Shown piece by piece: positions 1 to 64,000 of a stretch of 64,000 bases of DNA. Position 1 is the first letter of the stretch. Every line of letters starts with the position of its first letter. The stretch comes from Luteitalea sp. TBR-22 (GTDB lineage: Bacteria > Acidobacteriota > Vicinamibacteria > Vicinamibacterales > Vicinamibacteraceae), in contig NZ_AP024452.1 of assembly GCF_016865485.1 (NCBI RefSeq), positions 2,626,501 through 2,690,500 of the forward strand, written 5' to 3'. The translations under genes and the position numbers were made by a program. The notes beneath the pieces were generated by a model, which ran no database searches, was not told where the DNA came from, and worked only from the letters and a program-made list of their open reading frames with translations.

Positions 1-24
1 CGGTAATCCTCGGCAGCACTCCGG

Positions 25-45
25 GGGGCGGCCTCGCGCCGCCCC
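25..45. other. GC-rich hairpin before the first gene
   Basis: An 8-bp perfect stem (GGGGCGGC at 25-32 with GCCGCCCC at 38-45) closes a 5-nt loop. No T-tract follows, so it is not a convincing intrinsic terminator. It may be the end of an upstream transcript outside the window. Confidence 0.35.
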
Positions 46-61
46 GTGTCACACTCCCCTC

Positions 62-661
62 ATGCGTGTCCGCCTTGCGAGTCTCGGGCTGGTCGCGGTG
101 CTCGGCATCGCGCACCTCGGCGCGCAGCCGCCGGCCAGTCTCGCCGGCACGTGGCGCTACAACGCCGAGGCGAGTGACGTCGGCGGCACGGGCGACGGCG
201 CGGACGACTCGGGGCCGATGACGCTCGGCGGCTTCGGGACGGCCGGACGTGCCCCGCTCGGGGGGTACGGCTCCACGGGCGTGATGACGCCCATGACGCC
301 GGAGGCGCGCAAGCAGCGCGCCGACCTGGTGCGCGAACTGGTGCAGCCGTCGCGTCGCCTGACGATCACGCAGGACGCGGCCAGCATCTCGTTCACCTTC
401 GACGATGGTCGCACGGTGAAGTACCGGACCGACGGCAAGCCGGAGAAGCACCAGGCCGTCAACGGCGTCGTCGAGACCGAGACGCGCTGGAAGAAGGGAC
501 GCCTCGTGCGCGAGACTCACCTGGACGACGGCCTGTCGATCGAGGAGACGTTCACGCTCGTGTCGCCGCGCGGCCTGGTCATCGAAACCGAGGTACTCGG
601 CGGCATTGGCCGACGCAAGCCGGTCCGCCGCGTCTACGACCCTGTCGAGGACACACCCTGA
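62..661 (+). CDS. secreted hypothetical protein
   Basis: 199 residues. The N-terminus has one Arg pair and a hydrophobic stretch ending near AHLGAQ, which reads as a signal peptide with cleavage around residue 21. A Gly-rich segment (about residues 41-75) follows, then alternating polar and hydrophobic strands (about 95-190) suggesting a small beta-rich domain. I do not recognise a family or catalytic motif. It lies 5 nt upstream of the SDR gene on the same strand, so the two may be co-transcribed. The ATG is the first in frame after the hairpin and has no clear Shine-Dalgarno. Function unknown; export is inferred from the N-terminus only. Confidence 0.7.
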   Translation: MRVRLASLGLVAVLGIAHLGAQPPASLAGTWRYNAEASDVGGTGDGADDSGPMTLGGFGTAGRAPLGGYGSTGVMTPMTPEARKQRADLVRELVQPSRRLTITQDAASISFTFDDGRTVKYRTDGKPEKHQAVNGVVETETRWKKGRLVRETHLDDGLSIEETFTLVSPRGLVIETEVLGGIGRRKPVRRVYDPVEDTP

Positions 662-666
662 ACGTC

Positions 667-1479
667 ATGAGCGATCCGACCCGTCCGAACCTTCCGCACG
701 CCTTCGACCTGACTGGCCGCGTCGCCCTGGTGACCGGCTCCACCTCCGGCATCGGCAAGGGCATCGCGTTCCAGCTGGCAGCGCTGGGCGCCTCGGTGAT
801 GGTGACCGGGCGATCCCGGGAGGCAGGGCAGGGCGTGCTCGCGGCCATCGGCGCCGCCGGCGGCCGCGCCGACTTCGAGCCGTGCGATCTGGTGGACGAG
901 GCGTCCTGCCGCCGGCTGGTCGAGGCGACGGTCGCCCGGTTCGGCCACCTGGACATCCTGGTCAACAACGCCGCGGACACGTCGCGCGGCGACGTCCGCA
1001 GCACGCGGATGGAGGACTGGGACCGCATCTTCGCCATCAACGTGCGGGCGCCGTTCGTCCTGATGCAGGCCGCGGTGCCGCACCTCGAGGCGCGCGGCGG
1101 CGGCGCCATCCTGAACGTCGGCTCGGTCAACGCCTACATCGGCGAGCCGAAGCTGACGGCCTACTCCGCGTCGAAGGGCGCGCTGCAGACGCTGACCAAG
1201 AACGCGGCGGCGCAGCTGAACGCGGTACGCATCCGCGTCAACCAGATCAACGCCGGCTGGACGCTGACCGAGGGCGAGCGCAAGGTGAAGCGCGAGCAGG
1301 AGGGCAAGGGCGACGAGTGGGTCGCCGAGGCGGTCGCGACGCGCCCGTTCGGCCGGCTGCTCGAGCCAGCCGACATCGCCTACGCGGTCGCTTACTATGT
1401 GTCGGATGCGGCCGCCTGCGTGACTGGCTCGGTGATGGACCTCGAGCAGTACCCTGTCGGCGCGCCGCCGGCGTGGTAG
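667..1479 (+). CDS. SDR-family NAD(P)-dependent oxidoreductase
   Basis: 270 residues, normal length for a classical short-chain dehydrogenase/reductase. Visible are the cofactor glycine motif TGSTSGIGKG (residues 23-32), the NNAA motif near 100, the catalytic-site serine in NVGSVN, and Tyr166 and Lys170 of the YxxxK motif (YSASK). The active site is therefore complete. Such enzymes oxidise or reduce alcohol/ketone groups in the cytosol; substrate cannot be read from sequence. The next gene is a sugar-phosphate isomerase/epimerase-like protein, which makes a polyol or sugar-acid substrate plausible (inference). Confidence 0.93.
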   Translation: MSDPTRPNLPHAFDLTGRVALVTGSTSGIGKGIAFQLAALGASVMVTGRSREAGQGVLAAIGAAGGRADFEPCDLVDEASCRRLVEATVARFGHLDILVNNAADTSRGDVRSTRMEDWDRIFAINVRAPFVLMQAAVPHLEARGGGAILNVGSVNAYIGEPKLTAYSASKGALQTLTKNAAAQLNAVRIRVNQINAGWTLTEGERKVKREQEGKGDEWVAEAVATRPFGRLLEPADIAYAVAYYVSDAAACVTGSVMDLEQYPVGAPPAW

Positions 1480-1498
1480 TCGGCTGGCGCCGACTCCC

Positions 1499-1525
1499 AC
1501 GAATTTCGAATTTCAAATTTCAAAG
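1499..1525. repeat. AT-rich AATTTC repeat arm (solo)
   Basis: Tandem copies of a 7-bp AATTTCA/AATTTCG unit in an otherwise very GC-rich gap. The same unit forms both arms of larger palindromic elements at 19144, 20882, 23259 and 36576. Here only one arm is present, ending 7 nt before the next start codon. Confidence 0.7.
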
Positions 1526-1531
1526 TCTCTG

Positions 1532-2419
1532 ATGCCTCCCCGTATCTCCGTCTTCCCCAAGTGCTACTTCGACGAGTTGTGTGCCGGCCGGATGGACTAT
1601 CTCCAGTGGCTGCGCGATGCGAAGGCCCTCGGTGGCGAGGGCATCGAGCACTACGACGGGTTCCTCGCGCCGCTCGGTCCCGACGCGGCCAGGCGCGTGC
1701 GTGACGTGCTCGAGGAGACCGGGCAGGTGTCGTCGCTCCTGTGCTTCTCGCCCGACTTCACGCATCCCGATGCCGAGGAACGCAAGCGCCAGGTGCAGCG
1801 GCAGAAGGACGCCATCGACATGTCGGTGGCGCTCGGCGTGCGGTACTGCCGCACGTTGAGCGGACAGCGGCTCCCGGGGATGTCGCGTGCCGAGGGCGTG
1901 CAGCGCACCGTGGACGGCATCCGCGCGTCGCTCGACTACGCGGCCGAACGCGACGTCGTGCTCTGCATGGAGAACCACTACAAGGACGGCAACTGGACGT
2001 ACCCGGAGTTTGCGCAGGCCGAGGACGTGTTCCTGGAGATCATCGAGCAGATCGATCACCCGAACTTCGGCGTCCAGTACGACCCGTCCAACGCGCTGGT
2101 CGGCGGCTACGATCCGCTGACCTTCCTCGACAAGGTGAAGCACCGCGTCGTCAGCATGCATGCCTCCGACCGCTACCTCGCGCCCGGGGCGACGCTCGAG
2201 GACCTGAAGCAGGGCGACGGCAGCACGGGCTACAGCGCGGCGCTCAAGCACGGCGAGACGGGCAAGGGGCTCAACGACTACGACACGATTTTCCGCATCC
2301 TGGCCTCGGTCGGCTACCAGGGCTGGATCTCGATCGAGGACGGCATGAACGGCCTCGACGAACTGGCCCGGTCGGCCGAGTTCCTCAAGATGAAGCGCGC
2401 GCAATACTACGGTCAGTAA
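1532..2419 (+). CDS. sugar phosphate isomerase/epimerase family protein (TIM barrel)
   Basis: 295 residues, typical of the xylose isomerase-like TIM-barrel family. Metal-ligand-type positions are present in order: the Glu of MENHY (Glu147), the Asp of YDPSNA, the His of MHASD and the Glu of ISIEDG near the C-terminus. The family isomerises or epimerises sugars and keto-sugars in the cytosol; this member's substrate is unknown. It follows the SDR gene across a 52-nt gap holding the AT repeat arm. The ATG at 1532 is directly followed by conserved sequence (PRISVFPK), so no longer start is needed. Confidence 0.88.
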   Translation: MPPRISVFPKCYFDELCAGRMDYLQWLRDAKALGGEGIEHYDGFLAPLGPDAARRVRDVLEETGQVSSLLCFSPDFTHPDAEERKRQVQRQKDAIDMSVALGVRYCRTLSGQRLPGMSRAEGVQRTVDGIRASLDYAAERDVVLCMENHYKDGNWTYPEFAQAEDVFLEIIEQIDHPNFGVQYDPSNALVGGYDPLTFLDKVKHRVVSMHASDRYLAPGATLEDLKQGDGSTGYSAALKHGETGKGLNDYDTIFRILASVGYQGWISIEDGMNGLDELARSAEFLKMKRAQYYGQ

Positions 2420-2427
2420 CGAAACGA

Positions 2428-2500
2428 CGTAGGCGTCGAGCTTCAGCTCGACGCGCAGCGCGACTGAGGATGACCATCGACCTGAAGGTCGACGGCTACG
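2428..2500. repeat. paired hairpin repeat, CGTAGSCGTCG family
   Basis: Two hairpins of the same family face each other: 2428-2453 (stem GCGTCGAGC/GCTCGACGC, loop TTCA) and 2477-2500 (stem TCGACC/GGTCGA, loop TGAA, followed by CGGCTACG). The second is a variant of the reverse complement of the first. Similar hairpins occur at 11826, 16512, 22689, 32049, 40394, 40471, 43739, 50951 and 60412. Confidence 0.75.
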
Positions 2501-2511
2501 CGTGAGGTGTG

Positions 2512-3396
2512 ATGGCCAAGAAGAAGACCACGCCGAATCCCGTCGTCGGGCTCGTGCAGATGACCTGCTCACCCGATCCGGACAAGAACCTGAAGAAGGC
2601 CATCGCCCGCATCGGCGAGGCGGCAAAGCAGGGCGCGACCATCGTGTGCCTGCAGGAGCTGTTCCGGTCGCAGTACTTCTGCCAGACCGAGGACACCGAG
2701 CTCTTCAAGCTCGCCGAGCCGATCCCCGGGCCGACGACGGAGGTGCTGGCCAGGGCGGCCCGCAAGCACAAGGTGGTGCTCGTGTCGTCGCTGTTCGAAC
2801 GGCGCGCCGCCGGCCTCTACCACAACACCGCGGTGATCTTCGACCAGGACGGCAGCGTGGTGGGGAAGTACCGGAAGATGCACATCCCGGACGACCCGCT
2901 GTACTACGAGAAGTTCTACTTCACGCCGGGCGACCTCGGCTTCCGCGTGCACCAGACGTCGCGGGGCAACTGCGGTGTGCTCGTGTGCTGGGACCAGTGG
3001 TTCCCGGAGGCGGCGCGCCTGACGGCGCTGCAGGGCGCGCAGTTCCTGTTCTACCCGACCGCCATCGGCTGGCTGCCGGGCGAGAAGCAGGAGATGAACC
3101 TCGCGCAGCACACGGCGTGGGAGACCGCGCAGCGCGCGCACGCCATCGCCAACGGCGTATTCGTGGTCTCGGTCAATCGCGTCGGGCTCGAGGGTTCGCT
3201 GCAGTTCTGGGGACAGTCGTTCGTGGCCGATCCGTTCGGCCGCATCCTCGCCAGGGCCTCGTCCGACAAGGAAGAGACCCTGCTGGTGGAGTGCGACCTG
3301 TCGTTGATCGAGCAGACGCGCCAGAACTGGCCGTTCCTCCGCGACCGCCGCATCGACGCCTACGCGCCGATCACGCAGCGGCTGATCGAGCCGTGA
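2512..3396 (+). CDS. aguB: N-carbamoylputrescine amidase (carbon-nitrogen hydrolase)
   Basis: 294 residues from the ATG at 2512 (a GTG at 2509 adds one residue). A nitrilase-superfamily enzyme with the full Glu-Lys-Cys triad: Glu49 (CLQELF), Lys122 (YRKMHIP) and Cys159 (VCWDQW). The length, the YRKMHIPDDP segment and a neighbouring agmatine deiminase point to hydrolysis of N-carbamoylputrescine to putrescine, CO2 and ammonia, the last step of agmatine-to-putrescine conversion in the cytosol. A start codon for the next gene overlaps its stop (GTGA at 3393), consistent with translational coupling. Confidence 0.92.
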   Translation: MAKKKTTPNPVVGLVQMTCSPDPDKNLKKAIARIGEAAKQGATIVCLQELFRSQYFCQTEDTELFKLAEPIPGPTTEVLARAARKHKVVLVSSLFERRAAGLYHNTAVIFDQDGSVVGKYRKMHIPDDPLYYEKFYFTPGDLGFRVHQTSRGNCGVLVCWDQWFPEAARLTALQGAQFLFYPTAIGWLPGEKQEMNLAQHTAWETAQRAHAIANGVFVVSVNRVGLEGSLQFWGQSFVADPFGRILARASSDKEETLLVECDLSLIEQTRQNWPFLRDRRIDAYAPITQRLIEP

Positions 3397-3431
3397 CCCG
3401 CCTTCGCCCGTCGCCAGTTCTCGAAGCACCG

Positions 3432-4499
3432 ATGGACCGCTCCGGCTCCGGCGCGGCAAGCGCCGCGACGCCTGCCGCGCGCGGCTACCGCATGCCGGCC
3501 GAGTGGCATCCGCACGCCGCCACGTGGCTCACGTGGCCGAAGGACCCGGTCACCTGGCCCGACCGGGTGCCGCAGGTGCAGGAGATCTTCCTGCAGTTCC
3601 TCGACGCGCTCACGCCGCACGAGCGCGTGTGCCTGCTCGTCGACGACGAGGGCGTGGCCGAGGACGTGCGTCGGCGCTGCGCGGGGCGGCCTGCCGTGCT
3701 GGCCAACCTCGAGCTGATTCCGATCGAGACCGTCGATTCCTGGATCCGCGACTACGGCCCGAACTTCCTGCTCGGGCAGGACGGGCAACTGGCGTTCAAC
3801 CACTGGGGCTTCAACGCCTGGGGCGGCAAGTACGAGTCGCTGATGCGCGATGCGTCGGTGCCCGCGCGCCTCGATGCGCTGGCCGGGATCCCGAAGTTCG
3901 AGCCGGGCATCATCCTCGAAGGCGGGTCGATCGACGTCAACGGCGCCGGCACCGTGCTCACGACGGAGCAGTGCCTGCTCAACCCGAATCGCAACCCGGG
4001 GAAGTCGCGCGACGAGATCGAGGCCTACCTCCGGTTGTATCTCGGCGTGCAGCAGGTGATCTGGCTCGGCGAGGGCATCGAGGGCGACGACACCGACGGG
4101 CACGTCGACGACATCACCCGTTTCGTCGCCCGCGACACGATCGTCACGCTGGTCGAGGACGATCCCGCCGACCCGAACCACAAGCCGCTGGCCGACAACC
4201 TCGCGCGGCTCCAGGCGTCGCGGCAGCCCGACGGCTCGCCCTGGCGCATCGTGACGTTGCCCGGGTGCGGGCACGTGATGGCCGAGGGCGATCGCCTGCC
4301 GGCCAGCTACGCCAACTTCTACATCGCCAACGGCGTGGTCCTGGCCCCGATGTATGGCCACGAGAACGACGCGCACGCCGAGTTGATGCTCCAGGACCTC
4401 TTCCCGACCCGGCGCGTGGTGCCGATCCAGTGCGAACCGCTGGTCTGGGGTATGGGTTCCATCCACTGCGTCACCCAGCAGCAACCGGCATCGAGGTAG
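3432..4499 (+). CDS. aguA: agmatine deiminase
   Basis: 355 residues. Agmatine deiminase of the peptidyl-arginine deiminase superfamily, converting agmatine to N-carbamoylputrescine. Family landmarks are MPAEWHPH near the N-terminus, SWIRDYGP, GDDTDGHVDD and the C-terminal GSIHCVTQQ whose Cys346 is the catalytic nucleophile. The ATG at 3432 is chosen because the family begins 10-20 residues before MPAEW; a GTG at 3393 overlapping the aguB stop would add 13 residues and is possible. With aguB it forms a complete agmatine-to-putrescine pair. Confidence 0.93.
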   Translation: MDRSGSGAASAATPAARGYRMPAEWHPHAATWLTWPKDPVTWPDRVPQVQEIFLQFLDALTPHERVCLLVDDEGVAEDVRRRCAGRPAVLANLELIPIETVDSWIRDYGPNFLLGQDGQLAFNHWGFNAWGGKYESLMRDASVPARLDALAGIPKFEPGIILEGGSIDVNGAGTVLTTEQCLLNPNRNPGKSRDEIEAYLRLYLGVQQVIWLGEGIEGDDTDGHVDDITRFVARDTIVTLVEDDPADPNHKPLADNLARLQASRQPDGSPWRIVTLPGCGHVMAEGDRLPASYANFYIANGVVLAPMYGHENDAHAELMLQDLFPTRRVVPIQCEPLVWGMGSIHCVTQQQPASR

Positions 4500-4590
4500 G
4501 CCCCGTCTCCGACCGCGCCCGCCCTCCGCGCCTGTCGGGGTACACTCGGATGTCCGGACTTTTCTGACCCTTTACGAGGCTCACTCGCAG

Positions 4591-6306
4591 ATGCAAGTCA
4601 TCCGTTCCCCGAAGGTGTACGACGTGGTCGTCGTCGGCTCGGGCGCCGGCGGCGGGATTGCCGCCAAGGTGCTGACCGAGGCTGGCGCCGAGGTGTGCAT
4701 GCTCGAAGCCGGTCCGCAGTGGGACCAGGCGCGCGACGGCAAGATGCTGGGCTGGCCCTACGAGTCGCCACGTCGCGGCGCGCCGACCGAGCGTCCGTTC
4801 GGCGAGTTCGACGCCGCGTGGGGGGGCTGGGAACTGCCGGGCGAGCCGTACACGGCAGGCAAGGGGTCGCAGTTCGACTGGTTCCGGGCGCGCATGCTGG
4901 GCGGCCGCACCAACCACTGGGGCCGTATCTCGCTGCGCTGGGGACCGGACGACTTCCGGCGCAAGAGCATCGACGGCCTCGGCGACGACTGGCCGATCAC
5001 CTACGACGACATCAAGCCGTACTACGACAAGCTCGACGAGTTCGTCGGCATCTTCGGCACCAACCACGCCGCGCAGACGGGCCTGCACAACGAGCCGGAC
5101 GGCAAGTTCCAGCCGCCGCCCCTGCCGCGCGCCTACGAGCTGTACTTCAAGCAGGCCGCCGACAAGCTGAAGATCGCCTGCGTCCCGTCGCGCTTGTCGA
5201 TCCTCACCCGGCCGCTGAACGGCCGCGCCGCGTGCCACTACTGTGCGCAGTGCGGGCGCGGCTGCACGACGCACTCGAACTTCCAGTCGCCGACCGTGCT
5301 GCTGCCCCCGGCGATGGCCACCGGCAAGCTGACGATCGTCACCGGCGCGATGGCGCGCGAGGTGCTCAGCAACGCCGAGGGCAAGGCCACCGGCGTGTCG
5401 TACATCGACACGACGACCGGTGAGGAGAAGACGGTCCAGGGCCGGATCGTGGTGCTCGCGGCCAGCGCCTGCGAGAGCGCCCGCCTGCTCCTGAACTCCA
5501 AGTCGGCGCGCTTCCCGAACGGCCTGGCCAACGGCAGCGGCGCGGTGGGCAAGTACCTCACCGACTCGACCGGCGCCAGCCTGTCGGGCTTCATCCCGAA
5601 GATGGTCGGGATGCCGAATCACAACGAGGACGGCACCGGCGGCATGCACCTCTACATGCCGTGGTGGCTCCACAACGTGAAGGACAAGCTGCCGTTCCCG
5701 CGTGGCTACCACATCGAGCCGGGCGGCGGACGCCGCATGCCGGGCTTCGGCTTCATGGGCGGCATCGAGCGCCACCCCGGTGGATCGGGCGGCGGGTATG
5801 GCAAGGGCCTGAAGGACGAGTACCGGCGCCTCTGGGGCGCGACGATCGGCTTTGCCGGCCGCGGCGAGATGGTGCCCAACAAGGACACCTACATGGACAT
5901 CGACCCGAACGTGGTGGACAAGTGGGGCATCCCCGTGCCGCGCTTCCACTGGAAGTTCGGCGACGAGGAACGGCTGCAGGCCCGTCACATGATGGAGACC
6001 TTCAAGGCGCTCATCGAGGAGATGGGCGGCACGGTCCTCGGCAGGATCCCCGGGCCCGAGGAGGACTACGGCCTGGCGGCCGGCGGCCGCATCATCCACG
6101 AGGCCGGCGTCGTCCGCATGGGCGACGACCCGAACGCGGCGCCGCTCAACAAGTACTGCCAGGCGCACGAGGTGAAGAACCTGTTTGTCGCCGACGCGGG
6201 CCCGTTCGTCTCGCAGGCCGACAAGAACCTGACGTGGACGATCATGGCGCTCGCGTGGCGCACCTGCGAGTACATCGCCGACCAGCGCAAGGCGCTCTCG
6301 ATCTAG
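4591..6306 (+). CDS. GMC-family FAD-dependent oxidoreductase
   Basis: 571 residues. The N-terminal FAD motif GSGAGGGIAAKVL and the EAG step (residues about 11-38) are present, and the C-terminal GMC signature region includes LFVADAGPFVSQADKNLTW. It carries a cysteine cluster CHYCAQCGRGC around residue 210, the type seen in gluconate 2-dehydrogenase-like large subunits. No signal peptide is visible; such subunits are usually exported together with a Tat-signal partner, and the next gene (9 nt downstream) has exactly that. It probably oxidises a sugar, sugar acid or cyclic polyol and passes electrons to a cytochrome. Substrate unknown. Confidence 0.9.
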   Translation: MQVIRSPKVYDVVVVGSGAGGGIAAKVLTEAGAEVCMLEAGPQWDQARDGKMLGWPYESPRRGAPTERPFGEFDAAWGGWELPGEPYTAGKGSQFDWFRARMLGGRTNHWGRISLRWGPDDFRRKSIDGLGDDWPITYDDIKPYYDKLDEFVGIFGTNHAAQTGLHNEPDGKFQPPPLPRAYELYFKQAADKLKIACVPSRLSILTRPLNGRAACHYCAQCGRGCTTHSNFQSPTVLLPPAMATGKLTIVTGAMAREVLSNAEGKATGVSYIDTTTGEEKTVQGRIVVLAASACESARLLLNSKSARFPNGLANGSGAVGKYLTDSTGASLSGFIPKMVGMPNHNEDGTGGMHLYMPWWLHNVKDKLPFPRGYHIEPGGGRRMPGFGFMGGIERHPGGSGGGYGKGLKDEYRRLWGATIGFAGRGEMVPNKDTYMDIDPNVVDKWGIPVPRFHWKFGDEERLQARHMMETFKALIEEMGGTVLGRIPGPEEDYGLAAGGRIIHEAGVVRMGDDPNAAPLNKYCQAHEVKNLFVADAGPFVSQADKNLTWTIMALAWRTCEYIADQRKALSI

Positions 6307-6315
6307 GACGCGACC

Positions 6316-6951
6316 ATGGACGACATGAATCGACGCAAGATGCTCAAGGTGCTCGGCACCGCGCCCGCCATGGCCGGGATCGCGTGGACCGAGGCCGAAG
6401 CCCAGCAGGCGCACCAGCACGCGCAGACCGCGAAGAAGGCCGCCGCGACGGCCAAGGCACCGTACAAGCCGAAGTTCTTCACCGCGCACGAGTACGCGAC
6501 GGTCACCGCCTTCGCCAACCTGATCATCCCGAAGGACGAGCGCTCGGGAAACGCCAGCGACGCCGGCGTGCCCGAGTTCATCGACTTCATGATGATCGAC
6601 CAGCCCGACCGCCAGCTCCTGATGCGCGGCGGGATCAAGTGGGTCGACAGCGAGTGCCGCAAGCAGTTCGGCCAGCCGTTCGTGAAGTGCACGGCCGCGC
6701 AGCAGACCCAGATCTGCGACGCGCTCGCGTACCCGGCCAAGGCCAGGCCCGAGCACTCCCACGGCGTCCGCTTCTTCAGCGCCGTCCGCGACCTGACGGC
6801 CACCGGCTTCTTCACCAGCAAGATCGGCATCGCCGACCTCGATTACAAGGGCAACACCTTCGTCGCCAAGTGGACGGGCGCCCCGAAGGAAGCCCTGGAC
6901 CACCTCGGCGTCAGTTACGAGCCGGTGAAGGAGTGGTATCGCGAAGGGTAG
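6316..6951 (+). CDS. gluconate 2-dehydrogenase subunit 3 family protein
   Basis: 211 residues. It starts with a twin-arginine-type signal (NRRKMLKVLGTAPAMAG, cleavage near residue 30) and a His/Gln/Ala-rich linker. The mature part, with FANLIIPKDE and GVPEFIDFMMIDQPDR, is typical of the small subunit of membrane-linked FAD dehydrogenases. It likely carries the GMC subunit encoded 9 nt upstream through the Tat system and stays bound to it in the periplasm. The transcript probably ends at the large inverted repeat just downstream. Confidence 0.88.
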   Translation: MDDMNRRKMLKVLGTAPAMAGIAWTEAEAQQAHQHAQTAKKAAATAKAPYKPKFFTAHEYATVTAFANLIIPKDERSGNASDAGVPEFIDFMMIDQPDRQLLMRGGIKWVDSECRKQFGQPFVKCTAAQQTQICDALAYPAKARPEHSHGVRFFSAVRDLTATGFFTSKIGIADLDYKGNTFVAKWTGAPKEALDHLGVSYEPVKEWYREG

Positions 6952-6973
6952 AAGGTAAGAAGAGTAGAAGGTA

Positions 6974-7039
6974 AGAAGGCAGGGCGGGAAGGGCGAAGGA
7001 CTTTTTCCTTGGCCCTTCCGCCTTCCCGGCCTGCCTTCT
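6974..7039. repeat. polypurine/polypyrimidine inverted repeat
   Basis: A 26-bp purine-rich arm (6974-6999) pairs with a pyrimidine-rich arm (7014-7039) with 23 of 26 positions complementary. The 14-nt loop contains five T residues. The flanks continue the strand bias: AGAAGGTAAG units on the left, CTCTTCTGCC units on the right to about 7070. It lies 22 nt after the subunit 3 stop and could terminate or stabilise that mRNA. Confidence 0.7.
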
Positions 7040-7080
7040 GCTCTTCTGCCCTTTTGCTCTTCTACTCTTGTCTGTTCTGC

Positions 7081-7086
7081 TACGCT
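7081..7086 (+). promoter_or_regulatory. putative -10 box for a leaderless transcript
   Basis: TACGCT ends 6 nt before the ATG at 7093. A -10 at this distance would place the start of transcription at or next to the start codon, and no Shine-Dalgarno precedes the ATG. The same spacing recurs at 22287, 32241 and 43825. No good -35 is seen. Confidence 0.35.
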
Positions 7087-7092
7087 GTCGGG

Positions 7093-8550
7093 ATGTTGCT
7101 TCGCATTTCCGCTCTCCTTGTGGGCACCGCTGCGCTCGTCGGCGGCCCCCTCCTGCTTGCACAGGCTCCGCCCCCCAAGAAGGACGTCGCCAAGGTCTGG
7201 ACCGACGTCTGCGCCAGCTGCCATGGGCCCAACATGCAGGGCGCGCAGGCGCCCAGCATGCTCGACGACACCTGGGTCTCCGGTAACGGTGACGACGCCT
7301 CGCTCGCGGCCACGATCAAGAACGGGCGCGTCGCCACCGGCATGCCCGCCTTCGGCGGCCTGCTGACCGACGAGGAAATCCGCGCGATGGTTGTCTACAT
7401 CCGCGAAACCGCCGGAAAGGCCAGGGCTGCCGGCGCCAACTATGCCGCGCCGGCCGCCAACGTCACCGTGCAGAGCGAGAAGCACGCCTTCAAGCTCGAG
7501 ACGGTCCTCGAGGGCGTGAACACGCCGTGGGGCCTCGACTTCCTGCCCGACGGCCGGATGTTGATCACCGAGAAGGGCGGCACCCTGCGCATCGCCGATG
7601 CCAAGGGCGTGCTCGCGCCTGAACCCGTGCAGGGCGTGCCGGCCGTGTGGTCCAAGGGCCAGGGCGGCCTGCTCGATGTCGGCGTGCACCCGCAGTACGC
7701 GAAGAACGGCTGGATCTACATCTCGTACAGCGATCCCGGCGAGAACGACTCGGCGATGACGGCCGTGATCCGCGCCAAGCTCAAGGGCAACGCGCTCACC
7801 GACGTCCAGCAGGTCTTCAAGGCGCCCGCCGCGACCTACCGCACGGGCAACGTCCACTTCGGTTCGCGCTTCGTGTTCGACGGCAAGGGCCACGTGTTCT
7901 TCTCGATCGGCGAGCGCGGCCAGCAGCAGGACGCCCAGGACGTGACCCGCCCCAACGGCAAGGTGCATCGCATCAACGAGGACGGCACGATCCCGGCCGA
8001 CAACCCGTTCGCGAACAAGGCCGCTGCCATCAAGAGCATCTGGAGCTACGGCCACCGCAATCCGCAGGGCCTCACGATGCACCCGACGACGGGCGCGCTG
8101 TATGACGTGGAGCACGGCCCGCGCGGCGGCGACGAGCTGAACCTCGTGGAAAAGGGCAAGAACTACGGCTGGCCGGTGATCACCTACGGGATGAACTACA
8201 ACGGCACGCCGATGACCGACAAGACCGCCGCGCCGGGGATGGAGCAGCCGCTCACGTACTGGGTGCCGTCCATCGCGGTGTCGTCCATCGGGTTCTACAC
8301 GGGGACGAAGTTCCCGCAGTGGAAGGGGAACCTGATCCTCGGCTCGCTGGCCGCCCAGGAACTGCGCCGCCTCGAGCTGACGCCGACCGGCGTGAAGCAG
8401 GAGGTCCTGTTCAAGAACGTCGGCCGCCTGCGCGACGTGGTGATGGGGCCCGACGGCGCGATCTACATCGCGTTCAACCAGCCGGATCGCATCGCGCGCC
8501 TGGTGCCCGCCCCGGCTGCCGGCACCTCGGCGTCGGCCGCCGTGCGCTAG
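7093..8550 (+). CDS. cytochrome c / PQQ-dependent sugar dehydrogenase fusion
   Basis: 485 residues in three parts: a signal peptide (residues 1 to about 23), a c-type cytochrome domain with one heme site CASCHG near residue 40 and distal Met candidates (TGMPAFGG), and a C-terminal glucose/sorbosone dehydrogenase beta-propeller beginning near VNTPWGLDFLPDG. The propeller family uses PQQ to oxidise aldoses; the attached heme would take the electrons in the periplasm. An upstream in-frame ATG at 7009 lies in the inverted repeat and is rejected. It may share an electron route with the GMC/subunit 3 pair next to it (inference). Confidence 0.9.
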   Translation: MLLRISALLVGTAALVGGPLLLAQAPPPKKDVAKVWTDVCASCHGPNMQGAQAPSMLDDTWVSGNGDDASLAATIKNGRVATGMPAFGGLLTDEEIRAMVVYIRETAGKARAAGANYAAPAANVTVQSEKHAFKLETVLEGVNTPWGLDFLPDGRMLITEKGGTLRIADAKGVLAPEPVQGVPAVWSKGQGGLLDVGVHPQYAKNGWIYISYSDPGENDSAMTAVIRAKLKGNALTDVQQVFKAPAATYRTGNVHFGSRFVFDGKGHVFFSIGERGQQQDAQDVTRPNGKVHRINEDGTIPADNPFANKAAAIKSIWSYGHRNPQGLTMHPTTGALYDVEHGPRGGDELNLVEKGKNYGWPVITYGMNYNGTPMTDKTAAPGMEQPLTYWVPSIAVSSIGFYTGTKFPQWKGNLILGSLAAQELRRLELTPTGVKQEVLFKNVGRLRDVVMGPDGAIYIAFNQPDRIARLVPAPAAGTSASAAVR

Positions 8551-8582
8551 CGAGGCCCGACTCGCAGTAGCATCGACGGAAG

Positions 8583-10544
8583 GTGTCCACGCCTTCCGTC
8601 CCCCTCGCCCTCGATCGCGGCGTCGCCGCGATCTACGACATCACCACGGCTGCCCCCGGTCCCGAGGGGCAGCTGCCGTTCACCCCCGACGACCTGCGCG
8701 ACAAGCCGAGTGGCGACCTCTTCGGCTGGTCGCTCGACGTCGGCATGGGGTGGGCGCCAGACGCGGTGCGCCAGCCCCAGGCGCTGCTCCTCAGCACCCT
8801 GGGCGGCATGCGCGAGCCCGACGGCACGCCGCTGGCCCTCGGCTACCACACCGGGCACTGGGAAGTGGGCCTCCTCATGCGTGAGGCAGCCCTGACCTGT
8901 CGCGCCACCGGGTGGACGCCGTTCGCCGGCTTCTGCACCGACCCGTGCGATGGCCGCTCGCAGGGCACGCCCGGCATGTTCGACAGCCTGCCGTACCGCA
9001 ACGACGCGGCAACCGTGCTCGGGCGATTGATCCGGTCGCTGCCGACGCGTTCGGCCGTGCTGGGCGTGGCCACGTGCGACAAGGGCCTGCCGGCGATGCT
9101 CATGGCGATCGCGGGGGCCGGCGACCTGCCGGTGGCCATCGTGCCCGGAGGCGTCACCCTGCCCTCCGACCGCGGCGAGGACGCCGGCACCATCCAGACC
9201 ATCGGCGCGCGCTTTTCGCACGGCCTGATCTCGCTCGAGGAGGCTGCGGCGCTCGGTTGCCGTGCGTGTGCCTCACCAGGCGGCGGGTGCCAGTTCCTCG
9301 GCACGGCGGCGTCGGCCCAGGTGGTGGCCGAGGCCATCGGGCTCGCCCCGGTGCACAGCGCGCTGGCGCCCTCCGGGCAGCCGATCTGGCTCGACGGCGC
9401 CGCGCGTGCCGTGCATGGCCTGCAGGCGCAGCGTGCGCTCGGATGGTCGGCGCGCACGCTGGTCACCGAGGCATCGATCCGCAATGCGATGGTCGCGCAT
9501 GCGGCCTTCGGCGGCTCGACCAACCTGCTGCTGCACGTGCCGGCCATCGCCCATGCGGCCGGCATCCGACGGCCGTCGATCGAGGACTGGATGGCGGTCA
9601 ACCGCGCCGTGCCGCGGCTGGTCGACGCCTTGCCGGCGGGCCCGCATCCGACCGTCCGCGTGCACCTCGCCGGTGGCGTCCCGGAGGTCCTGCTGCACCT
9701 GCGGGCGCTCGGCCTGCTCGACACCAGCGTGCCGACCGCCAGTGGCCTCACCCTCGATGCCGTGCTGGACTGGTGGGCGCAGAGCGAGCGACGGGTGCGC
9801 TGCCGCACCATCCTGCGCGACCGCGACGGCGTCGACCCGGACCGCGTCATCATGCCGCCGTCGTCGGCCGCGGCCGCCGGCCTGTCGAGCACCGTGTGCT
9901 TCATGCGGGGAACGCTCGCGCCCGAGGGCGCGATCGTCAAGAGCACCGCCATCGCCCGCGACCTGCTCGGCGATGACGGCGTGTTCCGGCACACCGGGCC
10001 GGCGCGCGTGTTCACGAGCGAGAAGGCGGCGATCGCGGCCATCAAGGGCCACGATCCCGAGACCGCGCTGAAGCCCGGCGAGGTGGTCGTGGTGGCCGGC
10101 ATCGGCCCGATGGGTACCGGAATGGAGGAGGTCTACCAGGTGACCTCCGCCCTGAAGCACCTGCCCGCATTCAAGGGCACGCCGCTCATCACCGATGCCC
10201 GCTTCTCGGGCGTGTCCACCGGCCCGTGCGTCGGCCACGTCGGCCCGGAGGCGCTCGCCGGCGGCCCGCTCGGCCGCCTGCGCGACGGCGACCTCGTGCG
10301 GGTGCTGATCGACACCCGGGCGCTCACCGGTACGGTCGATCTCGTGCGCCTCGACGCCGCCAGCGGTGAGCTGCTGCCGGATGCCGACACCCTGGCCGCA
10401 CGCCAGCCGCATCCGGACCTCGCCCCGCACCCGCAGCTGCCCGCCGCGACGCGCCTCTGGGCCGCCCTGCAGGCCGCCAGCGGCGGCACCTGGGGCGGGT
10501 GCGTTTACGATGTGGACGCGATCACGATGAAGCTGAACTCTTGA
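8583..10544 (+). CDS. YjhG/YagF-type dehydratase (IlvD/Edd superfamily)
   Basis: 653 residues, the length of the YjhG/YagF branch rather than IlvD (about 560-615). Fe-S ligand-type cysteines are at [14 protein letters not shown] and ACASPGGGC; other conserved segments are GGSTNLLLH and [18 protein letters not shown]. The branch includes D-xylonate dehydratases, which remove water from aldonic acids to give 2-keto-3-deoxy acids. The start is a GTG at 8583. The preceding oxidoreductases that could make aldonic acids support a sugar-acid role, though the exact substrate is inferred. Confidence 0.9.
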
Positions 10545-10627
10545 GGGCCTTGGGCCTTCGGGCCTTCGTCCCTGAGCCCTGAGTCCTGAGCCCTGAGCCG
10601 TAAGCCATGAGCCCTGAGCCTTGAGCC
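10545..10627. repeat. tandem CCTGAGCC / GGGCCTT repeat array
   Basis: A head of GGGCCTT-type units (about 10545-10570) is followed by about seven imperfect CCCTGAG/CCTTGAG units running up to the next start codon. Related arrays are at 32180-32233 and 57690-57722, and inside dnaE2 and the acid-sugar kinase. Confidence 0.75.
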
Positions 10628-10628
10628 G

Positions 10629-11762
10629 ATGATGAAACAGCACACCCCGTCCCGCCGTCGTTTCCTCCAGTCCACCGGCCTGTCGCTCGCCGCGGCCTCG
10701 TTCGCAGGCGCCCGTGCGGCGGCGCAGCCGCGCCTGCCGGGCCCGCCCGAGAAGAAGCTCGGGTTCGCGATCGTCGGTCTCGGCAGCCTGTCCATCAACC
10801 AGATCCTGCCGGCGTTCGCGCACTGCCGGCACGCCAGGGTGACGGCACTGGTGAGTGGAGACGCGGCCAAGGCGAAGACGCTGGCCACCGCTTACGGCGT
10901 GCCGGAGTCGGGGATCTACAGCTACGACACCTACGACCGCCTCAAGGACAACCCCGACGTCGACATCGTGTACGTCGTGTTGCCCAACAGCATGCACCGC
11001 GAGTACACGGTGCGGGCGCACCAGGCTGGCAAGCACGTGCTCTGCGAGAAGCCGATGGCCAACACGCCGCAGGACTGCGAGGCGATGATCGCGGCGGCGA
11101 AGGCAGCAGGGAAGAAGCTGATGATCGGCTACCGCCTGCGATACGAGCCGTACAACATGGCGATGATCCGGATGGCGCGCGAGCAGGAGTTCGGCAAGCC
11201 GAAGGTCATCCTCTGCGAGGCCGGCTTCAGCATCGGCGATCCGAAACAGTGGCGCCTGAACAAGGGCCTCGCGGGTGGCGGCTCGCTGATGGACATCGGC
11301 ATCTATGCGCTCAACGCCGCGCGGTACCTCTCGGGCGAGGAGCCGATTGCCATCAACGCCATGGCGTACACGACGCCCGGTGACGTGCGGTTCGCCGATG
11401 GCGTCGAGGAGACGATCAACTTCCAGCTCCGCTTCCCGAGCGGCCTCCTGGCCAACTGCGTGTCGAGCTACGGCGTGGGGCTGAACCGCTTCCGCGTCCA
11501 CGCCGAGAAGGCCGCCTTCGAACTCGAGCCGGCCCTCAGCTACTCGGACCTGCGCATGCGCGTCATCCGCGGCGGCACGGTCGAGCAGCGGACACTGCCG
11601 GATCGGAACCAGTTCGCCCTCGAGATGGACCACATGGCCGAGTGCGTGAAGACCAATGCCGACCCGCGCACCCCCGGCGAGGAGGGCCTCAAGGACCTGC
11701 GCGCCATGATGGCGATCTACGAGGCGGCCAGGACGGGGAAGACGGTAACGCTTAACGCGTAA
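10629..11762 (+). CDS. Gfo/Idh/MocA-family oxidoreductase with Tat signal
   Basis: 377 residues. A twin-arginine signal (SRRRFLQSTGLSLAAASFAG) precedes a Rossmann NAD(P) site (FAIVGLGSLSINQI), the CEKPMA motif with the family's catalytic-type lysine, and the C-terminal beta-sheet domain (LRYEPYNMA, GGGSLMDIGIYALNAAR). This is the architecture of periplasmic glucose-fructose oxidoreductase-like enzymes. Substrate unknown. It sits 84 nt after the dehydratase, the gap being one tandem repeat array. The ATG at 10629 was taken because the Tat motif follows directly. Confidence 0.9.
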   Translation: MMKQHTPSRRRFLQSTGLSLAAASFAGARAAAQPRLPGPPEKKLGFAIVGLGSLSINQILPAFAHCRHARVTALVSGDAAKAKTLATAYGVPESGIYSYDTYDRLKDNPDVDIVYVVLPNSMHREYTVRAHQAGKHVLCEKPMANTPQDCEAMIAAAKAAGKKLMIGYRLRYEPYNMAMIRMAREQEFGKPKVILCEAGFSIGDPKQWRLNKGLAGGGSLMDIGIYALNAARYLSGEEPIAINAMAYTTPGDVRFADGVEETINFQLRFPSGLLANCVSSYGVGLNRFRVHAEKAAFELEPALSYSDLRMRVIRGGTVEQRTLPDRNQFALEMDHMAECVKTNADPRTPGEEGLKDLRAMMAIYEAARTGKTVTLNA

Positions 11763-11825
11763 CGCAACGCTTGACGTCGAATGCGGGGAGTCGGCCTGTC
11801 AGCCGGAGCCTTGGCGAAGGCGGAA

Positions 11826-11851
11826 CGTAGCCGTCGCGCGTGCGCGACGGT
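11826..11851. repeat. hairpin repeat, CGTAGSCGTCG family
   Basis: CGTAG followed by the stem GCCGTCGCGC/GCGCGACGGT around a 2-nt centre. It is preceded by GGAGCCTTGGCGAAGGCGG, a fragment of the palindrome seen several times inside dnaE2. The rest of the 170-nt gap shows nothing else apart from TTAACGCGTAACGC units at its start. Confidence 0.7.
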
Positions 11852-11932
11852 CAGGGGCACGGACGGGAGGTTCCGGTGCGCGTCGGTAGCAGGGGGGCGA
11901 TCGCGTAGGATGACCCGTCACGGAGCTCAGCG

Positions 11933-12922
11933 ATGTCGCCACTCGTCAGGTTGTTGACTCACCAGGATGTGCAGCGCGCCCTCGTCGGCGTCGACCTGGT
12001 GGGCCTCATGGAAGCTGCGCTCGGCGCCCTGTCAGCGGGCGACGTCGTGCAGCCGCTCCGGTCCTCGATGCTCGTCGGCCCCGAGCGCGCCTATCTCGGT
12101 CTGATGCCGGCGCACATCGCCTCGCACGCGGCACTGGGCCTGAAGCTGGTGACCGTCTTCAACGCCAATCGCGCACAAGGCCTGCCGAGTCACTTCGCGA
12201 CCATCCTGCTGCTCGACGACGCAACCGGGATGCTGCGTGCGGTGATGGACGGGTCACACATCACCGAGGCGCGCACCGCGGCGGTGTCGGCCGTGGCGGT
12301 GCGCCACCTGCAGGGGGCGCCCCCGCGTCGCATGGCGTTGCTGGGCAGTGGCGCCCAGGCGCGCAGTCACCTGCGGGCGCTCGTCGCCGAGGCGCCCTCG
12401 CTGCAGGAGGTGCGGGTGTGGAGCCCGCGGGCCGATCTCGCGGCATTCGTGCGGGAGATATCGACCGAGGTGGCGGCCACTCTCGTCGCATCGGACTCGG
12501 CCGAGGCCGCGAGCCGCGGCGCCGACCTCATCGTCCTCGTCACCTCGTCGCCGCATCCCGTGCTCGACCGGCGTTGGGTGCAAGACGGTGCCCTCGTGGT
12601 GTCGGTCGGCGCGTGCCGGCCCGACCAGCGCGAAATGGACCCCGAACTCGTATCGGCCGCGCGCCTGGTCGTCGACTCGCGCGCTGCCGCGCTCGTCGAG
12701 TCGGGAGACGTCGTACAGGGCATCGCGGAAGGTCGCTTCGGGGCCGACCACATCCGCGCGGAACTGGGGGAGGTGGTCCGATCGCGCGTCCCCATCCGCC
12801 AGGCGGCCAGCGACGTCGTGGTCTTCAAGTCGCTTGGTCTCGCCGTCGAGGATGTCGCGGTGGCTCACCTCGTGCTCGAGCGCGCCGCGGCCGATGGGCT
12901 CGGCACGCTGGTGGCGCTGTGA
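11933..12922 (+). CDS. ornithine cyclodeaminase / mu-crystallin family protein
   Basis: 329 residues. It has the family's N-terminal substrate domain (LLTHQDVQRAL, TVFNANRAQGLPSH) and an NAD-binding Rossmann fold with MALLGSGAQARSHLRAL near residue 130, then FKSLGLAVEDVAVAHLV near the C-terminus. Members include ornithine cyclodeaminase, alanine dehydrogenase and ketimine reductases; motif reading does not separate these. GGAG at 11921-11925 lies upstream of the ATG. The next gene follows after 16 nt, so they probably form an operon. Confidence 0.88.
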   Translation: MSPLVRLLTHQDVQRALVGVDLVGLMEAALGALSAGDVVQPLRSSMLVGPERAYLGLMPAHIASHAALGLKLVTVFNANRAQGLPSHFATILLLDDATGMLRAVMDGSHITEARTAAVSAVAVRHLQGAPPRRMALLGSGAQARSHLRALVAEAPSLQEVRVWSPRADLAAFVREISTEVAATLVASDSAEAASRGADLIVLVTSSPHPVLDRRWVQDGALVVSVGACRPDQREMDPELVSAARLVVDSRAAALVESGDVVQGIAEGRFGADHIRAELGEVVRSRVPIRQAASDVVVFKSLGLAVEDVAVAHLVLERAAADGLGTLVAL

Positions 12923-12938
12923 GGCCCACGGAGGCTCG

Positions 12939-13835
12939 ATGGTCGCAGCGCTCCTGATCCTGCTGTCGGCCCTCGCCCTGGGCTTCGTGATGGTGTGGGT
13001 GGCCGCCGTGCGGGAGGCACGCACGCCCGGCACGGCGCCCCCGGAGGCCAGTCCCGGGTTGCCGACCGCCGAGCATCACGCCGTCGGCCTGGTGACCAAC
13101 TTCTTCGATACGCTCGGCATCGGGAGCTTCGCGCCGACGACGGTGATCTTCAGGCTCAGGCGCCTGGTGCCCGACGACCTCATGCCGGGTACGCTCAACG
13201 TCGGCCACTCCCTGCCGGTCACGGTCCAGGCGCTGATCTACATCGGCATCATCGCGGTGGACCCGTGGACGCTGGTGCTGCTCATCGCCGCGGCCGCCGC
13301 GGGCGCATGGTTCGGGGCTGGCGTGGTCGCCGGTCTGTCGCGCCGGCGCATCCAGATGGGCATGGGAGGCGCCCTGCTCGCCGCAGCATCGCTGATGGTG
13401 ATGACGCAGTTCGGCTGGTTCCCAGGCGGGGGCGACACCCTCGGGCTCGAGGGCCCCAGACTGGCCATCGGCATCGGCGGGGCAGCCGTGGCGGGCGCCC
13501 TGATGACGCTCGGGGTGGGCTTCTATGCCCCGTGCATGATCCTCGTGAGCCTGCTCGGCATGAACCCGACGGCGGCCTTTCCCATCATGATGGGCGCCTG
13601 CGCCTTCATGATGCCCGTGGCCAGCATGCGCTTCGTCCGCAAGCAGCGCTACAGCCTGCGGCCCGCGCTGGGCCTGACGATGGGCGGCATCCCCGGCGTG
13701 CTGCTGGCCGCCTTCATCGTGCGATCGCTCGACCTGGCGACCGTGAGATGGCTCGTCGTGGTGGTCGTGCTCTACACGGCGGTGTCGATGCTGGTCGCCG
13801 CCACCGCACCGCGATTGCGAAGCGACGCGCCCTGA
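12939..13835 (+). CDS. sulfite exporter TauE/SafE family membrane protein
   Basis: 298 residues with about eight hydrophobic segments arranged as two related halves, as in the TauE/SafE (DUF81) anion transporters. NFFDTLGIGSFAPTT in the first half and GVGFYAPCMI in the second mark the two repeats. A strong GGAGG sits 5 nt before the ATG at 12939. Likely moves a small anion, often a sulfur oxyanion or organic sulfonate, across the inner membrane. The link to the amino-acid enzyme upstream is not clear. Confidence 0.87.
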   Translation: MVAALLILLSALALGFVMVWVAAVREARTPGTAPPEASPGLPTAEHHAVGLVTNFFDTLGIGSFAPTTVIFRLRRLVPDDLMPGTLNVGHSLPVTVQALIYIGIIAVDPWTLVLLIAAAAAGAWFGAGVVAGLSRRRIQMGMGGALLAAASLMVMTQFGWFPGGGDTLGLEGPRLAIGIGGAAVAGALMTLGVGFYAPCMILVSLLGMNPTAAFPIMMGACAFMMPVASMRFVRKQRYSLRPALGLTMGGIPGVLLAAFIVRSLDLATVRWLVVVVVLYTAVSMLVAATAPRLRSDAP

Positions 13836-13839
13836 CCGC

Positions 13840-15387
13840 TCAACGACAGCCGCAGTTGCCGCAGCCCGCGACTGTCGCGGCGGCCAGTCGCTGCTCGATC
13901 GCCCGTGAGGTGGGGGTGATGGCCAGGCCACCGAGGGCCGTGCAGCGATGTTCGCGTGGCATCCGGCTGGCCACGTCCTTCGCCGCGTCGATGACCTCAT
14001 CGAGCGGAATCAGCGGGTCGAAGTCGGCCAGCGCCATGTTCGCGCACGACAGCGCATTGCTGGCCGCCATGACGTTCTTGCCCAGGCACGGGGCCTCGAC
14101 GCGCCCGGCGATGGGATCGCAGATGAGTCCCAGCATGCTCTGCAAGGCCATCGATGCGGCCGCGATCGCCTGATCGCGCGTTCCTCCGGCGAGCGTGACC
14201 AATGCGGCGGCGGCCATGCTGGCCGCGGCACCTCCCTCGGCCTGGCAGCCACCGACTTCAGCCGCGAAGGTCCAGCGCGTGGCGATGAAGACGCCGATCA
14301 GCCCGGCGGCGAGCATCGCCTTCGCCATCGCTTCCTCATCGTGTCCCAGGGTCTCGGCCATGCCGATCACGGCGCCGGGCAGCGCGGCGCACGCCCCGGC
14401 CGTCGGGGCCGCGATGATCACGCCCATCGAGCTCTTGACCTCCATCAACGCCGTCACGTAGAGCACGATGCGGTTCAGCGCGCCACCGTCGAGCAGTCGC
14501 CCCGCCTCCATCGACGCCTGGAAGCGGCCGCTCTGGTGCCCGAGCATGCGATCGGCGTAGCTGGTGCCTGCGATGCCGCTGGCGATCGACCGACGCAGGA
14601 TGCGCACCAGGGCGATCATCCGTTCGATTACCTCGTCCTCGCTGAAGCGACCGCGGGCCCGCTCGTACTCGACGGCCAACTGCCACAGGGGCGTCCGTCG
14701 ATCCCCGTCATGGCGCAGCATGTCCTCACTGCCGGCGAAGGGCACCTGCACGTCCTTGCGAGAAGGCACCGGCAGCACCGGCGCGAGCCTCCTGACGGCG
14801 ATGGCCTCCACACCATCGGTTGCCACGAAGCGCGCCGCCTTGACCTGCACGATCTGCAGGTCGCCGGCCTCGTGGACGATCACCTCGGCGTCCCCGAATG
14901 CCGGCACCGGGCCCGGACGCATCCAGATCAGCGTCTCGTGGTAGCCGCCGTCCATCGTCATCGGGACGCCGTCGATGCCGAGCACCTCCATCATGCCGCC
15001 GCCGGTCGAGATGGCGATCAGCGCGTGGGTGTCGCGCGCGTTGCGGAGGGTGAGCCGATACGTGTTCGGGTGGGGATCGCCGACGTCGACCGTCTCGATG
15101 CGGTGCGTGATCCCGGCCTCGGCCAGTGCCCGCGCGGCCTCTGGCAACCGCTCGTCGTCGGCCTCCCAGCCGAGCAGGCCGCCGAACAGGCCCATGTCGC
15201 TGCCCTGGCTCTCGTGCGTCGTCGGCAGCGAGCCGGCGCGATCGAACTCGACGAGCACGTCGGTGATCTCGCCCTCCATCAGGTCGCGCGCCAGGCGACC
15301 GATCCGGAGTGCCGCGGCGCAGTGCGAACTCGACGGCCCGCGCATCACCGGACCGATGACGTCGTTGAAGATCGAGACAGCGTTCAT
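13840..15387 (-). CDS. sdaA: L-serine ammonia-lyase, iron-sulfur type, single chain
   Basis: 515 residues holding both the beta domain (N-terminal, ISIFNDVIGPVMRGPSSSH) and the alpha domain (C-terminal) of Fe-S serine dehydratase in one chain. Cysteines expected to hold the 4Fe-4S cluster are in GACAALPGA, CDPIAGRVEAPCLGK and nearby. It deaminates L-serine to pyruvate and ammonia in the cytosol. An oddity is the C-terminal tail CGNCGCR, with three cysteines in the last six residues; this could be an extra metal site or simply a lineage feature. It is convergent with the permease gene (4-nt gap). Confidence 0.94.
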   Translation of the reverse strand: MNAVSIFNDVIGPVMRGPSSSHCAAALRIGRLARDLMEGEITDVLVEFDRAGSLPTTHESQGSDMGLFGGLLGWEADDERLPEAARALAEAGITHRIETVDVGDPHPNTYRLTLRNARDTHALIAISTGGGMMEVLGIDGVPMTMDGGYHETLIWMRPGPVPAFGDAEVIVHEAGDLQIVQVKAARFVATDGVEAIAVRRLAPVLPVPSRKDVQVPFAGSEDMLRHDGDRRTPLWQLAVEYERARGRFSEDEVIERMIALVRILRRSIASGIAGTSYADRMLGHQSGRFQASMEAGRLLDGGALNRIVLYVTALMEVKSSMGVIIAAPTAGACAALPGAVIGMAETLGHDEEAMAKAMLAAGLIGVFIATRWTFAAEVGGCQAEGGAAASMAAAALVTLAGGTRDQAIAAASMALQSMLGLICDPIAGRVEAPCLGKNVMAASNALSCANMALADFDPLIPLDEVIDAAKDVASRMPREHRCTALGGLAITPTSRAIEQRLAAATVAGCGNCGCR

Positions 15388-15495
15388 GGGTGTGCGCGAT
15401 CGTACAACGCCTCACGGCCGGACCCGCCGCCGGGAGCGAAACCGGAGTGTGCGGGCCGACGCCGGTCGCCAGTCTGTGATGATGCAGGTACGGAG

Positions 15496-16383
15496 ATGAC
15501 CACACTGGCGCACATCGAGGCGTTTGTCCGGTACCAGGGGCCATACGACTGGTCGTCGATGCGGGCGTGGCTCCAGGGCCGGGCGCTCGAGGGCGTCGAG
15601 TCGCTGCGCGATGACTGCTACGCACGCACGCTGCGCATCGACGGAGTGCCGGGCGTGGTGCAGGTCGCGCACGCGCCTGAGCGGTCGGGCTTCGTGGTGC
15701 GTCTTGCGATGCGGGCGCCCGCCGCGCCTGTGGAGATCGCCGCGCGGCTCGAGCGCGTGCTCGATCTCGATCGCGATTGTCCCGCCATGGGGCGTCACCT
15801 CCGGCACGATCCCTGGATGGCCGCGCTGTTGGCGCGCCATCAGGGCGTGCGTGTGCCTGGAGGCTGGGAGCCGTTCGAACTCGCCGTGCGGGCGGTCCTC
15901 GGGCAACAGGTCACCATCGGCGCGGCCAGGGCGCTGGTGTCGCACGTCGTGCGGCTCGCCGGCCCGGCGCTGCCGCCCGACCTGGTGCGTCCCGGCCTCA
16001 CGCATGTGTTCCCGACGCCAGTCGAGGTCCTGGCGGCCGACCTGTCGCCGTTGCGCCTGCCGGGGGCGCGGCGCGCCACGCTCGTGGCCCTGGCGCGCGC
16101 GGCGTGTGAGCGCGCCGACCTGTTCGAGCCGCACGCCTCGCTCGACGTGATCGTGGCCCGACTGACGATGGTGCCCGGCATCGGGGAGTGGACGGCCCAG
16201 TACATCGCCTTGCGGGCGCTCCGGCATCCCGATGCCTTCCCGGCGAGCGACATCGGCCTGCTGCGGGCGGCGGCGAGCGAGTTCGGGGCGCGGCCGTCGC
16301 CTGCCGCGCTGCGCCAGCGCGCCGAGTCCTGGCGTCCGCACCGGGCCTACGCGGCGCAGTTGCTGTGGGCGCAGGACAAGTAA
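15496..16383 (+). CDS. alkA: DNA-3-methyladenine glycosylase 2 (AlkA type)
   Basis: 295 residues. An AlkA-type N-terminal domain is followed by the helix-hairpin-helix GPD fold, with LGQQVTIGAARALV, the hairpin LTMVPGIGEWTAQYIALRAL and Asp252 (FPASDIGL), the catalytic aspartate position. It removes alkylated bases such as 3-methyladenine from DNA. The ATG at 15496 has CGGAG just upstream; the open frame continues back to 13948 only because it is antisense to sdaA. The divergent 108-nt gap with sdaA should hold both promoters. Confidence 0.92.
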   Translation: MTTLAHIEAFVRYQGPYDWSSMRAWLQGRALEGVESLRDDCYARTLRIDGVPGVVQVAHAPERSGFVVRLAMRAPAAPVEIAARLERVLDLDRDCPAMGRHLRHDPWMAALLARHQGVRVPGGWEPFELAVRAVLGQQVTIGAARALVSHVVRLAGPALPPDLVRPGLTHVFPTPVEVLAADLSPLRLPGARRATLVALARAACERADLFEPHASLDVIVARLTMVPGIGEWTAQYIALRALRHPDAFPASDIGLLRAAASEFGARPSPAALRQRAESWRPHRAYAAQLLWAQDK

Positions 16384-16560
16384 CGTCTGACGTCTGACGT
16401 TTGACGTTTGACCGAACGCCGAACGCCGAACTCGCCGCGCGCCGGAGGCGCAGATCGGCGAGTCTTCAACGTCGGACGTCGGACCCCGAACCGCCGGACG
16501 CCTTCATCGGACGCAGCCGTCGCGCTTGCGCGACGGTCAGGGGCTACGTCAGGGGAGGAG
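16384..16560. repeat. composite repeat gap (TTTGACG array, nested palindrome, hairpin)
   Basis: Three repeat types lie side by side. Tandem CGTCTGA/CGTTTGA units start right after the alkA stop (16384-16411). A palindrome has ACTCGCCG at 16430-16437 paired with CGGCGAGT at 16456-16463, and its interior is nearly identical to 43007-43040. A CGTAGSCGTCG-family hairpin lies at 16512-16537 (stem GCCGTCGCGC/GCGCGACGGT). No credible gene is present in the gap. Confidence 0.75.
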
Positions 16561-16638
16561 GGAAATCAGCCGTGACGGCCGCGAATGCCGGTCTGCCCTC
16601 GCGGCAGTCCGGCATCGCAGCATTGCCGCAGTCGCGAC

Positions 16639-17169
16639 CTAGTGCGCGGCCTTGGTGATCGTGCCGCAGGCGATGCGGTCGCCGGCGTTGCCAGCCGGGT
16701 CGGTCTTGAGGTCGTCGGCCTTGGCGTGGATGACCAGCGCGGTGCCGCCGTTGGTGAACAGCGAGTTGGGGCCGTCGCCGAGGGTGACGGCGGTGTTGGT
16801 GATGGTCTTCTCGAGCGTGCCGTTGGCGCCCACGGTGATGTTGGGCATGTCGCCCGCGTGGTGACCGCTCGGGTTCTCGAGACCGTGCTGCTTGGTGGTC
16901 GGGTTGAAGTGCGGGCCGGCCGAGGTGAACGCCGGACCCTCGCACTTGGCGACCGCATGCAGGTGGATGGCGTGTTCACCCGCCGGCAGGTTCTTGAGCG
17001 AGAGCGCGATCGAGACGCCCTCCTTGGCCGGCGAGATCATCGCCATGCCGACCGATTGACCCTTGCCGTCCTGCAGGTTCACGTGAACCATCGGCGCCTG
17101 GGCCGCGCCGACGAGTCCCGCGGCCATGAGCGCCGCGGCGCCGAAGGTCATGCCGATCTGACGTCGCAT
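16639..17169 (-). CDS. sodC: Cu/Zn superoxide dismutase
   Basis: 176 residues with a signal peptide ending near VGAAQA. Copper and zinc ligands are visible as [23 protein letters not shown] and HHAGDMPN, and the C-terminal IACGTI provides the second cysteine of the disulfide. It converts superoxide to peroxide and oxygen in the periplasm. It is convergent with alkA and transcribed toward the composite repeat gap. Confidence 0.95.
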
Positions 17170-17404
17170 CCGGAATCTCCCTTGTGGCAGCCCTGGCGCC
17201 GGTCCACCCGGCGCGCGGCTGCTCCCTCCATCCTAGTAGACGAGGGCGCCGGCATGCCGGCCGTTTTCCACAGGCTCGACGGTGTGGTGCGGCGGTGTGC
17301 CGGCCGGGCTGGGCCACGGGGCGCGCCCGACCGGGAAGCCGGCGCTTTCCTGTCGGACGCGGCACCCTCCCGCGAGCCGGGGAGATGGGAGGCGACGCTG
17401 GCCG

Positions 17405-18115
17405 TCAGGCCCGGCGTTTGCGGCGGTGCAGCAGGGCGGCGGCGCCAGTGGCGAGCAGCAGGATCGAGGCCGGCTCCGGGACCGGCACGGTGCCCTCGAG
17501 CGTGAAGGCGCGATCCCGTGCTCGGACCCCTGCACTGGTGACCGACATTCCTGGCCCCAGTTGCTGCTGGAATGAGAAGTCGTCCTTGCCGGTGCCACCG
17601 CTCCAGGCGAAAGCCGGCTCATAGATGTCCGAACGCGAGAGGACGGAGAACCAGTACTTGGTCTGCGCCGTGGCCGTGAACGCCGCGGGGAGGGTCACGG
17701 CATAGTCGTAGTAGGCGACGTTGTAGATGTTGCCGACGCTGAACTGTCCGATGCCGAGGAACGTGCTGGTCACGGCGCCGGCCGCGATCGAGTGGGTGAC
17801 CAGCGGCGCGCCGGGGACGCCGCCATTGTCGGCAAAGAAGGCGATGTCCCACGACAGGACGTCCGGGCTCGGCGCTGCCGTTGGGATCGGGGCCGACAGG
17901 TCGATCCAGAACCCACTCCAGCGAACCGTCTCGACCGACCCGTTGGTGAGCAACGTGAAGTCGTCGAAGGAGCGGAAGCCCGTTTGTGACGTCTGGCCGA
18001 AGTCGGAGATGCGGGCCGAGGAACCAATCGTCGAGGTCTGATAGAGGATGTCGGCGCCGGCCGTGGCCGACGAGGTGAGTAGCAGGGTGGACGCCAGCAG
18101 GGCGATCTTGGACAT
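17405..18115 (-). CDS. PEP-CTERM sorting domain protein
   Basis: 236 residues: an N-terminal signal (MSKIALLASTLLLTSSATAGA), a beta-rich secreted middle with no recognised enzyme motif, and a C-terminal sorting tail VPEPASILLL followed by a hydrophobic segment and RRKRRA. The PEP-CTERM tail is processed by exosortase, so an exosortase should exist elsewhere in the genome. An upstream in-frame start (18379) is rejected because the signal peptide begins at 18115. It may be a surface or matrix protein. Confidence 0.88.
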   Translation of the reverse strand: MSKIALLASTLLLTSSATAGADILYQTSTIGSSARISDFGQTSQTGFRSFDDFTLLTNGSVETVRWSGFWIDLSAPIPTAAPSPDVLSWDIAFFADNGGVPGAPLVTHSIAAGAVTSTFLGIGQFSVGNIYNVAYYDYAVTLPAAFTATAQTKYWFSVLSRSDIYEPAFAWSGGTGKDDFSFQQQLGPGMSVTSAGVRARDRAFTLEGTVPVPEPASILLLATGAAALLHRRKRRA

Positions 18116-18332
18116 GCGCGCTCCAACGTGAACGGAGTGTTCCTGAACGGACAGTTCACGGAGTGCAAGAGGTGAGCCGCCAGGGCGCCCGACGCCGTTG
18201 CACGAAAAGGCAGCCAAACCGCCACAGCATTCCGGAGTGACCCTGACAAAAGTCAATGTCTGCCGGGTCGAAGGCAGGGAAGTGTCAGAAGGACGCCGAC
18301 GACTCGTCCTGCGGCCATGCACACGCCCGATG

Positions 18333-18361
18333 TTGTCCCCGACCCGTCGAGGTGGTACGCT
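18333..18361 (+). promoter_or_regulatory. putative promoter of imuA
   Basis: TTGTCC (18333-18338) and TACGCT (18356-18361) are separated by 17 nt and end 24 nt before the imuA ATG. This is the best sigma-70-like pair in the 270-nt divergent gap. I looked for a clear LexA palindrome here and did not find one. Confidence 0.35.
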
Positions 18362-18385
18362 GCTCGGGAGGCGAAACAAAATCGA

Positions 18386-19141
18386 ATGTCGCTCCCACGC
18401 TCACGCGCGCATCTCGAAGCGTTGCTGCAGGCCCGTCGGCTCGACGGCACCCTGGCCGGGCGGGTGCCGGCCACCGGCCTGCTGTCCACGGGCCTGCCCG
18501 AACTCGACACCACGCTCGGCGGCGGCTGGCCGCGGGGCCACGTCTCCGAGATCGTCGGCCCGGCCTCGTCGGGACGCACGCGCGTGCTGGTGTCGACGCT
18601 GGCCGCGGCGACCACCCGCGGCGACGTCGCGGCGTGGATCGACACGGTGGATCGGGGTGACCCGGCTGGCGCGGCGGCGGCCGGCGTCAGGCTGTCGCAC
18701 GTGCTGTGGGTGCGGGGCCTGCCGTTGTCGCCGGGCGTGCTCGCGCTCAAGCCTCGTCGTGGCGATCCCGATCTCACGCACACCGTCCTGCAGCGTGCCC
18801 TGAAGGCGGCGCACCTGGTGGCACAGGCCGGCGGCTTCGGCGTCATCGCGCTCGACCTGTGCGACATGCCTGCGTTCGCGTTGCGGCAGGTGCCGGCCTC
18901 CACGTGGCTGCGCCTGCACCGCGCGGTGGAGGGCCGCGAGTCGGTGCTCGTGGTGCTCGGCGCCGAGCCCGTCACGCGCAGCGCCGGTGGCGTGTCGGTC
19001 CGCGTGCAGGGCCGTCCGCGCTGGGAAGGCGAGAGCCCGCGCGCCTGCCGCCTCGCCGGCATGGACTGCGCCCTGCGCGTGGTCGGTCACCGCACCAGCC
19101 TCGAGCCGTCGCGCGAGGTGCAGGTCGCCCTGGCGGGCTGA
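18386..19141 (+). CDS. imuA: ImuA-like RecA-fold protein
   Basis: 251 residues. A RecA-type ATPase fold with a degenerate Walker A (GPASSGRT, residues 58-65), preceded by LSTGLPELDTTLGGGWPRGH, typical of ImuA/SulA-like proteins of the mutasome. ImuA works with ImuB and DnaE2 in damage-induced mutagenesis. The ATG at 18386 was chosen over 18317 because homology-like sequence begins there. imuB follows after 114 nt, the gap being filled by an AT-armed palindrome, so direct coupling is unlikely. Confidence 0.82.
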   Translation: MSLPRSRAHLEALLQARRLDGTLAGRVPATGLLSTGLPELDTTLGGGWPRGHVSEIVGPASSGRTRVLVSTLAAATTRGDVAAWIDTVDRGDPAGAAAAGVRLSHVLWVRGLPLSPGVLALKPRRGDPDLTHTVLQRALKAAHLVAQAGGFGVIALDLCDMPAFALRQVPASTWLRLHRAVEGRESVLVVLGAEPVTRSAGGVSVRVQGRPRWEGESPRACRLAGMDCALRVVGHRTSLEPSREVQVALAG

Positions 19142-19143
19142 CA

Positions 19144-19239
19144 GGAATTTCAGGATTTCAGGAATTTCACAATTTCCGTACGCATCGCACGAGGCGAGCG
19201 CGGACTGTCGTGAAATTCTGAAATTCTGAAATTCTGAAC
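19144..19239. repeat. AT-armed palindromic element between imuA and imuB
   Basis: Left arm 19144-19170 (GGAATTTCAGGATTTC type) and right arm 19210-19239 (GTGAAATTCTGAAATTC type) are inverted copies of each other around a GC-rich core with CGAGGCGAGCG. It starts 2 nt after the imuA stop and ends 16 nt before the imuB start. Confidence 0.78.
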
Positions 19240-19255
19240 GTGCACTGCTGCCGCC

Positions 19256-20863
19256 ATGTTCGCCGCCCTCCATCTCGCCTCCGCCCCGGCCGGCCTCGCG
19301 CGTGAGGACCTGCTGACGCGTCTGTCGGCCGTGGCGGCCGACATGACGCCACGCTGGGAGTCCCTGGCCGATGGCGCGATCGTGCTCGACGTGTCGGGCC
19401 TGCAGCGCCTCTTCGGCGGCCCTGACGAGATCGCCGCCGCGGCGCGCGCGCTCGCCCTCGAGCACGACCTGGTCGTGCAGGTGGCGATCGCGCCCACCTG
19501 GGTGGCCGCACTCGTGCTCGCGGGCGCGGGCGTGGAGGCGATCGTCACGGGCCGCGACATGGCCGCGGCCCTCTCCCCCTTGCCGGTGGAGGCGCTCGGC
19601 GCGCTCCCCGGCGTCGACCTCGCGCTCGACGGCCCCGGGCGGGTGCGTCGTCTCGGCGGCGCGCGCAACTACCGGTTGTCGGCGGGGCTCGGCCTGGTGA
19701 ACCCGGGAGCGGCCCCTGCCGGCGCCCCCGACACGCCTGCGGCGGCGCTGGCGACCGTGCCGGCGGCGCCCTTGCGGGTGCCTCCGGGCCGTCCCTGGCC
19801 CGACGTGCTGGCCACGCTGCAGCGCTGGGGCGTCACCACGTGTGGCGCCCTCGGCCGCCTGCCGGCCGCCGACCTGCAGGCCAGGCTCGGCGATCGCGGC
19901 CTCTGGCTGCAGCGCCTGGCCGTCGGCCTCGACCCGCGCCCGCTGCGGCTGCAGCCCGTCGAGGTCGCCTTCGTGCAGTCCCTCGAACTCGAATGGCCCA
20001 TCGACGGCCTCGAGCCGCTCTCGTTCGTGCTCGGCCGCGTGCTCGAACCGCTCTGCGCGCATCTCGAGGCGCGTGACCGCGCCGCTGCCGTCGTACGGCT
20101 CTCGCTGCAACTCACCGATCGGCAGGTGCACGTGCGCGCTATCGACCTGCCGGTGCCCGTGCGCGAGGCCCGCGTGCTGCGCACGCTGCTGCTGCTCGAT
20201 CTCGAGGCGCACCCACCGCACGCCGCGATCGACAAGGTCACCGTGGACGTCGAGCCGGTGCCGGGCCGCATCGTGCAGTTCTCGCTGTTGCGGAAGGCCC
20301 TGCCATCGGACGACCAGCTCGCGTCGCTGCAGGCGCGGCTCACCGCGCTGATGGGGCAGGGGCGCACCGGCGCGCCGGCGCTCGTGGACTCGCATCGGCC
20401 GGGGGACGTGGCGATGGCGCCGTTCACGCCGTCGGGCGCGGAAGGGCCCGACGGCGGCCCGGCGGCGTTGCTGGCCGCGCTCGGGCTCTCGGCCACGCGC
20501 GATGCGGGCCGCGCGCGCGAGGACGAGCGGGAAGCCGCGCGCGAGGGCTGGCTCGACACGGCCGGCTATCACGTGCGGCGCTTGCGCCAGCCGTGGCCCG
20601 TGCAGGTGGTGATCGGCCAGGGACGCGTGCCGACCGCGCTCCGTTTCGGCATCCATTCACGCGACACGGCCTTCCGCGACGGCGCCATCGTGCAGGCCGC
20701 CGGTCCCTGGCGGTCGTCGGGCGCCTGGTGGCAGCCCGCCACCGAGGTCGACGGGGCGTGGGACCGCGACGAGTGGGACGTGGCCCTCGAAACCGGCGCC
20801 GCCTATCGCGTCTTCCAGGATCGGAGGACGGGGCAGTGGTGGGTGGAGGGGGAGATCGATTGA
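19256..20863 (+). CDS. imuB: ImuB-like Y-family polymerase homologue
   Basis: 535 residues. A Y-family (DinB/UmuC-like) fold with MFAALHLASAPAGLA at the N-terminus, LDVSGLQRLFGG, a helix-hairpin region (WGVTTCGALGRLP) and a long C-terminal region as in ImuB. Catalytic acidic residues of active Y-family enzymes are not evident, matching ImuB, which acts as the adaptor bringing DnaE2 to the beta clamp. In most genomes imuA, imuB and dnaE2 are contiguous; here dnaE2 lies 6 kb away. Confidence 0.85.
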   Translation: MFAALHLASAPAGLAREDLLTRLSAVAADMTPRWESLADGAIVLDVSGLQRLFGGPDEIAAAARALALEHDLVVQVAIAPTWVAALVLAGAGVEAIVTGRDMAAALSPLPVEALGALPGVDLALDGPGRVRRLGGARNYRLSAGLGLVNPGAAPAGAPDTPAAALATVPAAPLRVPPGRPWPDVLATLQRWGVTTCGALGRLPAADLQARLGDRGLWLQRLAVGLDPRPLRLQPVEVAFVQSLELEWPIDGLEPLSFVLGRVLEPLCAHLEARDRAAAVVRLSLQLTDRQVHVRAIDLPVPVREARVLRTLLLLDLEAHPPHAAIDKVTVDVEPVPGRIVQFSLLRKALPSDDQLASLQARLTALMGQGRTGAPALVDSHRPGDVAMAPFTPSGAEGPDGGPAALLAALGLSATRDAGRAREDEREAAREGWLDTAGYHVRRLRQPWPVQVVIGQGRVPTALRFGIHSRDTAFRDGAIVQAAGPWRSSGAWWQPATEVDGAWDRDEWDVALETGAAYRVFQDRRTGQWWVEGEID

Positions 20864-20881
20864 ACGCGCGTTGCCACGGTC

Positions 20882-20991
20882 AATCGAAATTTGAAATTTG
20901 AAATTTGAAATTCTCGCGCGCCGGCGACGCTTGGCGCGGCGAAGGCCGGAAGGCCAAGCCGCCGTGAATTTCCAATTTCCAATTTCCAATT
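20882..20991. repeat. AT-armed palindromic element after imuB
   Basis: Left arm 20882-20913 (repeated GAAATTT) and right arm 20966-20991 (repeated GAATTTCCAATTTCC) are inverted. The core carries GGCGAAGGCCGGAAGGCC, close to GAAGGCCGGAGGCCGAG in the elements at 23259 (opposite strand) and 36576. It begins 18 nt after the imuB stop. Confidence 0.8.
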
Positions 20992-21001
20992 ACCTGTGGC
21001 A

Positions 21002-21568
21002 CTACTCCGCCGTGCCGGGCAGGCGCCGCACGAGCAGCACCGCCACGAGTGCGAAGACGGCCATCCACACGCCCCACGGCAGGCCGGTCATCGACGGCAG
21101 CGTGAGCTTGCCCCACGCGCCGAGCGGCAGCACGTGTGCGACGAACCACGGGTGCGTCTCGGCGTAGAGGCCCGCACCGGCGATCCCCCCGAGCACGCCA
21201 ATCACCGCATCACGGTTGCCTTCGCCGATCGCGGCGATCGCCGTGCCCGGGCACAGGCCCAGCACCGCCATGCCGACGCCGAACAGCACGCCGCCGAGCA
21301 CGTTGGCGCCGAGCAGCGTCGCCTTCACGTGCAGCGTCGTCACCAGGCCGGCCTGGTGCAACCCGAGCACGCCGACCCCGCCGACCACGATGGCGGTCAC
21401 CATGACCTTCACCATCGTGAAGTCCTCGAGCAGGAACTGGCGCAGGATGTTGATCGAGCGCGTCATCCCGGCCTTCTGCAGGATGAACCCGAATACCAGC
21501 CCGGTGAACGCGCCCGCGAGCAGGACGCGTCCGGCAGCGAAGACGCCCGCATCGAATGCCATGGTCAT
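21002..21568 (-). CDS. YeeE/YedE family membrane protein, second subunit
   Basis: 188 residues, four to five hydrophobic segments. Family motifs are GLVFGFILQKAGM and GMAVLGLCPGTAIAAIG with the conserved Cys. YeeE/YedE (TsuA-type) proteins import thiosulfate or related sulfur species; split two-subunit forms like this one are common. Its first four bases overlap the end of the upstream partner (ATGA at 21565-21568), indicating translational coupling. Confidence 0.87.
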   Translation of the reverse strand: MTMAFDAGVFAAGRVLLAGAFTGLVFGFILQKAGMTRSINILRQFLLEDFTMVKVMVTAIVVGGVGVLGLHQAGLVTTLHVKATLLGANVLGGVLFGVGMAVLGLCPGTAIAAIGEGNRDAVIGVLGGIAGAGLYAETHPWFVAHVLPLGAWGKLTLPSMTGLPWGVWMAVFALVAVLLVRRLPGTAE

Positions 21569-22125
21569 CGCTCCCCGGCCGCTCGGCCTTCGACGTTGCT
21601 CAGGCCTCGATACAACGCCGTGGTGGTGACGATGCCGGCCACGAAGAGCACGGCGGTGAAGACGAAGCTCGAGACGGCCAACTGCAGGCCGCCGGAAATG
21701 CAATGACCTGATGTGCAGCCGCCGGCCAGGCGCGCGCCGAACACCATCAGCGCGCCGCCCAGGAACGCCGCGACGTCGCGGCGCACGCGTGACGGCCCGA
21801 ATCGTCGTCGCCAGTGTTCGGGCATCGACGGCACCGACTCGCCGCCGCCCAGTCTCCACGCGAGGAACGCGCCCACGGGCAGCAGCAGGTCGAGCGCCAT
21901 CTGCCAGTCGACCGGCGGCTTGGCCACGACGAGTGCCGAGAGGTACGCCGTCTCGCGCACGTGTGCCGGGCTCACGGCGGCCTCGACGATGCCGGCGGCG
22001 CCGGCCAGGGAGGTCGAGGTGCCGAGCGCCTCGCCCATCAGCCAGAAGGTGATCCAGGACAGGACGCCGATGCCGGCGCCTGCGGCATAGGGCGACCATC
22101 GACGCGCGGTGAGCGGGGTGCTCAT
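21565..22125 (-). CDS. YeeE/YedE family membrane protein, first subunit
   Basis: 186 residues with about four hydrophobic segments. GARLAGGCTSGHCISG carries the two conserved cysteines of the YeeE family, which line the thiosulfate path in the characterised protein. It overlaps the second subunit by 4 nt. The pair lies between imuB and a small membrane protein without any visible link to DNA repair. Confidence 0.87.
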   Translation of the reverse strand: MSTPLTARRWSPYAAGAGIGVLSWITFWLMGEALGTSTSLAGAAGIVEAAVSPAHVRETAYLSALVVAKPPVDWQMALDLLLPVGAFLAWRLGGGESVPSMPEHWRRRFGPSRVRRDVAAFLGGALMVFGARLAGGCTSGHCISGGLQLAVSSFVFTAVLFVAGIVTTTALYRGLSNVEGRAAGER

Positions 22126-22286
22126 GGGTCCACCTCTTCCGTGGCTGATGGTACTCCTGCCCGCCCCCGCAGGGCTTCACCGGCGCGGACAGGCCGGCCT
22201 TCGTCAGTGGGCCTTCGGCCCGTCTCCCGTGATCCGACTTCCGGTGCCCGGAATCCGGAACCCGGAACCCGGAACCCGACCGTTCG

Positions 22287-22292
22287 TACACT
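22287..22292 (+). promoter_or_regulatory. putative -10 box for a leaderless transcript
   Basis: TACACT ends 6 nt before the GTG start at 22299, so the mRNA would begin at or beside the start codon. Just upstream is an array of GGAACCC units (about 22253-22280). No Shine-Dalgarno is present. Confidence 0.35.
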
Positions 22293-22298
22293 TAACCC

Positions 22299-22700
22299 GT
22301 GACGTCCGGAGAGCGCTTCGCGCGACGCGTGTTCATGGGGGCCGGCATCTACGGCCTCGTCGTCCTGTTGCCGCAGTACTTCATGGAGGCGCAGATCGGC
22401 CGCGACTACCCACCAGCGATCACGCACCCCGAGCACTTCTACGGGTTCGTGGGCGTGGCCCTGGCGTGGCAGCTCGCGTTCCTGGTGATCGCCAGCGACG
22501 TGCGTCGCTTCCGCCCGCTGATGTTGCCGGCGATCGTCGAGAAGCTCGCGTTCTTCCTGCCGACGCTGTGGCTGTTCATGGGTGGGCGGGTGGCGGCCGC
22601 CGTCCTCGCGGTGAGCGCCATCGACCTGCTGCTCGCGACGCTGTTCCTCACCTCGTTCCTGCGCACCCGCGACGGGGTGATGGGGCCTGCGTCGACGTGA
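22299..22700 (+). CDS. small integral membrane protein, unknown function
   Basis: 133 residues with four hydrophobic segments (about 10-28, 47-63, 77-92, 98-118) separated by short charged loops. I do not recognise the family with confidence. The GTG start follows a -10-like box by 6 nt. Its last three codons and stop fall in a hairpin repeat (22689-22715), so the C-terminus may have been changed by that repeat. Confidence 0.65.
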   Translation: MTSGERFARRVFMGAGIYGLVVLLPQYFMEAQIGRDYPPAITHPEHFYGFVGVALAWQLAFLVIASDVRRFRPLMLPAIVEKLAFFLPTLWLFMGGRVAAAVLAVSAIDLLLATLFLTSFLRTRDGVMGPAST

Positions 22701-22746
22701 ACGTCGACGCCCACGAAGTCATGAGTCATGGCTCATGACTCATGAC
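22689..22746. repeat. hairpin repeat plus perfect 13-3-13 palindrome
   Basis: 22689-22715 is a member of the CGTAGSCGTCG family (stem GCGTCGACGT/ACGTCGACGC). 22718-22746 is a perfect inverted repeat, GTCATGAGTCATG and its complement around GCT. It sits between convergent genes and could act as a bidirectional terminator, although no T-tract is visible. Confidence 0.72.
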
Positions 22747-22771
22747 ATGCCGTGGTCCCGCCGGGCCGCCC

Positions 22772-23176
22772 TCAGGCGGGGCGTTCGCAGTTGACCATCC
22801 AGCTGACGCCGAACCGATCCTTCAGCATCCCGAAGCGCGGCGCCCAGAAGGTCTCGGCCAGCGGCATCACGACGTGGCCGCCCTCGGCCATTGCCCCGAA
22901 GATGCGCTCGGCCTCGCTCGTGTCATGCAGCGTGAGGGAGATCCACACCGAGTCCTTCGGGGTCTCGCCGCCGGGGCCATCCGAGCCCAGGAGCACGGTG
23001 CCTTGCGCCTCGAGCCGTGCGTGCATGATCCGGTCGGGCGACTGGCCGGGCTGCTGCATGCCACCCGGCATGTCGCCGTAGGTGGAGAAGGTGACGGTGC
23101 CGCCGAGGCACTGCGCGTAGGTCGAGAACGCTTCACGGCACTGGCCGTCGAAGATCACGTAGGGGTTGATCTGCAT
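22772..23176 (-). CDS. VOC family protein (PhnB-like)
   Basis: 134 residues, the length of PhnB-type VOC proteins. INPYVIFDGQCREAFSTYAQCLGG at the start and FGVSWMVNCE at the end match the family of small glyoxalase/bleomycin-resistance-fold proteins. A GGAGT precedes the ATG at 23176. The biochemical function of this group is usually unknown. The open frame continues 34 codons upstream through an AT-armed repeat, which is rejected. Confidence 0.88.
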   Translation of the reverse strand: MQINPYVIFDGQCREAFSTYAQCLGGTVTFSTYGDMPGGMQQPGQSPDRIMHARLEAQGTVLLGSDGPGGETPKDSVWISLTLHDTSEAERIFGAMAEGGHVVMPLAETFWAPRFGMLKDRFGVSWMVNCERPA

Positions 23177-23258
23177 GAGGTGACTCCTGTCGCGCCGGCT
23201 GGATGGATGCGGCGACAGTGTACGTGACGGGACGGGCGCGCAACTCTGACACTCCGGT

Positions 23259-23381
23259 GGCAATTTGAAATTTGACATTTGAAATTGATCGGCGGCTCGG
23301 CCTCCGGCCTTCGCTCGCTCGAGACATCCCGAGGGGCGGCGGCGAAGCCGCGCCCCGCGAGAATTTCAAATTTCAAATTTC
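23259..23381. repeat. AT-armed palindromic element, right arm split by the IS
   Basis: Left arm 23259-23286 (GGCAATTTGAAATTTG type), GC-rich core with CTCGGCCTCCGGCCTTCGC, right arm 23361-23381 continuing after the IS at 24741-24756. Joining the two pieces without the IS restores an arm ending CCAATTGCC, complementary to the left arm. Confidence 0.8.
23374..23381. repeat. IS target-site duplication, left copy
   Basis: CAAATTTC, identical to 24741-24748. Because the target is itself an AATTTCA tandem repeat, a chance match is possible, but the two copies touch the ends of the inverted repeats exactly. Confidence 0.7.
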
Positions 23382-24740
23382 GGTCCTTCCGGGAATAGCG
23401 TGGGCAGCTCGGGCCGGCTGCGCGGGCCACTCGGCGGGTGAGCGGCCTGCTCGCCGGCCTTGCGCCGAGCCGAGCGGTGGCGTAGATCCACCGGATGCAG
23501 GACACGAAGCTCTTCGAAACGATCCTCGGCTTGCAGGCGCCCTGGCACATCGCACGGGTGGCGTTGGACACCTCGGGCGAGCGCGTCGATCTGTGGGTGG
23601 AGCATGCCGCGGACACGCGCTGGACGTGCCCGGACTGCGGGACGGCGGCGCCGGGCCATGACCATGCCGAGGAGCGGGTCTGGCGGCATCTCGACACCTG
23701 CCAGTACCAGACCTTCCTGCATGCGCGGGTGCCGCGCGTCGACTGTCCCACGCACGGCGTTCGGCAGGTCGGGGTGCCTTGGGCGGCGCCGCGGAGCCGA
23801 TTCACGCTGCTGCTCGAGCGGCTCATTATCGACCTCATCACGCAGTGCAGCACGGTCACGGGCGCGTGCCGGATCGCGCGCGTCACGTGGGACGAGGCGT
23901 GGGGGGTGATGGACCGCGCGGTGGCGCGGGGGCTCCAGCGGCGCACCGCGGCGCCGCGGCGCTACCTGGGCGTCGACGAGAAGGCGTTTCGCAAGGGGCA
24001 GCGGTATCACACGATCGTGTGTGACCTCGAGACCGCGACCGTGCAGCACGTCGCCGAGGACCGGACGGCAGCGAGCCTGCAGGGCTACTACGCGCAGCTG
24101 ACCACCGAGCAGCGCGAGGCGCTGCAGGCCGTCGCGATGGACATGTGGCCGGCCTACATCCGGGCCACCGTCGACGGCCTGCCGCAGGGCGACACCAAGA
24201 TCGTGTTCGATCGCTTTCACATCATGCGCGAGATGACGCGCGCGGTGGACACCGTGCGCAAGCAGGAGCATCGGACCTTCCTGCGCGAGCAGGGCACCTC
24301 GCCCCTCACCGGCACGAAATACCTCTGGCTCTACGGCGAGGACCGTCTGCCCGCCGATCGCACGGACGCGTTCGCGGCGCTGCAGGGGCAGCACCTGAAA
24401 GTCGGCCGCGCCTGGGCGATCAAGGAGCTGTTACGCGACCTCTGGACCTACCGGCAGGGCGCCGCGGTCCGCCGCTTCTTCGCCCGCTGGTACGGGTGGG
24501 CGATCCGCTCGCGCCTGGAACCCGTCAAGCAGGTGGCCCGCATGCTCCACCGGCACCTCGACGGCGTGCTGCGCTACGTCAGGCACCCCATCACCAACGG
24601 CGTGGCCGAAGGCCTCAACAGCAAGATCATGAGCATCAAGCGCAAGGCCGGCGGCTTCCGCAATGCCCACCACTTCACCACCGCCATCTACTTTCACTGC
24701 GGCGGCCTGGACCTCTACCCACGCTGATCCCGGAAGAGGC
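23382..24740 (+). mobile_element. ISL3-family insertion sequence, 1359 bp
   Basis: One transposase gene flanked by imperfect terminal inverted repeats: 23382-23407 and 24715-24740 match at 20 of 26 positions, with TTCCGGGA and AGCGTGGG shared. The 8-bp CAAATTTC is duplicated directly at 23374-23381 and 24741-24748, the target duplication size known for ISL3. All parts look intact, so the copy may be active. Confidence 0.88.
23495..24727 (+). CDS. ISL3-family transposase
   Basis: 410 residues. The N-terminal zinc-finger region has CPDCG and a second pair in DTC and DCPTHG (about residues 45-85). The DDE catalytic triad is intact: Asp161 (GVDEKAF), Asp216 (AMDMWPAY) and Glu372 (VAEGLNSKIMSIKRKAGGFRN). 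Length and motif order fit full ISL3 transposases. The stop lies 13 nt before the right end of the element. Confidence 0.95.
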   Translation: MQDTKLFETILGLQAPWHIARVALDTSGERVDLWVEHAADTRWTCPDCGTAAPGHDHAEERVWRHLDTCQYQTFLHARVPRVDCPTHGVRQVGVPWAAPRSRFTLLLERLIIDLITQCSTVTGACRIARVTWDEAWGVMDRAVARGLQRRTAAPRRYLGVDEKAFRKGQRYHTIVCDLETATVQHVAEDRTAASLQGYYAQLTTEQREALQAVAMDMWPAYIRATVDGLPQGDTKIVFDRFHIMREMTRAVDTVRKQEHRTFLREQGTSPLTGTKYLWLYGEDRLPADRTDAFAALQGQHLKVGRAWAIKELLRDLWTYRQGAAVRRFFARWYGWAIRSRLEPVKQVARMLHRHLDGVLRYVRHPITNGVAEGLNSKIMSIKRKAGGFRNAHHFTTAIYFHCGGLDLYPR

Positions 24741-24748
24741 CAAATTTC
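24741..24748. repeat. IS target-site duplication, right copy
   Basis: CAAATTTC, matching 23374-23381 and followed by CAATTGCC, the rest of the interrupted palindrome arm. Confidence 0.7.
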
Positions 24749-24780
24749 CAATTGCCGATTCAGCTACGATCGCTCCTGTA

Positions 24781-26622
24781 GTGAGTTCGACCGCGTCCCC
24801 TCCCGCCACCCTCGAAGACGTCCTCGCGAAGTACTGGGGCTATACGCAGTTCCGGCCGCACCAGCGGGCGGTGATGGACGCGATCCTCGCCGGTCGCGAC
24901 TCGCTGCTCGTGATGCCCACCGGCGGCGGCAAGTCGCTGTGCTTCCAGGCGCCGGCGCTGCTGCGTCCGGGACTGGCCGTCGTCGTGTCGCCGCTCATCT
25001 CGCTGATGAAGGACCAGGTGGACGGGCTCACCGCCAACGGCGTGCCGGCCGCCTGCTACCACAGCGCGCTCGACGAGGAGCAGAAGCGCGAGGTGACGCG
25101 CGGCGTGCGCGAGGGCACGACGCGGCTGCTGTACGTGGCGCCCGAACGGCTCGTTGGCGAGGGCGGCGATCGCTTCGTGCGCTGGCTGGCGCAGGTCGGC
25201 GTCAGCTTCATCGCCGTCGACGAGGCGCACTGCATCAGCCAGTGGGGGCACGACTTCCGGCCCGAGTACCGGCGGCTCGGCGAGATTCGCGCGCAGTTGC
25301 CCGGCGCCAGCATCCACGCGTTCACGGCGACGGCCACCGGGCGGGTGCGGCGCGACATCGTGGCGCAGCTCGGCCTGCGCGACGCGCTCGAGGAAGTCGG
25401 ATCCTTCGATCGCCCCAATCTCGTGTACCGCGTGCTGCTGCGCGACCAGTTGAAGAAGCAGGTGCTCGACGTGCTGGGCCGGCATCGCGGCGAGGCCGGC
25501 ATCGTGTACTGCCCGTCGCGCAAGGAAGTGGACGCGCTCGCGGCCTGGCTCGTGGAGGAAGGCTGGAGCGCGGTGCCGTATCACGCGGGCCTCACCTCTG
25601 ACGAGCGCTCGGCCAATCAGGAGGCCTTCCTCACCGAGCGCGCCGACATCGTGGTGGCGACGGTGGCGTTCGGCATGGGCATCCATCGTTCGAACGTGCG
25701 CTTCGTGATCCACACGGGCGCGCCGCAGTCGCTCGAGCACTACCAGCAGGAGTCGGGCCGCGCCGGCCGCGACGGTCTCGAGGCCGAGTGCGTGCTGATC
25801 ACGTCGGCGGCCGACTTCCTGAAGTGGCGCGTGATGCTCGAGAAGAACGGCGAGCTCACCGAGTCGGCGCAGGGCCTGCTGCGCGACATCGAGCGCTACA
25901 CCGCGAGCACGCGGTGCCGCCACCGGCACCTCGTGCAGTACTTCGGCGAGACCTACGACCGTGATGACTGCGGCGCCTGCGACGTGTGCCTCGGCGAACT
26001 CGAACTGGTCGACGATGCCGTGACGATCGCGCGGAAGGTGCTCTCGTGCGTGGCGCGCGTGGAGCAGCGGTTCGGGGCGGCGCACGTCGCGACCGTGCTC
26101 ATCGGCAAGGCATCGGAGGCGGTCACGGCACGTGGGCATGCGCAGCTGAGCACGTTCGGGCTGTTCGCGGGCGTGCCGCTCACCGAGGTCCGCGGGTACA
26201 TCGAGCAACTCACGGCGCTCGGCTACCTGCGCCAGACGCCCGGTGACTATCCTGTGCTCGTGCTGTCGCCCGAGGGGCGCCAATTGATGCGCGACGGGAC
26301 CAGCGAGCAGCCGCTCGCGCTGTTCCGCCAGAAACGCCGCGCCAAGGACGCCGGTCCGCGCCGGTCGCGCGTCGAGACCGAGTCGTGGGAGGGCGTGGAC
26401 CGCGACCTCTTCGAGCGCCTGCGCGAGGTGCGGCTGGGCCTGGCGCGCGGCCGCGGGGTGCCCCCGTACGTCATCTTCCACGACACGACCCTCCGCGAGA
26501 TGGCCCGGCTTCGCCCCACCTCGGAAGCCGCCCTCCGCGACATCTATGGGGTCGGCCAGCGCAAGGCCGAAGATGTGGGGCCCGCCTTCCTCGAGGTCAT
26601 AAGGTCGGCAGATACCGCGTAA
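24781..26622 (+). CDS. recQ: ATP-dependent DNA helicase RecQ
   Basis: 613 residues from a GTG at 24781. Helicase core: RPHQRAVMDAIL, Walker A MPTGGGKS (about 44-51), DEAH box near 147 (AVDEAHCISQWGHDFRPEY), FTATAT, and motif VI region QESGRAGRDG. Then the zinc-binding RQC part (CRHRHLVQYFGE, CGACDVC) and a C-terminal HRDC domain (about 535-613). All domains are present. The IS ends 40 nt upstream, so the native promoter may have been displaced; a -10-like TACGAT at 24765-24770 remains. The frame opens further back only through the transposase shadow. Confidence 0.95.
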   Translation: MSSTASPPATLEDVLAKYWGYTQFRPHQRAVMDAILAGRDSLLVMPTGGGKSLCFQAPALLRPGLAVVVSPLISLMKDQVDGLTANGVPAACYHSALDEEQKREVTRGVREGTTRLLYVAPERLVGEGGDRFVRWLAQVGVSFIAVDEAHCISQWGHDFRPEYRRLGEIRAQLPGASIHAFTATATGRVRRDIVAQLGLRDALEEVGSFDRPNLVYRVLLRDQLKKQVLDVLGRHRGEAGIVYCPSRKEVDALAAWLVEEGWSAVPYHAGLTSDERSANQEAFLTERADIVVATVAFGMGIHRSNVRFVIHTGAPQSLEHYQQESGRAGRDGLEAECVLITSAADFLKWRVMLEKNGELTESAQGLLRDIERYTASTRCRHRHLVQYFGETYDRDDCGACDVCLGELELVDDAVTIARKVLSCVARVEQRFGAAHVATVLIGKASEAVTARGHAQLSTFGLFAGVPLTEVRGYIEQLTALGYLRQTPGDYPVLVLSPEGRQLMRDGTSEQPLALFRQKRRAKDAGPRRSRVETESWEGVDRDLFERLREVRLGLARGRGVPPYVIFHDTTLREMARLRPTSEAALRDIYGVGQRKAEDVGPAFLEVIRSADTA

Positions 26623-26669
26623 ATTCGTCCCTTTACGCCTTTTCTTTGCTGCGCTATCGTCACTCCATC

Positions 26670-26692
26670 GGCCCCGCCTTCGGGGCCTTTTT
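26670..26692 (+). terminator. intrinsic terminator of recQ
   Basis: Stem GGCCCCG (26670-26676) and CGGGGCC (26681-26687) with a CCTT loop, followed immediately by five T residues. It lies 48 nt after the recQ stop and separates recQ from dnaE2. This is the clearest intrinsic terminator in the window. Confidence 0.85.
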
Positions 26693-26730
26693 CGACGACG
26701 ATGGTTTCGCCTTTTGTTTGCTTTTTGCGG

Positions 26731-26870
26731 ACGGGAGTCGGGATGCGGGAGTCGGGAGTCGCCGACCAGCAGGCAACGCGATACGCCGTCTGACCGAGTT
26801 CTGAGCCTGCCCCGGTTCCCGACCCCAGATTCCCGACTCCCGACTCCCGACTCCCGACTCCCGACTCCCG
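26731..26870. repeat. inverted CCCGACT arrays before dnaE2
   Basis: GGGAGTC-type units at 26731-26762 face CCCGACT-type units at 26817-26870 around a 54-nt core. The right array ends exactly in the GTG start of dnaE2. The G-rich strand has four or more GGG runs spaced by 4 nt, the pattern of a G-quadruplex. Confidence 0.8.
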
Positions 26871-29800
26871 TGCCCTACGTCGAACTCCACACCGCCTCGG
26901 CCTTCTCGTTCCTCGACGGCGCCTCGTTGCCCGAAGCGCTGGTCGAGCAGGCGAAGGTGCTCGGCTACGACACGCTCGCGCTGCTCGATCGCGACGGCGT
27001 GTACGGGGCGCCGCGGTTCTACCAGGCGGCGCGCAAGGCGGGGCTGCGGGCGCTCGTCGGGGCGGAGCTCACGATGCAGACGGGCAACCCGCTGCGCGAC
27101 CCGGCACGCACGTCCCTGCACGCGCCGCTCATCTGGCGGCTGCCCGTGCTCGTGGCGTCGGCCGAGGGGTATCGATCGCTCTGTCGGCTGGTCACGCGGA
27201 TGAAGCTCGCGGCCGCGAAGGGGCAGGGCGGACTCACGGTGGCCGATCTCGACGGGCAGGTCGCCGGGCTCGTCGCGATCGTCGGACGGCCCATGCTGGC
27301 TGCCGATCGGCATGGCGTCGCGGGCCTGCTCGATCAGCTCGTCGGGGTGTTCGGGCGTGGGGAGGTGCACGTCGAGGTGCAGCGGCACCTCACGCGCGAC
27401 GAGGAGGCCGACAATCGTATCCTCGTGTCTGCGGCCGAGGCGTATCGCGTGCCGCTCCTGGCCACCAACGGCGTGCGCTTCGCCACGCCCGAGGCGCGGC
27501 CGCTCTACGACGTGCTCACGTGCATCCGCCACGGCACGACGCTCGAGCACGCCGGGCGTCGGCTGGCCGCCAACGCGGAGCGGTACCTCAAGTCGCCGAA
27601 GCAGATGGCGGCGCTCTTCCGCGACCTGCCGCAGGCGGTGGCCAACACGCGCGCGCTGGCAGATCGGCTCGACTTCACGCTGGCCAATCTCGGGTACCGC
27701 TTTCCGGACTATCCGGTGCCCGACGGTGAGACGCAGATCTCGTTCCTGCGGCGCATCACCGAGGCCGGCGCGCACTGGCGCTACCGACCGCTCACCGAGA
27801 AGGCACGACGGCAGATCGCGCGCGAGCTCGACCTGATCGAGAAGCTCGATCTCGCCGGCTACTTCCTGATCGTGTGGGACCTGGTCAACTACTGCCGGCA
27901 GCAGGACATCCTCGCGCAGGGGCGCGGCTCGGCGGCCAACAGCGCTGTCTGCTACAGCCTCGGGATCACCGCCGTCGATCCGGTCGGCATGGAGCTGCTG
28001 TTCGAGCGCTTCCTCTCGGAGGAGCGTGGCGAGTGGCCCGACATCGACCTCGACCTGCCGAGCGGCGATCGGCGCGAGCAGGCGATCCAGTACCTCTACA
28101 CGCGCTACGGCGAGCGTGGCGCGGCGATGACCGCCAACGTGATCACCTATCGCGGCCGCAGCGCGGCGCGTGAAGTGGGGAAGGTGCTCGGCTGCCCGCC
28201 CGAGATGATCGACACGCTCGCCAGGGTGATGAGTCCCTTCGAGTGGAAGGACCCGCAGGACACGCTGGCGCGCCACCTGCGCGAACTCGGCGTCGATCCC
28301 GACCTGCCGCAGATCCGCCAGTTCGGTGACCTCTGGATGCAGATGCAGGACATCCCGCGGCATCTCGGGCAGCACTCGGGCGGCATGGTGCTGTGCCAGG
28401 GGCGGCTGGACGATGTGGTGCCGCTCGAGCCGGCGAGCATGCCGGGGCGCGTGGTGGTGCAGTGGGACAAGGAGGACTGCGCCGACATGGGGATCGTCAA
28501 GGTCGATCTCCTCGGCCTCGGCATGCTGGCGGTGCTGCAGGAGGCGATCACGATCGTCAACACGACGGCGGCCGAGCAGGCGCGCGCCGAACGTGGCGGC
28601 GACCTCGAATCCGATCCACCGCCGGCCATCGACCTCGCGCACCTGCCGCCCGACGACCCGGTCGTCTACCAGATGCTGCAGGAGGCCGACACGGTGGGGC
28701 TGTTCCAGGTCGAGTCGCGCGCCCAGATGGCGACGCTACCGCGCCTCAAGCCCCGCTGCTTCTACGATCTCGTCGTCGAGGTGGCGATCATCCGTCCGGG
28801 GCCGATCGTCGGCCAGATGGTGCACCCGTATCTTGCGCGTCGGCGTGGTGACGAGCCGGTCGTGTACGCGCATCCGTCGCTCGAGCCGATCCTGAAGCGC
28901 ACGCTGGGTGTGCCGCTGTTCCAGGAGCAGCTGCTGCGGATGGCGATGGTGGTGGCGGGCTTCTCGGGCGGCGAGGCCGAGGAGTTGCGTCGCGCGATGG
29001 GCTTCAAGCGGTCGGAAGCGCGAATGCGGCAGATCGAGGGGCGGCTGCGCAGCGGCATGGCCGAGCGCGGCATCACGGGCGAGACGGCCGAGACGATCCT
29101 GAAGTCGATTTCGTCGTTCGCGCTCTACGGCTTCCCGGAGTCGCACGCGGCGAGCTTCGCGCTGATCGTGTACGCGAGCGCCTGGCTGAAGGCGTACTAC
29201 CCGGCGGCGTTCTACACGGCGCTGCTCAACAACCAGCCGCTCGGGTTCTACCACCCGGCGACGCTGATCAAGGACGCGCAGCGCCACGGCGTGCGTTTCC
29301 TGCCGGTGGACGTGCAGCACTCGCACTGGGACTGCCGCATCACCGACGAGGGCGCCGTGCGCCTGGGCTTCCTGATGGTGCAGGGGCTGCGCGAAGAGGT
29401 GGGAAGGAAGATCGCAGACGGCTCAGGGAACGGCTCGAGGCTCATGGCTCAGGGCTCAGAGAGCGGCTCAAGGCTCAGGGCTCAAGGCTCAGAAGGCATG
29501 CTGAATCACGCCAACGGTGGGCTCGGCGACTCCCGACTCGGCGATTCCCGACTCCCGACTCCCGATTCCCGTCCCGTGATCTGCCCCAAATGCGGCGCCG
29601 ACGACCCCTCGATGTTCGAGCGCGACGTGCATCGCGAGGGCTGTCGGATCTACTGCAGCGTCTGCGCGCACGATTGGGAGGACGAAGCGAGTCGGGCACC
29701 GGGCACCGGGCGCCGGGCACCGGGCCGGACTGCCGACGTGTCCGCCGAAGCCCAAGGGGCGAAGGTGGACCGCCGACTCGTCCCGCCGAAGCCGACAGGC

Positions 29801-30850
29801 GAAGGCGGACTGCCGACTGCCGTCCCCCTGCGCTGGTCCTCCCTCGACGCGCTGGTCGCGGCGACGGGCATCCGGCGCGACGAACTGAACACGCTCGCGA
29901 GCCTTGGCGCGCTCAACAGCTTCGGCACCGATCGCCGCGGCGCCTTGTGGGAGGCCGAACGCGTCGTGCGCCCGACCGGCGACCTCTTCGCGATGCTCGA
30001 CGAGGAGGCAGCCCCGGTGAGTGTGGGCAGAGACACGGCTCAGGGCTCAAGGCTCACGGCTCAGAAAGAGGGCGGGCCCATGGTGTCGACGGAGGGCTCG
30101 GCGACTCCCGACTCCCGTCTCCCGACTCCCGACTTGTCCCGCCGAAGCCTCGACGATGATCGGGAGGCGAAGGCGGACGCTGTTCCGACGGCCGACCTGT
30201 CCGCCGAAGCCGTGGCGAAGGCGGACGGCCGAATGCCGAAGGCCGACGGTGAACTGACTGCCGACCTGTCCGCCGAAGCCCGGAGGGCGAAGGTGGACCG
30301 CCCACTGCCGACTGCCGACGCCGATGGCAATCGTGCGAAGGCCCAAGGCCCAGGGCCCAAGGCCGACGTGTCCCGCCGAAGCCACAGCGACAGTGAGCAG
30401 GCGAAGGCGGAAGGCGGAAGCCCGCTCCCCCCCATGACTCCCATGGAGCGCATCGTCGCCGACTACCAGGGCAGCGGCGTGACGATCGGGCCGCATCCGA
30501 TGACGCTGCGGCGCGCCGACCTGCGGTTGCGCGGCGTGCTGCGGTCCGACGAACTCGCGCGCACGCGCGGTGGGCGTCGCGTGCGCGTCGCCGGCGCGGT
30601 GATCACGCGCCAGCGCCCGGGCACGGCCAAGGGGATGGTGTTCCTCACTCTCGAGGACGAGGCGGGCCTGGCCAACATCATCGTGCGGCCCGACGTCTTC
30701 GAGCGCCAGCGCGCGCTCGTCATGCGCGCGCCCTTCCTGGTCGTCGAGGGCGTGCTGCAGCAACTCGAGGGCGTCACTTCGGTGCGCGCCGAGCGGGTGA
30801 TGGCTTTCGGCGGCGACCAGGTGCGCACGCCGTCGCACGACTTCAGGTAG
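26870..30850 (+). CDS. dnaE2: error-prone DNA polymerase DnaE2, with repeat-derived inserts
   Basis: 1326 residues from the GTG at 26870; DnaE2 is usually about 1030-1080. The order is an N-terminal PHP domain (YVELHTASAFSFLDGAS), the C-family polymerase core (QGRGSAANSAVCYSLGIT, EWPDIDLDLPSGDRR, GMVLCQGRLDDVVP), a fingers/helix-hairpin region (FPESHAASFALIVYASAWLKAYYPAAFY) and a C-terminal OB fold (GMVFLTLEDEAGLANIIVRP). Two extra blocks, about residues 850-985 and 1051-1184, are in-frame translations of the intergenic repeats; without them the protein is about 1056 residues. Block one holds a zinc-ribbon-like motif (Cys905, 908, 925, 929, 932). Conserved core motifs on both sides are intact, so it is read as functional. 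An ATG at 26714 lies in the repeats and is rejected. Confidence 0.92.
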   Translation: MPYVELHTASAFSFLDGASLPEALVEQAKVLGYDTLALLDRDGVYGAPRFYQAARKAGLRALVGAELTMQTGNPLRDPARTSLHAPLIWRLPVLVASAEGYRSLCRLVTRMKLAAAKGQGGLTVADLDGQVAGLVAIVGRPMLAADRHGVAGLLDQLVGVFGRGEVHVEVQRHLTRDEEADNRILVSAAEAYRVPLLATNGVRFATPEARPLYDVLTCIRHGTTLEHAGRRLAANAERYLKSPKQMAALFRDLPQAVANTRALADRLDFTLANLGYRFPDYPVPDGETQISFLRRITEAGAHWRYRPLTEKARRQIARELDLIEKLDLAGYFLIVWDLVNYCRQQDILAQGRGSAANSAVCYSLGITAVDPVGMELLFERFLSEERGEWPDIDLDLPSGDRREQAIQYLYTRYGERGAAMTANVITYRGRSAAREVGKVLGCPPEMIDTLARVMSPFEWKDPQDTLARHLRELGVDPDLPQIRQFGDLWMQMQDIPRHLGQHSGGMVLCQGRLDDVVPLEPASMPGRVVVQWDKEDCADMGIVKVDLLGLGMLAVLQEAITIVNTTAAEQARAERGGDLESDPPPAIDLAHLPPDDPVVYQMLQEADTVGLFQVESRAQMATLPRLKPRCFYDLVVEVAIIRPGPIVGQMVHPYLARRRGDEPVVYAHPSLEPILKRTLGVPLFQEQLLRMAMVVAGFSGGEAEELRRAMGFKRSEARMRQIEGRLRSGMAERGITGETAETILKSISSFALYGFPESHAASFALIVYASAWLKAYYPAAFYTALLNNQPLGFYHPATLIKDAQRHGVRFLPVDVQHSHWDCRITDEGAVRLGFLMVQGLREEVGRKIADGSGNGSRLMAQGSESGSRLRAQGSEGMLNHANGGLGDSRLGDSRLPTPDSRPVICPKCGADDPSMFERDVHREGCRIYCSVCAHDWEDEASRAPGTGRRAPGRTADVSAEAQGAKVDRRLVPPKPTGEGGLPTAVPLRWSSLDALVAATGIRRDELNTLASLGALNSFGTDRRGALWEAERVVRPTGDLFAMLDEEAAPVSVGRDTAQGSRLTAQKEGGPMVSTEGSATPDSRLPTPDLSRRSLDDDREAKADAVPTADLSAEAVAKADGRMPKADGELTADLSAEARRAKVDRPLPTADADGNRAKAQGPGPKADVSRRSHSDSEQAKAEGGSPLPPMTPMERIVADYQGSGVTIGPHPMTLRRADLRLRGVLRSDELARTRGGRRVRVAGAVITRQRPGTAKGMVFLTLEDEAGLANIIVRPDVFERQRALVMRAPFLVVEGVLQQLEGVTSVRAERVMAFGGDQVRTPSHDFR
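29417..29823 (+). repeat. in-frame repeat block 1 within dnaE2
   Basis: Arrays of GGCTCAGG/GGCTCAAGG (29420-29497), GACTCCCGATTCCC units (29524-29575), GGGCACC units (29694-29730) and two CCGCCGAAGC...GCGAAGGYGGAC palindromes (29739-29805). All stay open in the dnaE2 frame and encode low-complexity peptides such as GSRLRAQGS, DSRLPTPDSR and DVSAEAQGAKVD. Confidence 0.88.
30018..30421 (+). repeat. in-frame repeat block 2 within dnaE2
   Basis: GGCTCAGGG/GGCTCAAGG units (30034-30066), CGACTCCCG units (30102-30142), at least four CCGCCGAAGC...GCGAAGGYGG palindromes (about 30131-30420), and a GGCCCAAGGCCCAGGGCCC array (30339-30362). It codes for peptides such as DLSAEARRAKVD with no stop in frame. 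Confidence 0.88.
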
Positions 30851-30851
30851 G
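30797..30851. repeat. direct repeat, copy A (3' end of dnaE2)
   Basis: The last 18 codons of dnaE2, its stop and one further base. Matches 31959-32012 at 51 of 55 aligned positions, with one gap and the last 29 bases identical. Confidence 0.85.
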
Positions 30852-30982
30852 CTCAGGACGCGAGGTCGGGCGGCTCACTGCCTCCTCCAGCGCTGACCAG
30901 ACGTGTATCTGTGGCGCCGAGACAAGCTGCACTACAGAGGCCCCACGAACAGGGACACCAGACATGTCTTCAACCAGGGTTT

Positions 30983-31540
30983 ATGAAAGGCGCAGAACGA
31001 GTAGACAGTCCTGACGGCGTTCTCTTGTGGGCGCTTGTGGACCCTTTGACAAGGGGCGCTTTTCGCTGGGACACAGAGGAGCCGGGAAATGGCGATCCGT
31101 TCAGCGGGGAAAAGCGGATCGGGCCTGGCGACCCAGCGTGAGGCAGTACATGGGCAAGCCGAAGCTTGCCGACTTCCTGTGGTCTGGTCTGGTGGCCCTG
31201 CCACTTGTCTCACCCAGGGTCAGAACGTCGGGCGAGCTCGTTGGTGCGACAGGAGTGGGGCTACAGCGGCCTATGCGTGAGCGGTCGAGCTGGTAAGTTT
31301 GGCATCAGGCCAGGCTCCGTCAAGAGCCATGGGGTGGACTCAGTGGCCACGGGCATTGCAATAGATGCGGACAGATACGATGGCAGCGACGTGTGTGTGT
31401 TCGAGGACTCTTTTGAAGTATTCGTGTCAGACAGAGTGTCGAGGTTGTTGTTGAGCGACCGAGTGACCGGTTGTCGCCTTGTGCCGAGCACGATCTATGA
31501 ACGGGTATTGCTCGCTGAAGACCAGAAAGGCCTATTTGAG
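30983..31540 (+). pseudogene. decayed immunity-like gene (imm11/DUF1629-like), frameshifted
   Basis: Three consecutive segments in two frames read like one broken protein: DGVLLWALVDPLTRGAFRWD (to about 31138), then PKLADFLWSGLVALPLVSPRV in the +2 frame (about 31155-31215), then GYSGLCVSGRAGKFGIRPGS and RYDGSDVCVFEDSFEVFVSD in the first frame (about 31257-31440). The order (PDFL...VVSERV; Y..L.V.GR.G; R.DGSDVF..), from memory of the family, resembles imm11/DUF1629-type proteins found beside contact-dependent toxins. One stop and two compensating shifts break it. Sequencing error cannot be excluded. The GC content is visibly lower than in its neighbours. Confidence 0.42.
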
Positions 31541-31573
31541 CGTCGGACACCCGTTCGCCCAGGATCGCGGATC

Positions 31574-31927
31574 ATGCGCACTCGAATAGCCAGAGCTCTG
31601 TTGATCTTGGCCGCGACCTTTGGACCATCCTGTAGTCGGGCGGCCGGAAGCTTGCCCTCTCCAAACGGCCAGCTCGTACTTGACATCACCGTTCTCGCAG
31701 GACCTGCGACGACAGCCGATGTCACGAGACTGTCCGTCAGGAGCGCTTCTCAGCCAGTTGGTGCCGGTACCTCAGTCGCAGGTCCACCCGACGCCTACTC
31801 ACTTTCTGAGCTCAAAGCTCGGTGGGAGAACGAACGAACCGTTACCCTTGGCCAGAATTGCCAGAACATGAAGGTCGTCAGCAATGAGTTGAACATTTCG
31901 GTCAGATGTCATCTCGTCGCAAAATGA
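31574..31927 (+). CDS. small putative lipoprotein, unknown
   Basis: 117 residues from the ATG at 31574. The N-terminus MRTRIARALLILAATFGPSC has a basic start, a hydrophobic stretch and a cysteine placed like a lipobox, although GPSC is a poor match to L-A/S-G-C. The rest has no recognised motif; two further cysteines (QNC, RCH) lie near the C-terminus. It is in frame with the degraded gene upstream, so it could instead be a leftover of it. It sits in the lower-GC islet between the dnaE2 direct repeats. Confidence 0.4.
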   Translation: MRTRIARALLILAATFGPSCSRAAGSLPSPNGQLVLDITVLAGPATTADVTRLSVRSASQPVGAGTSVAGPPDAYSLSELKARWENERTVTLGQNCQNMKVVSNELNISVRCHLVAK

Positions 31928-31958
31928 CGCTGTTCCGCTCTATTCGTGCGCCGCGCGC

Positions 31959-32012
31959 GTGATGGCCTCGGCGGCGACCAGCAGCGCACGCCGTCGCACG
32001 ACTTCAGGTAGG
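31959..32012. repeat. direct repeat, copy B of the dnaE2 3' end
   Basis: Copy of 30797-30851, same orientation, 1.1 kb downstream. One base deletion and three substitutions; no gene reads through it. The two copies bracket the lower-GC islet like duplicated attachment or recombination sites. Confidence 0.82.
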
Positions 32013-32048
32013 TCGAAGGGACGAGCCCTGACGACCGCCGAAGCCGCG

Positions 32049-32074
32049 CGTCGACATGAATGTCGACGCCTACG
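32049..32074. repeat. hairpin repeat, CGTAGSCGTCG family (reverse)
   Basis: Stem GCGTCGACAT/ATGTCGACGC with a GA centre, followed by CTACG, which is the reverse orientation of the CGTAG flank seen in other copies. Confidence 0.72.
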
Positions 32075-32103
32075 AACGGCGTACGCCCTGCGACACCGCC
32101 AAC

Positions 32104-32124
32104 GGCCGGCTCGGAGAGCCGGCC
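32104..32124. repeat. GGA-loop hairpin followed by CTACCCGAT
   Basis: GGCCGGCTC and GAGCCGGCC around a GGA loop, then CTACCCGAT. The same form with a different stem is at 43067-43087 and 50149-50169. Confidence 0.7.
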
Positions 32125-32240
32125 CTACCCGATGTGCCTCCAATCTCCCAGCCCCAGCCCCAAGCTCCCAGCCCCAAGCTCCGTAAGCCGTGAGCCGTGC
32201 TCTCTGAGCCTTGAGCCCTGAGCCCTGAGCCTTCTTGTAA

Positions 32241-32246
32241 GACAAT
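32241..32246 (+). promoter_or_regulatory. putative -10 box for a leaderless pdxA-type transcript
   Basis: GACAAT ends 6 nt before the ATG at 32253. It directly follows the tandem GAGCC array, and the ATG has no Shine-Dalgarno. Confidence 0.3.
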
Positions 32247-32252
32247 CCCCCC

Positions 32253-33278
32253 ATGCCTCCCTCCCGGCCGCTGCTGGCGATCACCATGGGCGACCCGGCC
32301 GGCGTTGGTCCGGAGGTCGCCATCAAGACGCTGGCGCGACACGAGATCCACGAGCGATGCCGGCCGATCGTCGTCGGCGACGTGCGCATCCTGGAGCGCG
32401 CAGCGAGCATCGTCGTTCCGGGAGCGGCGCCGCGCTACGAGGTCGTGCGGTCACCGGGTGACGCCCGCTTCCTCGACGGCCACATCACGGTGCTCGACCT
32501 CGCCAACGCGCCGCCCGACGACTGTCCCGTCGGCCAGGTGAGCGCCGCGAGCGGCCGCGCGTCGGTCGAGTACGTCTTTGCCGCCTGCGACCTGGCGTTG
32601 CAGCACCGGGTCGACGCCATCGTCACCGGCCCCATCAACAAGGCCGCGATGAACCTCGGTGGACATGCCTACGCGGGCCACACGGAGTTGCTGGCTGACC
32701 GCACGAAGGCCGACAAGGTCAGCATGCTGCTCGTGGGACCGAAGCTGCGCGTCGTGCACGTGAGCACGCACGTCGCGCTCGAGGAGGCGATCGGGCGGGT
32801 CACGCGGCAGCGCGTCGGGGAGGTGATCGACCTGGCCGCGCAGGCGTGCCGCGCGCTCGGCATCGACGCGCCGCGCATCGCCGTCGCCGGCCTCAACCCG
32901 CATGCGGGAGAGGGCGGCCTGTTCGGCAGCCAGGAGGCACGGGAGATCGTGCCGGCCATCGAGGAGGCGCGTGCACGGGGATTGAACGTGTCCGACCCCC
33001 AGCCTCCCGACACCGTGTTCCTGCGCGCCGTCCGTGGCGCCTACGACATCGTCGTCGCGATGTACCACGACCAGGGGCACATCCCGATGAAGCTGCTGGC
33101 CTTCGACGAGGGCGTCAACGTGAGCCTCGGCCTGCCCATCATCCGCACGTCGGTGGACCACGGAACGGCGTTCGACATCGCCGGCACCGGCCAGGCACGC
33201 GACGAGAGTCTGATCGCAGCCATCGACGTGGCGCTGCAGATGGTGCGGGCGCGCGCCGCCGCAGCTTCCCGCGCGTGA
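32253..33278 (+). CDS. PdxA-family dehydrogenase, likely PdxA2 (4-phospho-threonate/erythronate type)
   Basis: 341 residues. PdxA family: ITMGDPAGVGPEV at the start, GHAYAGHTELLA, AVAGLNPHAGEGGLFG, AMYHDQGHIPMKLLAF and IIRTSVDHGTAFDIAG, with the metal-ligand histidines in place. Canonical PdxA makes the pyridoxine precursor, but the gene overlaps by 4 nt with a four-carbon acid-sugar kinase. That pairing is typical of PdxA2, which oxidises 4-phospho-D-threonate or 4-phospho-erythronate during four-carbon acid breakdown. The catabolic role is therefore preferred from context. Confidence 0.88.
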   Translation: MPPSRPLLAITMGDPAGVGPEVAIKTLARHEIHERCRPIVVGDVRILERAASIVVPGAAPRYEVVRSPGDARFLDGHITVLDLANAPPDDCPVGQVSAASGRASVEYVFAACDLALQHRVDAIVTGPINKAAMNLGGHAYAGHTELLADRTKADKVSMLLVGPKLRVVHVSTHVALEEAIGRVTRQRVGEVIDLAAQACRALGIDAPRIAVAGLNPHAGEGGLFGSQEAREIVPAIEEARARGLNVSDPQPPDTVFLRAVRGAYDIVVAMYHDQGHIPMKLLAFDEGVNVSLGLPIIRTSVDHGTAFDIAGTGQARDESLIAAIDVALQMVRARAAAASRA

Positions 33279-34540
33279 CCGAGCGGCTGGCGATCCTGGC
33301 CGACGACCTCACGGGCGCGGCCGACACGGGCGCGGCCTTCGCGGCCGTGGGCCTGCGCACCGTGGTGCTGCTGTCGCCAGACGCGCCGATTCCCGCAGAC
33401 GCGGACGTCCTCGTGCTCAGCAGCGAATCGCGAGCCTCGTCGCGCGCAGACGCCGCCGAGGCAATCCGACGCTGCGCGGTCCGCATCGCCGACTGGCGTC
33501 GCGGCGACTCATCGGTCCCCGTGTACGTGAAGGTCGACTCGACGATGCGCGGGCATCCAGGGGACGACCTGGCGGTGGTGCTGGAGACGCTGGGCGAGCG
33601 GCGCGCTCTCGTCGCGCCCGCCTTCCCGAGCCAGGGCCGGACGACCGTGCACGGCCGTCAATTCGTGCACGGCGTGCCGCTGGAGGACTCGACGTTCGGC
33701 AACGAGGTCGGCACCTCCGATCTCGCCGTGCTCTTCGCACCCGCCGCTCGCGGCGCCATCGCCAGCCTGTCGCGCGACGACCTGCAGCACGGCGTCGAGC
33801 ACGTGGCCGGTCGCCTTGCCGAACCGAGCGACAACCGCGTGTGGCTCGCCGACGCGGAAGACGATGACGACCTCGCACGTCTGGCGGCTGCGGCGTTCGC
33901 CTCGCCCCTGCGCGTGCTCTGCGGCTCGGCGGGTCTCGCACGGGCCATCGCCCACATCGTCAGTCAGGAACTGGGCGCTGTGCTCTTGACCGCGCCCGAA
34001 GGCCCAAGGCCCCGGGCCCAAGGCCGTCACCCCGTCCTCGTCGTCGCCGGCAGTCGGCACCCGGCGACCGCCGCGCAAGTCGGCGCCCTGCAGCGCGACG
34101 GCGCCGTCGTCGTCAATCCCGAACGCTCGCTGCTCGAGGATGGCGACGCGTCGGGCGCTGCATCCACCGCGGCGAGCGTAGTCGACGCGCTTTCGGCCGC
34201 TCAGGTCGTCGTGCTCACGACCTCCGGGGTGCCCGACATGCCGATCGATGGCCGCGCCCTGGCGGCGCGGCTCGCGTCGATTGTGGCCAGCGCGTGCGAG
34301 CGCGGGCGGGTTGCCGGTCTGGTACTCACCGGTGGCGATACCGCAGCCGCCGTCTGTGCCGCACTCGGAGCGCGAAGCATATGGCTGACCGGGGAACTGC
34401 AGCCCGGCATCGCCATGGCCACGCTGATCGGCGGCAGGCATCCCGGCCTGCCTGTCGTCACCAAGGCCGGCGGTTTCGGCGACGAGGCGGCACTCATCCA
34501 GACTGCGGCCTTGCTGTCTGGAGCAGGACTCCAGGGCTGA
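33275..34540 (+). CDS. four-carbon acid sugar kinase family protein (DUF1537, DtnK/OtnK-like)
   Basis: 421 residues from a GTG that overlaps the previous stop (GTGA). The N-terminal domain starts LAILADDLTGAADTGAAFA with YVKVDSTMRGHPG; the C-terminal nucleotide-binding domain has VLVVAGSRHPATAAQV, LVLTGGDTAAAV and LPVVTKAGGFGD. The family phosphorylates D-threonate, erythronate or similar acids for the PdxA2-type dehydrogenase upstream. Residues about 240-250, between the domains, are encoded by a copy of an intergenic repeat (33995-34025). Confidence 0.9.
   Translation: MTERLAILADDLTGAADTGAAFAAVGLRTVVLLSPDAPIPADADVLVLSSESRASSRADAAEAIRRCAVRIADWRRGDSSVPVYVKVDSTMRGHPGDDLAVVLETLGERRALVAPAFPSQGRTTVHGRQFVHGVPLEDSTFGNEVGTSDLAVLFAPAARGAIASLSRDDLQHGVEHVAGRLAEPSDNRVWLADAEDDDDLARLAAAAFASPLRVLCGSAGLARAIAHIVSQELGAVLLTAPEGPRPRAQGRHPVLVVAGSRHPATAAQVGALQRDGAVVVNPERSLLEDGDASGAASTAASVVDALSAAQVVVLTTSGVPDMPIDGRALAARLASIVASACERGRVAGLVLTGGDTAAAVCAALGARSIWLTGELQPGIAMATLIGGRHPGLPVVTKAGGFGDEAALIQTAALLSGAGLQG
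33995..34025 (+). repeat. GGCCCAAGG repeat copy inside the kinase gene
   Basis: Units of CCCGAAGGCCCAAGGCCC type, close to the reverse complement of the array at 10545-10570 and to 30339-30362 in dnaE2. It is in frame and encodes PEGPRPRAQGR in the linker between the two kinase domains. Confidence 0.75.
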
Positions 34541-34554
34541 AGGGGCCGCCGGGC

Positions 34555-35451
34555 CTACTTCTTCACCAACTCCACACGCCGGTTCTTGGCGCGGCCGTCT
34601 TCCGTGCGGTTGTCGGCGACGGGCGTGGTCTGGCCATAGCCCTTTGCCGTGAGCCGCGCGGCCGGCACGCCGCGCTCGATCAAGGCGGCCATCACGGCCT
34701 TCGCACGTTCGTCGGAGAGCTTCAGGTTCGCCTCGGGCGTGCCGACGTTGTCGGTGTGCCCACCGACCTCGATCTTCAGGTCGGCGGCCGCCTTCAGCGC
34801 CGCGGCGGCGGCGTCGAGTGTCTGGGCGGAGTCGGTCGTGAGCGTCGCCTTGCCGGTGTCGAAGGTGACGTAGAGCGTGATGAAACCGTCGCGCGTCAAC
34901 TGGTCGGCCATCTCGGTGACGCTGACCTCCTGCTTCATGGCTTCGCGCTGCGTGACCGTGAGCGCATAGGTGCCCTCGTCCTGGCTGGCCATGAAGAACG
35001 CCCAGGTCTCCTTGCCGCCCTTGACGAACTTCATCGTCAGCCCGTAGCTCATGCACCCGTTGCCCATCTCGGGCATGTGCTCGTCGTCGTACTTGGCCTT
35101 GCACCATCCCGGCCACTGTCCTTCGATGGTCCCGCCGGCCTTCTTCGCGGCGTTCTCGAAGTTGCGCATCAACTGCAGGCCGCTGGCCGGGGTGACCCCT
35201 TCCTTCATGGCATAGCTGAGGAACTGCACCGGACCCTCGACCTGGACGCCCTTGACCATCCCGTCGTTGTCGGGCGCCCCGACGGGGAAGGCCCGCATGT
35301 CGAACTGGCTGGCGGAGCAGCTGGCGAGGTACATGCCCGGCATGCGCGTGAACAGCGGGTGATCCTTGCAGCCTTCAGCGTCGTCCTGGGCCATCGCCGG
35401 GGTCACGCCACACAGGCACGCCAGCAGGGCACTGATCGTCATCCACCTCAT
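34555..35451 (-). CDS. OmpA-family outer membrane protein
   Basis: 298 residues. A signal peptide (MRWMTISALLACLCGVTPAMA) precedes an unassigned middle and a C-terminal OmpA/MotB peptidoglycan-binding domain. Landmarks of that domain are VTFDTGKATLT, EVGGHTDNVGTPEANLKLSDERAKAV and GYGQTTPVADNRTEDGRAKNRRVEL. It probably anchors the outer membrane to peptidoglycan. The open frame runs on upstream through the antisense of the next gene and is rejected. Convergent with the kinase gene (14-nt gap). Confidence 0.93.
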   Translation of the reverse strand: MRWMTISALLACLCGVTPAMAQDDAEGCKDHPLFTRMPGMYLASCSASQFDMRAFPVGAPDNDGMVKGVQVEGPVQFLSYAMKEGVTPASGLQLMRNFENAAKKAGGTIEGQWPGWCKAKYDDEHMPEMGNGCMSYGLTMKFVKGGKETWAFFMASQDEGTYALTVTQREAMKQEVSVTEMADQLTRDGFITLYVTFDTGKATLTTDSAQTLDAAAAALKAAADLKIEVGGHTDNVGTPEANLKLSDERAKAVMAALIERGVPAARLTAKGYGQTTPVADNRTEDGRAKNRRVELVKK

Positions 35452-35582
35452 GTCGGTCCTCCGGGAATGGTCGCGGCGGCCGACCGCCGCGACACCGCAG
35501 GCGCCGCGCCCGAGCAGGGCCCGGGCGGGCAGCCACCACAGCAGTGTACGGGCGGCGCGCGATCGGTGTTCGACGCGCCCCC

Positions 35583-36596
35583 TCAGTCCCGAGCCATCCC
35601 TTCGGCCAGCGTCACGTCGAGCACGCGCGCGCCGGGGCAGCTCGCGGTCACCCGCGCCGCCAGTCGTGCGCGCGCCTCGGGAGAGGCGGCCAGCACCGTG
35701 AGCGAGCCGCCGGCGCCGCCGGCGCCGTTCACCTTGACGCCGAAGGTCTCTGGCCCCGTCACGGCGCCGATGATCGCGTGCGCCTCGTCGTTGACCAGCG
35801 ACGGATGCAGCGCCGCCTGCGCCTCGGTGTTGCGGGTGAGGACCGCGCCGTACGAGCGCAGGTCGCCGGCCCGCAGCGCCTCCGCGCCGTCCCGCGCGCA
35901 CTGCCGCAGCGCTTCCAGTCGCGGGTCGTCGGCGCCAGCATCGGTCAACTGCTTGACGACGAGGCGGTGCACCGCCGAGGAGTCGTGCCCGCGCGCCAGC
36001 AGCACCACGAGCAACCGGGCGTTCAGGGCCTCGACCGTCGCTGGCGTCACCACGAGCGCCTCGCGCGTCGCGTGCGGGTAGGCGTCCATCGTGATCAGGT
36101 TGATGCCGCCGGCTGCCGCAGCCCACTGATCCTGGATGCCGCTCTGCTGGCCGAGCCTGTCGGTTTCCACGGCATGCGCGCGCCGCGCGAGGTCTGCCGC
36201 CTCGGGCGAACGCCCGGCGAGCCGCTGGAGCGCCGACAGCACCGCGACGCACACGCTGGCCGAGGTGCCCATCGACGCCCCGGGCGGCACGGCCGACCCG
36301 ACGTCCAGCACCCAGCCCCCCTCGGGGACACCTGCCTCGTCGAGGCACGCGGCGACCAGGGGATCAGGCGTCGCTTGTGCGTCGAGTCCCGGAGTCCATC
36401 GCCACGTCCGCCCGAAGTTGCCGAGCCGCACGTCCACCCCTGGCGGCCCATCGACCGCCTGAAGCACCACGTCCACCCCGGGCCAGACGGCCAGATGGCA
36501 CACGACGCCATGCCCCGCGAACCACGTGTCCGTCCACCCGCCGAGATCGGCGATGCGTGTGGGGACGCGGATGGTGGCAATTGGAGAATCTGACAT
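35583..36596 (-). CDS. GHMP-family sugar kinase
   Basis: 337 residues. GHMP fold: an N-terminal RVPTRIADLGGWTDTW, the ATP loop VPPGASMGTSASVCVA and the C-terminal glycine motif KVNGAGGAGGSLTV. This type includes D-glycero-D-manno-heptose 7-phosphate kinase and L-fucokinase-like enzymes; the GGWTDT start fits the heptose/fucose kinase group. The start codon at 36596 and the first codons (MSDSPIAT) lie in the arm of an AT-armed palindrome, so this N-terminus derives from the repeat. A longer start further upstream runs through the whole repeat and is less likely. Confidence 0.86.
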   Translation of the reverse strand: MSDSPIATIRVPTRIADLGGWTDTWFAGHGVVCHLAVWPGVDVVLQAVDGPPGVDVRLGNFGRTWRWTPGLDAQATPDPLVAACLDEAGVPEGGWVLDVGSAVPPGASMGTSASVCVAVLSALQRLAGRSPEAADLARRAHAVETDRLGQQSGIQDQWAAAAGGINLITMDAYPHATREALVVTPATVEALNARLLVVLLARGHDSSAVHRLVVKQLTDAGADDPRLEALRQCARDGAEALRAGDLRSYGAVLTRNTEAQAALHPSLVNDEAHAIIGAVTGPETFGVKVNGAGGAGGSLTVLAASPEARARLAARVTASCPGARVLDVTLAEGMARD

Positions 36597-36684
36597 TTGA
36601 AATGCTCGAGCGCCGGCGTTGCCGGGCGCGTCGAAGGCCGGAGGCCGAGCGCCAGGAATTTCAAATTTCCAATCTCGAATTGCC
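36576..36684. repeat. AT-armed palindromic element overlapping a gene start
   Basis: Left arm 36576-36603 (GGCAATTGGAGAATC type) and right arm 36656-36684 (GAATTTCAAATTTCC...GAATTGCC) are inverted, with a core containing GAAGGCCGGAGGCCGAG shared with the other elements. It fills the whole gap between the GHMP kinase and the dus stop. Confidence 0.8.
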
Positions 36685-36688
36685 ACCA

Positions 36689-37798
36689 TCAGCCTGCCGC
36701 CGGCGTCTCTGCCGGCGCCCGCCGGTCCCGCGGGTCGGCGGGCGCTTCGGGGACGATGTCGGCGGGCAGATCCTCGGCGCGCAGCTCGTCGCCGGCCAGC
36801 AGGCGGTCGGCAATCCAGCCGTGCACTTCGGGTTCCGGCCGCGCCAGCAGCGCCTCGAGCGGCGAGCGTGGGTTGTCGAACACGGCGCGCTCCTGCATCG
36901 GCACGTAGGAGCCGTCCTCGGCCCTCGGCACATGGCGGCACCACAGGCCGAGGTGCCATACGAGGAACGGCCGGAAGCGGGTATACCCGCGCTCGTCGTC
37001 GCCGAAGTGCTCGCGCCCCAGGCGGACGTACTCGCGGTAGATGGCCAGCCGACCCTCGGCCGAGTCGTCCACCGGGCGCCCCAGCGCCTCGGCGAAGATC
37101 CAGGGCTTGATGAGCGCCCCGCGGGCGATCATCACGGCCTGCACGCCGGCAATCGCCCGGCTGCGCTCGATGTCCTCGGGAAACAGGATGTCGCCGTTGC
37201 CCACCACCGGGATGCGGACGGCCTGCGCCACCTCGCCGATGGCCACCCAGTCGGCCTGGTACCGGTACCGCGCCGAGCGGGTCCGTCCGTGGACCGTCAG
37301 GGCATCGGCCCCACCGGCTTCCGCCGCCCGTGCAACATCTACCGCGTTTCGCTCGTCTTCATTCCAGCCGAGTCGAATCTTGACGGTCACCGGCAGGGTG
37401 CCGGCGCCCTCCTTCATGGCCGCCACGAGCCGCTCGATGCGACGGGGCTGCCGGAGCAACGCGGAGCCGAGCCCGCGACGGGTGAACTCGTCGATGGGGC
37501 AGCCGAGGTTGAGGTCGACGAAATCGGCGCCGCGTTCGGCGACCAGGGCGGCGCCCCACCGGAGCTCGTCGGGGGAGCGGCCGGCGAGCTGCACGCCGAA
37601 GCAGCGCTCGTCGGGGGCACGCTGGATAAGGGCGAATTCGGCGCGTCGGCGCTGTTGCAGGCTGCGGACCACGGCCATCTCGCTCATGGTCACCGTGGCG
37701 CCGAATGCCTGGCAGAGGCGTCGATAGGGTAGGTTGCCTCCCTTGGTCATCGGCGCCATGACGAGCGCCGGACCGGAGAGGACAGAGAGAACGGACAT
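36689..37798 (-). CDS. tRNA-dihydrouridine synthase
   Basis: 369 residues, FMN-dependent Dus family. Visible are LVMAPMTKGGNLPYRRLC, the catalytic-site DLNLGCPIDEFTRRGLGSALL with the conserved Cys, VTVKIRLGWN, LTVHGRTRSARY and VVGNGDI. It reduces uridine in the D-loop of tRNA. A C-terminal extension rich in Pro/Ala/Glu (last 40 residues) is less conserved. The ATG at 37798 follows a TATCAT box by 10 nt on the minus strand. DusB-like, but the exact subgroup is not certain. Confidence 0.92.
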   Translation of the reverse strand: MSVLSVLSGPALVMAPMTKGGNLPYRRLCQAFGATVTMSEMAVVRSLQQRRRAEFALIQRAPDERCFGVQLAGRSPDELRWGAALVAERGADFVDLNLGCPIDEFTRRGLGSALLRQPRRIERLVAAMKEGAGTLPVTVKIRLGWNEDERNAVDVARAAEAGGADALTVHGRTRSARYRYQADWVAIGEVAQAVRIPVVGNGDILFPEDIERSRAIAGVQAVMIARGALIKPWIFAEALGRPVDDSAEGRLAIYREYVRLGREHFGDDERGYTRFRPFLVWHLGLWCRHVPRAEDGSYVPMQERAVFDNPRSPLEALLARPEPEVHGWIADRLLAGDELRAEDLPADIVPEAPADPRDRRAPAETPAAG

Positions 37799-37882
37799 GG
37801 GCGGCCGTATGATAAGCGGTGGCAGGGTGGCTGAGCTCGAGCTTTGCGTCTACACTAGCGGCCATCCGGACGAGGAATACTG

Positions 37883-38251
37883 ATGCCTCACCCGTTCAAG
37901 GTGCACCGGACCGCTGAAGGCGACGTCTCGGTGCTGCATCTCGAAGGCTTTCTCGACGCACACACGGCGCCGGCCTTCGAGCAGGCCATCCAGGCCGAGC
38001 TCGACGCCAGCCGCTCGCGGATCGTCGTCGACGGCGAGAAGCTGACCTACATCTCGTCGGCCGGCCTCGGCGTCTTCATGGGCTTCATCGAGCAGATTCG
38101 CGAGCAGGGCGGCGACCTGAAGATCTGCGGTCTCACCCCGAAGGTCCGGCAGATCTTCGAGATCCTGGGCTTCCAGGCGATCTACGACATGGTCGACAGC
38201 GTGCCCGACGCGGTGCAGCGCTTCGTGACCAGCCCCACCCGGGAGGCATAG
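37883..38251 (+). CDS. STAS-domain anti-sigma factor antagonist (SpoIIAA/RsbV-like)
   Basis: 122 residues, a single STAS domain. LTYISSAGLGVFMGF (around residues 54-68) includes Ser58/Ser59 at the site phosphorylated in RsbV/SpoIIAA. It is the first gene of a three-gene set with an RsbW-like kinase (4-nt gap) and an RsbU-like phosphatase, a full partner-switching module. A -10-like TACACT is at 37851-37856. Confidence 0.93.
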   Translation: MPHPFKVHRTAEGDVSVLHLEGFLDAHTAPAFEQAIQAELDASRSRIVVDGEKLTYISSAGLGVFMGFIEQIREQGGDLKICGLTPKVRQIFEILGFQAIYDMVDSVPDAVQRFVTSPTREA

Positions 38252-38255
38252 CGCC

Positions 38256-38687
38256 ATGACCTCCCTCGAGCGGACGTTGACCCTGACAGTGCCGTCGGCC
38301 ACCGAGCACCTGGCGCTGATCCGGGAGTTCGTCGCCAACGTCGGCTCGCAGGCGGGTCTGGGCGATGACGATGTCGCCAAGCTCGAGCTCGCGGTGGACG
38401 AGGCCTGCGCCAACGTGATCGAGCACGCCCACGGCCACGACGCCAACAAGGAAGTGACCGTCCGGGCCACCTTCGACACCGCGACCCTCCGCATCGAGGT
38501 CGTCGACGAAGGCGAGGGCTTCGACCCGACCGCGGTCCCGTCCACGCCGGTCGAGCAGATGGTGCACGACCGCCGCACCGGCGGCCTCGGCCTGCGGGTG
38601 ATGAAGTCGCTCATGGACGAGGTCTCCTACGAGATCCTCCCGGGCGACCGCAATCGCCTCCGTCTCCTCAAGCGCATCCAGAAATAG
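38256..38687 (+). CDS. RsbW-like serine kinase / ATP-binding protein
   Basis: 143 residues, HATPase fold: N box ELAVDEACANVIEHAHG, G1 box VDEGEGFDP, G2 box GGLGLRVMKSLMDEV. Such proteins phosphorylate the STAS antagonist and bind an anti-sigma target or other partner. Spacing of 4 nt upstream and 7 nt downstream indicates one transcript. No cognate sigma factor of the SigB/SigF type is seen in the window; the ECF gene at 48667 is not adjacent. Confidence 0.92.
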   Translation: MTSLERTLTLTVPSATEHLALIREFVANVGSQAGLGDDDVAKLELAVDEACANVIEHAHGHDANKEVTVRATFDTATLRIEVVDEGEGFDPTAVPSTPVEQMVHDRRTGGLGLRVMKSLMDEVSYEILPGDRNRLRLLKRIQK

Positions 38688-38694
38688 GCCGCTC

Positions 38695-40326
38695 GTGGCG
38701 CACGTCTCGGTCAGCCGCCTCGAGTCCCTCCTGGAATCGGCGCAGCTGCTGCACGCCTCTCTCGATCTCGACAACCTCCTCAAGCACCTGCTGCGCACGG
38801 TGATGGGCCGCCTGCTCGTCACGCGCGCCGTGATCGCCATCGACGCCGGCGACGGCCCGCGCGTCGCGATGTCGCGCGGCGTGGCGGAGGCGACGCTGGG
38901 GCAGCCCTTCGACGAGGCGCGCGCCACGGCGCTCGGCCTGCGCCACCACCTGCCGATCGGCGTGCCCGCCGTCGGCCTGCTCGCCACAGCGTCGCCGGCC
39001 CGGCCGACCGTCGACGAGGAGGAACGCGCCTTCCTCGAGGCCCTGCTCGGCATCGCCGCCACCGGCATCAGCAATGCCAATGCCCATGCGCAGGCGACCC
39101 GCCTCAATCGCGATCTCGATCGCAAGATCCAGGAGCTCCGCACGCTGATGGAGCTCGGGCGCGCGTTCTCGCGCGTCAACGAGGTCGAGGAGGTCGCGCG
39201 CATCTTCGGCCTCACCGTCGCCGGGCAGTGGATGGTGACCCGCTACGCCATCACCGTGTGCCGCGACGGCCTCGGAACGGTCTCGCGTCAGCAGGGCGTG
39301 AAACTGCCGCCGCTGGCGACCTACCAGGAGGCGATGCACCGCCTGCCGGACGCGGCGCTGGTGGCCGATCTCGAGGACTCCGAGCTGCGCGCGCTGTTCG
39401 AGGCCCACAAGCTGTGCGCGGTGTTCTCGCTGCGCAGCGGCGAGCAGGTCTGCGGATTCGCGGCCCTCGGGCCGCGTCCCGGCGGCCAGTCGTACACGCC
39501 GGCCGATCTCGAGCTCGGCGCGGGCATGGCGGCGCAGGCGGTGGTCGCCTTCGACAACTGCTGGTACTTCCGCGAGGTCCTCGACAAGAAGCAGTACGAG
39601 AAGGAGCTGGCGGTGGCGGCCAGCATCCAGCAGGGCCTGTTTCCCGCCGCCCTGCCGTCGCTCAGCGGCTTCGACGTCGCGGCCATGAACCGCCCCGCCC
39701 AGCAAGTCGGCGGCGACTACTACGACGTGCTCACGCTCACCGATGGCGACGACGAGGCCTGCCTGTTCTGCGTTGCCGACGTATCGGGCAAGGGCCTGGC
39801 GGCGTCGCTCCTGATGAGCACCATCCAGGCGACGCTCCGGGCCCTGCTCGGGCGCGAAGCCTCGCTGGCCGAGCTCGCGTGCCGTGCCAACGAGCTCCTG
39901 TTCGCCACCACGCCCGGCAGCAAATACGCCACGGCCGCCCTGGTGCTGGCGCACCCGCATACGGGGGAGTGTCGCTACGTGAGTGGCGGGCACACCGAGT
40001 CGCTGCTGCTCCGCGCCGATGGCCAGCGCGTGTGGCTCGGCGCCACCGGCGTGCCGCTCGGCCTCTTCCCGGGCATGGTGTGGGAGGAGGTCGCCCTGAC
40101 CCTGCGCGAGGGCGACGTGCTGGTGTTGTACTCCGACGGCGTGAGCGAGGCCCAGACCGAGAGCTTCGACGAGTTCGGTTCCGAGCGCCTTGCCGACATC
40201 GTCGAGCGCGAACGGCACCGGCCGGCCACGGCGATCACCACCGCCCTGCTCGACGCCATCGACGAGTTCGTCGAGGGCGCCCCGCAGTTCGACGACATCA
40301 CGCTGATGGTGATCAAGCGCATCTGA
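38695..40326 (+). CDS. GAF-domain PP2C phosphatase (RsbU/SpoIIE-like)
   Basis: 543 residues from a GTG. Two GAF-like sensor regions (about 10-140 and 150-300), a short helical linker (KKQYEKELAVAASIQQGLFP), then a SpoIIE-type PP2C domain. Metal-binding motifs are GGDYYDV, FCVADVSGKGLAASLLM, VLYSDGVSEAQ and FDDITLMV. It is expected to dephosphorylate the STAS protein when the GAF domains sense a signal, switching partner binding. Third gene of the operon. Confidence 0.92.
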   Translation: MAHVSVSRLESLLESAQLLHASLDLDNLLKHLLRTVMGRLLVTRAVIAIDAGDGPRVAMSRGVAEATLGQPFDEARATALGLRHHLPIGVPAVGLLATASPARPTVDEEERAFLEALLGIAATGISNANAHAQATRLNRDLDRKIQELRTLMELGRAFSRVNEVEEVARIFGLTVAGQWMVTRYAITVCRDGLGTVSRQQGVKLPPLATYQEAMHRLPDAALVADLEDSELRALFEAHKLCAVFSLRSGEQVCGFAALGPRPGGQSYTPADLELGAGMAAQAVVAFDNCWYFREVLDKKQYEKELAVAASIQQGLFPAALPSLSGFDVAAMNRPAQQVGGDYYDVLTLTDGDDEACLFCVADVSGKGLAASLLMSTIQATLRALLGREASLAELACRANELLFATTPGSKYATAALVLAHPHTGECRYVSGGHTESLLLRADGQRVWLGATGVPLGLFPGMVWEEVALTLREGDVLVLYSDGVSEAQTESFDEFGSERLADIVERERHRPATAITTALLDAIDEFVEGAPQFDDITLMVIKRI

Positions 40327-40386
40327 ACCGGGTGCCGGGTACGGGGTTCCGGGTGCCGGTAGTCGAACCTGAATCGACGATCGGGC

Positions 40387-40508
40387 TTCTCCGGACGTAG
40401 GCGTCGACCTTGGTCGACGCTCAGGGCACGTCAGGGGAGGAGGCGCCGTCGCAGGGAACCGAGTTCTCCGGACGTAGCCGTCGACATTCATGTCGACGGT
40501 CAGGTTCG
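40387..40508. repeat. two tandem hairpin repeats, CGTAGSCGTCG family
   Basis: Copy one is 40387-40425 (stem GGCGTCGACC/GGTCGACGCT) and copy two 40464-40508 (stem GCCGTCGACAT/ATGTCGACGGT), both preceded by TTCTCCGGACGTAG. The stems differ at paired positions, keeping complementarity. The rest of the 192-nt gap (40327-40386) is a degenerate CCGGGT array. Confidence 0.78.
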
Positions 40509-40518
40509 AGGGCGACAC

Positions 40519-41277
40519 ATGTCCAATGCGCAGCCTCGCTTCGGTTCGTGCTGCACGTCGATGCTGTACACGCGCGATCTCGAACGCAGTCGCACCTTCT
40601 ACGATCGATGGCTGCCGGCGTGGTCGTTCGACACAGCTACCGACGACCCGCGTCACATCACCATCAGGATGGGTGACCAGGCGGTGGCGCACGCGCGCGT
40701 CGTCGAGGGAGACGGCGACGAGTGGGTGCCGATGGTGCGGGTCGCCGACCTCGAGGCGTCGCTGGTGACGGCGACGACCATCGGGGCCACGATCGTGGAC
40801 CGCGACGACATCGCCGGCGTCGCCCGCATCGCTCGTCTGCGCGACCTCGAAGGGGCGACCTTCGGGCTGTGGCAGCCCTCGCCGGACCTCGGCGTTGCCG
40901 TCACCGACGTGGTCGGCAGCCTCTGGTGGATCGAGGTGCTGACGCGTGACCCGGCGCGCGCCGTGCAGTTCTACAGCCGTCTCTTCGGCTGGCAGGCCCG
41001 GACGACGGCCTTCGCGCCCTTCGACAGCTACGTCGTGCTCGAACGCAGCGGGCATCAGGAAGGTGGGGTGTTGCCCATCGATCCCGACTGGGATGTGCCA
41101 CCGCGCTGGAACACCATCGTTGCCGTGGCTGATGCCGATGCAGCGTGGCGCGAGGCGGCGTCGCTCGGAGGCTGCGCCCACTTCGCGCACACCGTGCCGT
41201 CAGCCGGCCGGATTGCCGGCGTCAGCGATCCTGGCGGCGCCATCCTGATCGTCCGCGGACCCGTGCCGCAGCCCTGA
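40519..41277 (+). CDS. two-domain VOC family protein
   Basis: 252 residues made of two glyoxalase/VOC modules: the first starts FGSCCTSMLYTRDLERSRTFY, the second VGSLWWIEVLTRDPARAVQFY, each ending in a conserved Gly/Pro strand. The second half resembles the CFP-30/hydroxylase-like VOC proteins. Metal ligands are not obvious, so catalytic function is uncertain. It follows the hairpin repeat pair by 10 nt with no clear Shine-Dalgarno. Confidence 0.88.
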   Translation: MSNAQPRFGSCCTSMLYTRDLERSRTFYDRWLPAWSFDTATDDPRHITIRMGDQAVAHARVVEGDGDEWVPMVRVADLEASLVTATTIGATIVDRDDIAGVARIARLRDLEGATFGLWQPSPDLGVAVTDVVGSLWWIEVLTRDPARAVQFYSRLFGWQARTTAFAPFDSYVVLERSGHQEGGVLPIDPDWDVPPRWNTIVAVADADAAWREAASLGGCAHFAHTVPSAGRIAGVSDPGGAILIVRGPVPQP

Positions 41278-41347
41278 GATCGGCCGAGCTTGAACGTGCG
41301 CGCGCCCGGCGCTAGCCTTGCCTGGACCAGAACAGCGGACACCGGAC

Positions 41348-42079
41348 ATGCGCAAGCGGCTCGGATCGATCGCGGCGTGGGGGCTCGCGGCGCTGCTCGC
41401 CGCAGTGCCGGCGGCGGAGGCGCAGCAGGATCACCGTCCGGGTGAGCCCCTGCAGTTCTCGATCGCCGAACGCGGTATCCGCGTCGTCCCGCACGGTACC
41501 CCGTTGGTCGTCTGGGTCACCAATCACAGCGACAAGGTCGTGGTTGCCTACGGCGTGCAGGTGCTGCAGCGCGACCGCCATGCCCGACTGCGGCCGCTGC
41601 GTCGTGTGGTCGTGCGGCCGCGCGACCCCATGCGGCCGGGATTCGGCGGATCGGCGCCCATCCGCGTCGACGGACTCGCTCCGGAGTACGAGGTTCTCGC
41701 CACGTTCGTCCTGTACGAGGACGGGACCTGGGCCGGCGACGCCGAACAAGCGCGCGCCGAGGTCGCGGCGATGCGCGAGGAGTACGTGGCCGCGCGCGAC
41801 ATGGGGCAGGCGCTCGCGGCGGTGCCGGAGCGGCCCGATCGCGCCGCCCTCGTGAGGCTGGCCGACCGCTTCTCGCAAGGCCTGGCGCGTGCCGCGGCCC
41901 CGCGTGCCCGGCAGCAGTACGAGGCGGGGCTCGACACGATCGCACGGGTGCTCGACGAGCGGCTCCGCGGCGACCGCACCTACGAGGAAGCTATCGTCAT
42001 CGCGCGCATCCGCGTCGATCGCGCGCTCGGGCAGGTGGAGCGCTACCCGTTCGTCGCGACCGCGGCGTTCAGGGGCTGA
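41348..42079 (+). CDS. secreted hypothetical protein
   Basis: 243 residues. The signal peptide is MRKRLGSIAAWGLAALLAAVPAAEA with cleavage after AEA. The mature part has a beta-rich N-terminal half (LVVWVTNHSDKVVVAYGV, a DUF-like sandwich) and a helical C-terminal half rich in Arg/Ala/Glu. I do not recognise a family. It is likely related in role to the gene at 42269, which also has a signal peptide and a similar opening (TAVLVNTATRDI), possibly a diverged paralogue. The ATG at 41348 is preferred over 41318. Confidence 0.7.
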   Translation: MRKRLGSIAAWGLAALLAAVPAAEAQQDHRPGEPLQFSIAERGIRVVPHGTPLVVWVTNHSDKVVVAYGVQVLQRDRHARLRPLRRVVVRPRDPMRPGFGGSAPIRVDGLAPEYEVLATFVLYEDGTWAGDAEQARAEVAAMREEYVAARDMGQALAAVPERPDRAALVRLADRFSQGLARAAAPRARQQYEAGLDTIARVLDERLRGDRTYEEAIVIARIRVDRALGQVERYPFVATAAFRG

Positions 42080-42268
42080 TGTGATGCGTCTCTGGATACC
42101 GTCGTCGAGCGTCGTGCTGGTCGGCTCGCTGATGTCGCCTGGTGGGGCAACCCCGGCTCGAGATCGCGAGATGCGCGGGCTGCTGGGGCAGTTCGGACCA
42201 GATCGCGACGCGCAACCCTGAGCACGGCAACATCAGGCACGAGTCCCCGGCCTGCGAAAGGAGTCTCC

Positions 42269-42994
42269 ATGCGAAGGTATGCACTTTCGGTTGCGATGCT
42301 GGTCGGCGCCATCTCGTGTGACGCCCAGGGGGCCGCGGCACAAGGGGCCGCGGCACCGCCGTCGTTCGGGGTGCCCATCGAGATCCGCGCGGTGACGAGC
42401 CAGGGGCCCGCTCCGACGGCCGTGCTCGTCAACACCGCGACGCGCGACATCCACATGTTCCAGATCGCGGTATACCGGCAGGGGCGTGACGGCTCCTGGG
42501 AGTTTGCCGGCAGCAGCGGGCAAGGGTCGGTGGCTCCGTGGCGGCCCGGCGAGGAGCGCCGGACGTCGGTGAGCGGCTGGCGCCCTGATGACGGCACCGT
42601 GCTCGTGCCGCTGTTCGCCTTCTTCGACGATGGGACGGCGGTGGGCAAGCCGGAGACGATTGAGGAGACCCGAGCCTCGGCGCGCGGGTTCCGTGTCGCC
42701 CTGGACGCACTGAAGGAGGCGTTCGATGCGTTTCCGGATCCCGTGAGCGCCGACCAGTTGCCGTTGCTCATCGAGCGGGTGGCGTTGGCGTTCGCGCGGA
42801 CGCCGTACTCGAGCCAGGGCCAGGGGCCGCACCACTTCTTCGCGGCCATCAACGAACTCAAGCGCCTGGGATCGCCGTCCAGACCTGCCGGCCTGTCGAT
42901 CGAGGATGGGGTGGCCCAGGCCCGGACACGCCTCGAGCAGACGCGGGTCGTGCAGTACGGCCTGCCGCTGCTTCCGAAAGACGCACCGCGCTGA
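42269..42994 (+). CDS. secreted hypothetical protein, possible paralogue of its neighbour
   Basis: 241 residues; signal peptide MRRYALSVAMLVGAISCDAQG, with the cysteine possibly a weak lipobox. It has an N-terminal beta-rich segment and a helical C-terminal half containing LPLLIERVALAFARTPYS. AAAQGAAA is a short internal duplication. Shine-Dalgarno-like GAAAGGAG lies 9 nt upstream. Function unknown. Confidence 0.7.
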   Translation: MRRYALSVAMLVGAISCDAQGAAAQGAAAPPSFGVPIEIRAVTSQGPAPTAVLVNTATRDIHMFQIAVYRQGRDGSWEFAGSSGQGSVAPWRPGEERRTSVSGWRPDDGTVLVPLFAFFDDGTAVGKPETIEETRASARGFRVALDALKEAFDAFPDPVSADQLPLLIERVALAFARTPYSSQGQGPHHFFAAINELKRLGSPSRPAGLSIEDGVAQARTRLEQTRVVQYGLPLLPKDAPR

Positions 42995-42995
42995 C

Positions 42996-43087
42996 TGTCG
43001 ACCTGAACTCGCCGCGCGCCGCAGGCGCATATCGGCGAGTCTTGAAGGTCGACAGCTACGACTCACGGCGCGGTCGGAGACCGCGCC
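42996..43087. repeat. nested palindrome and GGA-loop hairpin
   Basis: Outer arms TGTCGACCT (42996-43004) and AGGTCGACA (43046-43054) enclose inner arms ACTCGCCG (43007-43014) and CGGCGAGT (43033-43040); the interior repeats 16430-16463. Then GGCGCGGTC (43067-43075), loop GGA and GACCGCGCC (43079-43087). An array of CCCGATCCGCGATC units follows and runs into the yajQ stop at 43155. Confidence 0.75.
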
Positions 43088-43154
43088 CTACCCGATCCGC
43101 GATCTCCGATCCGCCCTACCCGATCCGCGATCCCCGATCCCCGAACCGCGCTCC

Positions 43155-43658
43155 CTACGACCGATAGTTCCCGAACATCAGCTCGATGCCGAAGTCGTGA
43201 CCGCGGAGGCGCTTCATGGCCTCCTGCAGTTCGTCCTTCGAGTTGGAGCTGACGCGCACCTGCTCGGCCATGATCGTCGCCTGCACCTTCTTCATCCCCT
43301 CGTCCTTGAGGAACTTGACGATGGCCTTGGCGGCCTCGGTGGGGATGCCCTGCTGCAGCGAGACGACGCGGCGCACGGCGCTGCCGGCGGCCGACTCCTT
43401 GTCGCCCAGCTTCATGTTCTTGATCGGCACGCCACGCTTGAACATCTTGCTCTGGAGCACCTCCCACACCGACGACAGCTTGTAGTCGTCGTCGGCGAGC
43501 AGCGTGATGGTGCTCTTGGCCTTGTCGAAGTCGATCTCGATCTTGGCGCCCTTGAAGTCGTAGCGCTGGCCGATCTCCTTCTGGGCCTGATTGACGGCGT
43601 TGTCCACTTCCTGCAGGTCCACGGTGGACGTGATGTCGAAGCTCGCGCTCGCAGCCAT
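43155..43658 (-). CDS. YajQ family cyclic di-GMP-binding protein
   Basis: 167 residues. It starts ASASFDITSTVDLQEVDNAVNQA and contains RYDFKGAKIEID, VPIKNMKLGDKE and a C-terminal LQEAMKRLRGHDFGIELMFGNYR, the full YajQ/DUF520 fold. Members bind cyclic di-GMP or nucleic acids and affect regulation. The ATG at 43658 is used; the 6 extra codons upstream overlap a TACTAT box. The stop codon TAG is formed by the end of a repeat array (CCCTACGA). Confidence 0.94.
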   Translation of the reverse strand: MAASASFDITSTVDLQEVDNAVNQAQKEIGQRYDFKGAKIEIDFDKAKSTITLLADDDYKLSSVWEVLQSKMFKRGVPIKNMKLGDKESAAGSAVRRVVSLQQGIPTEAAKAIVKFLKDEGMKKVQATIMAEQVRVSSNSKDELQEAMKRLRGHDFGIELMFGNYRS

Positions 43659-43738
43659 AAGAGAGGGATAGTACACAGAAATGCCGCGATGCCGGAATGC
43701 GACGCTGCGCGCCGGAGTCCTCCCCTGACGTCCCCTGT

Positions 43739-43768
43739 CCGTCGACCAAGGTCGACGGCTACGTCCGG
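43739..43768. repeat. hairpin repeat, CGTAGSCGTCG family (reverse)
   Basis: Stem CCGTCGACC/GGTCGACGG with an AA centre, then CTACGTCCGG. It is preceded by TCCTCCCCTGACGTCCCC, the reverse of the GGGGACGTCAGGGGAGGA flank type seen at 16545 and 40430. Confidence 0.75.
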
Positions 43769-43824
43769 AACCCGTCAGAATCGAGTGGCGGCTCGAAGGC
43801 CGAAGGCCGCATGACGAAGGCCGC

Positions 43825-43830
43825 TAGAAT
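43825..43830 (+). promoter_or_regulatory. putative -10 box for a leaderless transcript
   Basis: TAGAAT ends 6 nt before the GTG start of the CoA-transferase gene at 43837. The best -10 match of the four boxes with this spacing. Confidence 0.4.
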
Positions 43831-43836
43831 GGGCCC

Positions 43837-45033
43837 GTGACCGCGCCGCTGGAAGGCCTTCGCGTCCTCGAACTCGGCCAGCTGATCGCCGGGCCGTTCT
43901 CGACGATGCTGCTCGCGTATTTCGGGGCAGACGTCATCAAGGTGGAGCCCCCGGACGGTGGCGATCCGCTGCGCACCTGGCGCCACGTGCACAACGGGAC
44001 GGCCCTGTGGTGGTACGCCATGGGCCGTAACAAGCGCTGCATCACGGCCGACCTGCGGCAGGAGGAGGCGAGGGCGCTGGTGCGTCGCCTCGTCGAGCAC
44101 TGCGACGTGGTGGTCGAGAACTTCCGTCCGGGCCGCCTCGAGGCCTGGGGCCTCGGCTACGAGGCGCTCAAGGCCATCAACCCGCGGCTCATCATGGTCC
44201 GCATCTCCGGCTTCGGGCAGACGGGCCCGTACGCGCGGCGTCCCGGGTTTGCGGCGGTCGCCGAGGGGATGGGCGGCCTGCGCTACGTCAACGGCTTTCC
44301 CGACCGTCCACCGGCCCGCGCCAACCTCAGTCTCGGCGACACGATCGGCGGCCTGCACGCGGTGCTCGGACTGCTGCTCGCGCTGCATCATCGCGACGGC
44401 AAGGGGACCGGCGAGGGGCAGGTCGTGGACGTTGCGCTGTACGAGTCGATCTTCAACCTGATGGAGTCGACCCTGCCCGAGTACGCCACCGCGGGCGTGG
44501 TGCGCGAACGACACGGCTCGACGGTGAGCGGCATCGTGCCGACCAACGTGTATCCCTGCGCCGACGGCCGCTACATCATCATCGGGGGCAACGCCGACAG
44601 CATCTTCCGGCGCTTGATGCGCACCATCGGCCGCGTCGATCTCGCCGACGACCCGCGCCTGCAGACCAACGACGGCCGGGTGCCGCATGCCGCCGAGATC
44701 GACGAGGCCATCGGCGCGTGGACGTCGACGCACCCGTACGACACGGCGTTCGCGCTGCTCGATGCCGCCGACGTGCCCTGCGGTCCGATCTACTCGGTGG
44801 CCGATCAGATGACCGACCCGCACTTCGCCGCGCGCGGCCTCATCGAGCACGTCACCGTCGACACCGGCGAGGACGTGGCCATTCCCGCGATCGCGCCGCA
44901 ACTCTCGTCGACGCCGGGGCGCACCACGTGGCCAGGCCCACCCCTCGGCGCACACAACCGCGAGATCTACGGCGGGCTGCTGGGCCTCGACGATGCCGCC
45001 CTCGCCGACCTGCGAACGCGCGGCGTGATCTGA
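43837..45033 (+). CDS. CaiB/BaiF family CoA-transferase
   Basis: 398 residues, class III CoA-transferase. LGQLIAGPFSTMLLAYFGAD, VIKVEPPDGGDPLRTW, NFRPGRLEAWG and RISGFGQTGPYA are family motifs; Asp168 (SLGDTIGG) is the catalytic carboxylate position. It moves CoA between organic acids; substrate unknown. The GTG start at 43837 has no Shine-Dalgarno. Confidence 0.92.
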   Translation: MTAPLEGLRVLELGQLIAGPFSTMLLAYFGADVIKVEPPDGGDPLRTWRHVHNGTALWWYAMGRNKRCITADLRQEEARALVRRLVEHCDVVVENFRPGRLEAWGLGYEALKAINPRLIMVRISGFGQTGPYARRPGFAAVAEGMGGLRYVNGFPDRPPARANLSLGDTIGGLHAVLGLLLALHHRDGKGTGEGQVVDVALYESIFNLMESTLPEYATAGVVRERHGSTVSGIVPTNVYPCADGRYIIIGGNADSIFRRLMRTIGRVDLADDPRLQTNDGRVPHAAEIDEAIGAWTSTHPYDTAFALLDAADVPCGPIYSVADQMTDPHFAARGLIEHVTVDTGEDVAIPAIAPQLSSTPGRTTWPGPPLGAHNREIYGGLLGLDDAALADLRTRGVI

Positions 45034-45069
45034 GCCGTCCTGGCGCGGAGAGGGCACGACGCCTCCTGC

Positions 45070-45075
45070 TACAAT
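45070..45075 (+). promoter_or_regulatory. putative -10 box overlapping a false ATG
   Basis: TACAAT covers the ATG at 45074 and lies 13 nt before a strong GGAGG (45089-45093). This suggests transcription begins near 45082 and the protein starts at the TTG at 45101. Confidence 0.42.
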
Positions 45076-45100
45076 GCCGCGATCGCACGGAGGCAACTGG

Positions 45101-45652
45101 TTGGCACAGCGCGTCACGGCCCGCAAGGGCAGCAGCAAGAAGAACGGATCGGCCCGCCGCTTCGAGTACGCTCCCCTCGTCATCGAGGGCACCAAGGTCA
45201 AGCTGAAGTCCCGCGTCGCGGGCCAGGTGGTCAAGCTCCCCGACGATTACCCGTTGCCGGCGATCGAGCGGCGCAGGAGTGGCGTGCACGGCTGGGGCGT
45301 GTTCGCGCTCGAGCGCATCCCGAAGAACAAGCGGATCATCTACTACGCGGGCCAGTTGGTGGGCGCCAAGGAAAGCCACGACCGCGAGGTCGCGTACCTC
45401 GAGAAGGGCTGCATCTGGTGCTTCGAGCTGAGCACCCGCTGGGCCGTCGACGCGATGTACGGCGGCAACGTCGCGCGCTTCATCAACCACGCCTGCAAGC
45501 CGAACTGCTACAGCCACATCATCGACGGCATCATCTGGATCCGCGCCGGCCGCACCATCGAGGCAGGCGAGGAACTCTCGTACGACTACTACACGGGCGG
45601 CACCGCCGAGATCCCGTGCAAGTGCCGTCCGGGCTGCAAGGGCCAGATTTAG
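45101..45652 (+). CDS. SET-domain lysine methyltransferase-like protein
   Basis: 183 residues from TTG at 45101, which has GGAGG 7 nt upstream; an ATG at 45074 adds 9 residues but lies inside a -10-like box. A Lys/Arg-rich N-terminus (TARKGSSKKNGSARRF) precedes a complete SET core: GVHGWGVFALERIPKNKRI, FINHACKPNC (from Asn129), EELSYDYY, and a post-SET cysteine cluster CKCRPGC. The family transfers methyl groups from SAM to protein lysines. In bacteria the targets are mostly unknown; a basic DNA-binding or ribosomal protein is a guess only. Confidence 0.9.
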   Translation: MAQRVTARKGSSKKNGSARRFEYAPLVIEGTKVKLKSRVAGQVVKLPDDYPLPAIERRRSGVHGWGVFALERIPKNKRIIYYAGQLVGAKESHDREVAYLEKGCIWCFELSTRWAVDAMYGGNVARFINHACKPNCYSHIIDGIIWIRAGRTIEAGEELSYDYYTGGTAEIPCKCRPGCKGQI

Positions 45653-45672
45653 CCCACGTCGCTGGTAATGCG

Positions 45673-46332
45673 TTGATCACCCGCGTCCTGTACCTCCATG
45701 GCTTCGCCTCGTCGCCGCAGTCGGGCAAGGGGCAGTTCTTCACCGAGCGGTTCGCCGAGGTGGGCATCCCGGTCGTCACGCCCGACCTGAACGCGCCCGA
45801 CTTCGGCACCCTGACGGTCACGCGCATGCTCGACGAAGTGGGGAGCGTGATCGCCCAGGGACCGCCGGGCCCGGTCGTGTTGATGGGATCGAGCATGGGC
45901 GGCTTCGTGGCCTGGAACGCCGCCGCGCGGCTCGCGCCCGTCCTGCCGCACCATCCCATCGCGAAGCTCGTGTTGCTCGCGCCTGCCGTGCTGTTCGGGC
46001 ACGATCGGCGCGACGACTTCGGTCCCGGCGTGGTCGACGAGTGGGAGCGCGCCGGCACGCGCGAGTTCTTCCACTACGGCGAGAACCGGCCGCGCCACCT
46101 GCACTTCGAGTTCTACCGCGATGCGATGACCTACCACGCGGATCAGGCCGTGGTGCACCAGCCGACGCTCATCTTCCAGGGCATGCAGGACGAGGTCGTC
46201 AAGCCGCAGGGCGTCATCGAGTTCTGCCAGGGGCGGCCCAACGTGTCGCTCCGCCTGCTGCAGGATGGCCACCAGTTGCTCGGGCACCTCGACCAGATGT
46301 GGCACGAGACTCGCACGTTCCTCGGCTGCTGA
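45673..46332 (+). CDS. YqiA/YcfP-like alpha/beta hydrolase
   Basis: 219 residues from a TTG. ITRVLYLHGFASSPQSGKG at the start, the nucleophile elbow GSSMGGFVAW, an acid in the QDEVV segment and the His of QDGHQLLGH make a complete triad for a small esterase of the YqiA/UPF0227 type. No ATG or GTG is available near the family start, so TTG at 45673 (20 nt after the SET gene stop) is chosen. Probably co-transcribed with the SET gene. Substrate unknown. Confidence 0.82.
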   Translation: MITRVLYLHGFASSPQSGKGQFFTERFAEVGIPVVTPDLNAPDFGTLTVTRMLDEVGSVIAQGPPGPVVLMGSSMGGFVAWNAAARLAPVLPHHPIAKLVLLAPAVLFGHDRRDDFGPGVVDEWERAGTREFFHYGENRPRHLHFEFYRDAMTYHADQAVVHQPTLIFQGMQDEVVKPQGVIEFCQGRPNVSLRLLQDGHQLLGHLDQMWHETRTFLGC

Positions 46333-48584
46333 CCCGCGGCCTCGCGGCACTCGCCGCGCTGCTACTCGCCGGTTGCGGCGCTCCCGCAGATCCGCCGGCC
46401 CCCGCGGGGCGCCCCCACGTCTCTTCCAGGTCGTCGTCGGCGGGCCGCAGCGACGTCTCACCTGACGATGGCACCGGCCTGACGGGGGGCGACTCGCTCC
46501 TCGCGCGCGTCGCGTGGATGCGCCTCACCTGGCCCGGCAGGCAGGTGCTCGGCTCCAACCTCGCCGAGCGCCTCGACGACGAGGTCCACGCGGGGTCGCT
46601 GTTCAAGCTGGTGGTCGCCCGTGCCGCGGTGGCGCAGGGGCTCGTGACCCCCGACCTGCGCCTCGCCTGTCCTCGTCGCGTGCGCGTCGCGGGCCGCGAG
46701 GTCGACTGTGTCCACCCCGACCTCGGCCGACCGCTCGCCCTCGACGACGCGCTCGCGCACTCCTGCAATCACTTCTTCGTTCGCCTTGCGGAGCGACTCG
46801 ATCGGCGAAGCCTCGAGCAGACGTTCCGCGCGTTGGCGGCAACGGCCGGTGTCAGCGCGCCGCCGCTCGGCGCAGCCCCGATCGGCCTCGTGGGGCTCGG
46901 CCTCGAGGGGCCTCGGCTCGGCTTGCGAGCCTGGGCCGGGATCGTACTGGCGGCGATGGACGTCGACGCGTCGGCCGGCGCCGGGGCCGACCTGATCGTC
47001 CGCGGCGTGCGTGGCGCAGCGCGCGAAGGCACGGCAATCGCGCTGCGTGACGGTCAGCACGAGGTGCGTGCCAAGACCGGCACCACCCTGCTCGGCGAGG
47101 GTGTGCAGGATGGCCGCGTCGTGGCGTGGCGTCCGGAAACCGGCGAGGCCGTCGTGGTTCGCGCCGCCGGTGTCCCCGGGCGTGATGCCGCTCGCCTCGC
47201 ACGGGCCGTGTGGGACGCCGCGGATGCGGCCGATCAGCCCCGCGTGCGCGTCGGCCGCGAGCGCGAGGCTGGCGCCGGCCCCCCTCGCGTCGATCGGGTG
47301 CCGCTCGAGACCTACGTCGCGGGAGTCGTCGCGGCGGAGGGGGAGTCCTCGATGCCACCGGCGGCGCTCGACGCGCTGGCCGTGGCGGTTCGCAGCTACG
47401 CCCTCGCGCCCTCGACGCGGCACGCGCGCGACGGCTACGACCTCTGCGACACGACGCACTGCCAGGTGCTCGGCGCGGCGACCTCCTGGAGTCGGGCCGC
47501 GGCGGCGCGGACCTCCGGACTGTTGCTGGCGCGCCGCGGGCGCGTGGTGGCCGTGCCGTACTCGGCCTCCTGCGGCGGGCGCCTCGTCTCGCCGTCGGAC
47601 CTGTGGGCCGGACCCGATGAGCGCGTGACGCGGACTGGCCCGGACCCGGCGGGCCACCAGGTGGGGGAGTGGTCCAGCGAAGTGCCGGTCGCGCGGCTGC
47701 TCTCCGCGCTGCAGTCGGCCGGACACCGTGGCGACGTGCTGCGCGACGTCCGGATCGAGGCACGTGCCGCCGGCGGAATGCCGACGCGGCTGGCGCTCGA
47801 CGGCCTCGCCCCGGCCTCCATCGACGCCACGACCTTCCGGCACGTCGTCGGGCGGGCCATCGGCTGGGACGTCCTCAAGAGCCACACGTTCGAGGTGACG
47901 CGCACGGGCCGCGGGTATCGCTTCACGGGCCTCGGCAAGGGACACGGTGCCGGCCTCTGCCTGCGCGGCGCCACGGTGCTCGCCGCGCGCGGCGACTCGC
48001 TGGCCGAGGTTCTCGACACCTACGTGCCCGGCGCGTCCCTCCAGGCCAGGCAGGACATCGTCGCGCTGCGGGTGCCGTCGGCGTGGGAGCCGCAGGCCGC
48101 GACACTGCTGGCTCGCGCCCGGCGCCAGCTCGCCTTGGAGCGTCACGCGCTCGGGGTCGTGGACGGCCGCGACGTGCGGGTGGAGATCCACCCGACCCGC
48201 GAGGCGTACCAGCGTGCAACGGGGCGGGCCTGGTGGACCGGCGCGAGTACCCGCGCCCTCGGGGGCAAGCGATACCGTATCGATGTGGCGCCGATGCCCG
48301 GACAGCCCTCGATCACCGCCATCGAAGCGACCCTGGCTCACGAGTTCGTGCACGTGCTCACGTGGCCCCTGCTCGCCAGCGGCCCCGCCTGGCTCGCCGA
48401 AGGGCTCGCGCACGGCGTCGCGCGAGGGGCGCTGGCGCCCCGGCAGGACGGCCCATGCCCGACCGACGACGAGATCCGTCGCCCCGGCAGCCTCGAGCGC
48501 ATGCAGGAGGTCTACGGCCGGGCGGCGGGCTGCGTGGCGCGCGCCCTGCCGGACGGCCTCGCCTCCTGGCGGGCCCTCCGCTGA
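46299..48584 (+). CDS. lipoprotein fusing transpeptidase-like, SpoIID and metallopeptidase domains
   Basis: 761 residues from a GTG at 46299 that overlaps the previous gene by 34 nt. A lipobox-type signal (LAALAALLLAGC) is followed by a penicillin-binding-like domain with all three motifs: Ser100-xx-Lys103 (SLFK), Ser155-Cys-Asn (SCN) and Lys259-Thr-Gly (KTG). A SpoIID/LytB domain comes next (VPLETYVAGVVAAEGE, DALAVAVRSYAL, SASCGGRL, GLGKGHGAGLCLRGA), then a gluzincin-type peptidase with HExxH at 681-685 (HEFVH) and Glu701. It is expected to act on peptidoglycan from the membrane. The three-part layout is unusual; each domain looks intact. No other start codon is available between 46299 and the lipobox. 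Confidence 0.82.
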   Translation: MARDSHVPRLLTRGLAALAALLLAGCGAPADPPAPAGRPHVSSRSSSAGRSDVSPDDGTGLTGGDSLLARVAWMRLTWPGRQVLGSNLAERLDDEVHAGSLFKLVVARAAVAQGLVTPDLRLACPRRVRVAGREVDCVHPDLGRPLALDDALAHSCNHFFVRLAERLDRRSLEQTFRALAATAGVSAPPLGAAPIGLVGLGLEGPRLGLRAWAGIVLAAMDVDASAGAGADLIVRGVRGAAREGTAIALRDGQHEVRAKTGTTLLGEGVQDGRVVAWRPETGEAVVVRAAGVPGRDAARLARAVWDAADAADQPRVRVGREREAGAGPPRVDRVPLETYVAGVVAAEGESSMPPAALDALAVAVRSYALAPSTRHARDGYDLCDTTHCQVLGAATSWSRAAAARTSGLLLARRGRVVAVPYSASCGGRLVSPSDLWAGPDERVTRTGPDPAGHQVGEWSSEVPVARLLSALQSAGHRGDVLRDVRIEARAAGGMPTRLALDGLAPASIDATTFRHVVGRAIGWDVLKSHTFEVTRTGRGYRFTGLGKGHGAGLCLRGATVLAARGDSLAEVLDTYVPGASLQARQDIVALRVPSAWEPQAATLLARARRQLALERHALGVVDGRDVRVEIHPTREAYQRATGRAWWTGASTRALGGKRYRIDVAPMPGQPSITAIEATLAHEFVHVLTWPLLASGPAWLAEGLAHGVARGALAPRQDGPCPTDDEIRRPGSLERMQEVYGRAAGCVARALPDGLASWRALR

Positions 48585-48666
48585 AGGGGGCGGGCCCCAT
48601 CCCCGGTCCGCGATCCCCAATGCACCCCCGGGGGGCCCTCCCTACGTATATGGCTGGTGAGCGCCG

Positions 48667-49230
48667 ATGAACGCCCCAGCGACCTTCCTCACCTCCTCCG
48701 GCCTGGCCGACCGCGACCAGCGCCTCCTGGCCAGCGCCCGGCAAGGCGACCTCGACGCCTTCGAGGCGCTCGTGCGGCGGCACCAGCGGCGGGTGTACAC
48801 GCTGGCCTGGCACGCCGTGCGGGACCAGATGCTGGCCGAGGAAATCGCGCAGGACGTCTTCATGCAGTTGCACGCGAGCCTGGCGCGCATCGAGTCGGCC
48901 GCCCACCTGGGCGCCTGGCTGCGGCGGACGACGACCCACCGGATCATCGACACGCTGCGGGTGCGCAAGCCGGCCCGGCCGCTCGACGAGGTCGCCGAGC
49001 CGCAGGTGGGCCACGCGGCGGGTGACCCGCTCGCGACGCGCCTGGTGCACCGTGCGCTGCAGCGGCTCGCGCCGCGTCCGCGCCTGGTGGTGATGCTGCG
49101 CTACATGGACGACCTCGCGCCGACCGAGATCGCCGAGACCCTCGACATGTCCCTGAACACCGTCAAGAGTCACCTGCGCCGCGGCATGAGTGTGCTGCGG
49201 GCGCGCCTGCAGCGGGAGGTCCTGCGATGA
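48667..49230 (+). CDS. RNA polymerase sigma factor, sigma-70 family (ECF type)
   Basis: 187 residues: region 2 (LLASARQGDLDAFEALVRRHQRRVYTLAW, QDVFMQLHASLARIE, LGAWLRRTTTHRIID) and region 4 (QRLAPRPRLVVMLRYMDDLAPTEIAETLDMSLNTVKSHLRRG). No region 1.1 or 3, as in ECF factors. The stop overlaps the next start (ATGA at 49227), so it is translationally coupled to a probable regulator. It directs transcription of an unknown stress regulon. Confidence 0.94.
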   Translation: MNAPATFLTSSGLADRDQRLLASARQGDLDAFEALVRRHQRRVYTLAWHAVRDQMLAEEIAQDVFMQLHASLARIESAAHLGAWLRRTTTHRIIDTLRVRKPARPLDEVAEPQVGHAAGDPLATRLVHRALQRLAPRPRLVVMLRYMDDLAPTEIAETLDMSLNTVKSHLRRGMSVLRARLQREVLR

Positions 49231-49583
49231 ATCCCGATGCCCGGATCGGGCGAGCGCTCGCCCCCGTCGACCCGCCCGACGGCTTCGCCCAGCGCGTCCG
49301 CGCCCGCGTCGAGCGCGAGATCCAGCCGACGCCGGCGCCGCGCAACCGCGTCACGCGCCTGCTGGCGATTGCCGCCACCGTGCTCGCGGTGCTGGCCGGG
49401 CCCCTCGCGTGGCACGAGTACGAAACCCGGCGCGAGGCCCTGGCGGCCCGTGCCCAGGTCCTGCTCGCGCTGCAGATCGCGAGCCGTGAGTTGAACTCGG
49501 CGCACCGCAAGGTGGTGCGCCCCGTGTCCCCCGCCCTGGCGGCGACCGCTGCCGGGGCTCCAGAAAAGGAAGGACGCCCGTGA
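49227..49583 (+). CDS. small membrane protein, putative anti-sigma factor
   Basis: 118 residues with a short cytosolic N-terminus (MNPDARIGRALAPVDPPDGF), one transmembrane segment (about 44-63, LLAIAATVLAVLAGPLAW) and a C-terminal helical part. It overlaps the sigma gene by 4 nt and the DUF4252 gene by 1 nt. No zinc-binding anti-sigma motif (HxxxCxxC) is visible, so the anti-sigma role rests on position alone. Confidence 0.75.
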   Translation: MNPDARIGRALAPVDPPDGFAQRVRARVEREIQPTPAPRNRVTRLLAIAATVLAVLAGPLAWHEYETRREALAARAQVLLALQIASRELNSAHRKVVRPVSPALAATAAGAPEKEGRP

Positions 49584-50143
49584 TGCGTCGAGTGATCGTG
49601 ATGTGTGTCGTGCTGTCCGGGCTGCTCGTCGCCGTCCCGGCCCGTGGCCAGCAACTGCAACTGCCGGATCTGTCGCGCCTCAGCGCCAGCGCCACCGACG
49701 TGGTCGACGTGTCGGTCGATCAGGCGCTGCTCGGCATGGCCGCCGCCTTCATGGGCAACGGCCCTGACGACGCTCAGGTGAAGTCGCTTGTGTCGTCGCT
49801 GAAGGGGATTTACGTGAAGAGCTTCACGTTTGCCAAGGACGGGGCGTTCGACCCGTCCTTGCTGGAGCCGGTGCGCCGGCAACTGGCGACGGGCCAGTGG
49901 TCGCGCCTCATGTCGGCCAAGTCGTCCAAGGACGGCAGCGACATGGCGGTGTACCTCTGGCGCAACGGCGATCGTCCCGGCGGGCTCGCCGTGCTGAGCG
50001 TGGAGCCGCGCGAGGTGACCGTGGTCAACATCGTCGGCTCCATCGACCTGGCGCAGTTGCAGGCGCTGCAGGGCAAGTTCGGCGTGCCGGATCTCGAACT
50101 GGGCGACACGAAGGGGCCGAAGGGACCCAAGGGTCCGAAGTAG
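49583..50143 (+). CDS. DUF4252-like secreted protein with GPK tail
   Basis: 186 residues; signal peptide MRRVIVMCVVLSGLLVAVPARG, then an alpha/beta domain typical of DUF4252 proteins that often sit in ECF sigma operons. The end is DTKGPKGPKGPK, collagen-like GPK triplets encoded by AAGGG(A/T)CC units. ATG at 49583 overlaps the previous stop as TGATG; a GTG at 49580 is an alternative. Third gene of the sigma operon. Confidence 0.8.
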   Translation: MRRVIVMCVVLSGLLVAVPARGQQLQLPDLSRLSASATDVVDVSVDQALLGMAAAFMGNGPDDAQVKSLVSSLKGIYVKSFTFAKDGAFDPSLLEPVRRQLATGQWSRLMSAKSSKDGSDMAVYLWRNGDRPGGLAVLSVEPREVTVVNIVGSIDLAQLQALQGKFGVPDLELGDTKGPKGPKGPK

Positions 50144-50148
50144 CGGAC

Positions 50149-50169
50149 GGCGCGGTCGGAGACCGCGCC
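50149..50169. repeat. GGA-loop hairpin followed by CTACCC
   Basis: GGCGCGGTC and GACCGCGCC around GGA, then CTACCC. Located 6 nt after the DUF4252 stop and 9 nt before the stop of the next convergent gene; the stem is identical to that at 43067-43087. Confidence 0.75.
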
Positions 50170-50177
50170 CTACCCCC

Positions 50178-50927
50178 TCAGACCCACTCGAAGCCGACGG
50201 CGTTGAGGATGGCGCGCGACAGGACGGCGGCGCCGATGTGGTTCAGGTGCACGCGGTCCCAGTTGATCATGTGCGACGGCAGGTCCTTCAACACGACGTC
50301 GAAGGCGGCCTGGCTGTCCACGAGCACCGCCTTGTGCTTGGCGGCGAGCTTCTTGACGATCGCGCCGTACTCGTCCATGCGCGCACGCATCGGGTCGTTG
50401 GTGCGGAGTTCCAGGAAGAACGGCGTGATCAGGATCAGCCCGCCCTTCAGCGTCGGCACCGTCCTGGCGAGCAACTCGTCGTAGACGCGCTCGTACTCGT
50501 CGGGCAGCACCGACCGTTCAGGCTGCGTGACGCGATCGAACTGCCGCCACACGTCGTTGGCGCCGATCATCACCGACAGCCAGTCAGGCTTCAGGTCGAA
50601 CACGTCGGTCTGCCATCGGGCGGCGAGATCGCGCACGTTGTGGCCGCTCGTCCCGACGTTGAACATGCGGATGCGGCGCGCCGGATACCACGCCTGCAGC
50701 AGCGCGTCGAGCTGGAGCACGTAGCCCGTGCCGAGCCCATTGGGCGCCTCGCCAATCGGCTTGGCGCGGCCGGTGTCGGTGATCGAGTCGCCGATGCAGA
50801 CCCATCGCGCCCCCTGTCCGATGCGCAGCCCGCGCGTCGCACCCGTCTGTGTCGCGATTGCCGGCGACGTCGCGCCCGCGAGCGCGCTGGCCGCCATCGT
50901 CGCCATCAGTTCCCGTCGTCCGATCAT
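50178..50927 (-). CDS. SGNH/GDSL-type hydrolase with signal peptide
   Basis: 249 residues. An N-terminal signal with RR (MIGRRELMATMAASALAGATSPAIA), block I VCIGDSIT with Ser48, block III SVMIGANDVWR and block V DRVHLNHIG with the catalytic Asp and His. A complete SGNH esterase, probably periplasmic, deacylating a polysaccharide or lipid; substrate unknown. Confidence 0.92.
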   Translation of the reverse strand: MIGRRELMATMAASALAGATSPAIATQTGATRGLRIGQGARWVCIGDSITDTGRAKPIGEAPNGLGTGYVLQLDALLQAWYPARRIRMFNVGTSGHNVRDLAARWQTDVFDLKPDWLSVMIGANDVWRQFDRVTQPERSVLPDEYERVYDELLARTVPTLKGGLILITPFFLELRTNDPMRARMDEYGAIVKKLAAKHKAVLVDSQAAFDVVLKDLPSHMINWDRVHLNHIGAAVLSRAILNAVGFEWV

Positions 50928-50950
50928 CGTGCCTCTCTCGTGTCGTGGAG

Positions 50951-50979
50951 ACCGTCGGCCAGGGCCGACGGCTACGTCC
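50951..50979. repeat. hairpin repeat, CGTAGSCGTCG family (reverse)
   Basis: Stem ACCGTCGGCC/GGCCGACGG around an AG centre, followed by CTACGTCC. It lies in the 52-nt gap before the stop of the next gene. Confidence 0.75.
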
Positions 50980-51408
50980 CTAGTCCTGTGTGACCTCGCA
51001 TCGGACGCCGATCGGTCCGTCCGTGGCGATCTCGTCGATCCTCGGCGTGAGCGAGGCGTCGACGTTCACCTCGAGCTCGTAACTGATGTACACGTCGAGC
51101 GTGGCAGCCGCCGGCGTGCCCGTCAACGTCACGTCGATTCCGCCGTTGCTGCTCTTGCCGCGGACGGCGAGTGCCTCCGAGGACACGCGGACGTCCGCGC
51201 TGGCCGGAAGGGCGACGCGCACGGCTGCGCCCTCGTCCACGCGGCCCCGCCAGTGGGCGAGCCGCCACGTGTCACCGGCCCGCTGCAGCCGCCAGATCCG
51301 TAGAGGGTCCAGCCCGATGCTGCGGCACGTGACGACCCGTGGCGCGACCTGGGCCACGGCGGTCGCGCCCGGCGCGGCAAGGAGCATCAGGGGAAGCAGC
51401 ATCGTCAT
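50980..51408 (-). CDS. secreted hypothetical protein, last gene of the macroglobulin operon
   Basis: 142 residues from the ATG at 51408, which overlaps the preceding stop by one base (TGATG). It has an N-terminal signal (MTMLLPLMLLAAPGATAVA) and a mature beta-rich domain (ISYELEVNVD near the C-terminus). I do not recognise the family. Probably translated with the membrane protein upstream. Confidence 0.75.
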   Translation of the reverse strand: MTMLLPLMLLAAPGATAVAQVAPRVVTCRSIGLDPLRIWRLQRAGDTWRLAHWRGRVDEGAAVRVALPASADVRVSSEALAVRGKSSNGGIDVTLTGTPAAATLDVYISYELEVNVDASLTPRIDEIATDGPIGVRCEVTQD

Positions 51409-52220
51409 CAGGCGTGCTCGTCGAGGCGAGTGCCCGTGGTGGCCGGTGGCGGCGGTGGCGGAGGTGTGCCCGAGGAGGCCGGCGGCGCGACCACGCCGGC
51501 GGGAGGCGGCACGGCACGCGCAGCGGTGACGATCGACAGCGCCCAGGCTACCTGCGACAGGGCATAGATGACGACGAGCTTGGTCGCCGTGAACACCAGT
51601 TCCACCGTCGTGGCCGGCAGGCCCTTCGGTCGCCAGTAGACCCAGCGCCACGGCAGCCACACCAACAGCACCACGCCGGCCAGGGTGACGAGCACGAGGC
51701 GCCAGTGCAGGCCAGCGGTCAGCCACTTCAGCGTCAGCACGTCGCGTCGCTCGTATCCGGCGGCCCAGGCCAGGGCGGTGGCCAGCCAGGCCGGGACGAG
51801 CACCCACTGGATCAGCACGACGATCCAGTGCACGGCGGTGTGCAGCCAACCGGTCCGCGTGATGTCGCCGGCAGCGATGGCGGCCGCATCCACCTGGCCT
51901 GCGTTGGCCATCCACCAGCGCTCGAACCAGCCGGCCCCGCCGCAGACCATGCCGAGCAGGACGATCGTGAACAGGATGAGCGGCAGGTGGCGCACCGCTG
52001 CGCCGAGGCTGGCCCAGGGCGCACGGTGATGCACCACCCCGTGTGCCGCCGAGGCCGACGACAGCACGAGGAGGGCGGCGGCCAGCGCCACGAGCAGCAC
52101 CGAGGCCGCCAGCATGAGGACGTTGGCTTCCGGCGTGTGCAGGAAGCCGAGCAACGCCGCACCCCCCAGCGCGTCCACCGCGCCGATCCAGAGGGCGGTC
52201 CTGAGCACGGTGGCCATCAT
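51408..52220 (-). CDS. integral membrane protein, alpha-2-macroglobulin operon
   Basis: 270 residues with about six transmembrane segments and a Pro/Ala-rich C-terminal tail (APPASSGTPPPPPPPATTG) that should lie in the cytosol or periplasm. No enzyme motif seen. It overlaps the macroglobulin gene stop (ATGA at 52217-52220). Could anchor or regulate the macroglobulin system; function unknown. Confidence 0.78.
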   Translation of the reverse strand: MMATVLRTALWIGAVDALGGAALLGFLHTPEANVLMLAASVLLVALAAALLVLSSASAAHGVVHHRAPWASLGAAVRHLPLILFTIVLLGMVCGGAGWFERWWMANAGQVDAAAIAAGDITRTGWLHTAVHWIVVLIQWVLVPAWLATALAWAAGYERRDVLTLKWLTAGLHWRLVLVTLAGVVLLVWLPWRWVYWRPKGLPATTVELVFTATKLVVIYALSQVAWALSIVTAARAVPPPAGVVAPPASSGTPPPPPPPATTGTRLDEHA

Positions 52221-55200
52221 CGCGGCGACTCCTGCGGGCTCGGCACCGTCAGCGTCATCGCGGCGCTCGACGCGTGCACGCCAGGCACGTACATGGGGAC
52301 CACCTGCGCCGGCATCGCCCGGAACTGTCCCGGGGTGGTGACGCGCAGCAGGTAGGTGAACTCGGCGCGGCCGGGCAGGGCATCGAGGAACAGCGCGACA
52401 CGGTCGTCGCGATACTCGCGGTGGCTGCCGTACGTCCAGTCGGGGGGCCTGGCGAGTTCGAGCTGATCGGGGCGCGTCACGGCCTCGGTGCCGGCGGGAA
52501 TCGGGTCCTCGATCATCAGGTACCGCCAGTCGTCGGCGCCGGCGACGACGAGGCGGACGAGGATCAGCTCGCCCGGAGCAGCACTGCCGGAGAAGGCGCG
52601 CTCCTCGTACACGACGCGGCCGTCGCGGCGCACCGGCGCCAGCGCGAAGTACTTGCGGCTCAGGGCCAGCTTGCGCGACCCGCTGCGCTCGAGGCCGGCG
52701 GCAGTGTCGTAATAGCGCGCGGTCGCCGTCCAGTAGGCGGGCCCACCGTTGGTGGTGATCGTCACGCTGCTCTTGCCGGCCGATGCCGGGAGCGTGACGA
52801 CGGCCGGGAAGGGGCGCGTCCAGTCCTCGGGCGCGAAGCTCACGCTCTGCGACTGGCCGTTCACGGTGATGGTGACCGTGGTTGCCGCCGGCGCCTCCTT
52901 GCGGCCCTGCATCGCGCCGAGCAGGCCGTAGAGCACCATCGCCGTCTGCTTGGTGCTGTTCCACGTGTAGCCGCTCTGGCGATTGGCGAGCAGCCAGCGC
53001 ACGGCCGGGTCGATCAACGGATCGGTGGGGCGCACGGCCGCGAGCGCCTGCACGACCGCCGCCGTCGCGTCGGCCGTGGCGTCGCCCCAGTCGCCCAGCA
53101 GCGGGTCGTTCTCGGCGGGCCACCAGGCGAGATCCCCCTGGGTCTGCGCCCGCGTCGAGAGCATGCCCGCCAGTTCGCCAGCGCGCGCGTCGCCCTGCGC
53201 GTGCAGCGCCAGGAGGAGCCACGCCTGGCCATATGGCGTGATGTCGCTGCGCCGACCCCACAGCTCGTTGACCAGGCCGGCCAGCTCGAAGCCGTCCACC
53301 GAGGGCCGCGTGTCGGCCTTGGCCGCCCGGGCGAGCACGTAGGCCGCATACGCCTTCAGCTCCGGCACCATGGTCGGCGCCTGCTGCAGCTGCTGCGCGA
53401 GCGCGTTGGCGCCCTTGTGGAGCGCATCGTAGGGCACCTCGAGCCTGGCGGCCCTGGCCTCGAGCAGGCCGTACAGCGCGTAAGCCGTCATGAACGGGTG
53501 GTCGTCGTCGGTCTTCCACCAGCCCCACGCGCCGTTCTCGTGCTGCAGGCGCAGCAGCTTGTCGAGGCCGCTGCGCGAGACGCGATCGAGCATGCCCATC
53601 CGCTCGGTCGGCGCCAGCTTCAACTGGTCGAGCGTGCGCATCACCAGCAGGTTGGGCACGAAGCTCGACACCGTCTGCTCGGTGCAGCCGTACGGGTAGT
53701 TGACGAGATCGTCCAGCGCGCCGAGCAGCGAACCGGCCATCGACGGCATCACGCTCACCACCACGGCGCGGGCGGCTGGATTTGACTGCTCGGGAATGGC
53801 GAGCTCCACGGTGCGCGTCGCGCCGGCCGGCGTCGAGCCCGACGTACCAGCCTCGCGTCTGGCGCCGAACGGCTTGACCGGCAGCGACAGCTCCATCGCA
53901 TCGCTGGCGGCGGGCGCCGATGCGGCGGCGGTGATCGTCGCCGTGCCGACGCTGCTCGCGGCGAAGGCCCATTCGGTGCGCGCCTCGCCGCCGTTGGGCA
54001 CCGTCACCACCTGAGGCCCGGTCGAGCGTGCCTCCAGCCCGGTGGCGCTCGCCGTGACTTCCACGGGCGCCGGAGCGCCCTCCTGGTAGTTGTGCACGAT
54101 GACCGGCACGCGCACCTCGTCGCGCTCGGTGAGGAAGCGCGGCGGCACCAGGCGGAGCAGCAGGTCGCGCGTCGTCACCGTGCGCGCCACGCCCATGCCG
54201 GCCTGCGTCTGCTGGGTGACCGCCCGCGCCGTGAGGCGCCACGTCGTGAGCGAATCGGGGTAGTCGACCTTGACGGTCGCCGTGCCGTCCGGGCCGGTGA
54301 CCACCGACGGGCTCCAGAAGATCGCATCCGGGAAGAGCTTGCGGACCCGGGGACGGCCGGGCGTGTCGCCCTTGAAGTCGGCCAGCGAGAGCGGCCGGCG
54401 CCGCTCGGCCAGCTTCAGGCGGAGCGTCCCGGAGTAGCCCATGAAGTAGTACTGCCGCGAGTAGTCGGTGGACACGCGGCTGTACTCGGTGCGGTAGAAG
54501 ACGCGCAACGGGTCCTCGGTGGTGTCGGGACGCACGCCGTAGAGCGCCTCGTCGACGACGCCGATGGCGACCTGCGCCTGGACGGGCGCGCCGGCGGCGT
54601 CGAGGGCGCGCACGCGGAAGGTGCCCGGCTCGCCCGGGCGGTACACCGCCTTGTCGGCCGTGATCTCGAGCGCGAGGGCCCGCGAGGTGGTCGGCACGCG
54701 CAGCTTCTTCTCGGCGTAGTAGACCTTGTCGTCCTTGACGTAGAGCAGGTTCACCCAGGTGTCGCCGAGGTCCGCGTCGGTGACGGCGACGTCGAAGACG
54801 CCGTCGCGGGTCGGCTGGCGCAGGTCGTACCAGGTGAGGCTGCGCGCCTCCTTGGTGAGCAGCACGGGCACCGTCGGCGCGGTGCCCCGCACGGCGACGC
54901 GAGCGGTCTCGCCCGGCGCGTACGAGCCCTTGTCGGTGACCAGTTCGATCGATTCGCTGTCGCTCTCGTACGCTTCCTCGGTCGCGCCGGGCACCCACAC
55001 GAAGCTGTCGTCGGTCACCTGGCGGTCGCCCGACATCGCGCGTGCCTCGAGGCGATAGCTGCCGCCTGCCGCCGGCGCCTTCGTCTCCCAGCTGGCGCGT
55101 CCGTCGGCACCGGTGGTGACCGTGCCGGTGGTGATCACCTCGCGCTTCTGCTCGCCGGAGTTCTCGTCCCACCAGGTGCGCACCAGGTCGATGGTGACCG

Positions 55201-56935
55201 GCACCGCGGCAACGCCTCCGCCGCGGTAGTCCACGGCGCGGAGCCGCAGCGTGACGGGCGTGCCGGGACGGGCCACGCTCGGCGTCGCGCGCGTCGCGAT
55301 CAGGAAATCGCCGTAGGTGGCTACCAGGCGGCCACTGCCGCTCACTTCCAGGTCGCTCGCGTCGGTGACGCGTGCCTCGAAGCGCACCTGCACGTCCTCG
55401 TGGTTCTCGTCCTGGACGGGCAGGTCGACCTTGAAGGTGGCCTGCCCGCTCGCGTCGAGGCGCCCCTCGAGCGTGTCGATCTCGTCACCGTAGAAATAGC
55501 TGTTGCCCTCCGACTCCTCGCCGTCGGAGTCGACCCACCGCAACGGCGAGTAGTACGGGCCGAGGAACACCGCCAGCTTCACGTCGGCCTCGCGCACCGG
55601 CTGGCCGAAGTAGTAGCGCGCGTTCACGGTCACGGTGACCGTCTGGCCCTGGCGGGCCATCTTCACGGCCGGCGTGACGCTGACCTCGTATTCGGGCTTC
55701 CGGTACTCCTGCACCTCGAAGCTGGCGCTGGCCTTCTGCTCGCCCGAGGCGACCTCGACGGTGTAATGACCGAGGGGCGCGGCCTCCGGCAGCGTCACCT
55801 CCGTGTCGACCGCACCATAGGCGTCGACGTCCTTGCGCACCCGCTGGATCACCTTGCCCGTGCGGTCGGTGATGCTCATCTCCACCGACGGCTGGTCGAA
55901 GGGCAGCAGGCCCGTGCCGTTGCGCCAGCGCAGGATGGCCTTGGCCTTCACCACGTGACCGGGGCGATACACGGGGCGGTCGGTGAAGACGTGGGCCACC
56001 AGCTCGCGGGCCGGCGCCTCCAGGCCGTACGTGGACGGCGTGCTCGCGACCATCTGCTGGCCGCAGCGGGCGACGGTGATCAGGTCCTCCGGCCGCGCCT
56101 CGGCGATGGGCAGCGCGAGCAGGCCACGGGCGTCGGTGGTGCCCGTACCCAACCGCGCCTTGTCGGCCAGGGCGGTGACCTCGCAGCCGGCGACGGGCTG
56201 GCCCTTGACGCGATCGACCAGGTAGGCGAGCACGGTGCCGGGCGCCACCTTGGTCACGAGCGCGACGTCGGAGACCATCAGGATCGTGTAGGCGAGTTGC
56301 GTGCCGTGCACGGCCTCGACCAGGTAGATGCCGGGCGCCTTGACCTCGATGGGGATGCGCCGGACGTCGGCGTCGGCCAGCTTCGGCAGCATCTCGCGCC
56401 ACGACGCGACGATCTGCTTGTCGTTGAGCAGCGGGACCTGCGCGTAGGCCTTCAGCCCGAGCTGCACGCGGCGCTGCACGGTGGCCTTGTCGGCGCCGGC
56501 GCGGCGGTGGGCGCGGTACTCATGGCTGGTCTGGCGGCGCAGGAACCGCTGCAGGTCGCCGCGGCGATCGGCCTTCCACGCGGCAATCCGCTCGAGCCAG
56601 GTCTGCTCGGTCGGCACCACGTACTCCTCGCTGCCGAGCATGTGCGGATCCTCGAGGCCCGCGAAGAAGGCGACCGGGTCGTCGACCTTGTAGATCCGGA
56701 AGTCGAGCGAGTCGAGGCGCTCGAACGTGAGCGTGACGTACGGGGCAGCCGCGCTGCGGAAGATCTCGCTGCTCGACAGCGAGAAGGCCGGGCGATCGGC
56801 GGGCCGGGCCTCGTCGCCCTGGGCGAGCAGCGACGTGGTCAGCGCGGTCACGGCCAGCGGCGCCAGCAGGGCGGCGCGAAGCGACGGGGTTCGGAACAGC
56901 ATGGCGACGCCTCGTGCGAGGCCGGGGATCCTCAT
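52217..56935 (-). CDS. alpha-2-macroglobulin family protein (YfaS-like)
   Basis: 1572 residues. A signal peptide (from MLFRTPSLRAALLAPLAV) is followed by MG-type macroglobulin domains; FTDRPVYRPGHVVKAKAILR marks the MG2 region. The thioester motif is GCTEQ (Cys1084-Thr-Glu-Gln), so the thioester is intact, and a C-terminal receptor-like domain follows. These proteins trap proteases attacking the cell surface, usually in the periplasm. A DUF1175 partner overlaps by 4 nt at its 5' side, as in the yfaST arrangement of enterobacteria. The first ATG (56935) or the one 11 codons later could be the start. Confidence 0.93.
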   Translation of the reverse strand: MRIPGLARGVAMLFRTPSLRAALLAPLAVTALTTSLLAQGDEARPADRPAFSLSSSEIFRSAAAPYVTLTFERLDSLDFRIYKVDDPVAFFAGLEDPHMLGSEEYVVPTEQTWLERIAAWKADRRGDLQRFLRRQTSHEYRAHRRAGADKATVQRRVQLGLKAYAQVPLLNDKQIVASWREMLPKLADADVRRIPIEVKAPGIYLVEAVHGTQLAYTILMVSDVALVTKVAPGTVLAYLVDRVKGQPVAGCEVTALADKARLGTGTTDARGLLALPIAEARPEDLITVARCGQQMVASTPSTYGLEAPARELVAHVFTDRPVYRPGHVVKAKAILRWRNGTGLLPFDQPSVEMSITDRTGKVIQRVRKDVDAYGAVDTEVTLPEAAPLGHYTVEVASGEQKASASFEVQEYRKPEYEVSVTPAVKMARQGQTVTVTVNARYYFGQPVREADVKLAVFLGPYYSPLRWVDSDGEESEGNSYFYGDEIDTLEGRLDASGQATFKVDLPVQDENHEDVQVRFEARVTDASDLEVSGSGRLVATYGDFLIATRATPSVARPGTPVTLRLRAVDYRGGGVAAVPVTIDLVRTWWDENSGEQKREVITTGTVTTGADGRASWETKAPAAGGSYRLEARAMSGDRQVTDDSFVWVPGATEEAYESDSESIELVTDKGSYAPGETARVAVRGTAPTVPVLLTKEARSLTWYDLRQPTRDGVFDVAVTDADLGDTWVNLLYVKDDKVYYAEKKLRVPTTSRALALEITADKAVYRPGEPGTFRVRALDAAGAPVQAQVAIGVVDEALYGVRPDTTEDPLRVFYRTEYSRVSTDYSRQYYFMGYSGTLRLKLAERRRPLSLADFKGDTPGRPRVRKLFPDAIFWSPSVVTGPDGTATVKVDYPDSLTTWRLTARAVTQQTQAGMGVARTVTTRDLLLRLVPPRFLTERDEVRVPVIVHNYQEGAPAPVEVTASATGLEARSTGPQVVTVPNGGEARTEWAFAASSVGTATITAAASAPAASDAMELSLPVKPFGARREAGTSGSTPAGATRTVELAIPEQSNPAARAVVVSVMPSMAGSLLGALDDLVNYPYGCTEQTVSSFVPNLLVMRTLDQLKLAPTERMGMLDRVSRSGLDKLLRLQHENGAWGWWKTDDDHPFMTAYALYGLLEARAARLEVPYDALHKGANALAQQLQQAPTMVPELKAYAAYVLARAAKADTRPSVDGFELAGLVNELWGRRSDITPYGQAWLLLALHAQGDARAGELAGMLSTRAQTQGDLAWWPAENDPLLGDWGDATADATAAVVQALAAVRPTDPLIDPAVRWLLANRQSGYTWNSTKQTAMVLYGLLGAMQGRKEAPAATTVTITVNGQSQSVSFAPEDWTRPFPAVVTLPASAGKSSVTITTNGGPAYWTATARYYDTAAGLERSGSRKLALSRKYFALAPVRRDGRVVYEERAFSGSAAPGELILVRLVVAGADDWRYLMIEDPIPAGTEAVTRPDQLELARPPDWTYGSHREYRDDRVALFLDALPGRAEFTYLLRVTTPGQFRAMPAQVVPMYVPGVHASSAAMTLTVPSPQESPR

Positions 56936-57594
56936 GGCACCCTCAGTCGATAGACCCCGAGGAAGGCGGGGTTGTCGGCCACCGGACGCCAGCGCGGCGC
57001 CGGGTGGCGCCGCAGGTCGGCCAGCGTGGCCTTGCGCATCTCACCGGGCGTCCCCGTCGCGGTGTCGGGGCCGGTATGGTAGACCACCCAATCGCGGCGG
57101 CCGGGCTCGTACGCCGACTGCCCGACGAACACCATCAGGTGCTCGGGCATCCGACGCGTGTCCTGCTGGAAGGCCAGCAGGTCGCCAGGCCGCGCCGCCG
57201 CGGCGTCGCGGCCGACGAGCGTGGCGTTGAACCGGAGGATGGTGCGCGCGTCGGCGAACTCGGCGTAGCGCGGCGGCGTGTCGCCCGACACCCGGAAAAG
57301 GGGCAGGCTGTCGCCGGTGGCGGCCAGTCGCGCGCGCACGTCGGCGCGCACCTGGCCGCCGGGAATCGCCAGGCGTCGGAGCCACTCGGGGGTGTGCTCC
57401 CGCAGCGCCTCACGCGCCGCGTGGCGGACCAGCCCTGCGCAGTCGGTGACGTCGGGCGTCGGGCGATAGAACTGCGCGTCGGCCAGCAACGTGAACCAGC
57501 CGAGGAAGGCCGCCCGGTCCTGCGCGTCGAGCGTCGGTCGCCCGTGAACGGCGGGCATGACGAGGATTGCGAGGAGCAGCGCGGCCAGACGCAT
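56932..57594 (-). CDS. DUF1175 family protein (YfaT-like)
   Basis: 220 residues. Signal peptide MRLAALLLAILVMPAVHG, then a domain with TDCAGLVRHAAREAL, RPGDLLAFQQD and MPEHLMVFVG, matching DUF1175. The Cys in DCAGLV with His in PEHLMV resembles an NlpC/P60-like arrangement. Encoded directly before the macroglobulin gene (overlap ATGA), as yfaT is found beside yfaS elsewhere. The upstream region holds a minus-strand TATACT box at 57608-57613. Confidence 0.86.
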   Translation of the reverse strand: MRLAALLLAILVMPAVHGRPTLDAQDRAAFLGWFTLLADAQFYRPTPDVTDCAGLVRHAAREALREHTPEWLRRLAIPGGQVRADVRARLAATGDSLPLFRVSGDTPPRYAEFADARTILRFNATLVGRDAAAARPGDLLAFQQDTRRMPEHLMVFVGQSAYEPGRRDWVVYHTGPDTATGTPGEMRKATLADLRRHPAPRWRPVADNPAFLGVYRLRVP

Positions 57595-57689
57595 CGAAGA
57601 CGGGGAAAGTATACAGACGGGCACCGGGCACCGGGCGCCGGGGAGGGCGGATCGCAGGATCGCGAATCGGCAGCCGGTCCCGTGAGCCT

Positions 57690-57722
57690 CTGCCGCGGCC
57701 CCTGAGCCCTGAGCCTCAGGCC
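57690..57722. repeat. short CCCTGAGCC repeat at a gene end
   Basis: CCTGAGCCCTGAGCC units between the DUF1175 gene and the stop of the glycosyltransferase, plus GGGCACC units at about 57621-57640. Same repeat families as in dnaE2 block 1. Confidence 0.7.
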
Positions 57723-58627
57723 GACTTGAAGGCGAGCGGGATCACGCGCAGGTAGGCGCGGGCATCGGCGGGCCGGGCGCGCAGGACGCTGATCACGGCG
57801 CGGAGGAGCATCCCGACAACGAGCAGGGGGCGGATCAGCATCCGCATGGCCGTCGTGCCGTGCTTGCCGACGTAGCGCAACAGGTTGCGATACCAGATGG
57901 CCGAGAACGAGCCGAGCCCAAGCGAGCGCATGGCGACCCCGCCTTCGTGCCGCACGTGTGCGTCGGCCACGTAACGGATGCGCCATCCCTGGGCGCGCAG
58001 CCGCTGGCAGAAGTCGACGTCCTCGAACCACGCCGGATGGAAGCCCGTGTCGAAGCCGTGCACCGCGTCGAAGGCGCGCCTGCGGATCAGCAGGCAGGCC
58101 GCGGCGGGCTGCTCGGCGTCCTGATCCTGGCGGCGGTCCAGGTCGGCGCCGAGGTAGCGGGCGGTAGCCGGGTTGCCGCGCCACACCTGATGCCACAGGA
58201 GGAGTTCTGCGGCCATGGAGCCGAGGGTCGGGAACCGGCGCAGGCTGTAGGAGTCCTGCGGGATGCCGTCGGGGCCGATCAGCTGCGCCCCGACCGCCCC
58301 CACGTCGTCAGCGCTTTCCCCTGCGGCGAGCAGGCGCTCGATCGCCTCCCGCGACACGAGGATGTCGGGATTGAGGATCAGGACCCACGGCGTGTCGGTC
58401 TCGTGCACGCCGGCGTTGACCCCCCCCGCGAAGCCGAGGTTGCGGTCGGCGGCCACCAGGCCGACCTGCGGCGCCCTCAGCCGCACGTACTCGTTCGTGC
58501 CGTCGAGGGAGGCATTGTCCACGACAACGACGGGCCAGCCGGTCGCCAGCGCCGGTGGCAGCGCGTGTGCCAGGTGCGGCCTGGCGTTCCACGTGACGAA
58601 GACGAGGGTGACGGGAGCGTGTGGCAC
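57716..58627 (-). CDS. glycosyltransferase family 2 protein
   Basis: 303 residues from a GTG at 58627. The GT-A fold has [37 protein letters not shown] and WVLILNPDI with the DxD-like metal site, then [16 protein letters not shown]. This is the rhamnosyltransferase-like GT2 type that builds cell-surface polysaccharide. C-terminal hydrophobic segments suggest membrane association. It is divergent with the next gene; 36 nt separate the starts and contain GTGGCAC/GTGCCAC inverted sequence. Confidence 0.88.
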
Positions 58628-58663
58628 GAGTGCGCCCGCAGTGTGCCACGATGCGGGGCGCCC

Positions 58664-59404
58664 ATGTCCGACGGTCCGGTGCCGCCCACCCTCACGGTCG
58701 TGGTGCCCGTGTGGCACGACACCGACGCCCTGGCCGGCCTGCTGGCCCAGGCGCGCGCGGCCGGCGAGCAGTGGATCGTGGTCAACGGCGACGCGGCCGA
58801 CCGGTCGCTCGACGAGCTGCGACGTGCGCACGGCGACGTCACCTGGCTGGACACCGCGCCGGGGCGTGGCCGTCAGCTCGCCGCAGGGGTTGCCGAGGCT
58901 CGCGGAGACGTGGTCCTCCTGTTGCACGCCGACACGCGGCTCGGCCGGGGCTGGCGCGCCGAGGTGACCGCCGCGGCGCCGGGCGCGTCCTATCACTGGG
59001 GCTGCTTCCGGTTGCGGCTGGATGCCCCGGCGTGGCAGGCCCGGGCCATCGAGGCGATGGTGCGGGCGCGCGTGCGGTTGTTTCGGTTGCCGTACGGGGA
59101 TCAGGCGATCTTCGTGCGGCGGACCACGCTCGAGCAGGTGGGCGGCGTCCCGCCCCTGCCGCTGATGGAAGACGTGGCCCTGGCGCGGGCCCTGGCGCGG
59201 CTGGGGCCGCCGTGGCGGTCGCGGGTGCCGGCCCTGACGTCGGCACGCCGATGGGAACGCGACGGCTGGGCGCGCCGGACGCTGCGCAACTGGTGGACGA
59301 TGGGCCGCTACCTGTGTGGGGTGCCACCGGAGCGCCTCGTCGGCACATATGCAGGCAGGGCGCCCCACGAGGGCGCCGGAGAAGACGGAACGGACCGATG
59401 CTGA
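58664..59404 (+). CDS. glycosyltransferase, arsenosugar-biosynthesis-like (TIGR04283 type)
   Basis: 246 residues. The compact GT2 fold starts [21 protein letters not shown], with [31 protein letters not shown] and a C-terminal [17 protein letters not shown] and [11 protein letters not shown]. This matches small glycosyltransferases labelled arsenosugar-related; the real substrate is not proven. The stop overlaps the msrP start by 7 nt, so the two are coupled even though their functions seem unrelated. Confidence 0.82.
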
Positions 59405-60348
59405 TTCGCACCACGCCGCAGATTCCGACGCGCGAGATCACCGACGAACGGCTGTACCTCGACAGGCGCGCGTTCCTGCGGGCCTCCGCCGGCGCCGCCG
59501 CGGGCGGGATCGCCGGCGCCTTGTTGCCGGTGGACGAGGCCGCCGCGCAGACGACCCTGCCCAACGTCCGGAAGAGTCCGCTCAGCACCACGGGCGAGAC
59601 GCTCAACTCGTTCGAGGACATCACCAGCTACAACAACTTCTACGAGTTCGGCACCGACAAGAGCGACCCGAAGGCCTACAGCGGGAAGTTCAAGCCGTCG
59701 CCCTGGACCGTCAAGGTCGACGGCGAGGTCGGCAAGCCCGGCGACTACGCCCTCGAGGACTTCCTCAAGTGGTTTCCGCTCGAGGAGCGCGTCTACCGGC
59801 TGCGGTGCGTCGAGGCGTGGTCGATGGTAATCCCGTGGGTGGGCTTCCCGCTCGGCGACCTGATCAAGCGCCTGGAGCCGACCGCCAAGGCCCGCTACGT
59901 CGAGTTCACCACGGTGCAGCGTCCAGCGGAGATGCCCGGGCTGCGCTCGCCGGTGCTCGATTGGCCGTACCGCGAGGGGCTGCGGCTCGACGAGGCCCTG
60001 CACCCGCTGACGATCATGGCCGTCGGGCTGTACGGCAAGACACTGCTGAACCAGAACGGCGCGCCGATGCGCCTCGTGGTGCCGTGGAAGTACGGCTTCA
60101 AGAGCGCCAAGTCGATCGTCCGCATCCGCTTCACGGCCAACCAGCCGCAGACGGCCTGGAACCTGTCCGCGCCGCAGGAATACGGCTTCTACTCCAACGT
60201 GAATCCGCAGGTCGATCATCCGCGCTGGAGCCAGGCGCGGGAGCGCCGCATCGGCGAGTTCTTCCGGCGCGAGACCCTGATGTTCAACGGCTACGCCGAT
60301 CAGGTGGCAGGGCTGTACAAGGGGATGGATCTGAAGAGGAATTACTGA
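59398..60348 (+). CDS. msrP: protein-methionine-sulfoxide reductase, molybdopterin subunit
   Basis: 316 residues. A Tat signal ([23 protein letters not shown]) then the sulfite-oxidase-type molybdopterin fold with [19 protein letters not shown]; Cys137 is the Mo ligand. [12 protein letters not shown] and [18 protein letters not shown] are family landmarks. It repairs oxidised methionine in periplasmic proteins and needs the MsrQ heme protein, encoded next. The 114-nt gap to msrQ is unusually long for this pair and consists of repeats. Confidence 0.94.
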
Positions 60349-60440
60349 CGTTTAACGTTTAACGTTTGACGTTTGACGTTTGACGTTTGACGCCGAACGC
60401 CGAAACCACCGCGTAGCCGTCGCCCTTGGGCGACGGTCCC
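60349..60440. repeat. TTTGACG tandem array and hairpin repeat between msrP and msrQ
   Basis: About seven CGTTTAA/CGTTTGA units (60349-60392), two CGCCGAA units, then a CGTAGSCGTCG-family hairpin at 60412-60440 (stem GCCGTCGCCC/GGGCGACGGT). The same order (array, CGCCGAA, hairpin) occurs after alkA at 16384-16537. Confidence 0.8.
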
Positions 60441-60462
60441 GTTCGTCCCCCCAGCCCGCCAC

Positions 60463-61038
60463 GTGACTCCCCGTCAAGCCAAGCCCCTCATCTGGATACT
60501 CTGCCTCGCGCCGCTCGCGTGGCTGGTGTATCGCGCCGTGTTCGGGGGGCTCAGCCCCAACCCGATCGACGACATCACCGACGAGACGGGGGAGTGGGCG
60601 CTGCGTCTGCTCCTGGTCAGCCTGGCGGTGACGCCCGTTCGTCGCCTCACCGGGTGGAACGGCGTCATCCAGTGGCGCCGCCTGCTGGGGCTGTTCGCGT
60701 TCTTCTACGTGTGCCTGCACCTGGCCACGTACGTGGTGCTCGACCAGTTCTTCGATCCCGCGGCCATCTTCGCCGACGTCGCCAAGCGGCGGTACATCAC
60801 GGTGGGGGTCGCCGGCTTCCTCACGCTGCTGCCACTGGCGATCACCTCCACCACAGGATGGATCCGGCGGCTCGGGCGGCGATGGCAGGCGTTGCACCGC
60901 CTGGCCTACCTCGCGGCGGTCTGCGGCGTCGTGCACCTGTTGTGGATCGTCAAGGGGAAGGACCTGAGCGAGCCGATGGCCTACGGCGCGGTGCTCGCCG
61001 TGCTCATGGCCGTCCGCGTCGTGTACTGGGTGCGATAA
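60463..61038 (+). CDS. msrQ: MsrQ heme-binding membrane subunit
   Basis: 191 residues from a GTG. Six hydrophobic segments with heme-ligand histidines in FFYVCLHLATYVV and WQALHRLAYLAAVCGVVHLLW, as in MsrQ/YedZ ferric-reductase-like proteins. It feeds electrons from the quinone pool to MsrP. The sequence begins 3 codons before the first membrane segment. Confidence 0.92.
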   Translation: MTPRQAKPLIWILCLAPLAWLVYRAVFGGLSPNPIDDITDETGEWALRLLLVSLAVTPVRRLTGWNGVIQWRRLLGLFAFFYVCLHLATYVVLDQFFDPAAIFADVAKRRYITVGVAGFLTLLPLAITSTTGWIRRLGRRWQALHRLAYLAAVCGVVHLLWIVKGKDLSEPMAYGAVLAVLMAVRVVYWVR

Positions 61039-61051
61039 GCGCTGCCGGCGC

Positions 61052-61108
61052 CGATTCCCGACTCCCGATTCCCGACTCCCGATTCCCGATTCCCGATTCC
61101 CGATCCCT
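61052..61108. repeat. CCCGATT/CCCGACT tandem array
   Basis: Eight imperfect 7-bp units in a row between the msrQ end and a convergent gene whose stop codon is the array's last CTA. The complementary strand has GGG runs spaced by 4 nt, a possible G-quadruplex. Confidence 0.8.
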
Positions 61109-63584
61109 ACGAACACCCGGCCGCGCCGCAGCGACGGAAGATGTCGATCACCTTGTTGTAGGCAATCGCCGCCATCTCGTCGTAGCCGGCCTGGTTCGGG
61201 TGCAGCCCGTCGGGGCCCATGTCGATCCCGGGATAGCGCTCGCGCAATACCTGCTGTTCCGCGGCCAGCGCCTCCAGCCGGTTGTTGTAGTCGGTGACCT
61301 GCGACGGCGTCGTGGACGGGTTGCCGAAGATGTCGTTGCCGTAGGACTGGAACAGCTCCAGCACCACCTGCGCGCCCTTCGCCTTGGCGTCGATCACCAT
61401 GTTCCTCATGTAGGAGACGACCAGTGACGTCGGCGTGTTGGCGTTGAGGTCGTTGACGCCCTCGAGGAACAACGCCACGTCGAAGGGCGCGAAGTAGTCG
61501 CGCGGGTCGGGATTGGTCGGGTAGAAGCAGTTCTGCTGGCCGGCCGTGCACCGGGCTGCGCGCACGGCGCCGCCCGGGCTGCTGTTGCCGCCGCTGGTGG
61601 TGACGTACTCGCCCGGCCACCCGGCATTGGTCACCAGCGCATACGGGCCGAACTGCGGGTTGGCGGCCAGCAGGTTCTTCAGCTCGCGCGGATAGGGCCG
61701 GGCGACCTGTCCCGAGATCTTCTGCGTCGTGCCAGGCACGTAGTTGGTGTACTGCCCCCACGTGAGGCTGTCGCCGAAGGCGAGGATCGTCAGGTAGCGC
61801 GTGAACGATGGCGCCCTCACGAAGCGGCCCTGACTGGCCAGCGTCACCGCCGTCGGGCCCGCCGTGCCGTAGCCGGTCGTCGCGGTGCGCACGGGCACGG
61901 TGAACGAGATCTCGGTGCCGGCCGGATTCACGGTCGCCGCCACCGCCTGTCCGCCGAAGGAGACCTGCGGCGCGGGGCCGAAGTTCTGCCCCGTGATGGT
62001 GACGAGGGTGCCGCCGGTCAGTCGCCCTGACGTCGGCGTCATCCCGGTCACCTGCACGTCGGCCGGGGCGGCCGCCGGCTCGCTGATGGGGCCGGTCCAC
62101 GGCGTCCCGGCGTTGGCGTGGCCGCCGACGAAGCCGCTCCAGTACATCGCGCGCTCGGCGACGAACGGCTGCGGCGCCGCGCCGACGCTCTCCAGGAAGA
62201 CGGCGAAGCGCCGGCCCTGCAGCAGCGCGAACTTCTGGTCGGTCTCGGGGTTGCCGGTCACGGCCGGCCAGATGTTGGTGCGCGTGTTGGCCGGGACCTT
62301 CACCGTCGCGGTGACGCCGCTGCCGTCCTCGGTGGCGAACGTCGCCTTCACGTCGATGTCGCTCGCGTTCGGGTTCACCAGCAGGAAGAAGCTGTCGAAG
62401 CTGACGCCGCCGGGATCGTCACCCTGTCGGCCCTCGGCGAAGGCCCACTTGACCTCGGGCCGCGCGATGCCGGCCACGACGTGCCCTTCCTTCCACGGGA
62501 ACGTCGGCGTCGTGGGATCGTCGGCGGCGGGCGCGCCCCAGTAGACGGCGCGTTCGGCGACGATCGGGATCGAGCTGTCGATGCGCACCGAGAATGCCGT
62601 CGACGGCAACAGCAGCGTCCCGTCGTCGGCCCGCTCCTGGTCGGTCCAGATGTTGAAGCGACTCCGCGCCAGGACGGTGTAGGTGCGCGTCACCGGCGCG
62701 CCGCTGTCGCGGAAGTAGGTGGCCGTCACCGTCGCCGGCTGCGCGTTGTCGTTGCCGATGAGCAGGAACGTCTCGAACGCGGTCGTCGCGCTTCCGCCCG
62801 TGAACCCTTCTGCGAAGTACCAGCTGCGGCGTCCCTCGGTGACGCCGAGCGCGTCGTGGCCGCTGCGGAAGTCGTCGAAGTACATCGCCCGCTCGGCGAC
62901 GACCGGCTGGTCCGACTCCACGACGGTCGAGAAGCCCTGGTCGGCGAGCCTCGGATTGGCGCTGGGCCAGAGCGTGGCGCGATTGCCCGCCTCCACCGTG
63001 ATCGCCTCGGAGACGCTGGTCCCGTCGCCCTTGAGGTAGCGCGCCGTGACCCTCGCGGCTCGACTGCCGGGGTTGGCGATGAGGATGAACGTGCTGAAGA
63101 CGCCCGAGGCGCCCTCGGCAAGGATCCAGCGCGTGGCCGGCGCGGTCACGCCGCTGGCGCCGGTGCCACCGGCGTAGGGGGTGCCGCTGAGCGGGAAGAA
63201 CATCGACCGCTCGACGACGATGTCGGCCGGCGTGCTGGTGTCCTTCACCACTGCGGAGACCTGGGCCGAGGCCGCGCCATTGAGTGCCGCGAACTCCTTC
63301 TTGATGTTGACCGTGAGGCGACCGGTCGCCGGCAGGGTGAAGGTCTTCTCCAGCGGGCTGCCGGGAGGCGTGATCAGGGCATCGGGGGCCGGGAGCAGCT
63401 TGACCGTGACGGTCAACGCACTTGCCGACGGATTGCCGACCAGGATGTCCTCGTCGAACGTGCCGTTGCTGGCGCCCTCGGCCAGGAACCACGTGCTGGA
63501 CCCCTGGGCCTCCGCCCGGTCCGCCATCGCCACGCACAGGAGGAGCGCGAGCACGAACCGGGGCCAGGCTGACGGCGAATTCAT
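61107..63584 (-). CDS. secreted GDSL-type protein with repeated beta modules and an IPT domain
   Basis: 825 residues. Signal peptide to DRAEA, then four to five repeats of a beta module starting STWFLAEGASNG, TRWILAEGASG, RSWYFAEGFTGG and VKWAFAEGRQGD, each with a (F/L)(L/I)xNP-type strand. An IPT/TIG fold follows (GRLTGGTLVTITGQNFG), then a C-terminal SGNH hydrolase with Ser606 (LAFGDSLTWG), EGVNDLNA and DGLHPNQAGYDEMA. A large surface or secreted esterase; substrate unknown. Confidence 0.88.
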   Translation of the reverse strand: MNSPSAWPRFVLALLLCVAMADRAEAQGSSTWFLAEGASNGTFDEDILVGNPSASALTVTVKLLPAPDALITPPGSPLEKTFTLPATGRLTVNIKKEFAALNGAASAQVSAVVKDTSTPADIVVERSMFFPLSGTPYAGGTGASGVTAPATRWILAEGASGVFSTFILIANPGSRAARVTARYLKGDGTSVSEAITVEAGNRATLWPSANPRLADQGFSTVVESDQPVVAERAMYFDDFRSGHDALGVTEGRRSWYFAEGFTGGSATTAFETFLLIGNDNAQPATVTATYFRDSGAPVTRTYTVLARSRFNIWTDQERADDGTLLLPSTAFSVRIDSSIPIVAERAVYWGAPAADDPTTPTFPWKEGHVVAGIARPEVKWAFAEGRQGDDPGGVSFDSFFLLVNPNASDIDVKATFATEDGSGVTATVKVPANTRTNIWPAVTGNPETDQKFALLQGRRFAVFLESVGAAPQPFVAERAMYWSGFVGGHANAGTPWTGPISEPAAAPADVQVTGMTPTSGRLTGGTLVTITGQNFGPAPQVSFGGQAVAATVNPAGTEISFTVPVRTATTGYGTAGPTAVTLASQGRFVRAPSFTRYLTILAFGDSLTWGQYTNYVPGTTQKISGQVARPYPRELKNLLAANPQFGPYALVTNAGWPGEYVTTSGGNSSPGGAVRAARCTAGQQNCFYPTNPDPRDYFAPFDVALFLEGVNDLNANTPTSLVVSYMRNMVIDAKAKGAQVVLELFQSYGNDIFGNPSTTPSQVTDYNNRLEALAAEQQVLRERYPGIDMGPDGLHPNQAGYDEMAAIAYNKVIDIFRRCGAAGCS

Positions 63585-63739
63585 CTGGAGAAAATCGGTA
63601 CGACCGGGGTTTCAGGGTAGCCCGGCGCCATCTCGGCCGCAAGGCGAGACGCTGCCGCCCCCGCCGCTGCCCGCCGTGCCGGTGCTCATACCAGTTGCCC
63701 CGCTGCCGGCTGCCCGGCGCCCGGTATCCGGCACCCGCC

Positions 63740-64000
63740 CTACTTGATGGCCGCCTTGATGGCCCCGTAGACGAAGCTGGCCATCTGGTCGTAGCCGTTC
63801 TGGGTCGGGTGCACGCCGTCCTCGCCGATCTCGACGCGGGTGTCGAAGTCCACGCGCAGGAACTTCTCCTCGGTGGCCATTGTGGCGATGGCAGACCAGA
63901 GGTCACTGCGCATGACGTGGATGCGGCCCATCACCACGGTGGCGCCGGAGTCGCGCGCCGCGCGCCCCATCGTTCGGAGTCCGTTGGCGATGGTGGTGCC
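63740..64000 (-). CDS. GDSL-type hydrolase, C-terminal part cut by the window
   Basis: Only the last 86 codons are inside the window; the 5' part lies beyond base 64000. IGEDGVHPTQNGYDQMASF is the block V Asp-His of an SGNH hydrolase and closely resembles the end of the large neighbouring gene, so the two are likely paralogues in tandem. The gap between them (63585-63739) is a degenerate GCCCGGC-type repeat with no gene. Confidence 0.82.
   Translation of the reverse strand, partial: GTTIANGLRTMGRAARDSGATVVMGRIHVMRSDLWSAIATMATEEKFLRVDFDTRVEIGEDGVHPTQNGYDQMASFVYGAIKAAIK

Follow-up and report, generated by a model that had tools for sequence, protein, structure and literature searches.

The locus described here raises the question of what a single envelope protein would do with a transpeptidase-like, a SpoIID and an HExxH peptidase part. 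The window (the whole stretch of DNA analysed, 64,000 nucleotides of the Luteitalea sp. TBR-22 genome) contains a gene for such a protein (Table 1). The original prediction, made from sequence alone, had placed the three domains in one lipoprotein and held that such a combination would be new. The fusion was confirmed by Pfam, NCBIfam, predicted folds and 24 other sequences that align end to end with the protein, with motif columns invariant or almost so (within this alignment, L031 carries a masked stretch and L035 lacks the N-terminus). All predicted motifs were found in place, in the order S100-L-F-K103, S155-C-N157, K259-T-G261, SpoIID and H681-E-F-V-H685, with E701 located 16 residues past His685. 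The full-length structure was predicted with a mean pLDDT of 85. Lipid anchoring fits the window's protein by its LLAGC motif with Cys26, and in many relatives no such Cys was seen after a signal-like stretch. In a search of the host's own genome (one 6.47-Mb contig), the sole full-length match to the gene was itself.

Table 1. Coordinates of the three-domain gene, its parts and its neighbours in the window.
Feature	Position	Strand	Basis
Three-domain gene, 761 aa, GTG start	46299..48584	+	Open frame, translation
Lipobox LLAGC, Cys26 of three-domain protein	codon 46374-46376	+	Translation
Transpeptidase-fold domain (TP), residues 63-314; S100/K103, S155/N157, K259-G261	46485..47240	+	PF00905, fold, motif counts
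SpoIID domain, residues 315-585; E347, H375, C383, H387, C388	47241..48053	+	PF08486, TIGR02669, fold, residue table
Zinc-peptidase-like domain (PEP), residues 591-752; H681-E682-x-x-H685, E701	48069..48554	+	Separate model, gluzincin-type folds, residue table
SET-domain gene, upstream neighbour kept across the family, even without TP domain	45074..45652	+	PF00856, neighbour comparison
UPF0227-type alpha/beta hydrolase, overlaps start of three-domain gene; kept in many, not all, loci	45655..46332	+	PF05728, neighbour comparison
ECF sigma factor gene, 3' of three-domain gene	48667		Pfam scan of neighbours
Hydrophobic 251-aa frame directly downstream of A2M, no Pfam family	51408..52163	-	Frame list, Pfam
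Thioester (CTEQ) alpha-2-macroglobulin (A2M), 1572 aa	52217..56935	-	Pfam MG2, A2M, A2M_BRD, TED, bMG10; CTEQ
DUF1175 (YfaT-like) gene, 230 aa, 4-base overlap with A2M start	56932..57624	-	PF06672 (E 1e-48), frame

Domain searches placed PF00905 and PF08486 above their gathering scores, and structure prediction recovered PBP transpeptidase, SpoIID and M1/collagenase-like folds, bearing out the predicted three-part make-up. For the first part, Pfam Transpeptidase matched residues 90-178 (E 1.2e-8, 35.0 bits versus a curated cut-off of 22.1), and PF00905 was matched by 25/25 members of A1 at E <= 0.01. The predicted structure of residues 63-314 matched PBP transpeptidase domains with Z of about 24-25. 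Among 25 TP-bearing ORFs, GSxxK was found in 24, and SxN and K[TS][GA] in all; L036 lacks the Lys of SxxK, and L005 and L010 read KTA. Fold and motifs (SxxK, SxN, KTG) are shared with the transpeptidase domains of class B PBPs (PBP2, PBP3, SpoVD). Unlike these, the three-domain protein has no pedimer or membrane-helix set-up, its compact domain being followed by SpoIID. Pfam gave no GT51 (Transgly) match in the protein; five were found in the genome, each 0.87 Mb or more from the locus.

The second part was matched by PF08486 at residues 331-408 (E 8.6e-18) and by NCBIfam SpoIID_LytB TIGR02669 at residues 330-582 (E 9.3e-34, above cut-off). The predicted structure of residues 311-585 matched C. 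difficile SpoIID (5i1t) with Z 26.0. Counted along an alignment, E347, H375, C383, H387 and C388 correspond to the catalytic Glu (C. difficile E101) and the Cys/His zinc residues, the roles of which are described for SpoIID in the available part of PMC6221140; SpoIID of C. difficile, B. anthracis and Waddlia has corresponding residues (PMC6221140, same part). Unlike in the three-domain protein, the SpoIID domains of 5i1t and 4rwr are fused to neither a transpeptidase nor a zinc peptidase. To our knowledge, the Waddlia domain carries no such fusion either.

At the C-terminus of the 761-aa protein nothing significant was found in Pfam (best SprT-like, E 0.23). Folded alone, the C-terminal domain reached pLDDT 94.9, and the model was similar in fold to M1 aminopeptidases and to collagenases, at Z of up to 10.3 and with a Foldseek E of no better than 0.018. 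HExxH followed by a Glu further along, together with the fold of the Peptidase MA clan (Z about 10), makes the domain a candidate gluzincin. The protein itself matched no Pfam family of this clan above cut-off; among 45 relatives, matches at E <= 0.1 were obtained for Peptidase_MA_2 (8 relatives, best E 0.0026) and DUF1570 (14 relatives, best E 1.8e-4).

Bacterial alpha-2-macroglobulins, which are similar to complement proteins, have no settled role. The A2M of the window counts as type I in the thioester respect because CTEQ is present, and its gene is preceded by DUF1175, as in yfa/mag-type loci. The three-domain gene and the A2M gene are convergent, 3.6 kb apart with five other frames between them, and share no operon. 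The conserved direct neighbours of the former, the SET and UPF0227 genes, persist even at loci without A2M.

Across 60 genomes, DUF1175 (above cut-off), the better-scoring A2M class (PF00207 E <= 3.9e-17; the classes were split by score and frame length and are our own division) and the three-domain gene family were present in the identical 22 and absent from the same 38. Both states occur inside families f2, f4, f5, f6 and f11. The other A2M class, with frames 1936-2092 aa long and PF00207 matches at E >= 3.8e-16, was found in 10/60 genomes, with both classes in G045, and was never near the three-domain family where a genome has both. A family gene was located within 10 kb of an A2M match in 15/22 genomes, versus 0/16 for another SpoIID gene in the same genomes; the two were on different contigs in 6/22 and 28 kb apart in G011. 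These counts are given without Fisher or binomial values, which take no account of kinship among the genomes.

Within the phylum, DUF1175 was found in 15 of 149 genomes, all 15 with a PF00207 match within 4 kb. All 15 also contained TP, SpoIID and PEP, in one gene or two and in four arrangements, one genome having them re-fused in the other order (TP-PEP-SpoIID). In L167, L055, L052, L087 and L098, TP and SpoIID are encoded separately by genes that overlap. L055 has a further gene between those for SpoIID and A2M; it was considered as DUF1175 and rejected, Pfam identifying it as AMMECR1. The f36 TP genes were missed by the narrow TP profile at E 0.1, and those tested had no Pfam match. E-values from the wider TP profile are not independent for these genes, because it held one of them; profile-profile comparison that left out every f36 row scored 87% and 94.5%, against <= 0.3% for other locus proteins and <= 1.1% for 30 shuffles. 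The collection scan used six peptide patterns and retained 80 of 99 relatives, many of them plain SpoIID genes; it is a sample, not a census, almost wholly of Acidobacteriota, with essentially L055 from outside the phylum. These distributions indicate a strong genetic link of the three-domain gene with A2M and DUF1175.

The combination was not described in the open-access literature searched, and to this extent the predicted novelty stands. It is not isolated: the protein belongs to a conserved acidobacterial family, its parts are split and re-fused elsewhere in the phylum, and a degenerate version is apparent in E. coli YfaQ (b2226, tandem DUF2300; cluster yfaA-yfaT-yfaS-yfaQ-yfaP). YfaQ appears collinear with the three-domain protein, having TP-like, SpoIID-like and HExxH parts, and retains GSxxK, KT, the SpoIID Glu and HEYLH. 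It differs in SCG for SxN, KTW for KTG and the loss of about half of SpoIID. Its gene adjoins the macroglobulin gene yfaS, with the DUF1175 gene yfaT on the other side; no CxEQ was found in this macroglobulin, whereas the window's A2M has CTEQ. A two-row YfaQ profile matched the family at TP (85-91%, best decoy 0.3%) and SpoIID (92%, best decoy 0.8%), and weakly at PEP with its HExxH end (2.4% versus 0.3% for the best decoy). As a single sequence, YfaQ scored 4.2% against the TP profile, no better than the decoy AtoD (3.6%). The comparison suggests that YfaQ is a degenerate, collinear version, weakly supported at its HExxH end. DUF2300 (PF10062) matched neither the three-domain protein at E <= 1 nor anything in its genome at E <= 0.001. 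Membership in DUF2300 was therefore rejected, and the claim goes no further than distant kinship with YfaQ.

Two described systems offer further comparison. Type I A2M genes adjoin PBP1c, and a joint breach-repair role has already been proposed for the pair (both in the available sections of PMC5764988). The YfhM/ECAM-PBP1c pair likewise places a thioester A2M beside a transpeptidase-domain gene and a pair of this kind also occurs in the phylum (L173); in contrast to the three-domain protein, PBP1c carries a GT51 domain but neither SpoIID nor a peptidase part. In the P. aeruginosa mag operon (magABCDEF), A2M is found with envelope partners, as here. Its A2M, MagD, protects against two wall-targeting effectors and is dispensable against B. 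thailandensis and TseH, according to the accessible text of PMC12663445. Unlike the window's A2M, MagD has no thioester, and no wall enzyme is named among the partners of the six-gene mag type, as far as the available sections of PMC5764988 go; a Mag counterpart of the three-domain protein would be an extrapolation.

The shared travel of the three-domain and A2M genes suggests one envelope-defence system. We give about an even chance to the reading that the protein is a periplasmic, lipid-anchored, peptidoglycan-acting partner of A2M and DUF1175, corresponding to YfaQ but with its motifs complete, in a defence locus of the yfa/mag type. It would probably act at breached peptidoglycan. Upon an envelope breach, proteases that enter would be trapped by A2M. 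Where the wall is damaged, glycan strands, above all those that have lost their stem peptides, would be bound and trimmed by the SpoIID domain; Ser100 of the transpeptidase domain would engage stem peptides for re-cross-linking or trimming, and the zinc-peptidase domain would cut peptide or protein at the same site. These active sites, substrates, the contact with A2M and the repair role are proposed from domains, predicted folds, motifs and genetic coupling.

Apart from one paralogue (L117 of G057, alongside a TP copy and A2M), TP-less relatives occurred where A2M is absent too. The zinc site was intact in 25/25 readable TP-bearing relatives versus 5/17 distinct TP-less ones, or 5/15 once L048 and L051 were removed (both tallied as TP-less and beginning at a contig end some 60 residues ahead of SpoIID). 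The residue table excludes L031 (masked stretch) and L039 (contig stops before the peptidase), and L006 (= L033 in sequence), with a frame break near the C-terminus, was scored unreadable for the zinc site. L017, L019 (= L132), L022 and L032 are truncated at contig ends and carry no TP assignment; L041 = L024, L049 = L027 and L018 = L034 are duplicate rows. For the tree, separate TP genes and plain SpoIID paralogues were coded as other states. Judged by sequence, the TP domain and, largely, the zinc site appear to be retained jointly with A2M. A zinc site kept in all TP-bearing, A2M-linked members and often lost in TP-less ones would also suit a factor that processes or controls A2M. Its peptidase would mature A2M, cleave the bait region or clear away trapped proteases, and the TP fold and SpoIID would serve chiefly to dock the complex at the wall. 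In P. aeruginosa, processing takes MagD from 165 to 100 kDa (PMC5764988, available sections). We consider this explanation unlikely, since SxxK, SxN and KTG are almost all kept, which exceeds the needs of docking.

The SpoIID residues E347, C383, H387, C388, Q389 and H549 were invariant across 26 TP-bearing and 20 TP-less rows. The domain is kept without A2M, and therefore part of its work would be independent of A2M. This invariance would be expected of an ordinary wall-remodelling or septal enzyme with SpoIID as its working part and the A2M link as inherited neighbourhood only, as would the SET neighbour kept without A2M and the septal role known for chlamydial SpoIID (PMC6635528, in the part available). 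Such an enzyme is improbable here: the matched presence and absence (22 and 38 of 60 genomes) and the four arrangements beside DUF1175-A2M are hard to obtain from neighbourhood alone.

A compact TP domain outside the usual synthase set-up, with an ECF sigma factor gene following, could also be a beta-lactam or muropeptide sensor without turnover, by which the protein signals wall damage. This is very doubtful: no membrane-spanning signalling part was seen, and in closely packed loci such as L123 the sigma factor gene is not between the family gene and A2M. An artefact joining separate genes by frameshift or misassembly, named beforehand as what would refute the fusion, has a negligible chance despite the separate overlapping TP and SpoIID genes elsewhere, given the open frame, the one-contig genome and the recurrence of this fusion in 24 further sequences.

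Returning to the protein as a peptidoglycan-acting partner of A2M, we tentatively suggest that yfa/mag-type A2M systems, with or without thioester, might share an NlpC/P60-like DUF1175 protein and a partner made up of TP, SpoIID and zinc peptidase, whether split, fused in either of two orders or, as in YfaQ, degenerate. They could form a complement-like envelope module in which the trapping of proteases is coupled to the sensing and repair of peptidoglycan after a breach, with YfaQ as the unrecognised PBP of these operons. If this holds, a transpeptidase-fold partner exists for the mag type as well, a role that can be tested is gained for DUF2300 and DUF1175, the acidobacterial protein is the motif-complete version with all three sites open to assay, and a wall-acting arm is provided for the MagD protection against peptidoglycan-degrading effectors reported in the accessible text of PMC12663445.

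No match was obtained in a PHROGs search or in plasmids searched with P0001, nor for DUF2135 and DUF2138 (yfaP, yfaA) among the window neighbours scanned. In L172, a 725-aa ORF considered as DUF2138/YfaA found no support, and a 288-aa ORF without Pfam match weakly resembled YfaP (blastp E 0.001 against four proteins, hhalign 34%). Hydrophobic ORFs follow A2M in L165, L166 and L123 at a place similar to that of the 251-aa frame in the window, the resemblance being judged by eye.

The three-domain gene, which encodes a transpeptidase fold (TP), a SpoIID domain and an HExxH..E zinc-peptidase domain (PEP), was translated as one open frame of 761 residues from GTG to stop; the genome is a single contig of 6.47 Mb. 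SLFK (100-103), SCN (155-157), KTG (259-261), HEFVH (681-685) and Glu701 were located where the original prediction had placed them. By domain search of the three parts, Transpeptidase and SpoIID passed the Pfam cut-offs and the C-terminus had no significant Pfam match. NCBIfam SpoIID_LytB spans residues 330-582.

Coordinates of the three-domain gene, its neighbours and two loci elsewhere (A2M, alpha-2-macroglobulin; DUF1175, YfaT-like)
Feature	Position	Strand	Remark
SET-domain gene and UPF0227-type hydrolase	45074-46332	+	directly upstream of three-domain gene
Three-domain gene	46299-48584	+	
ECF sigma factor gene, 118-aa frame, DUF4252 gene	48667-50143	+	between three-domain gene and A2M
Thioester A2M (CTEQ)	52217-56935	-	within window
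DUF1175 gene	56932-57624	-	E 1e-48; 4-base overlap with A2M start
TP-PEP-SpoIID fusion, 787-residue frame (genome G139)	L174:12056-14416		adjoins DUF1175 and CVEQ A2M
CLEQ A2M, then PBP1c-like gene (Transgly, Transpeptidase, BiPBP_C)	L173:4690-12746		Acidobacteriota

The SET-domain and UPF0227-type genes are kept in many relatives, even where TP and A2M are absent. The 118-aa frame overlaps the ECF sigma factor gene by 4 bases and is perhaps an anti-sigma factor.

Structure prediction from a 25-row alignment gave a whole-protein model with mean pLDDT 85.1 and pTM 0.67. Residues 63-314 match PBP transpeptidase domains (4r3j_B, Z 24.8, rmsd 3.5, 248 residues) and residues 311-585 match C. difficile SpoIID (5i1t, Z 26.0, rmsd 3.3, 259 residues). 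M1 aminopeptidases and microbial collagenases are HExxH..E peptidases; the C-terminal domain, modelled alone (45 rows, pLDDT 94.9, pTM 0.91), has a predicted likeness to both (best Foldseek E 0.018; 7u0l_A, Z 10.3, rmsd 3.7, 149 residues; 4ar1, Z 10.2, rmsd 3.7, 157 residues). E347, H375, C383, H387 and C388 align with E101, H134, C140, H145 and C146 of C. difficile SpoIID. According to the available part of PMC6221140, E101 is the catalytic residue, the C140A and H145A variants lost both zinc binding and in vitro activity, and the H134A and C146A variants retained part.

The same architecture was found in 24 other sequences with 35-59% identity to the window protein. Among the 25 TP-bearing frames, the window's included, GSxxK is present in 24 (exception L036), and SxN and K[TS][GA] in all 25, with KTA at the KTG position in L005 and L010. 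Two members, on contigs titled Acidimicrobiia (L040) and Cyanobacteria (L041), group within Acidobacteriota in the tree, and the L041 protein is identical to that of L024; both contigs are probably misassigned bins.

Co-occurrence was recorded in the window genome and 59 relatives. DUF1175 exceeded the cut-off in 22 of the 60 genomes, with one sub-threshold match in G029, and the same 22 carry a better-scoring, mostly shorter A2M class and the three-domain gene family. The remaining 38 yielded none of the three in this form. TP is complete in 17 of the 22 and partial in G023 (masked stretch) and G008 (contig end); the contigs of G003, G014 and G049 stop short of it. Because families f2, f4, f5, f6 and f11 contain genomes with and without the set, it was gained or lost jointly on more than one occasion. 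In 19 of the 22, DUF1175 and A2M lie on one contig. The A2M match is within 10 kb of the family gene in 15 genomes, 28 kb away in one (G011, measured to the DUF1175-A2M pair) and on a different contig in six; a comparison SpoIID gene, present in 16 of these genomes, was within 10 kb in 0/16 (nearest 20 kb). DUF1175 resembles NlpC/P60, whose cut-off was passed by two of six DUF1175 proteins checked. Two of 14 control genomes had DUF1175 matches, those of E. coli and Thermotoga maritima, and each of these also has A2M.

TP is absent in many relatives, and L021 keeps just both of its ends. The TP label requires 8 changes on the SpoIID tree, at least 5 of them forced by well-supported branches; some changes stem from contig-cut rows (L017, L019) and separate TP genes. 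The ten TP-less genomes of the 60 (G007, G010, G017, G022, G030, G032, G041, G048, G050, G056), spread over about five places of this tree, yielded neither DUF1175 nor this A2M class (G017 being 87% complete). G057 is mixed, with a TP copy (L123) beside A2M and a TP-less paralogue (L117) elsewhere. All 25 readable TP-bearing relatives have an intact zinc site (of 26 rows, one has a frame break), as do 5/17 distinct TP-less rows, or 5/15 omitting two that begin at a contig end; E347, C383, H387, C388, Q389 and H549 are invariant in 26/26 TP-bearing and 20/20 TP-less rows. The transpeptidase and, for the most part, the zinc peptidase thus go with the A2M-related function, and SpoIID has an independent use. 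Of two closely related gp2 Acidobacteria, L052 carries TP as a separate gene and reads HELYH, without Glu at the 701 position, and L053 lacks both TP and an intact zinc site.

As for other ARRANGEMENTS, DUF1175 was found in 15 of 149 phylum genomes, each with a PF00207 match within 4 kb by coordinates and with TP, SpoIID and PEP all present. TP-SpoIID-PEP is a single gene in five genomes of Vicinamibacterales type and in two from family f34; G172 has two genes, TP plus SpoIID-PEP, six f36 genomes likewise have two, TP plus PEP-SpoIID, and G139 has a fusion in another order. Against profiles built without any f36 row, the f36 genes matched at 87-94.5% (TP), 99.4% (SpoIID) and 96.1% (PEP), other locus proteins at <=0.5%. 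On a Saganbacteria contig (L055), TP and SpoIID stand in a row with a gene for AMMECR1 and an A2M reading CVEQ, in that order. The three parts have thus been assembled beside A2M by several routes, a pattern poorly explained by inherited neighbourhood alone. At L087, L098, L110, L154, L157 and L158 a TP-like frame overlaps or adjoins a SpoIID frame, and the short flanking stretches covered gave no A2M match; TP-SpoIID pairs outside A2M loci may exist.

The sequence evidence shows the domains, predicted folds, motifs and coupling to A2M. The main rival for function is that the zinc peptidase controls or matures A2M. We infer instead that the three-domain protein would be a wall-acting A2M partner: one recognising stripped glycan, engaging stem peptides and bearing a peptidase would fit a damaged wall. 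In the parts available of PMC6221140 and PMC6635528, SpoIID proteins cleave peptide-free glycan after amidase action, sacculi also being a substrate for the Waddlia enzyme. The available part of PMC12663445 describes MagD as protecting P. aeruginosa from VgrG3, with limited protection from Tae1 as well and none from TseH or B. thailandensis.

E. coli yfaT-yfaS is the same DUF1175-A2M pair. In the adjoining YfaQ, two stretches of DUF2300 and one of SpoIID exceed the Pfam cut-off, and its alignment with the family runs for 328 columns, beginning in TP and reaching into SpoIID (61%, E 7.9e-5). A profile of two rows, from E. coli and Citrobacter, gave 85-91% for TP, 92% for SpoIID and 2.4% for the HExxH end, each domain's top match being a YfaQ window in collinear order; windows of other yfa proteins gave <=0.3%, <=0.8% and <=0.3%, and shuffled sequences served as a further control. 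YfaQ retains GSxxK, KT and HEYLH but differs in SCG, KTW and having about half of SpoIID; this apparent likeness is weakest at the HExxH end and when YfaQ is tested as a single sequence. Neither the YfaQ make-up nor the TP, SpoIID and PEP combination was found described by title or abstract in the open-access literature searched, and the three-domain gene is rated a variant, previously undescribed there, of a known A2M envelope locus. Elsewhere, type I A2M genes adjoin PBP1c, and a joint breach-repair role is proposed in the available part of PMC5764988; the L173 pair corresponds to this known pairing, in Acidobacteriota too.
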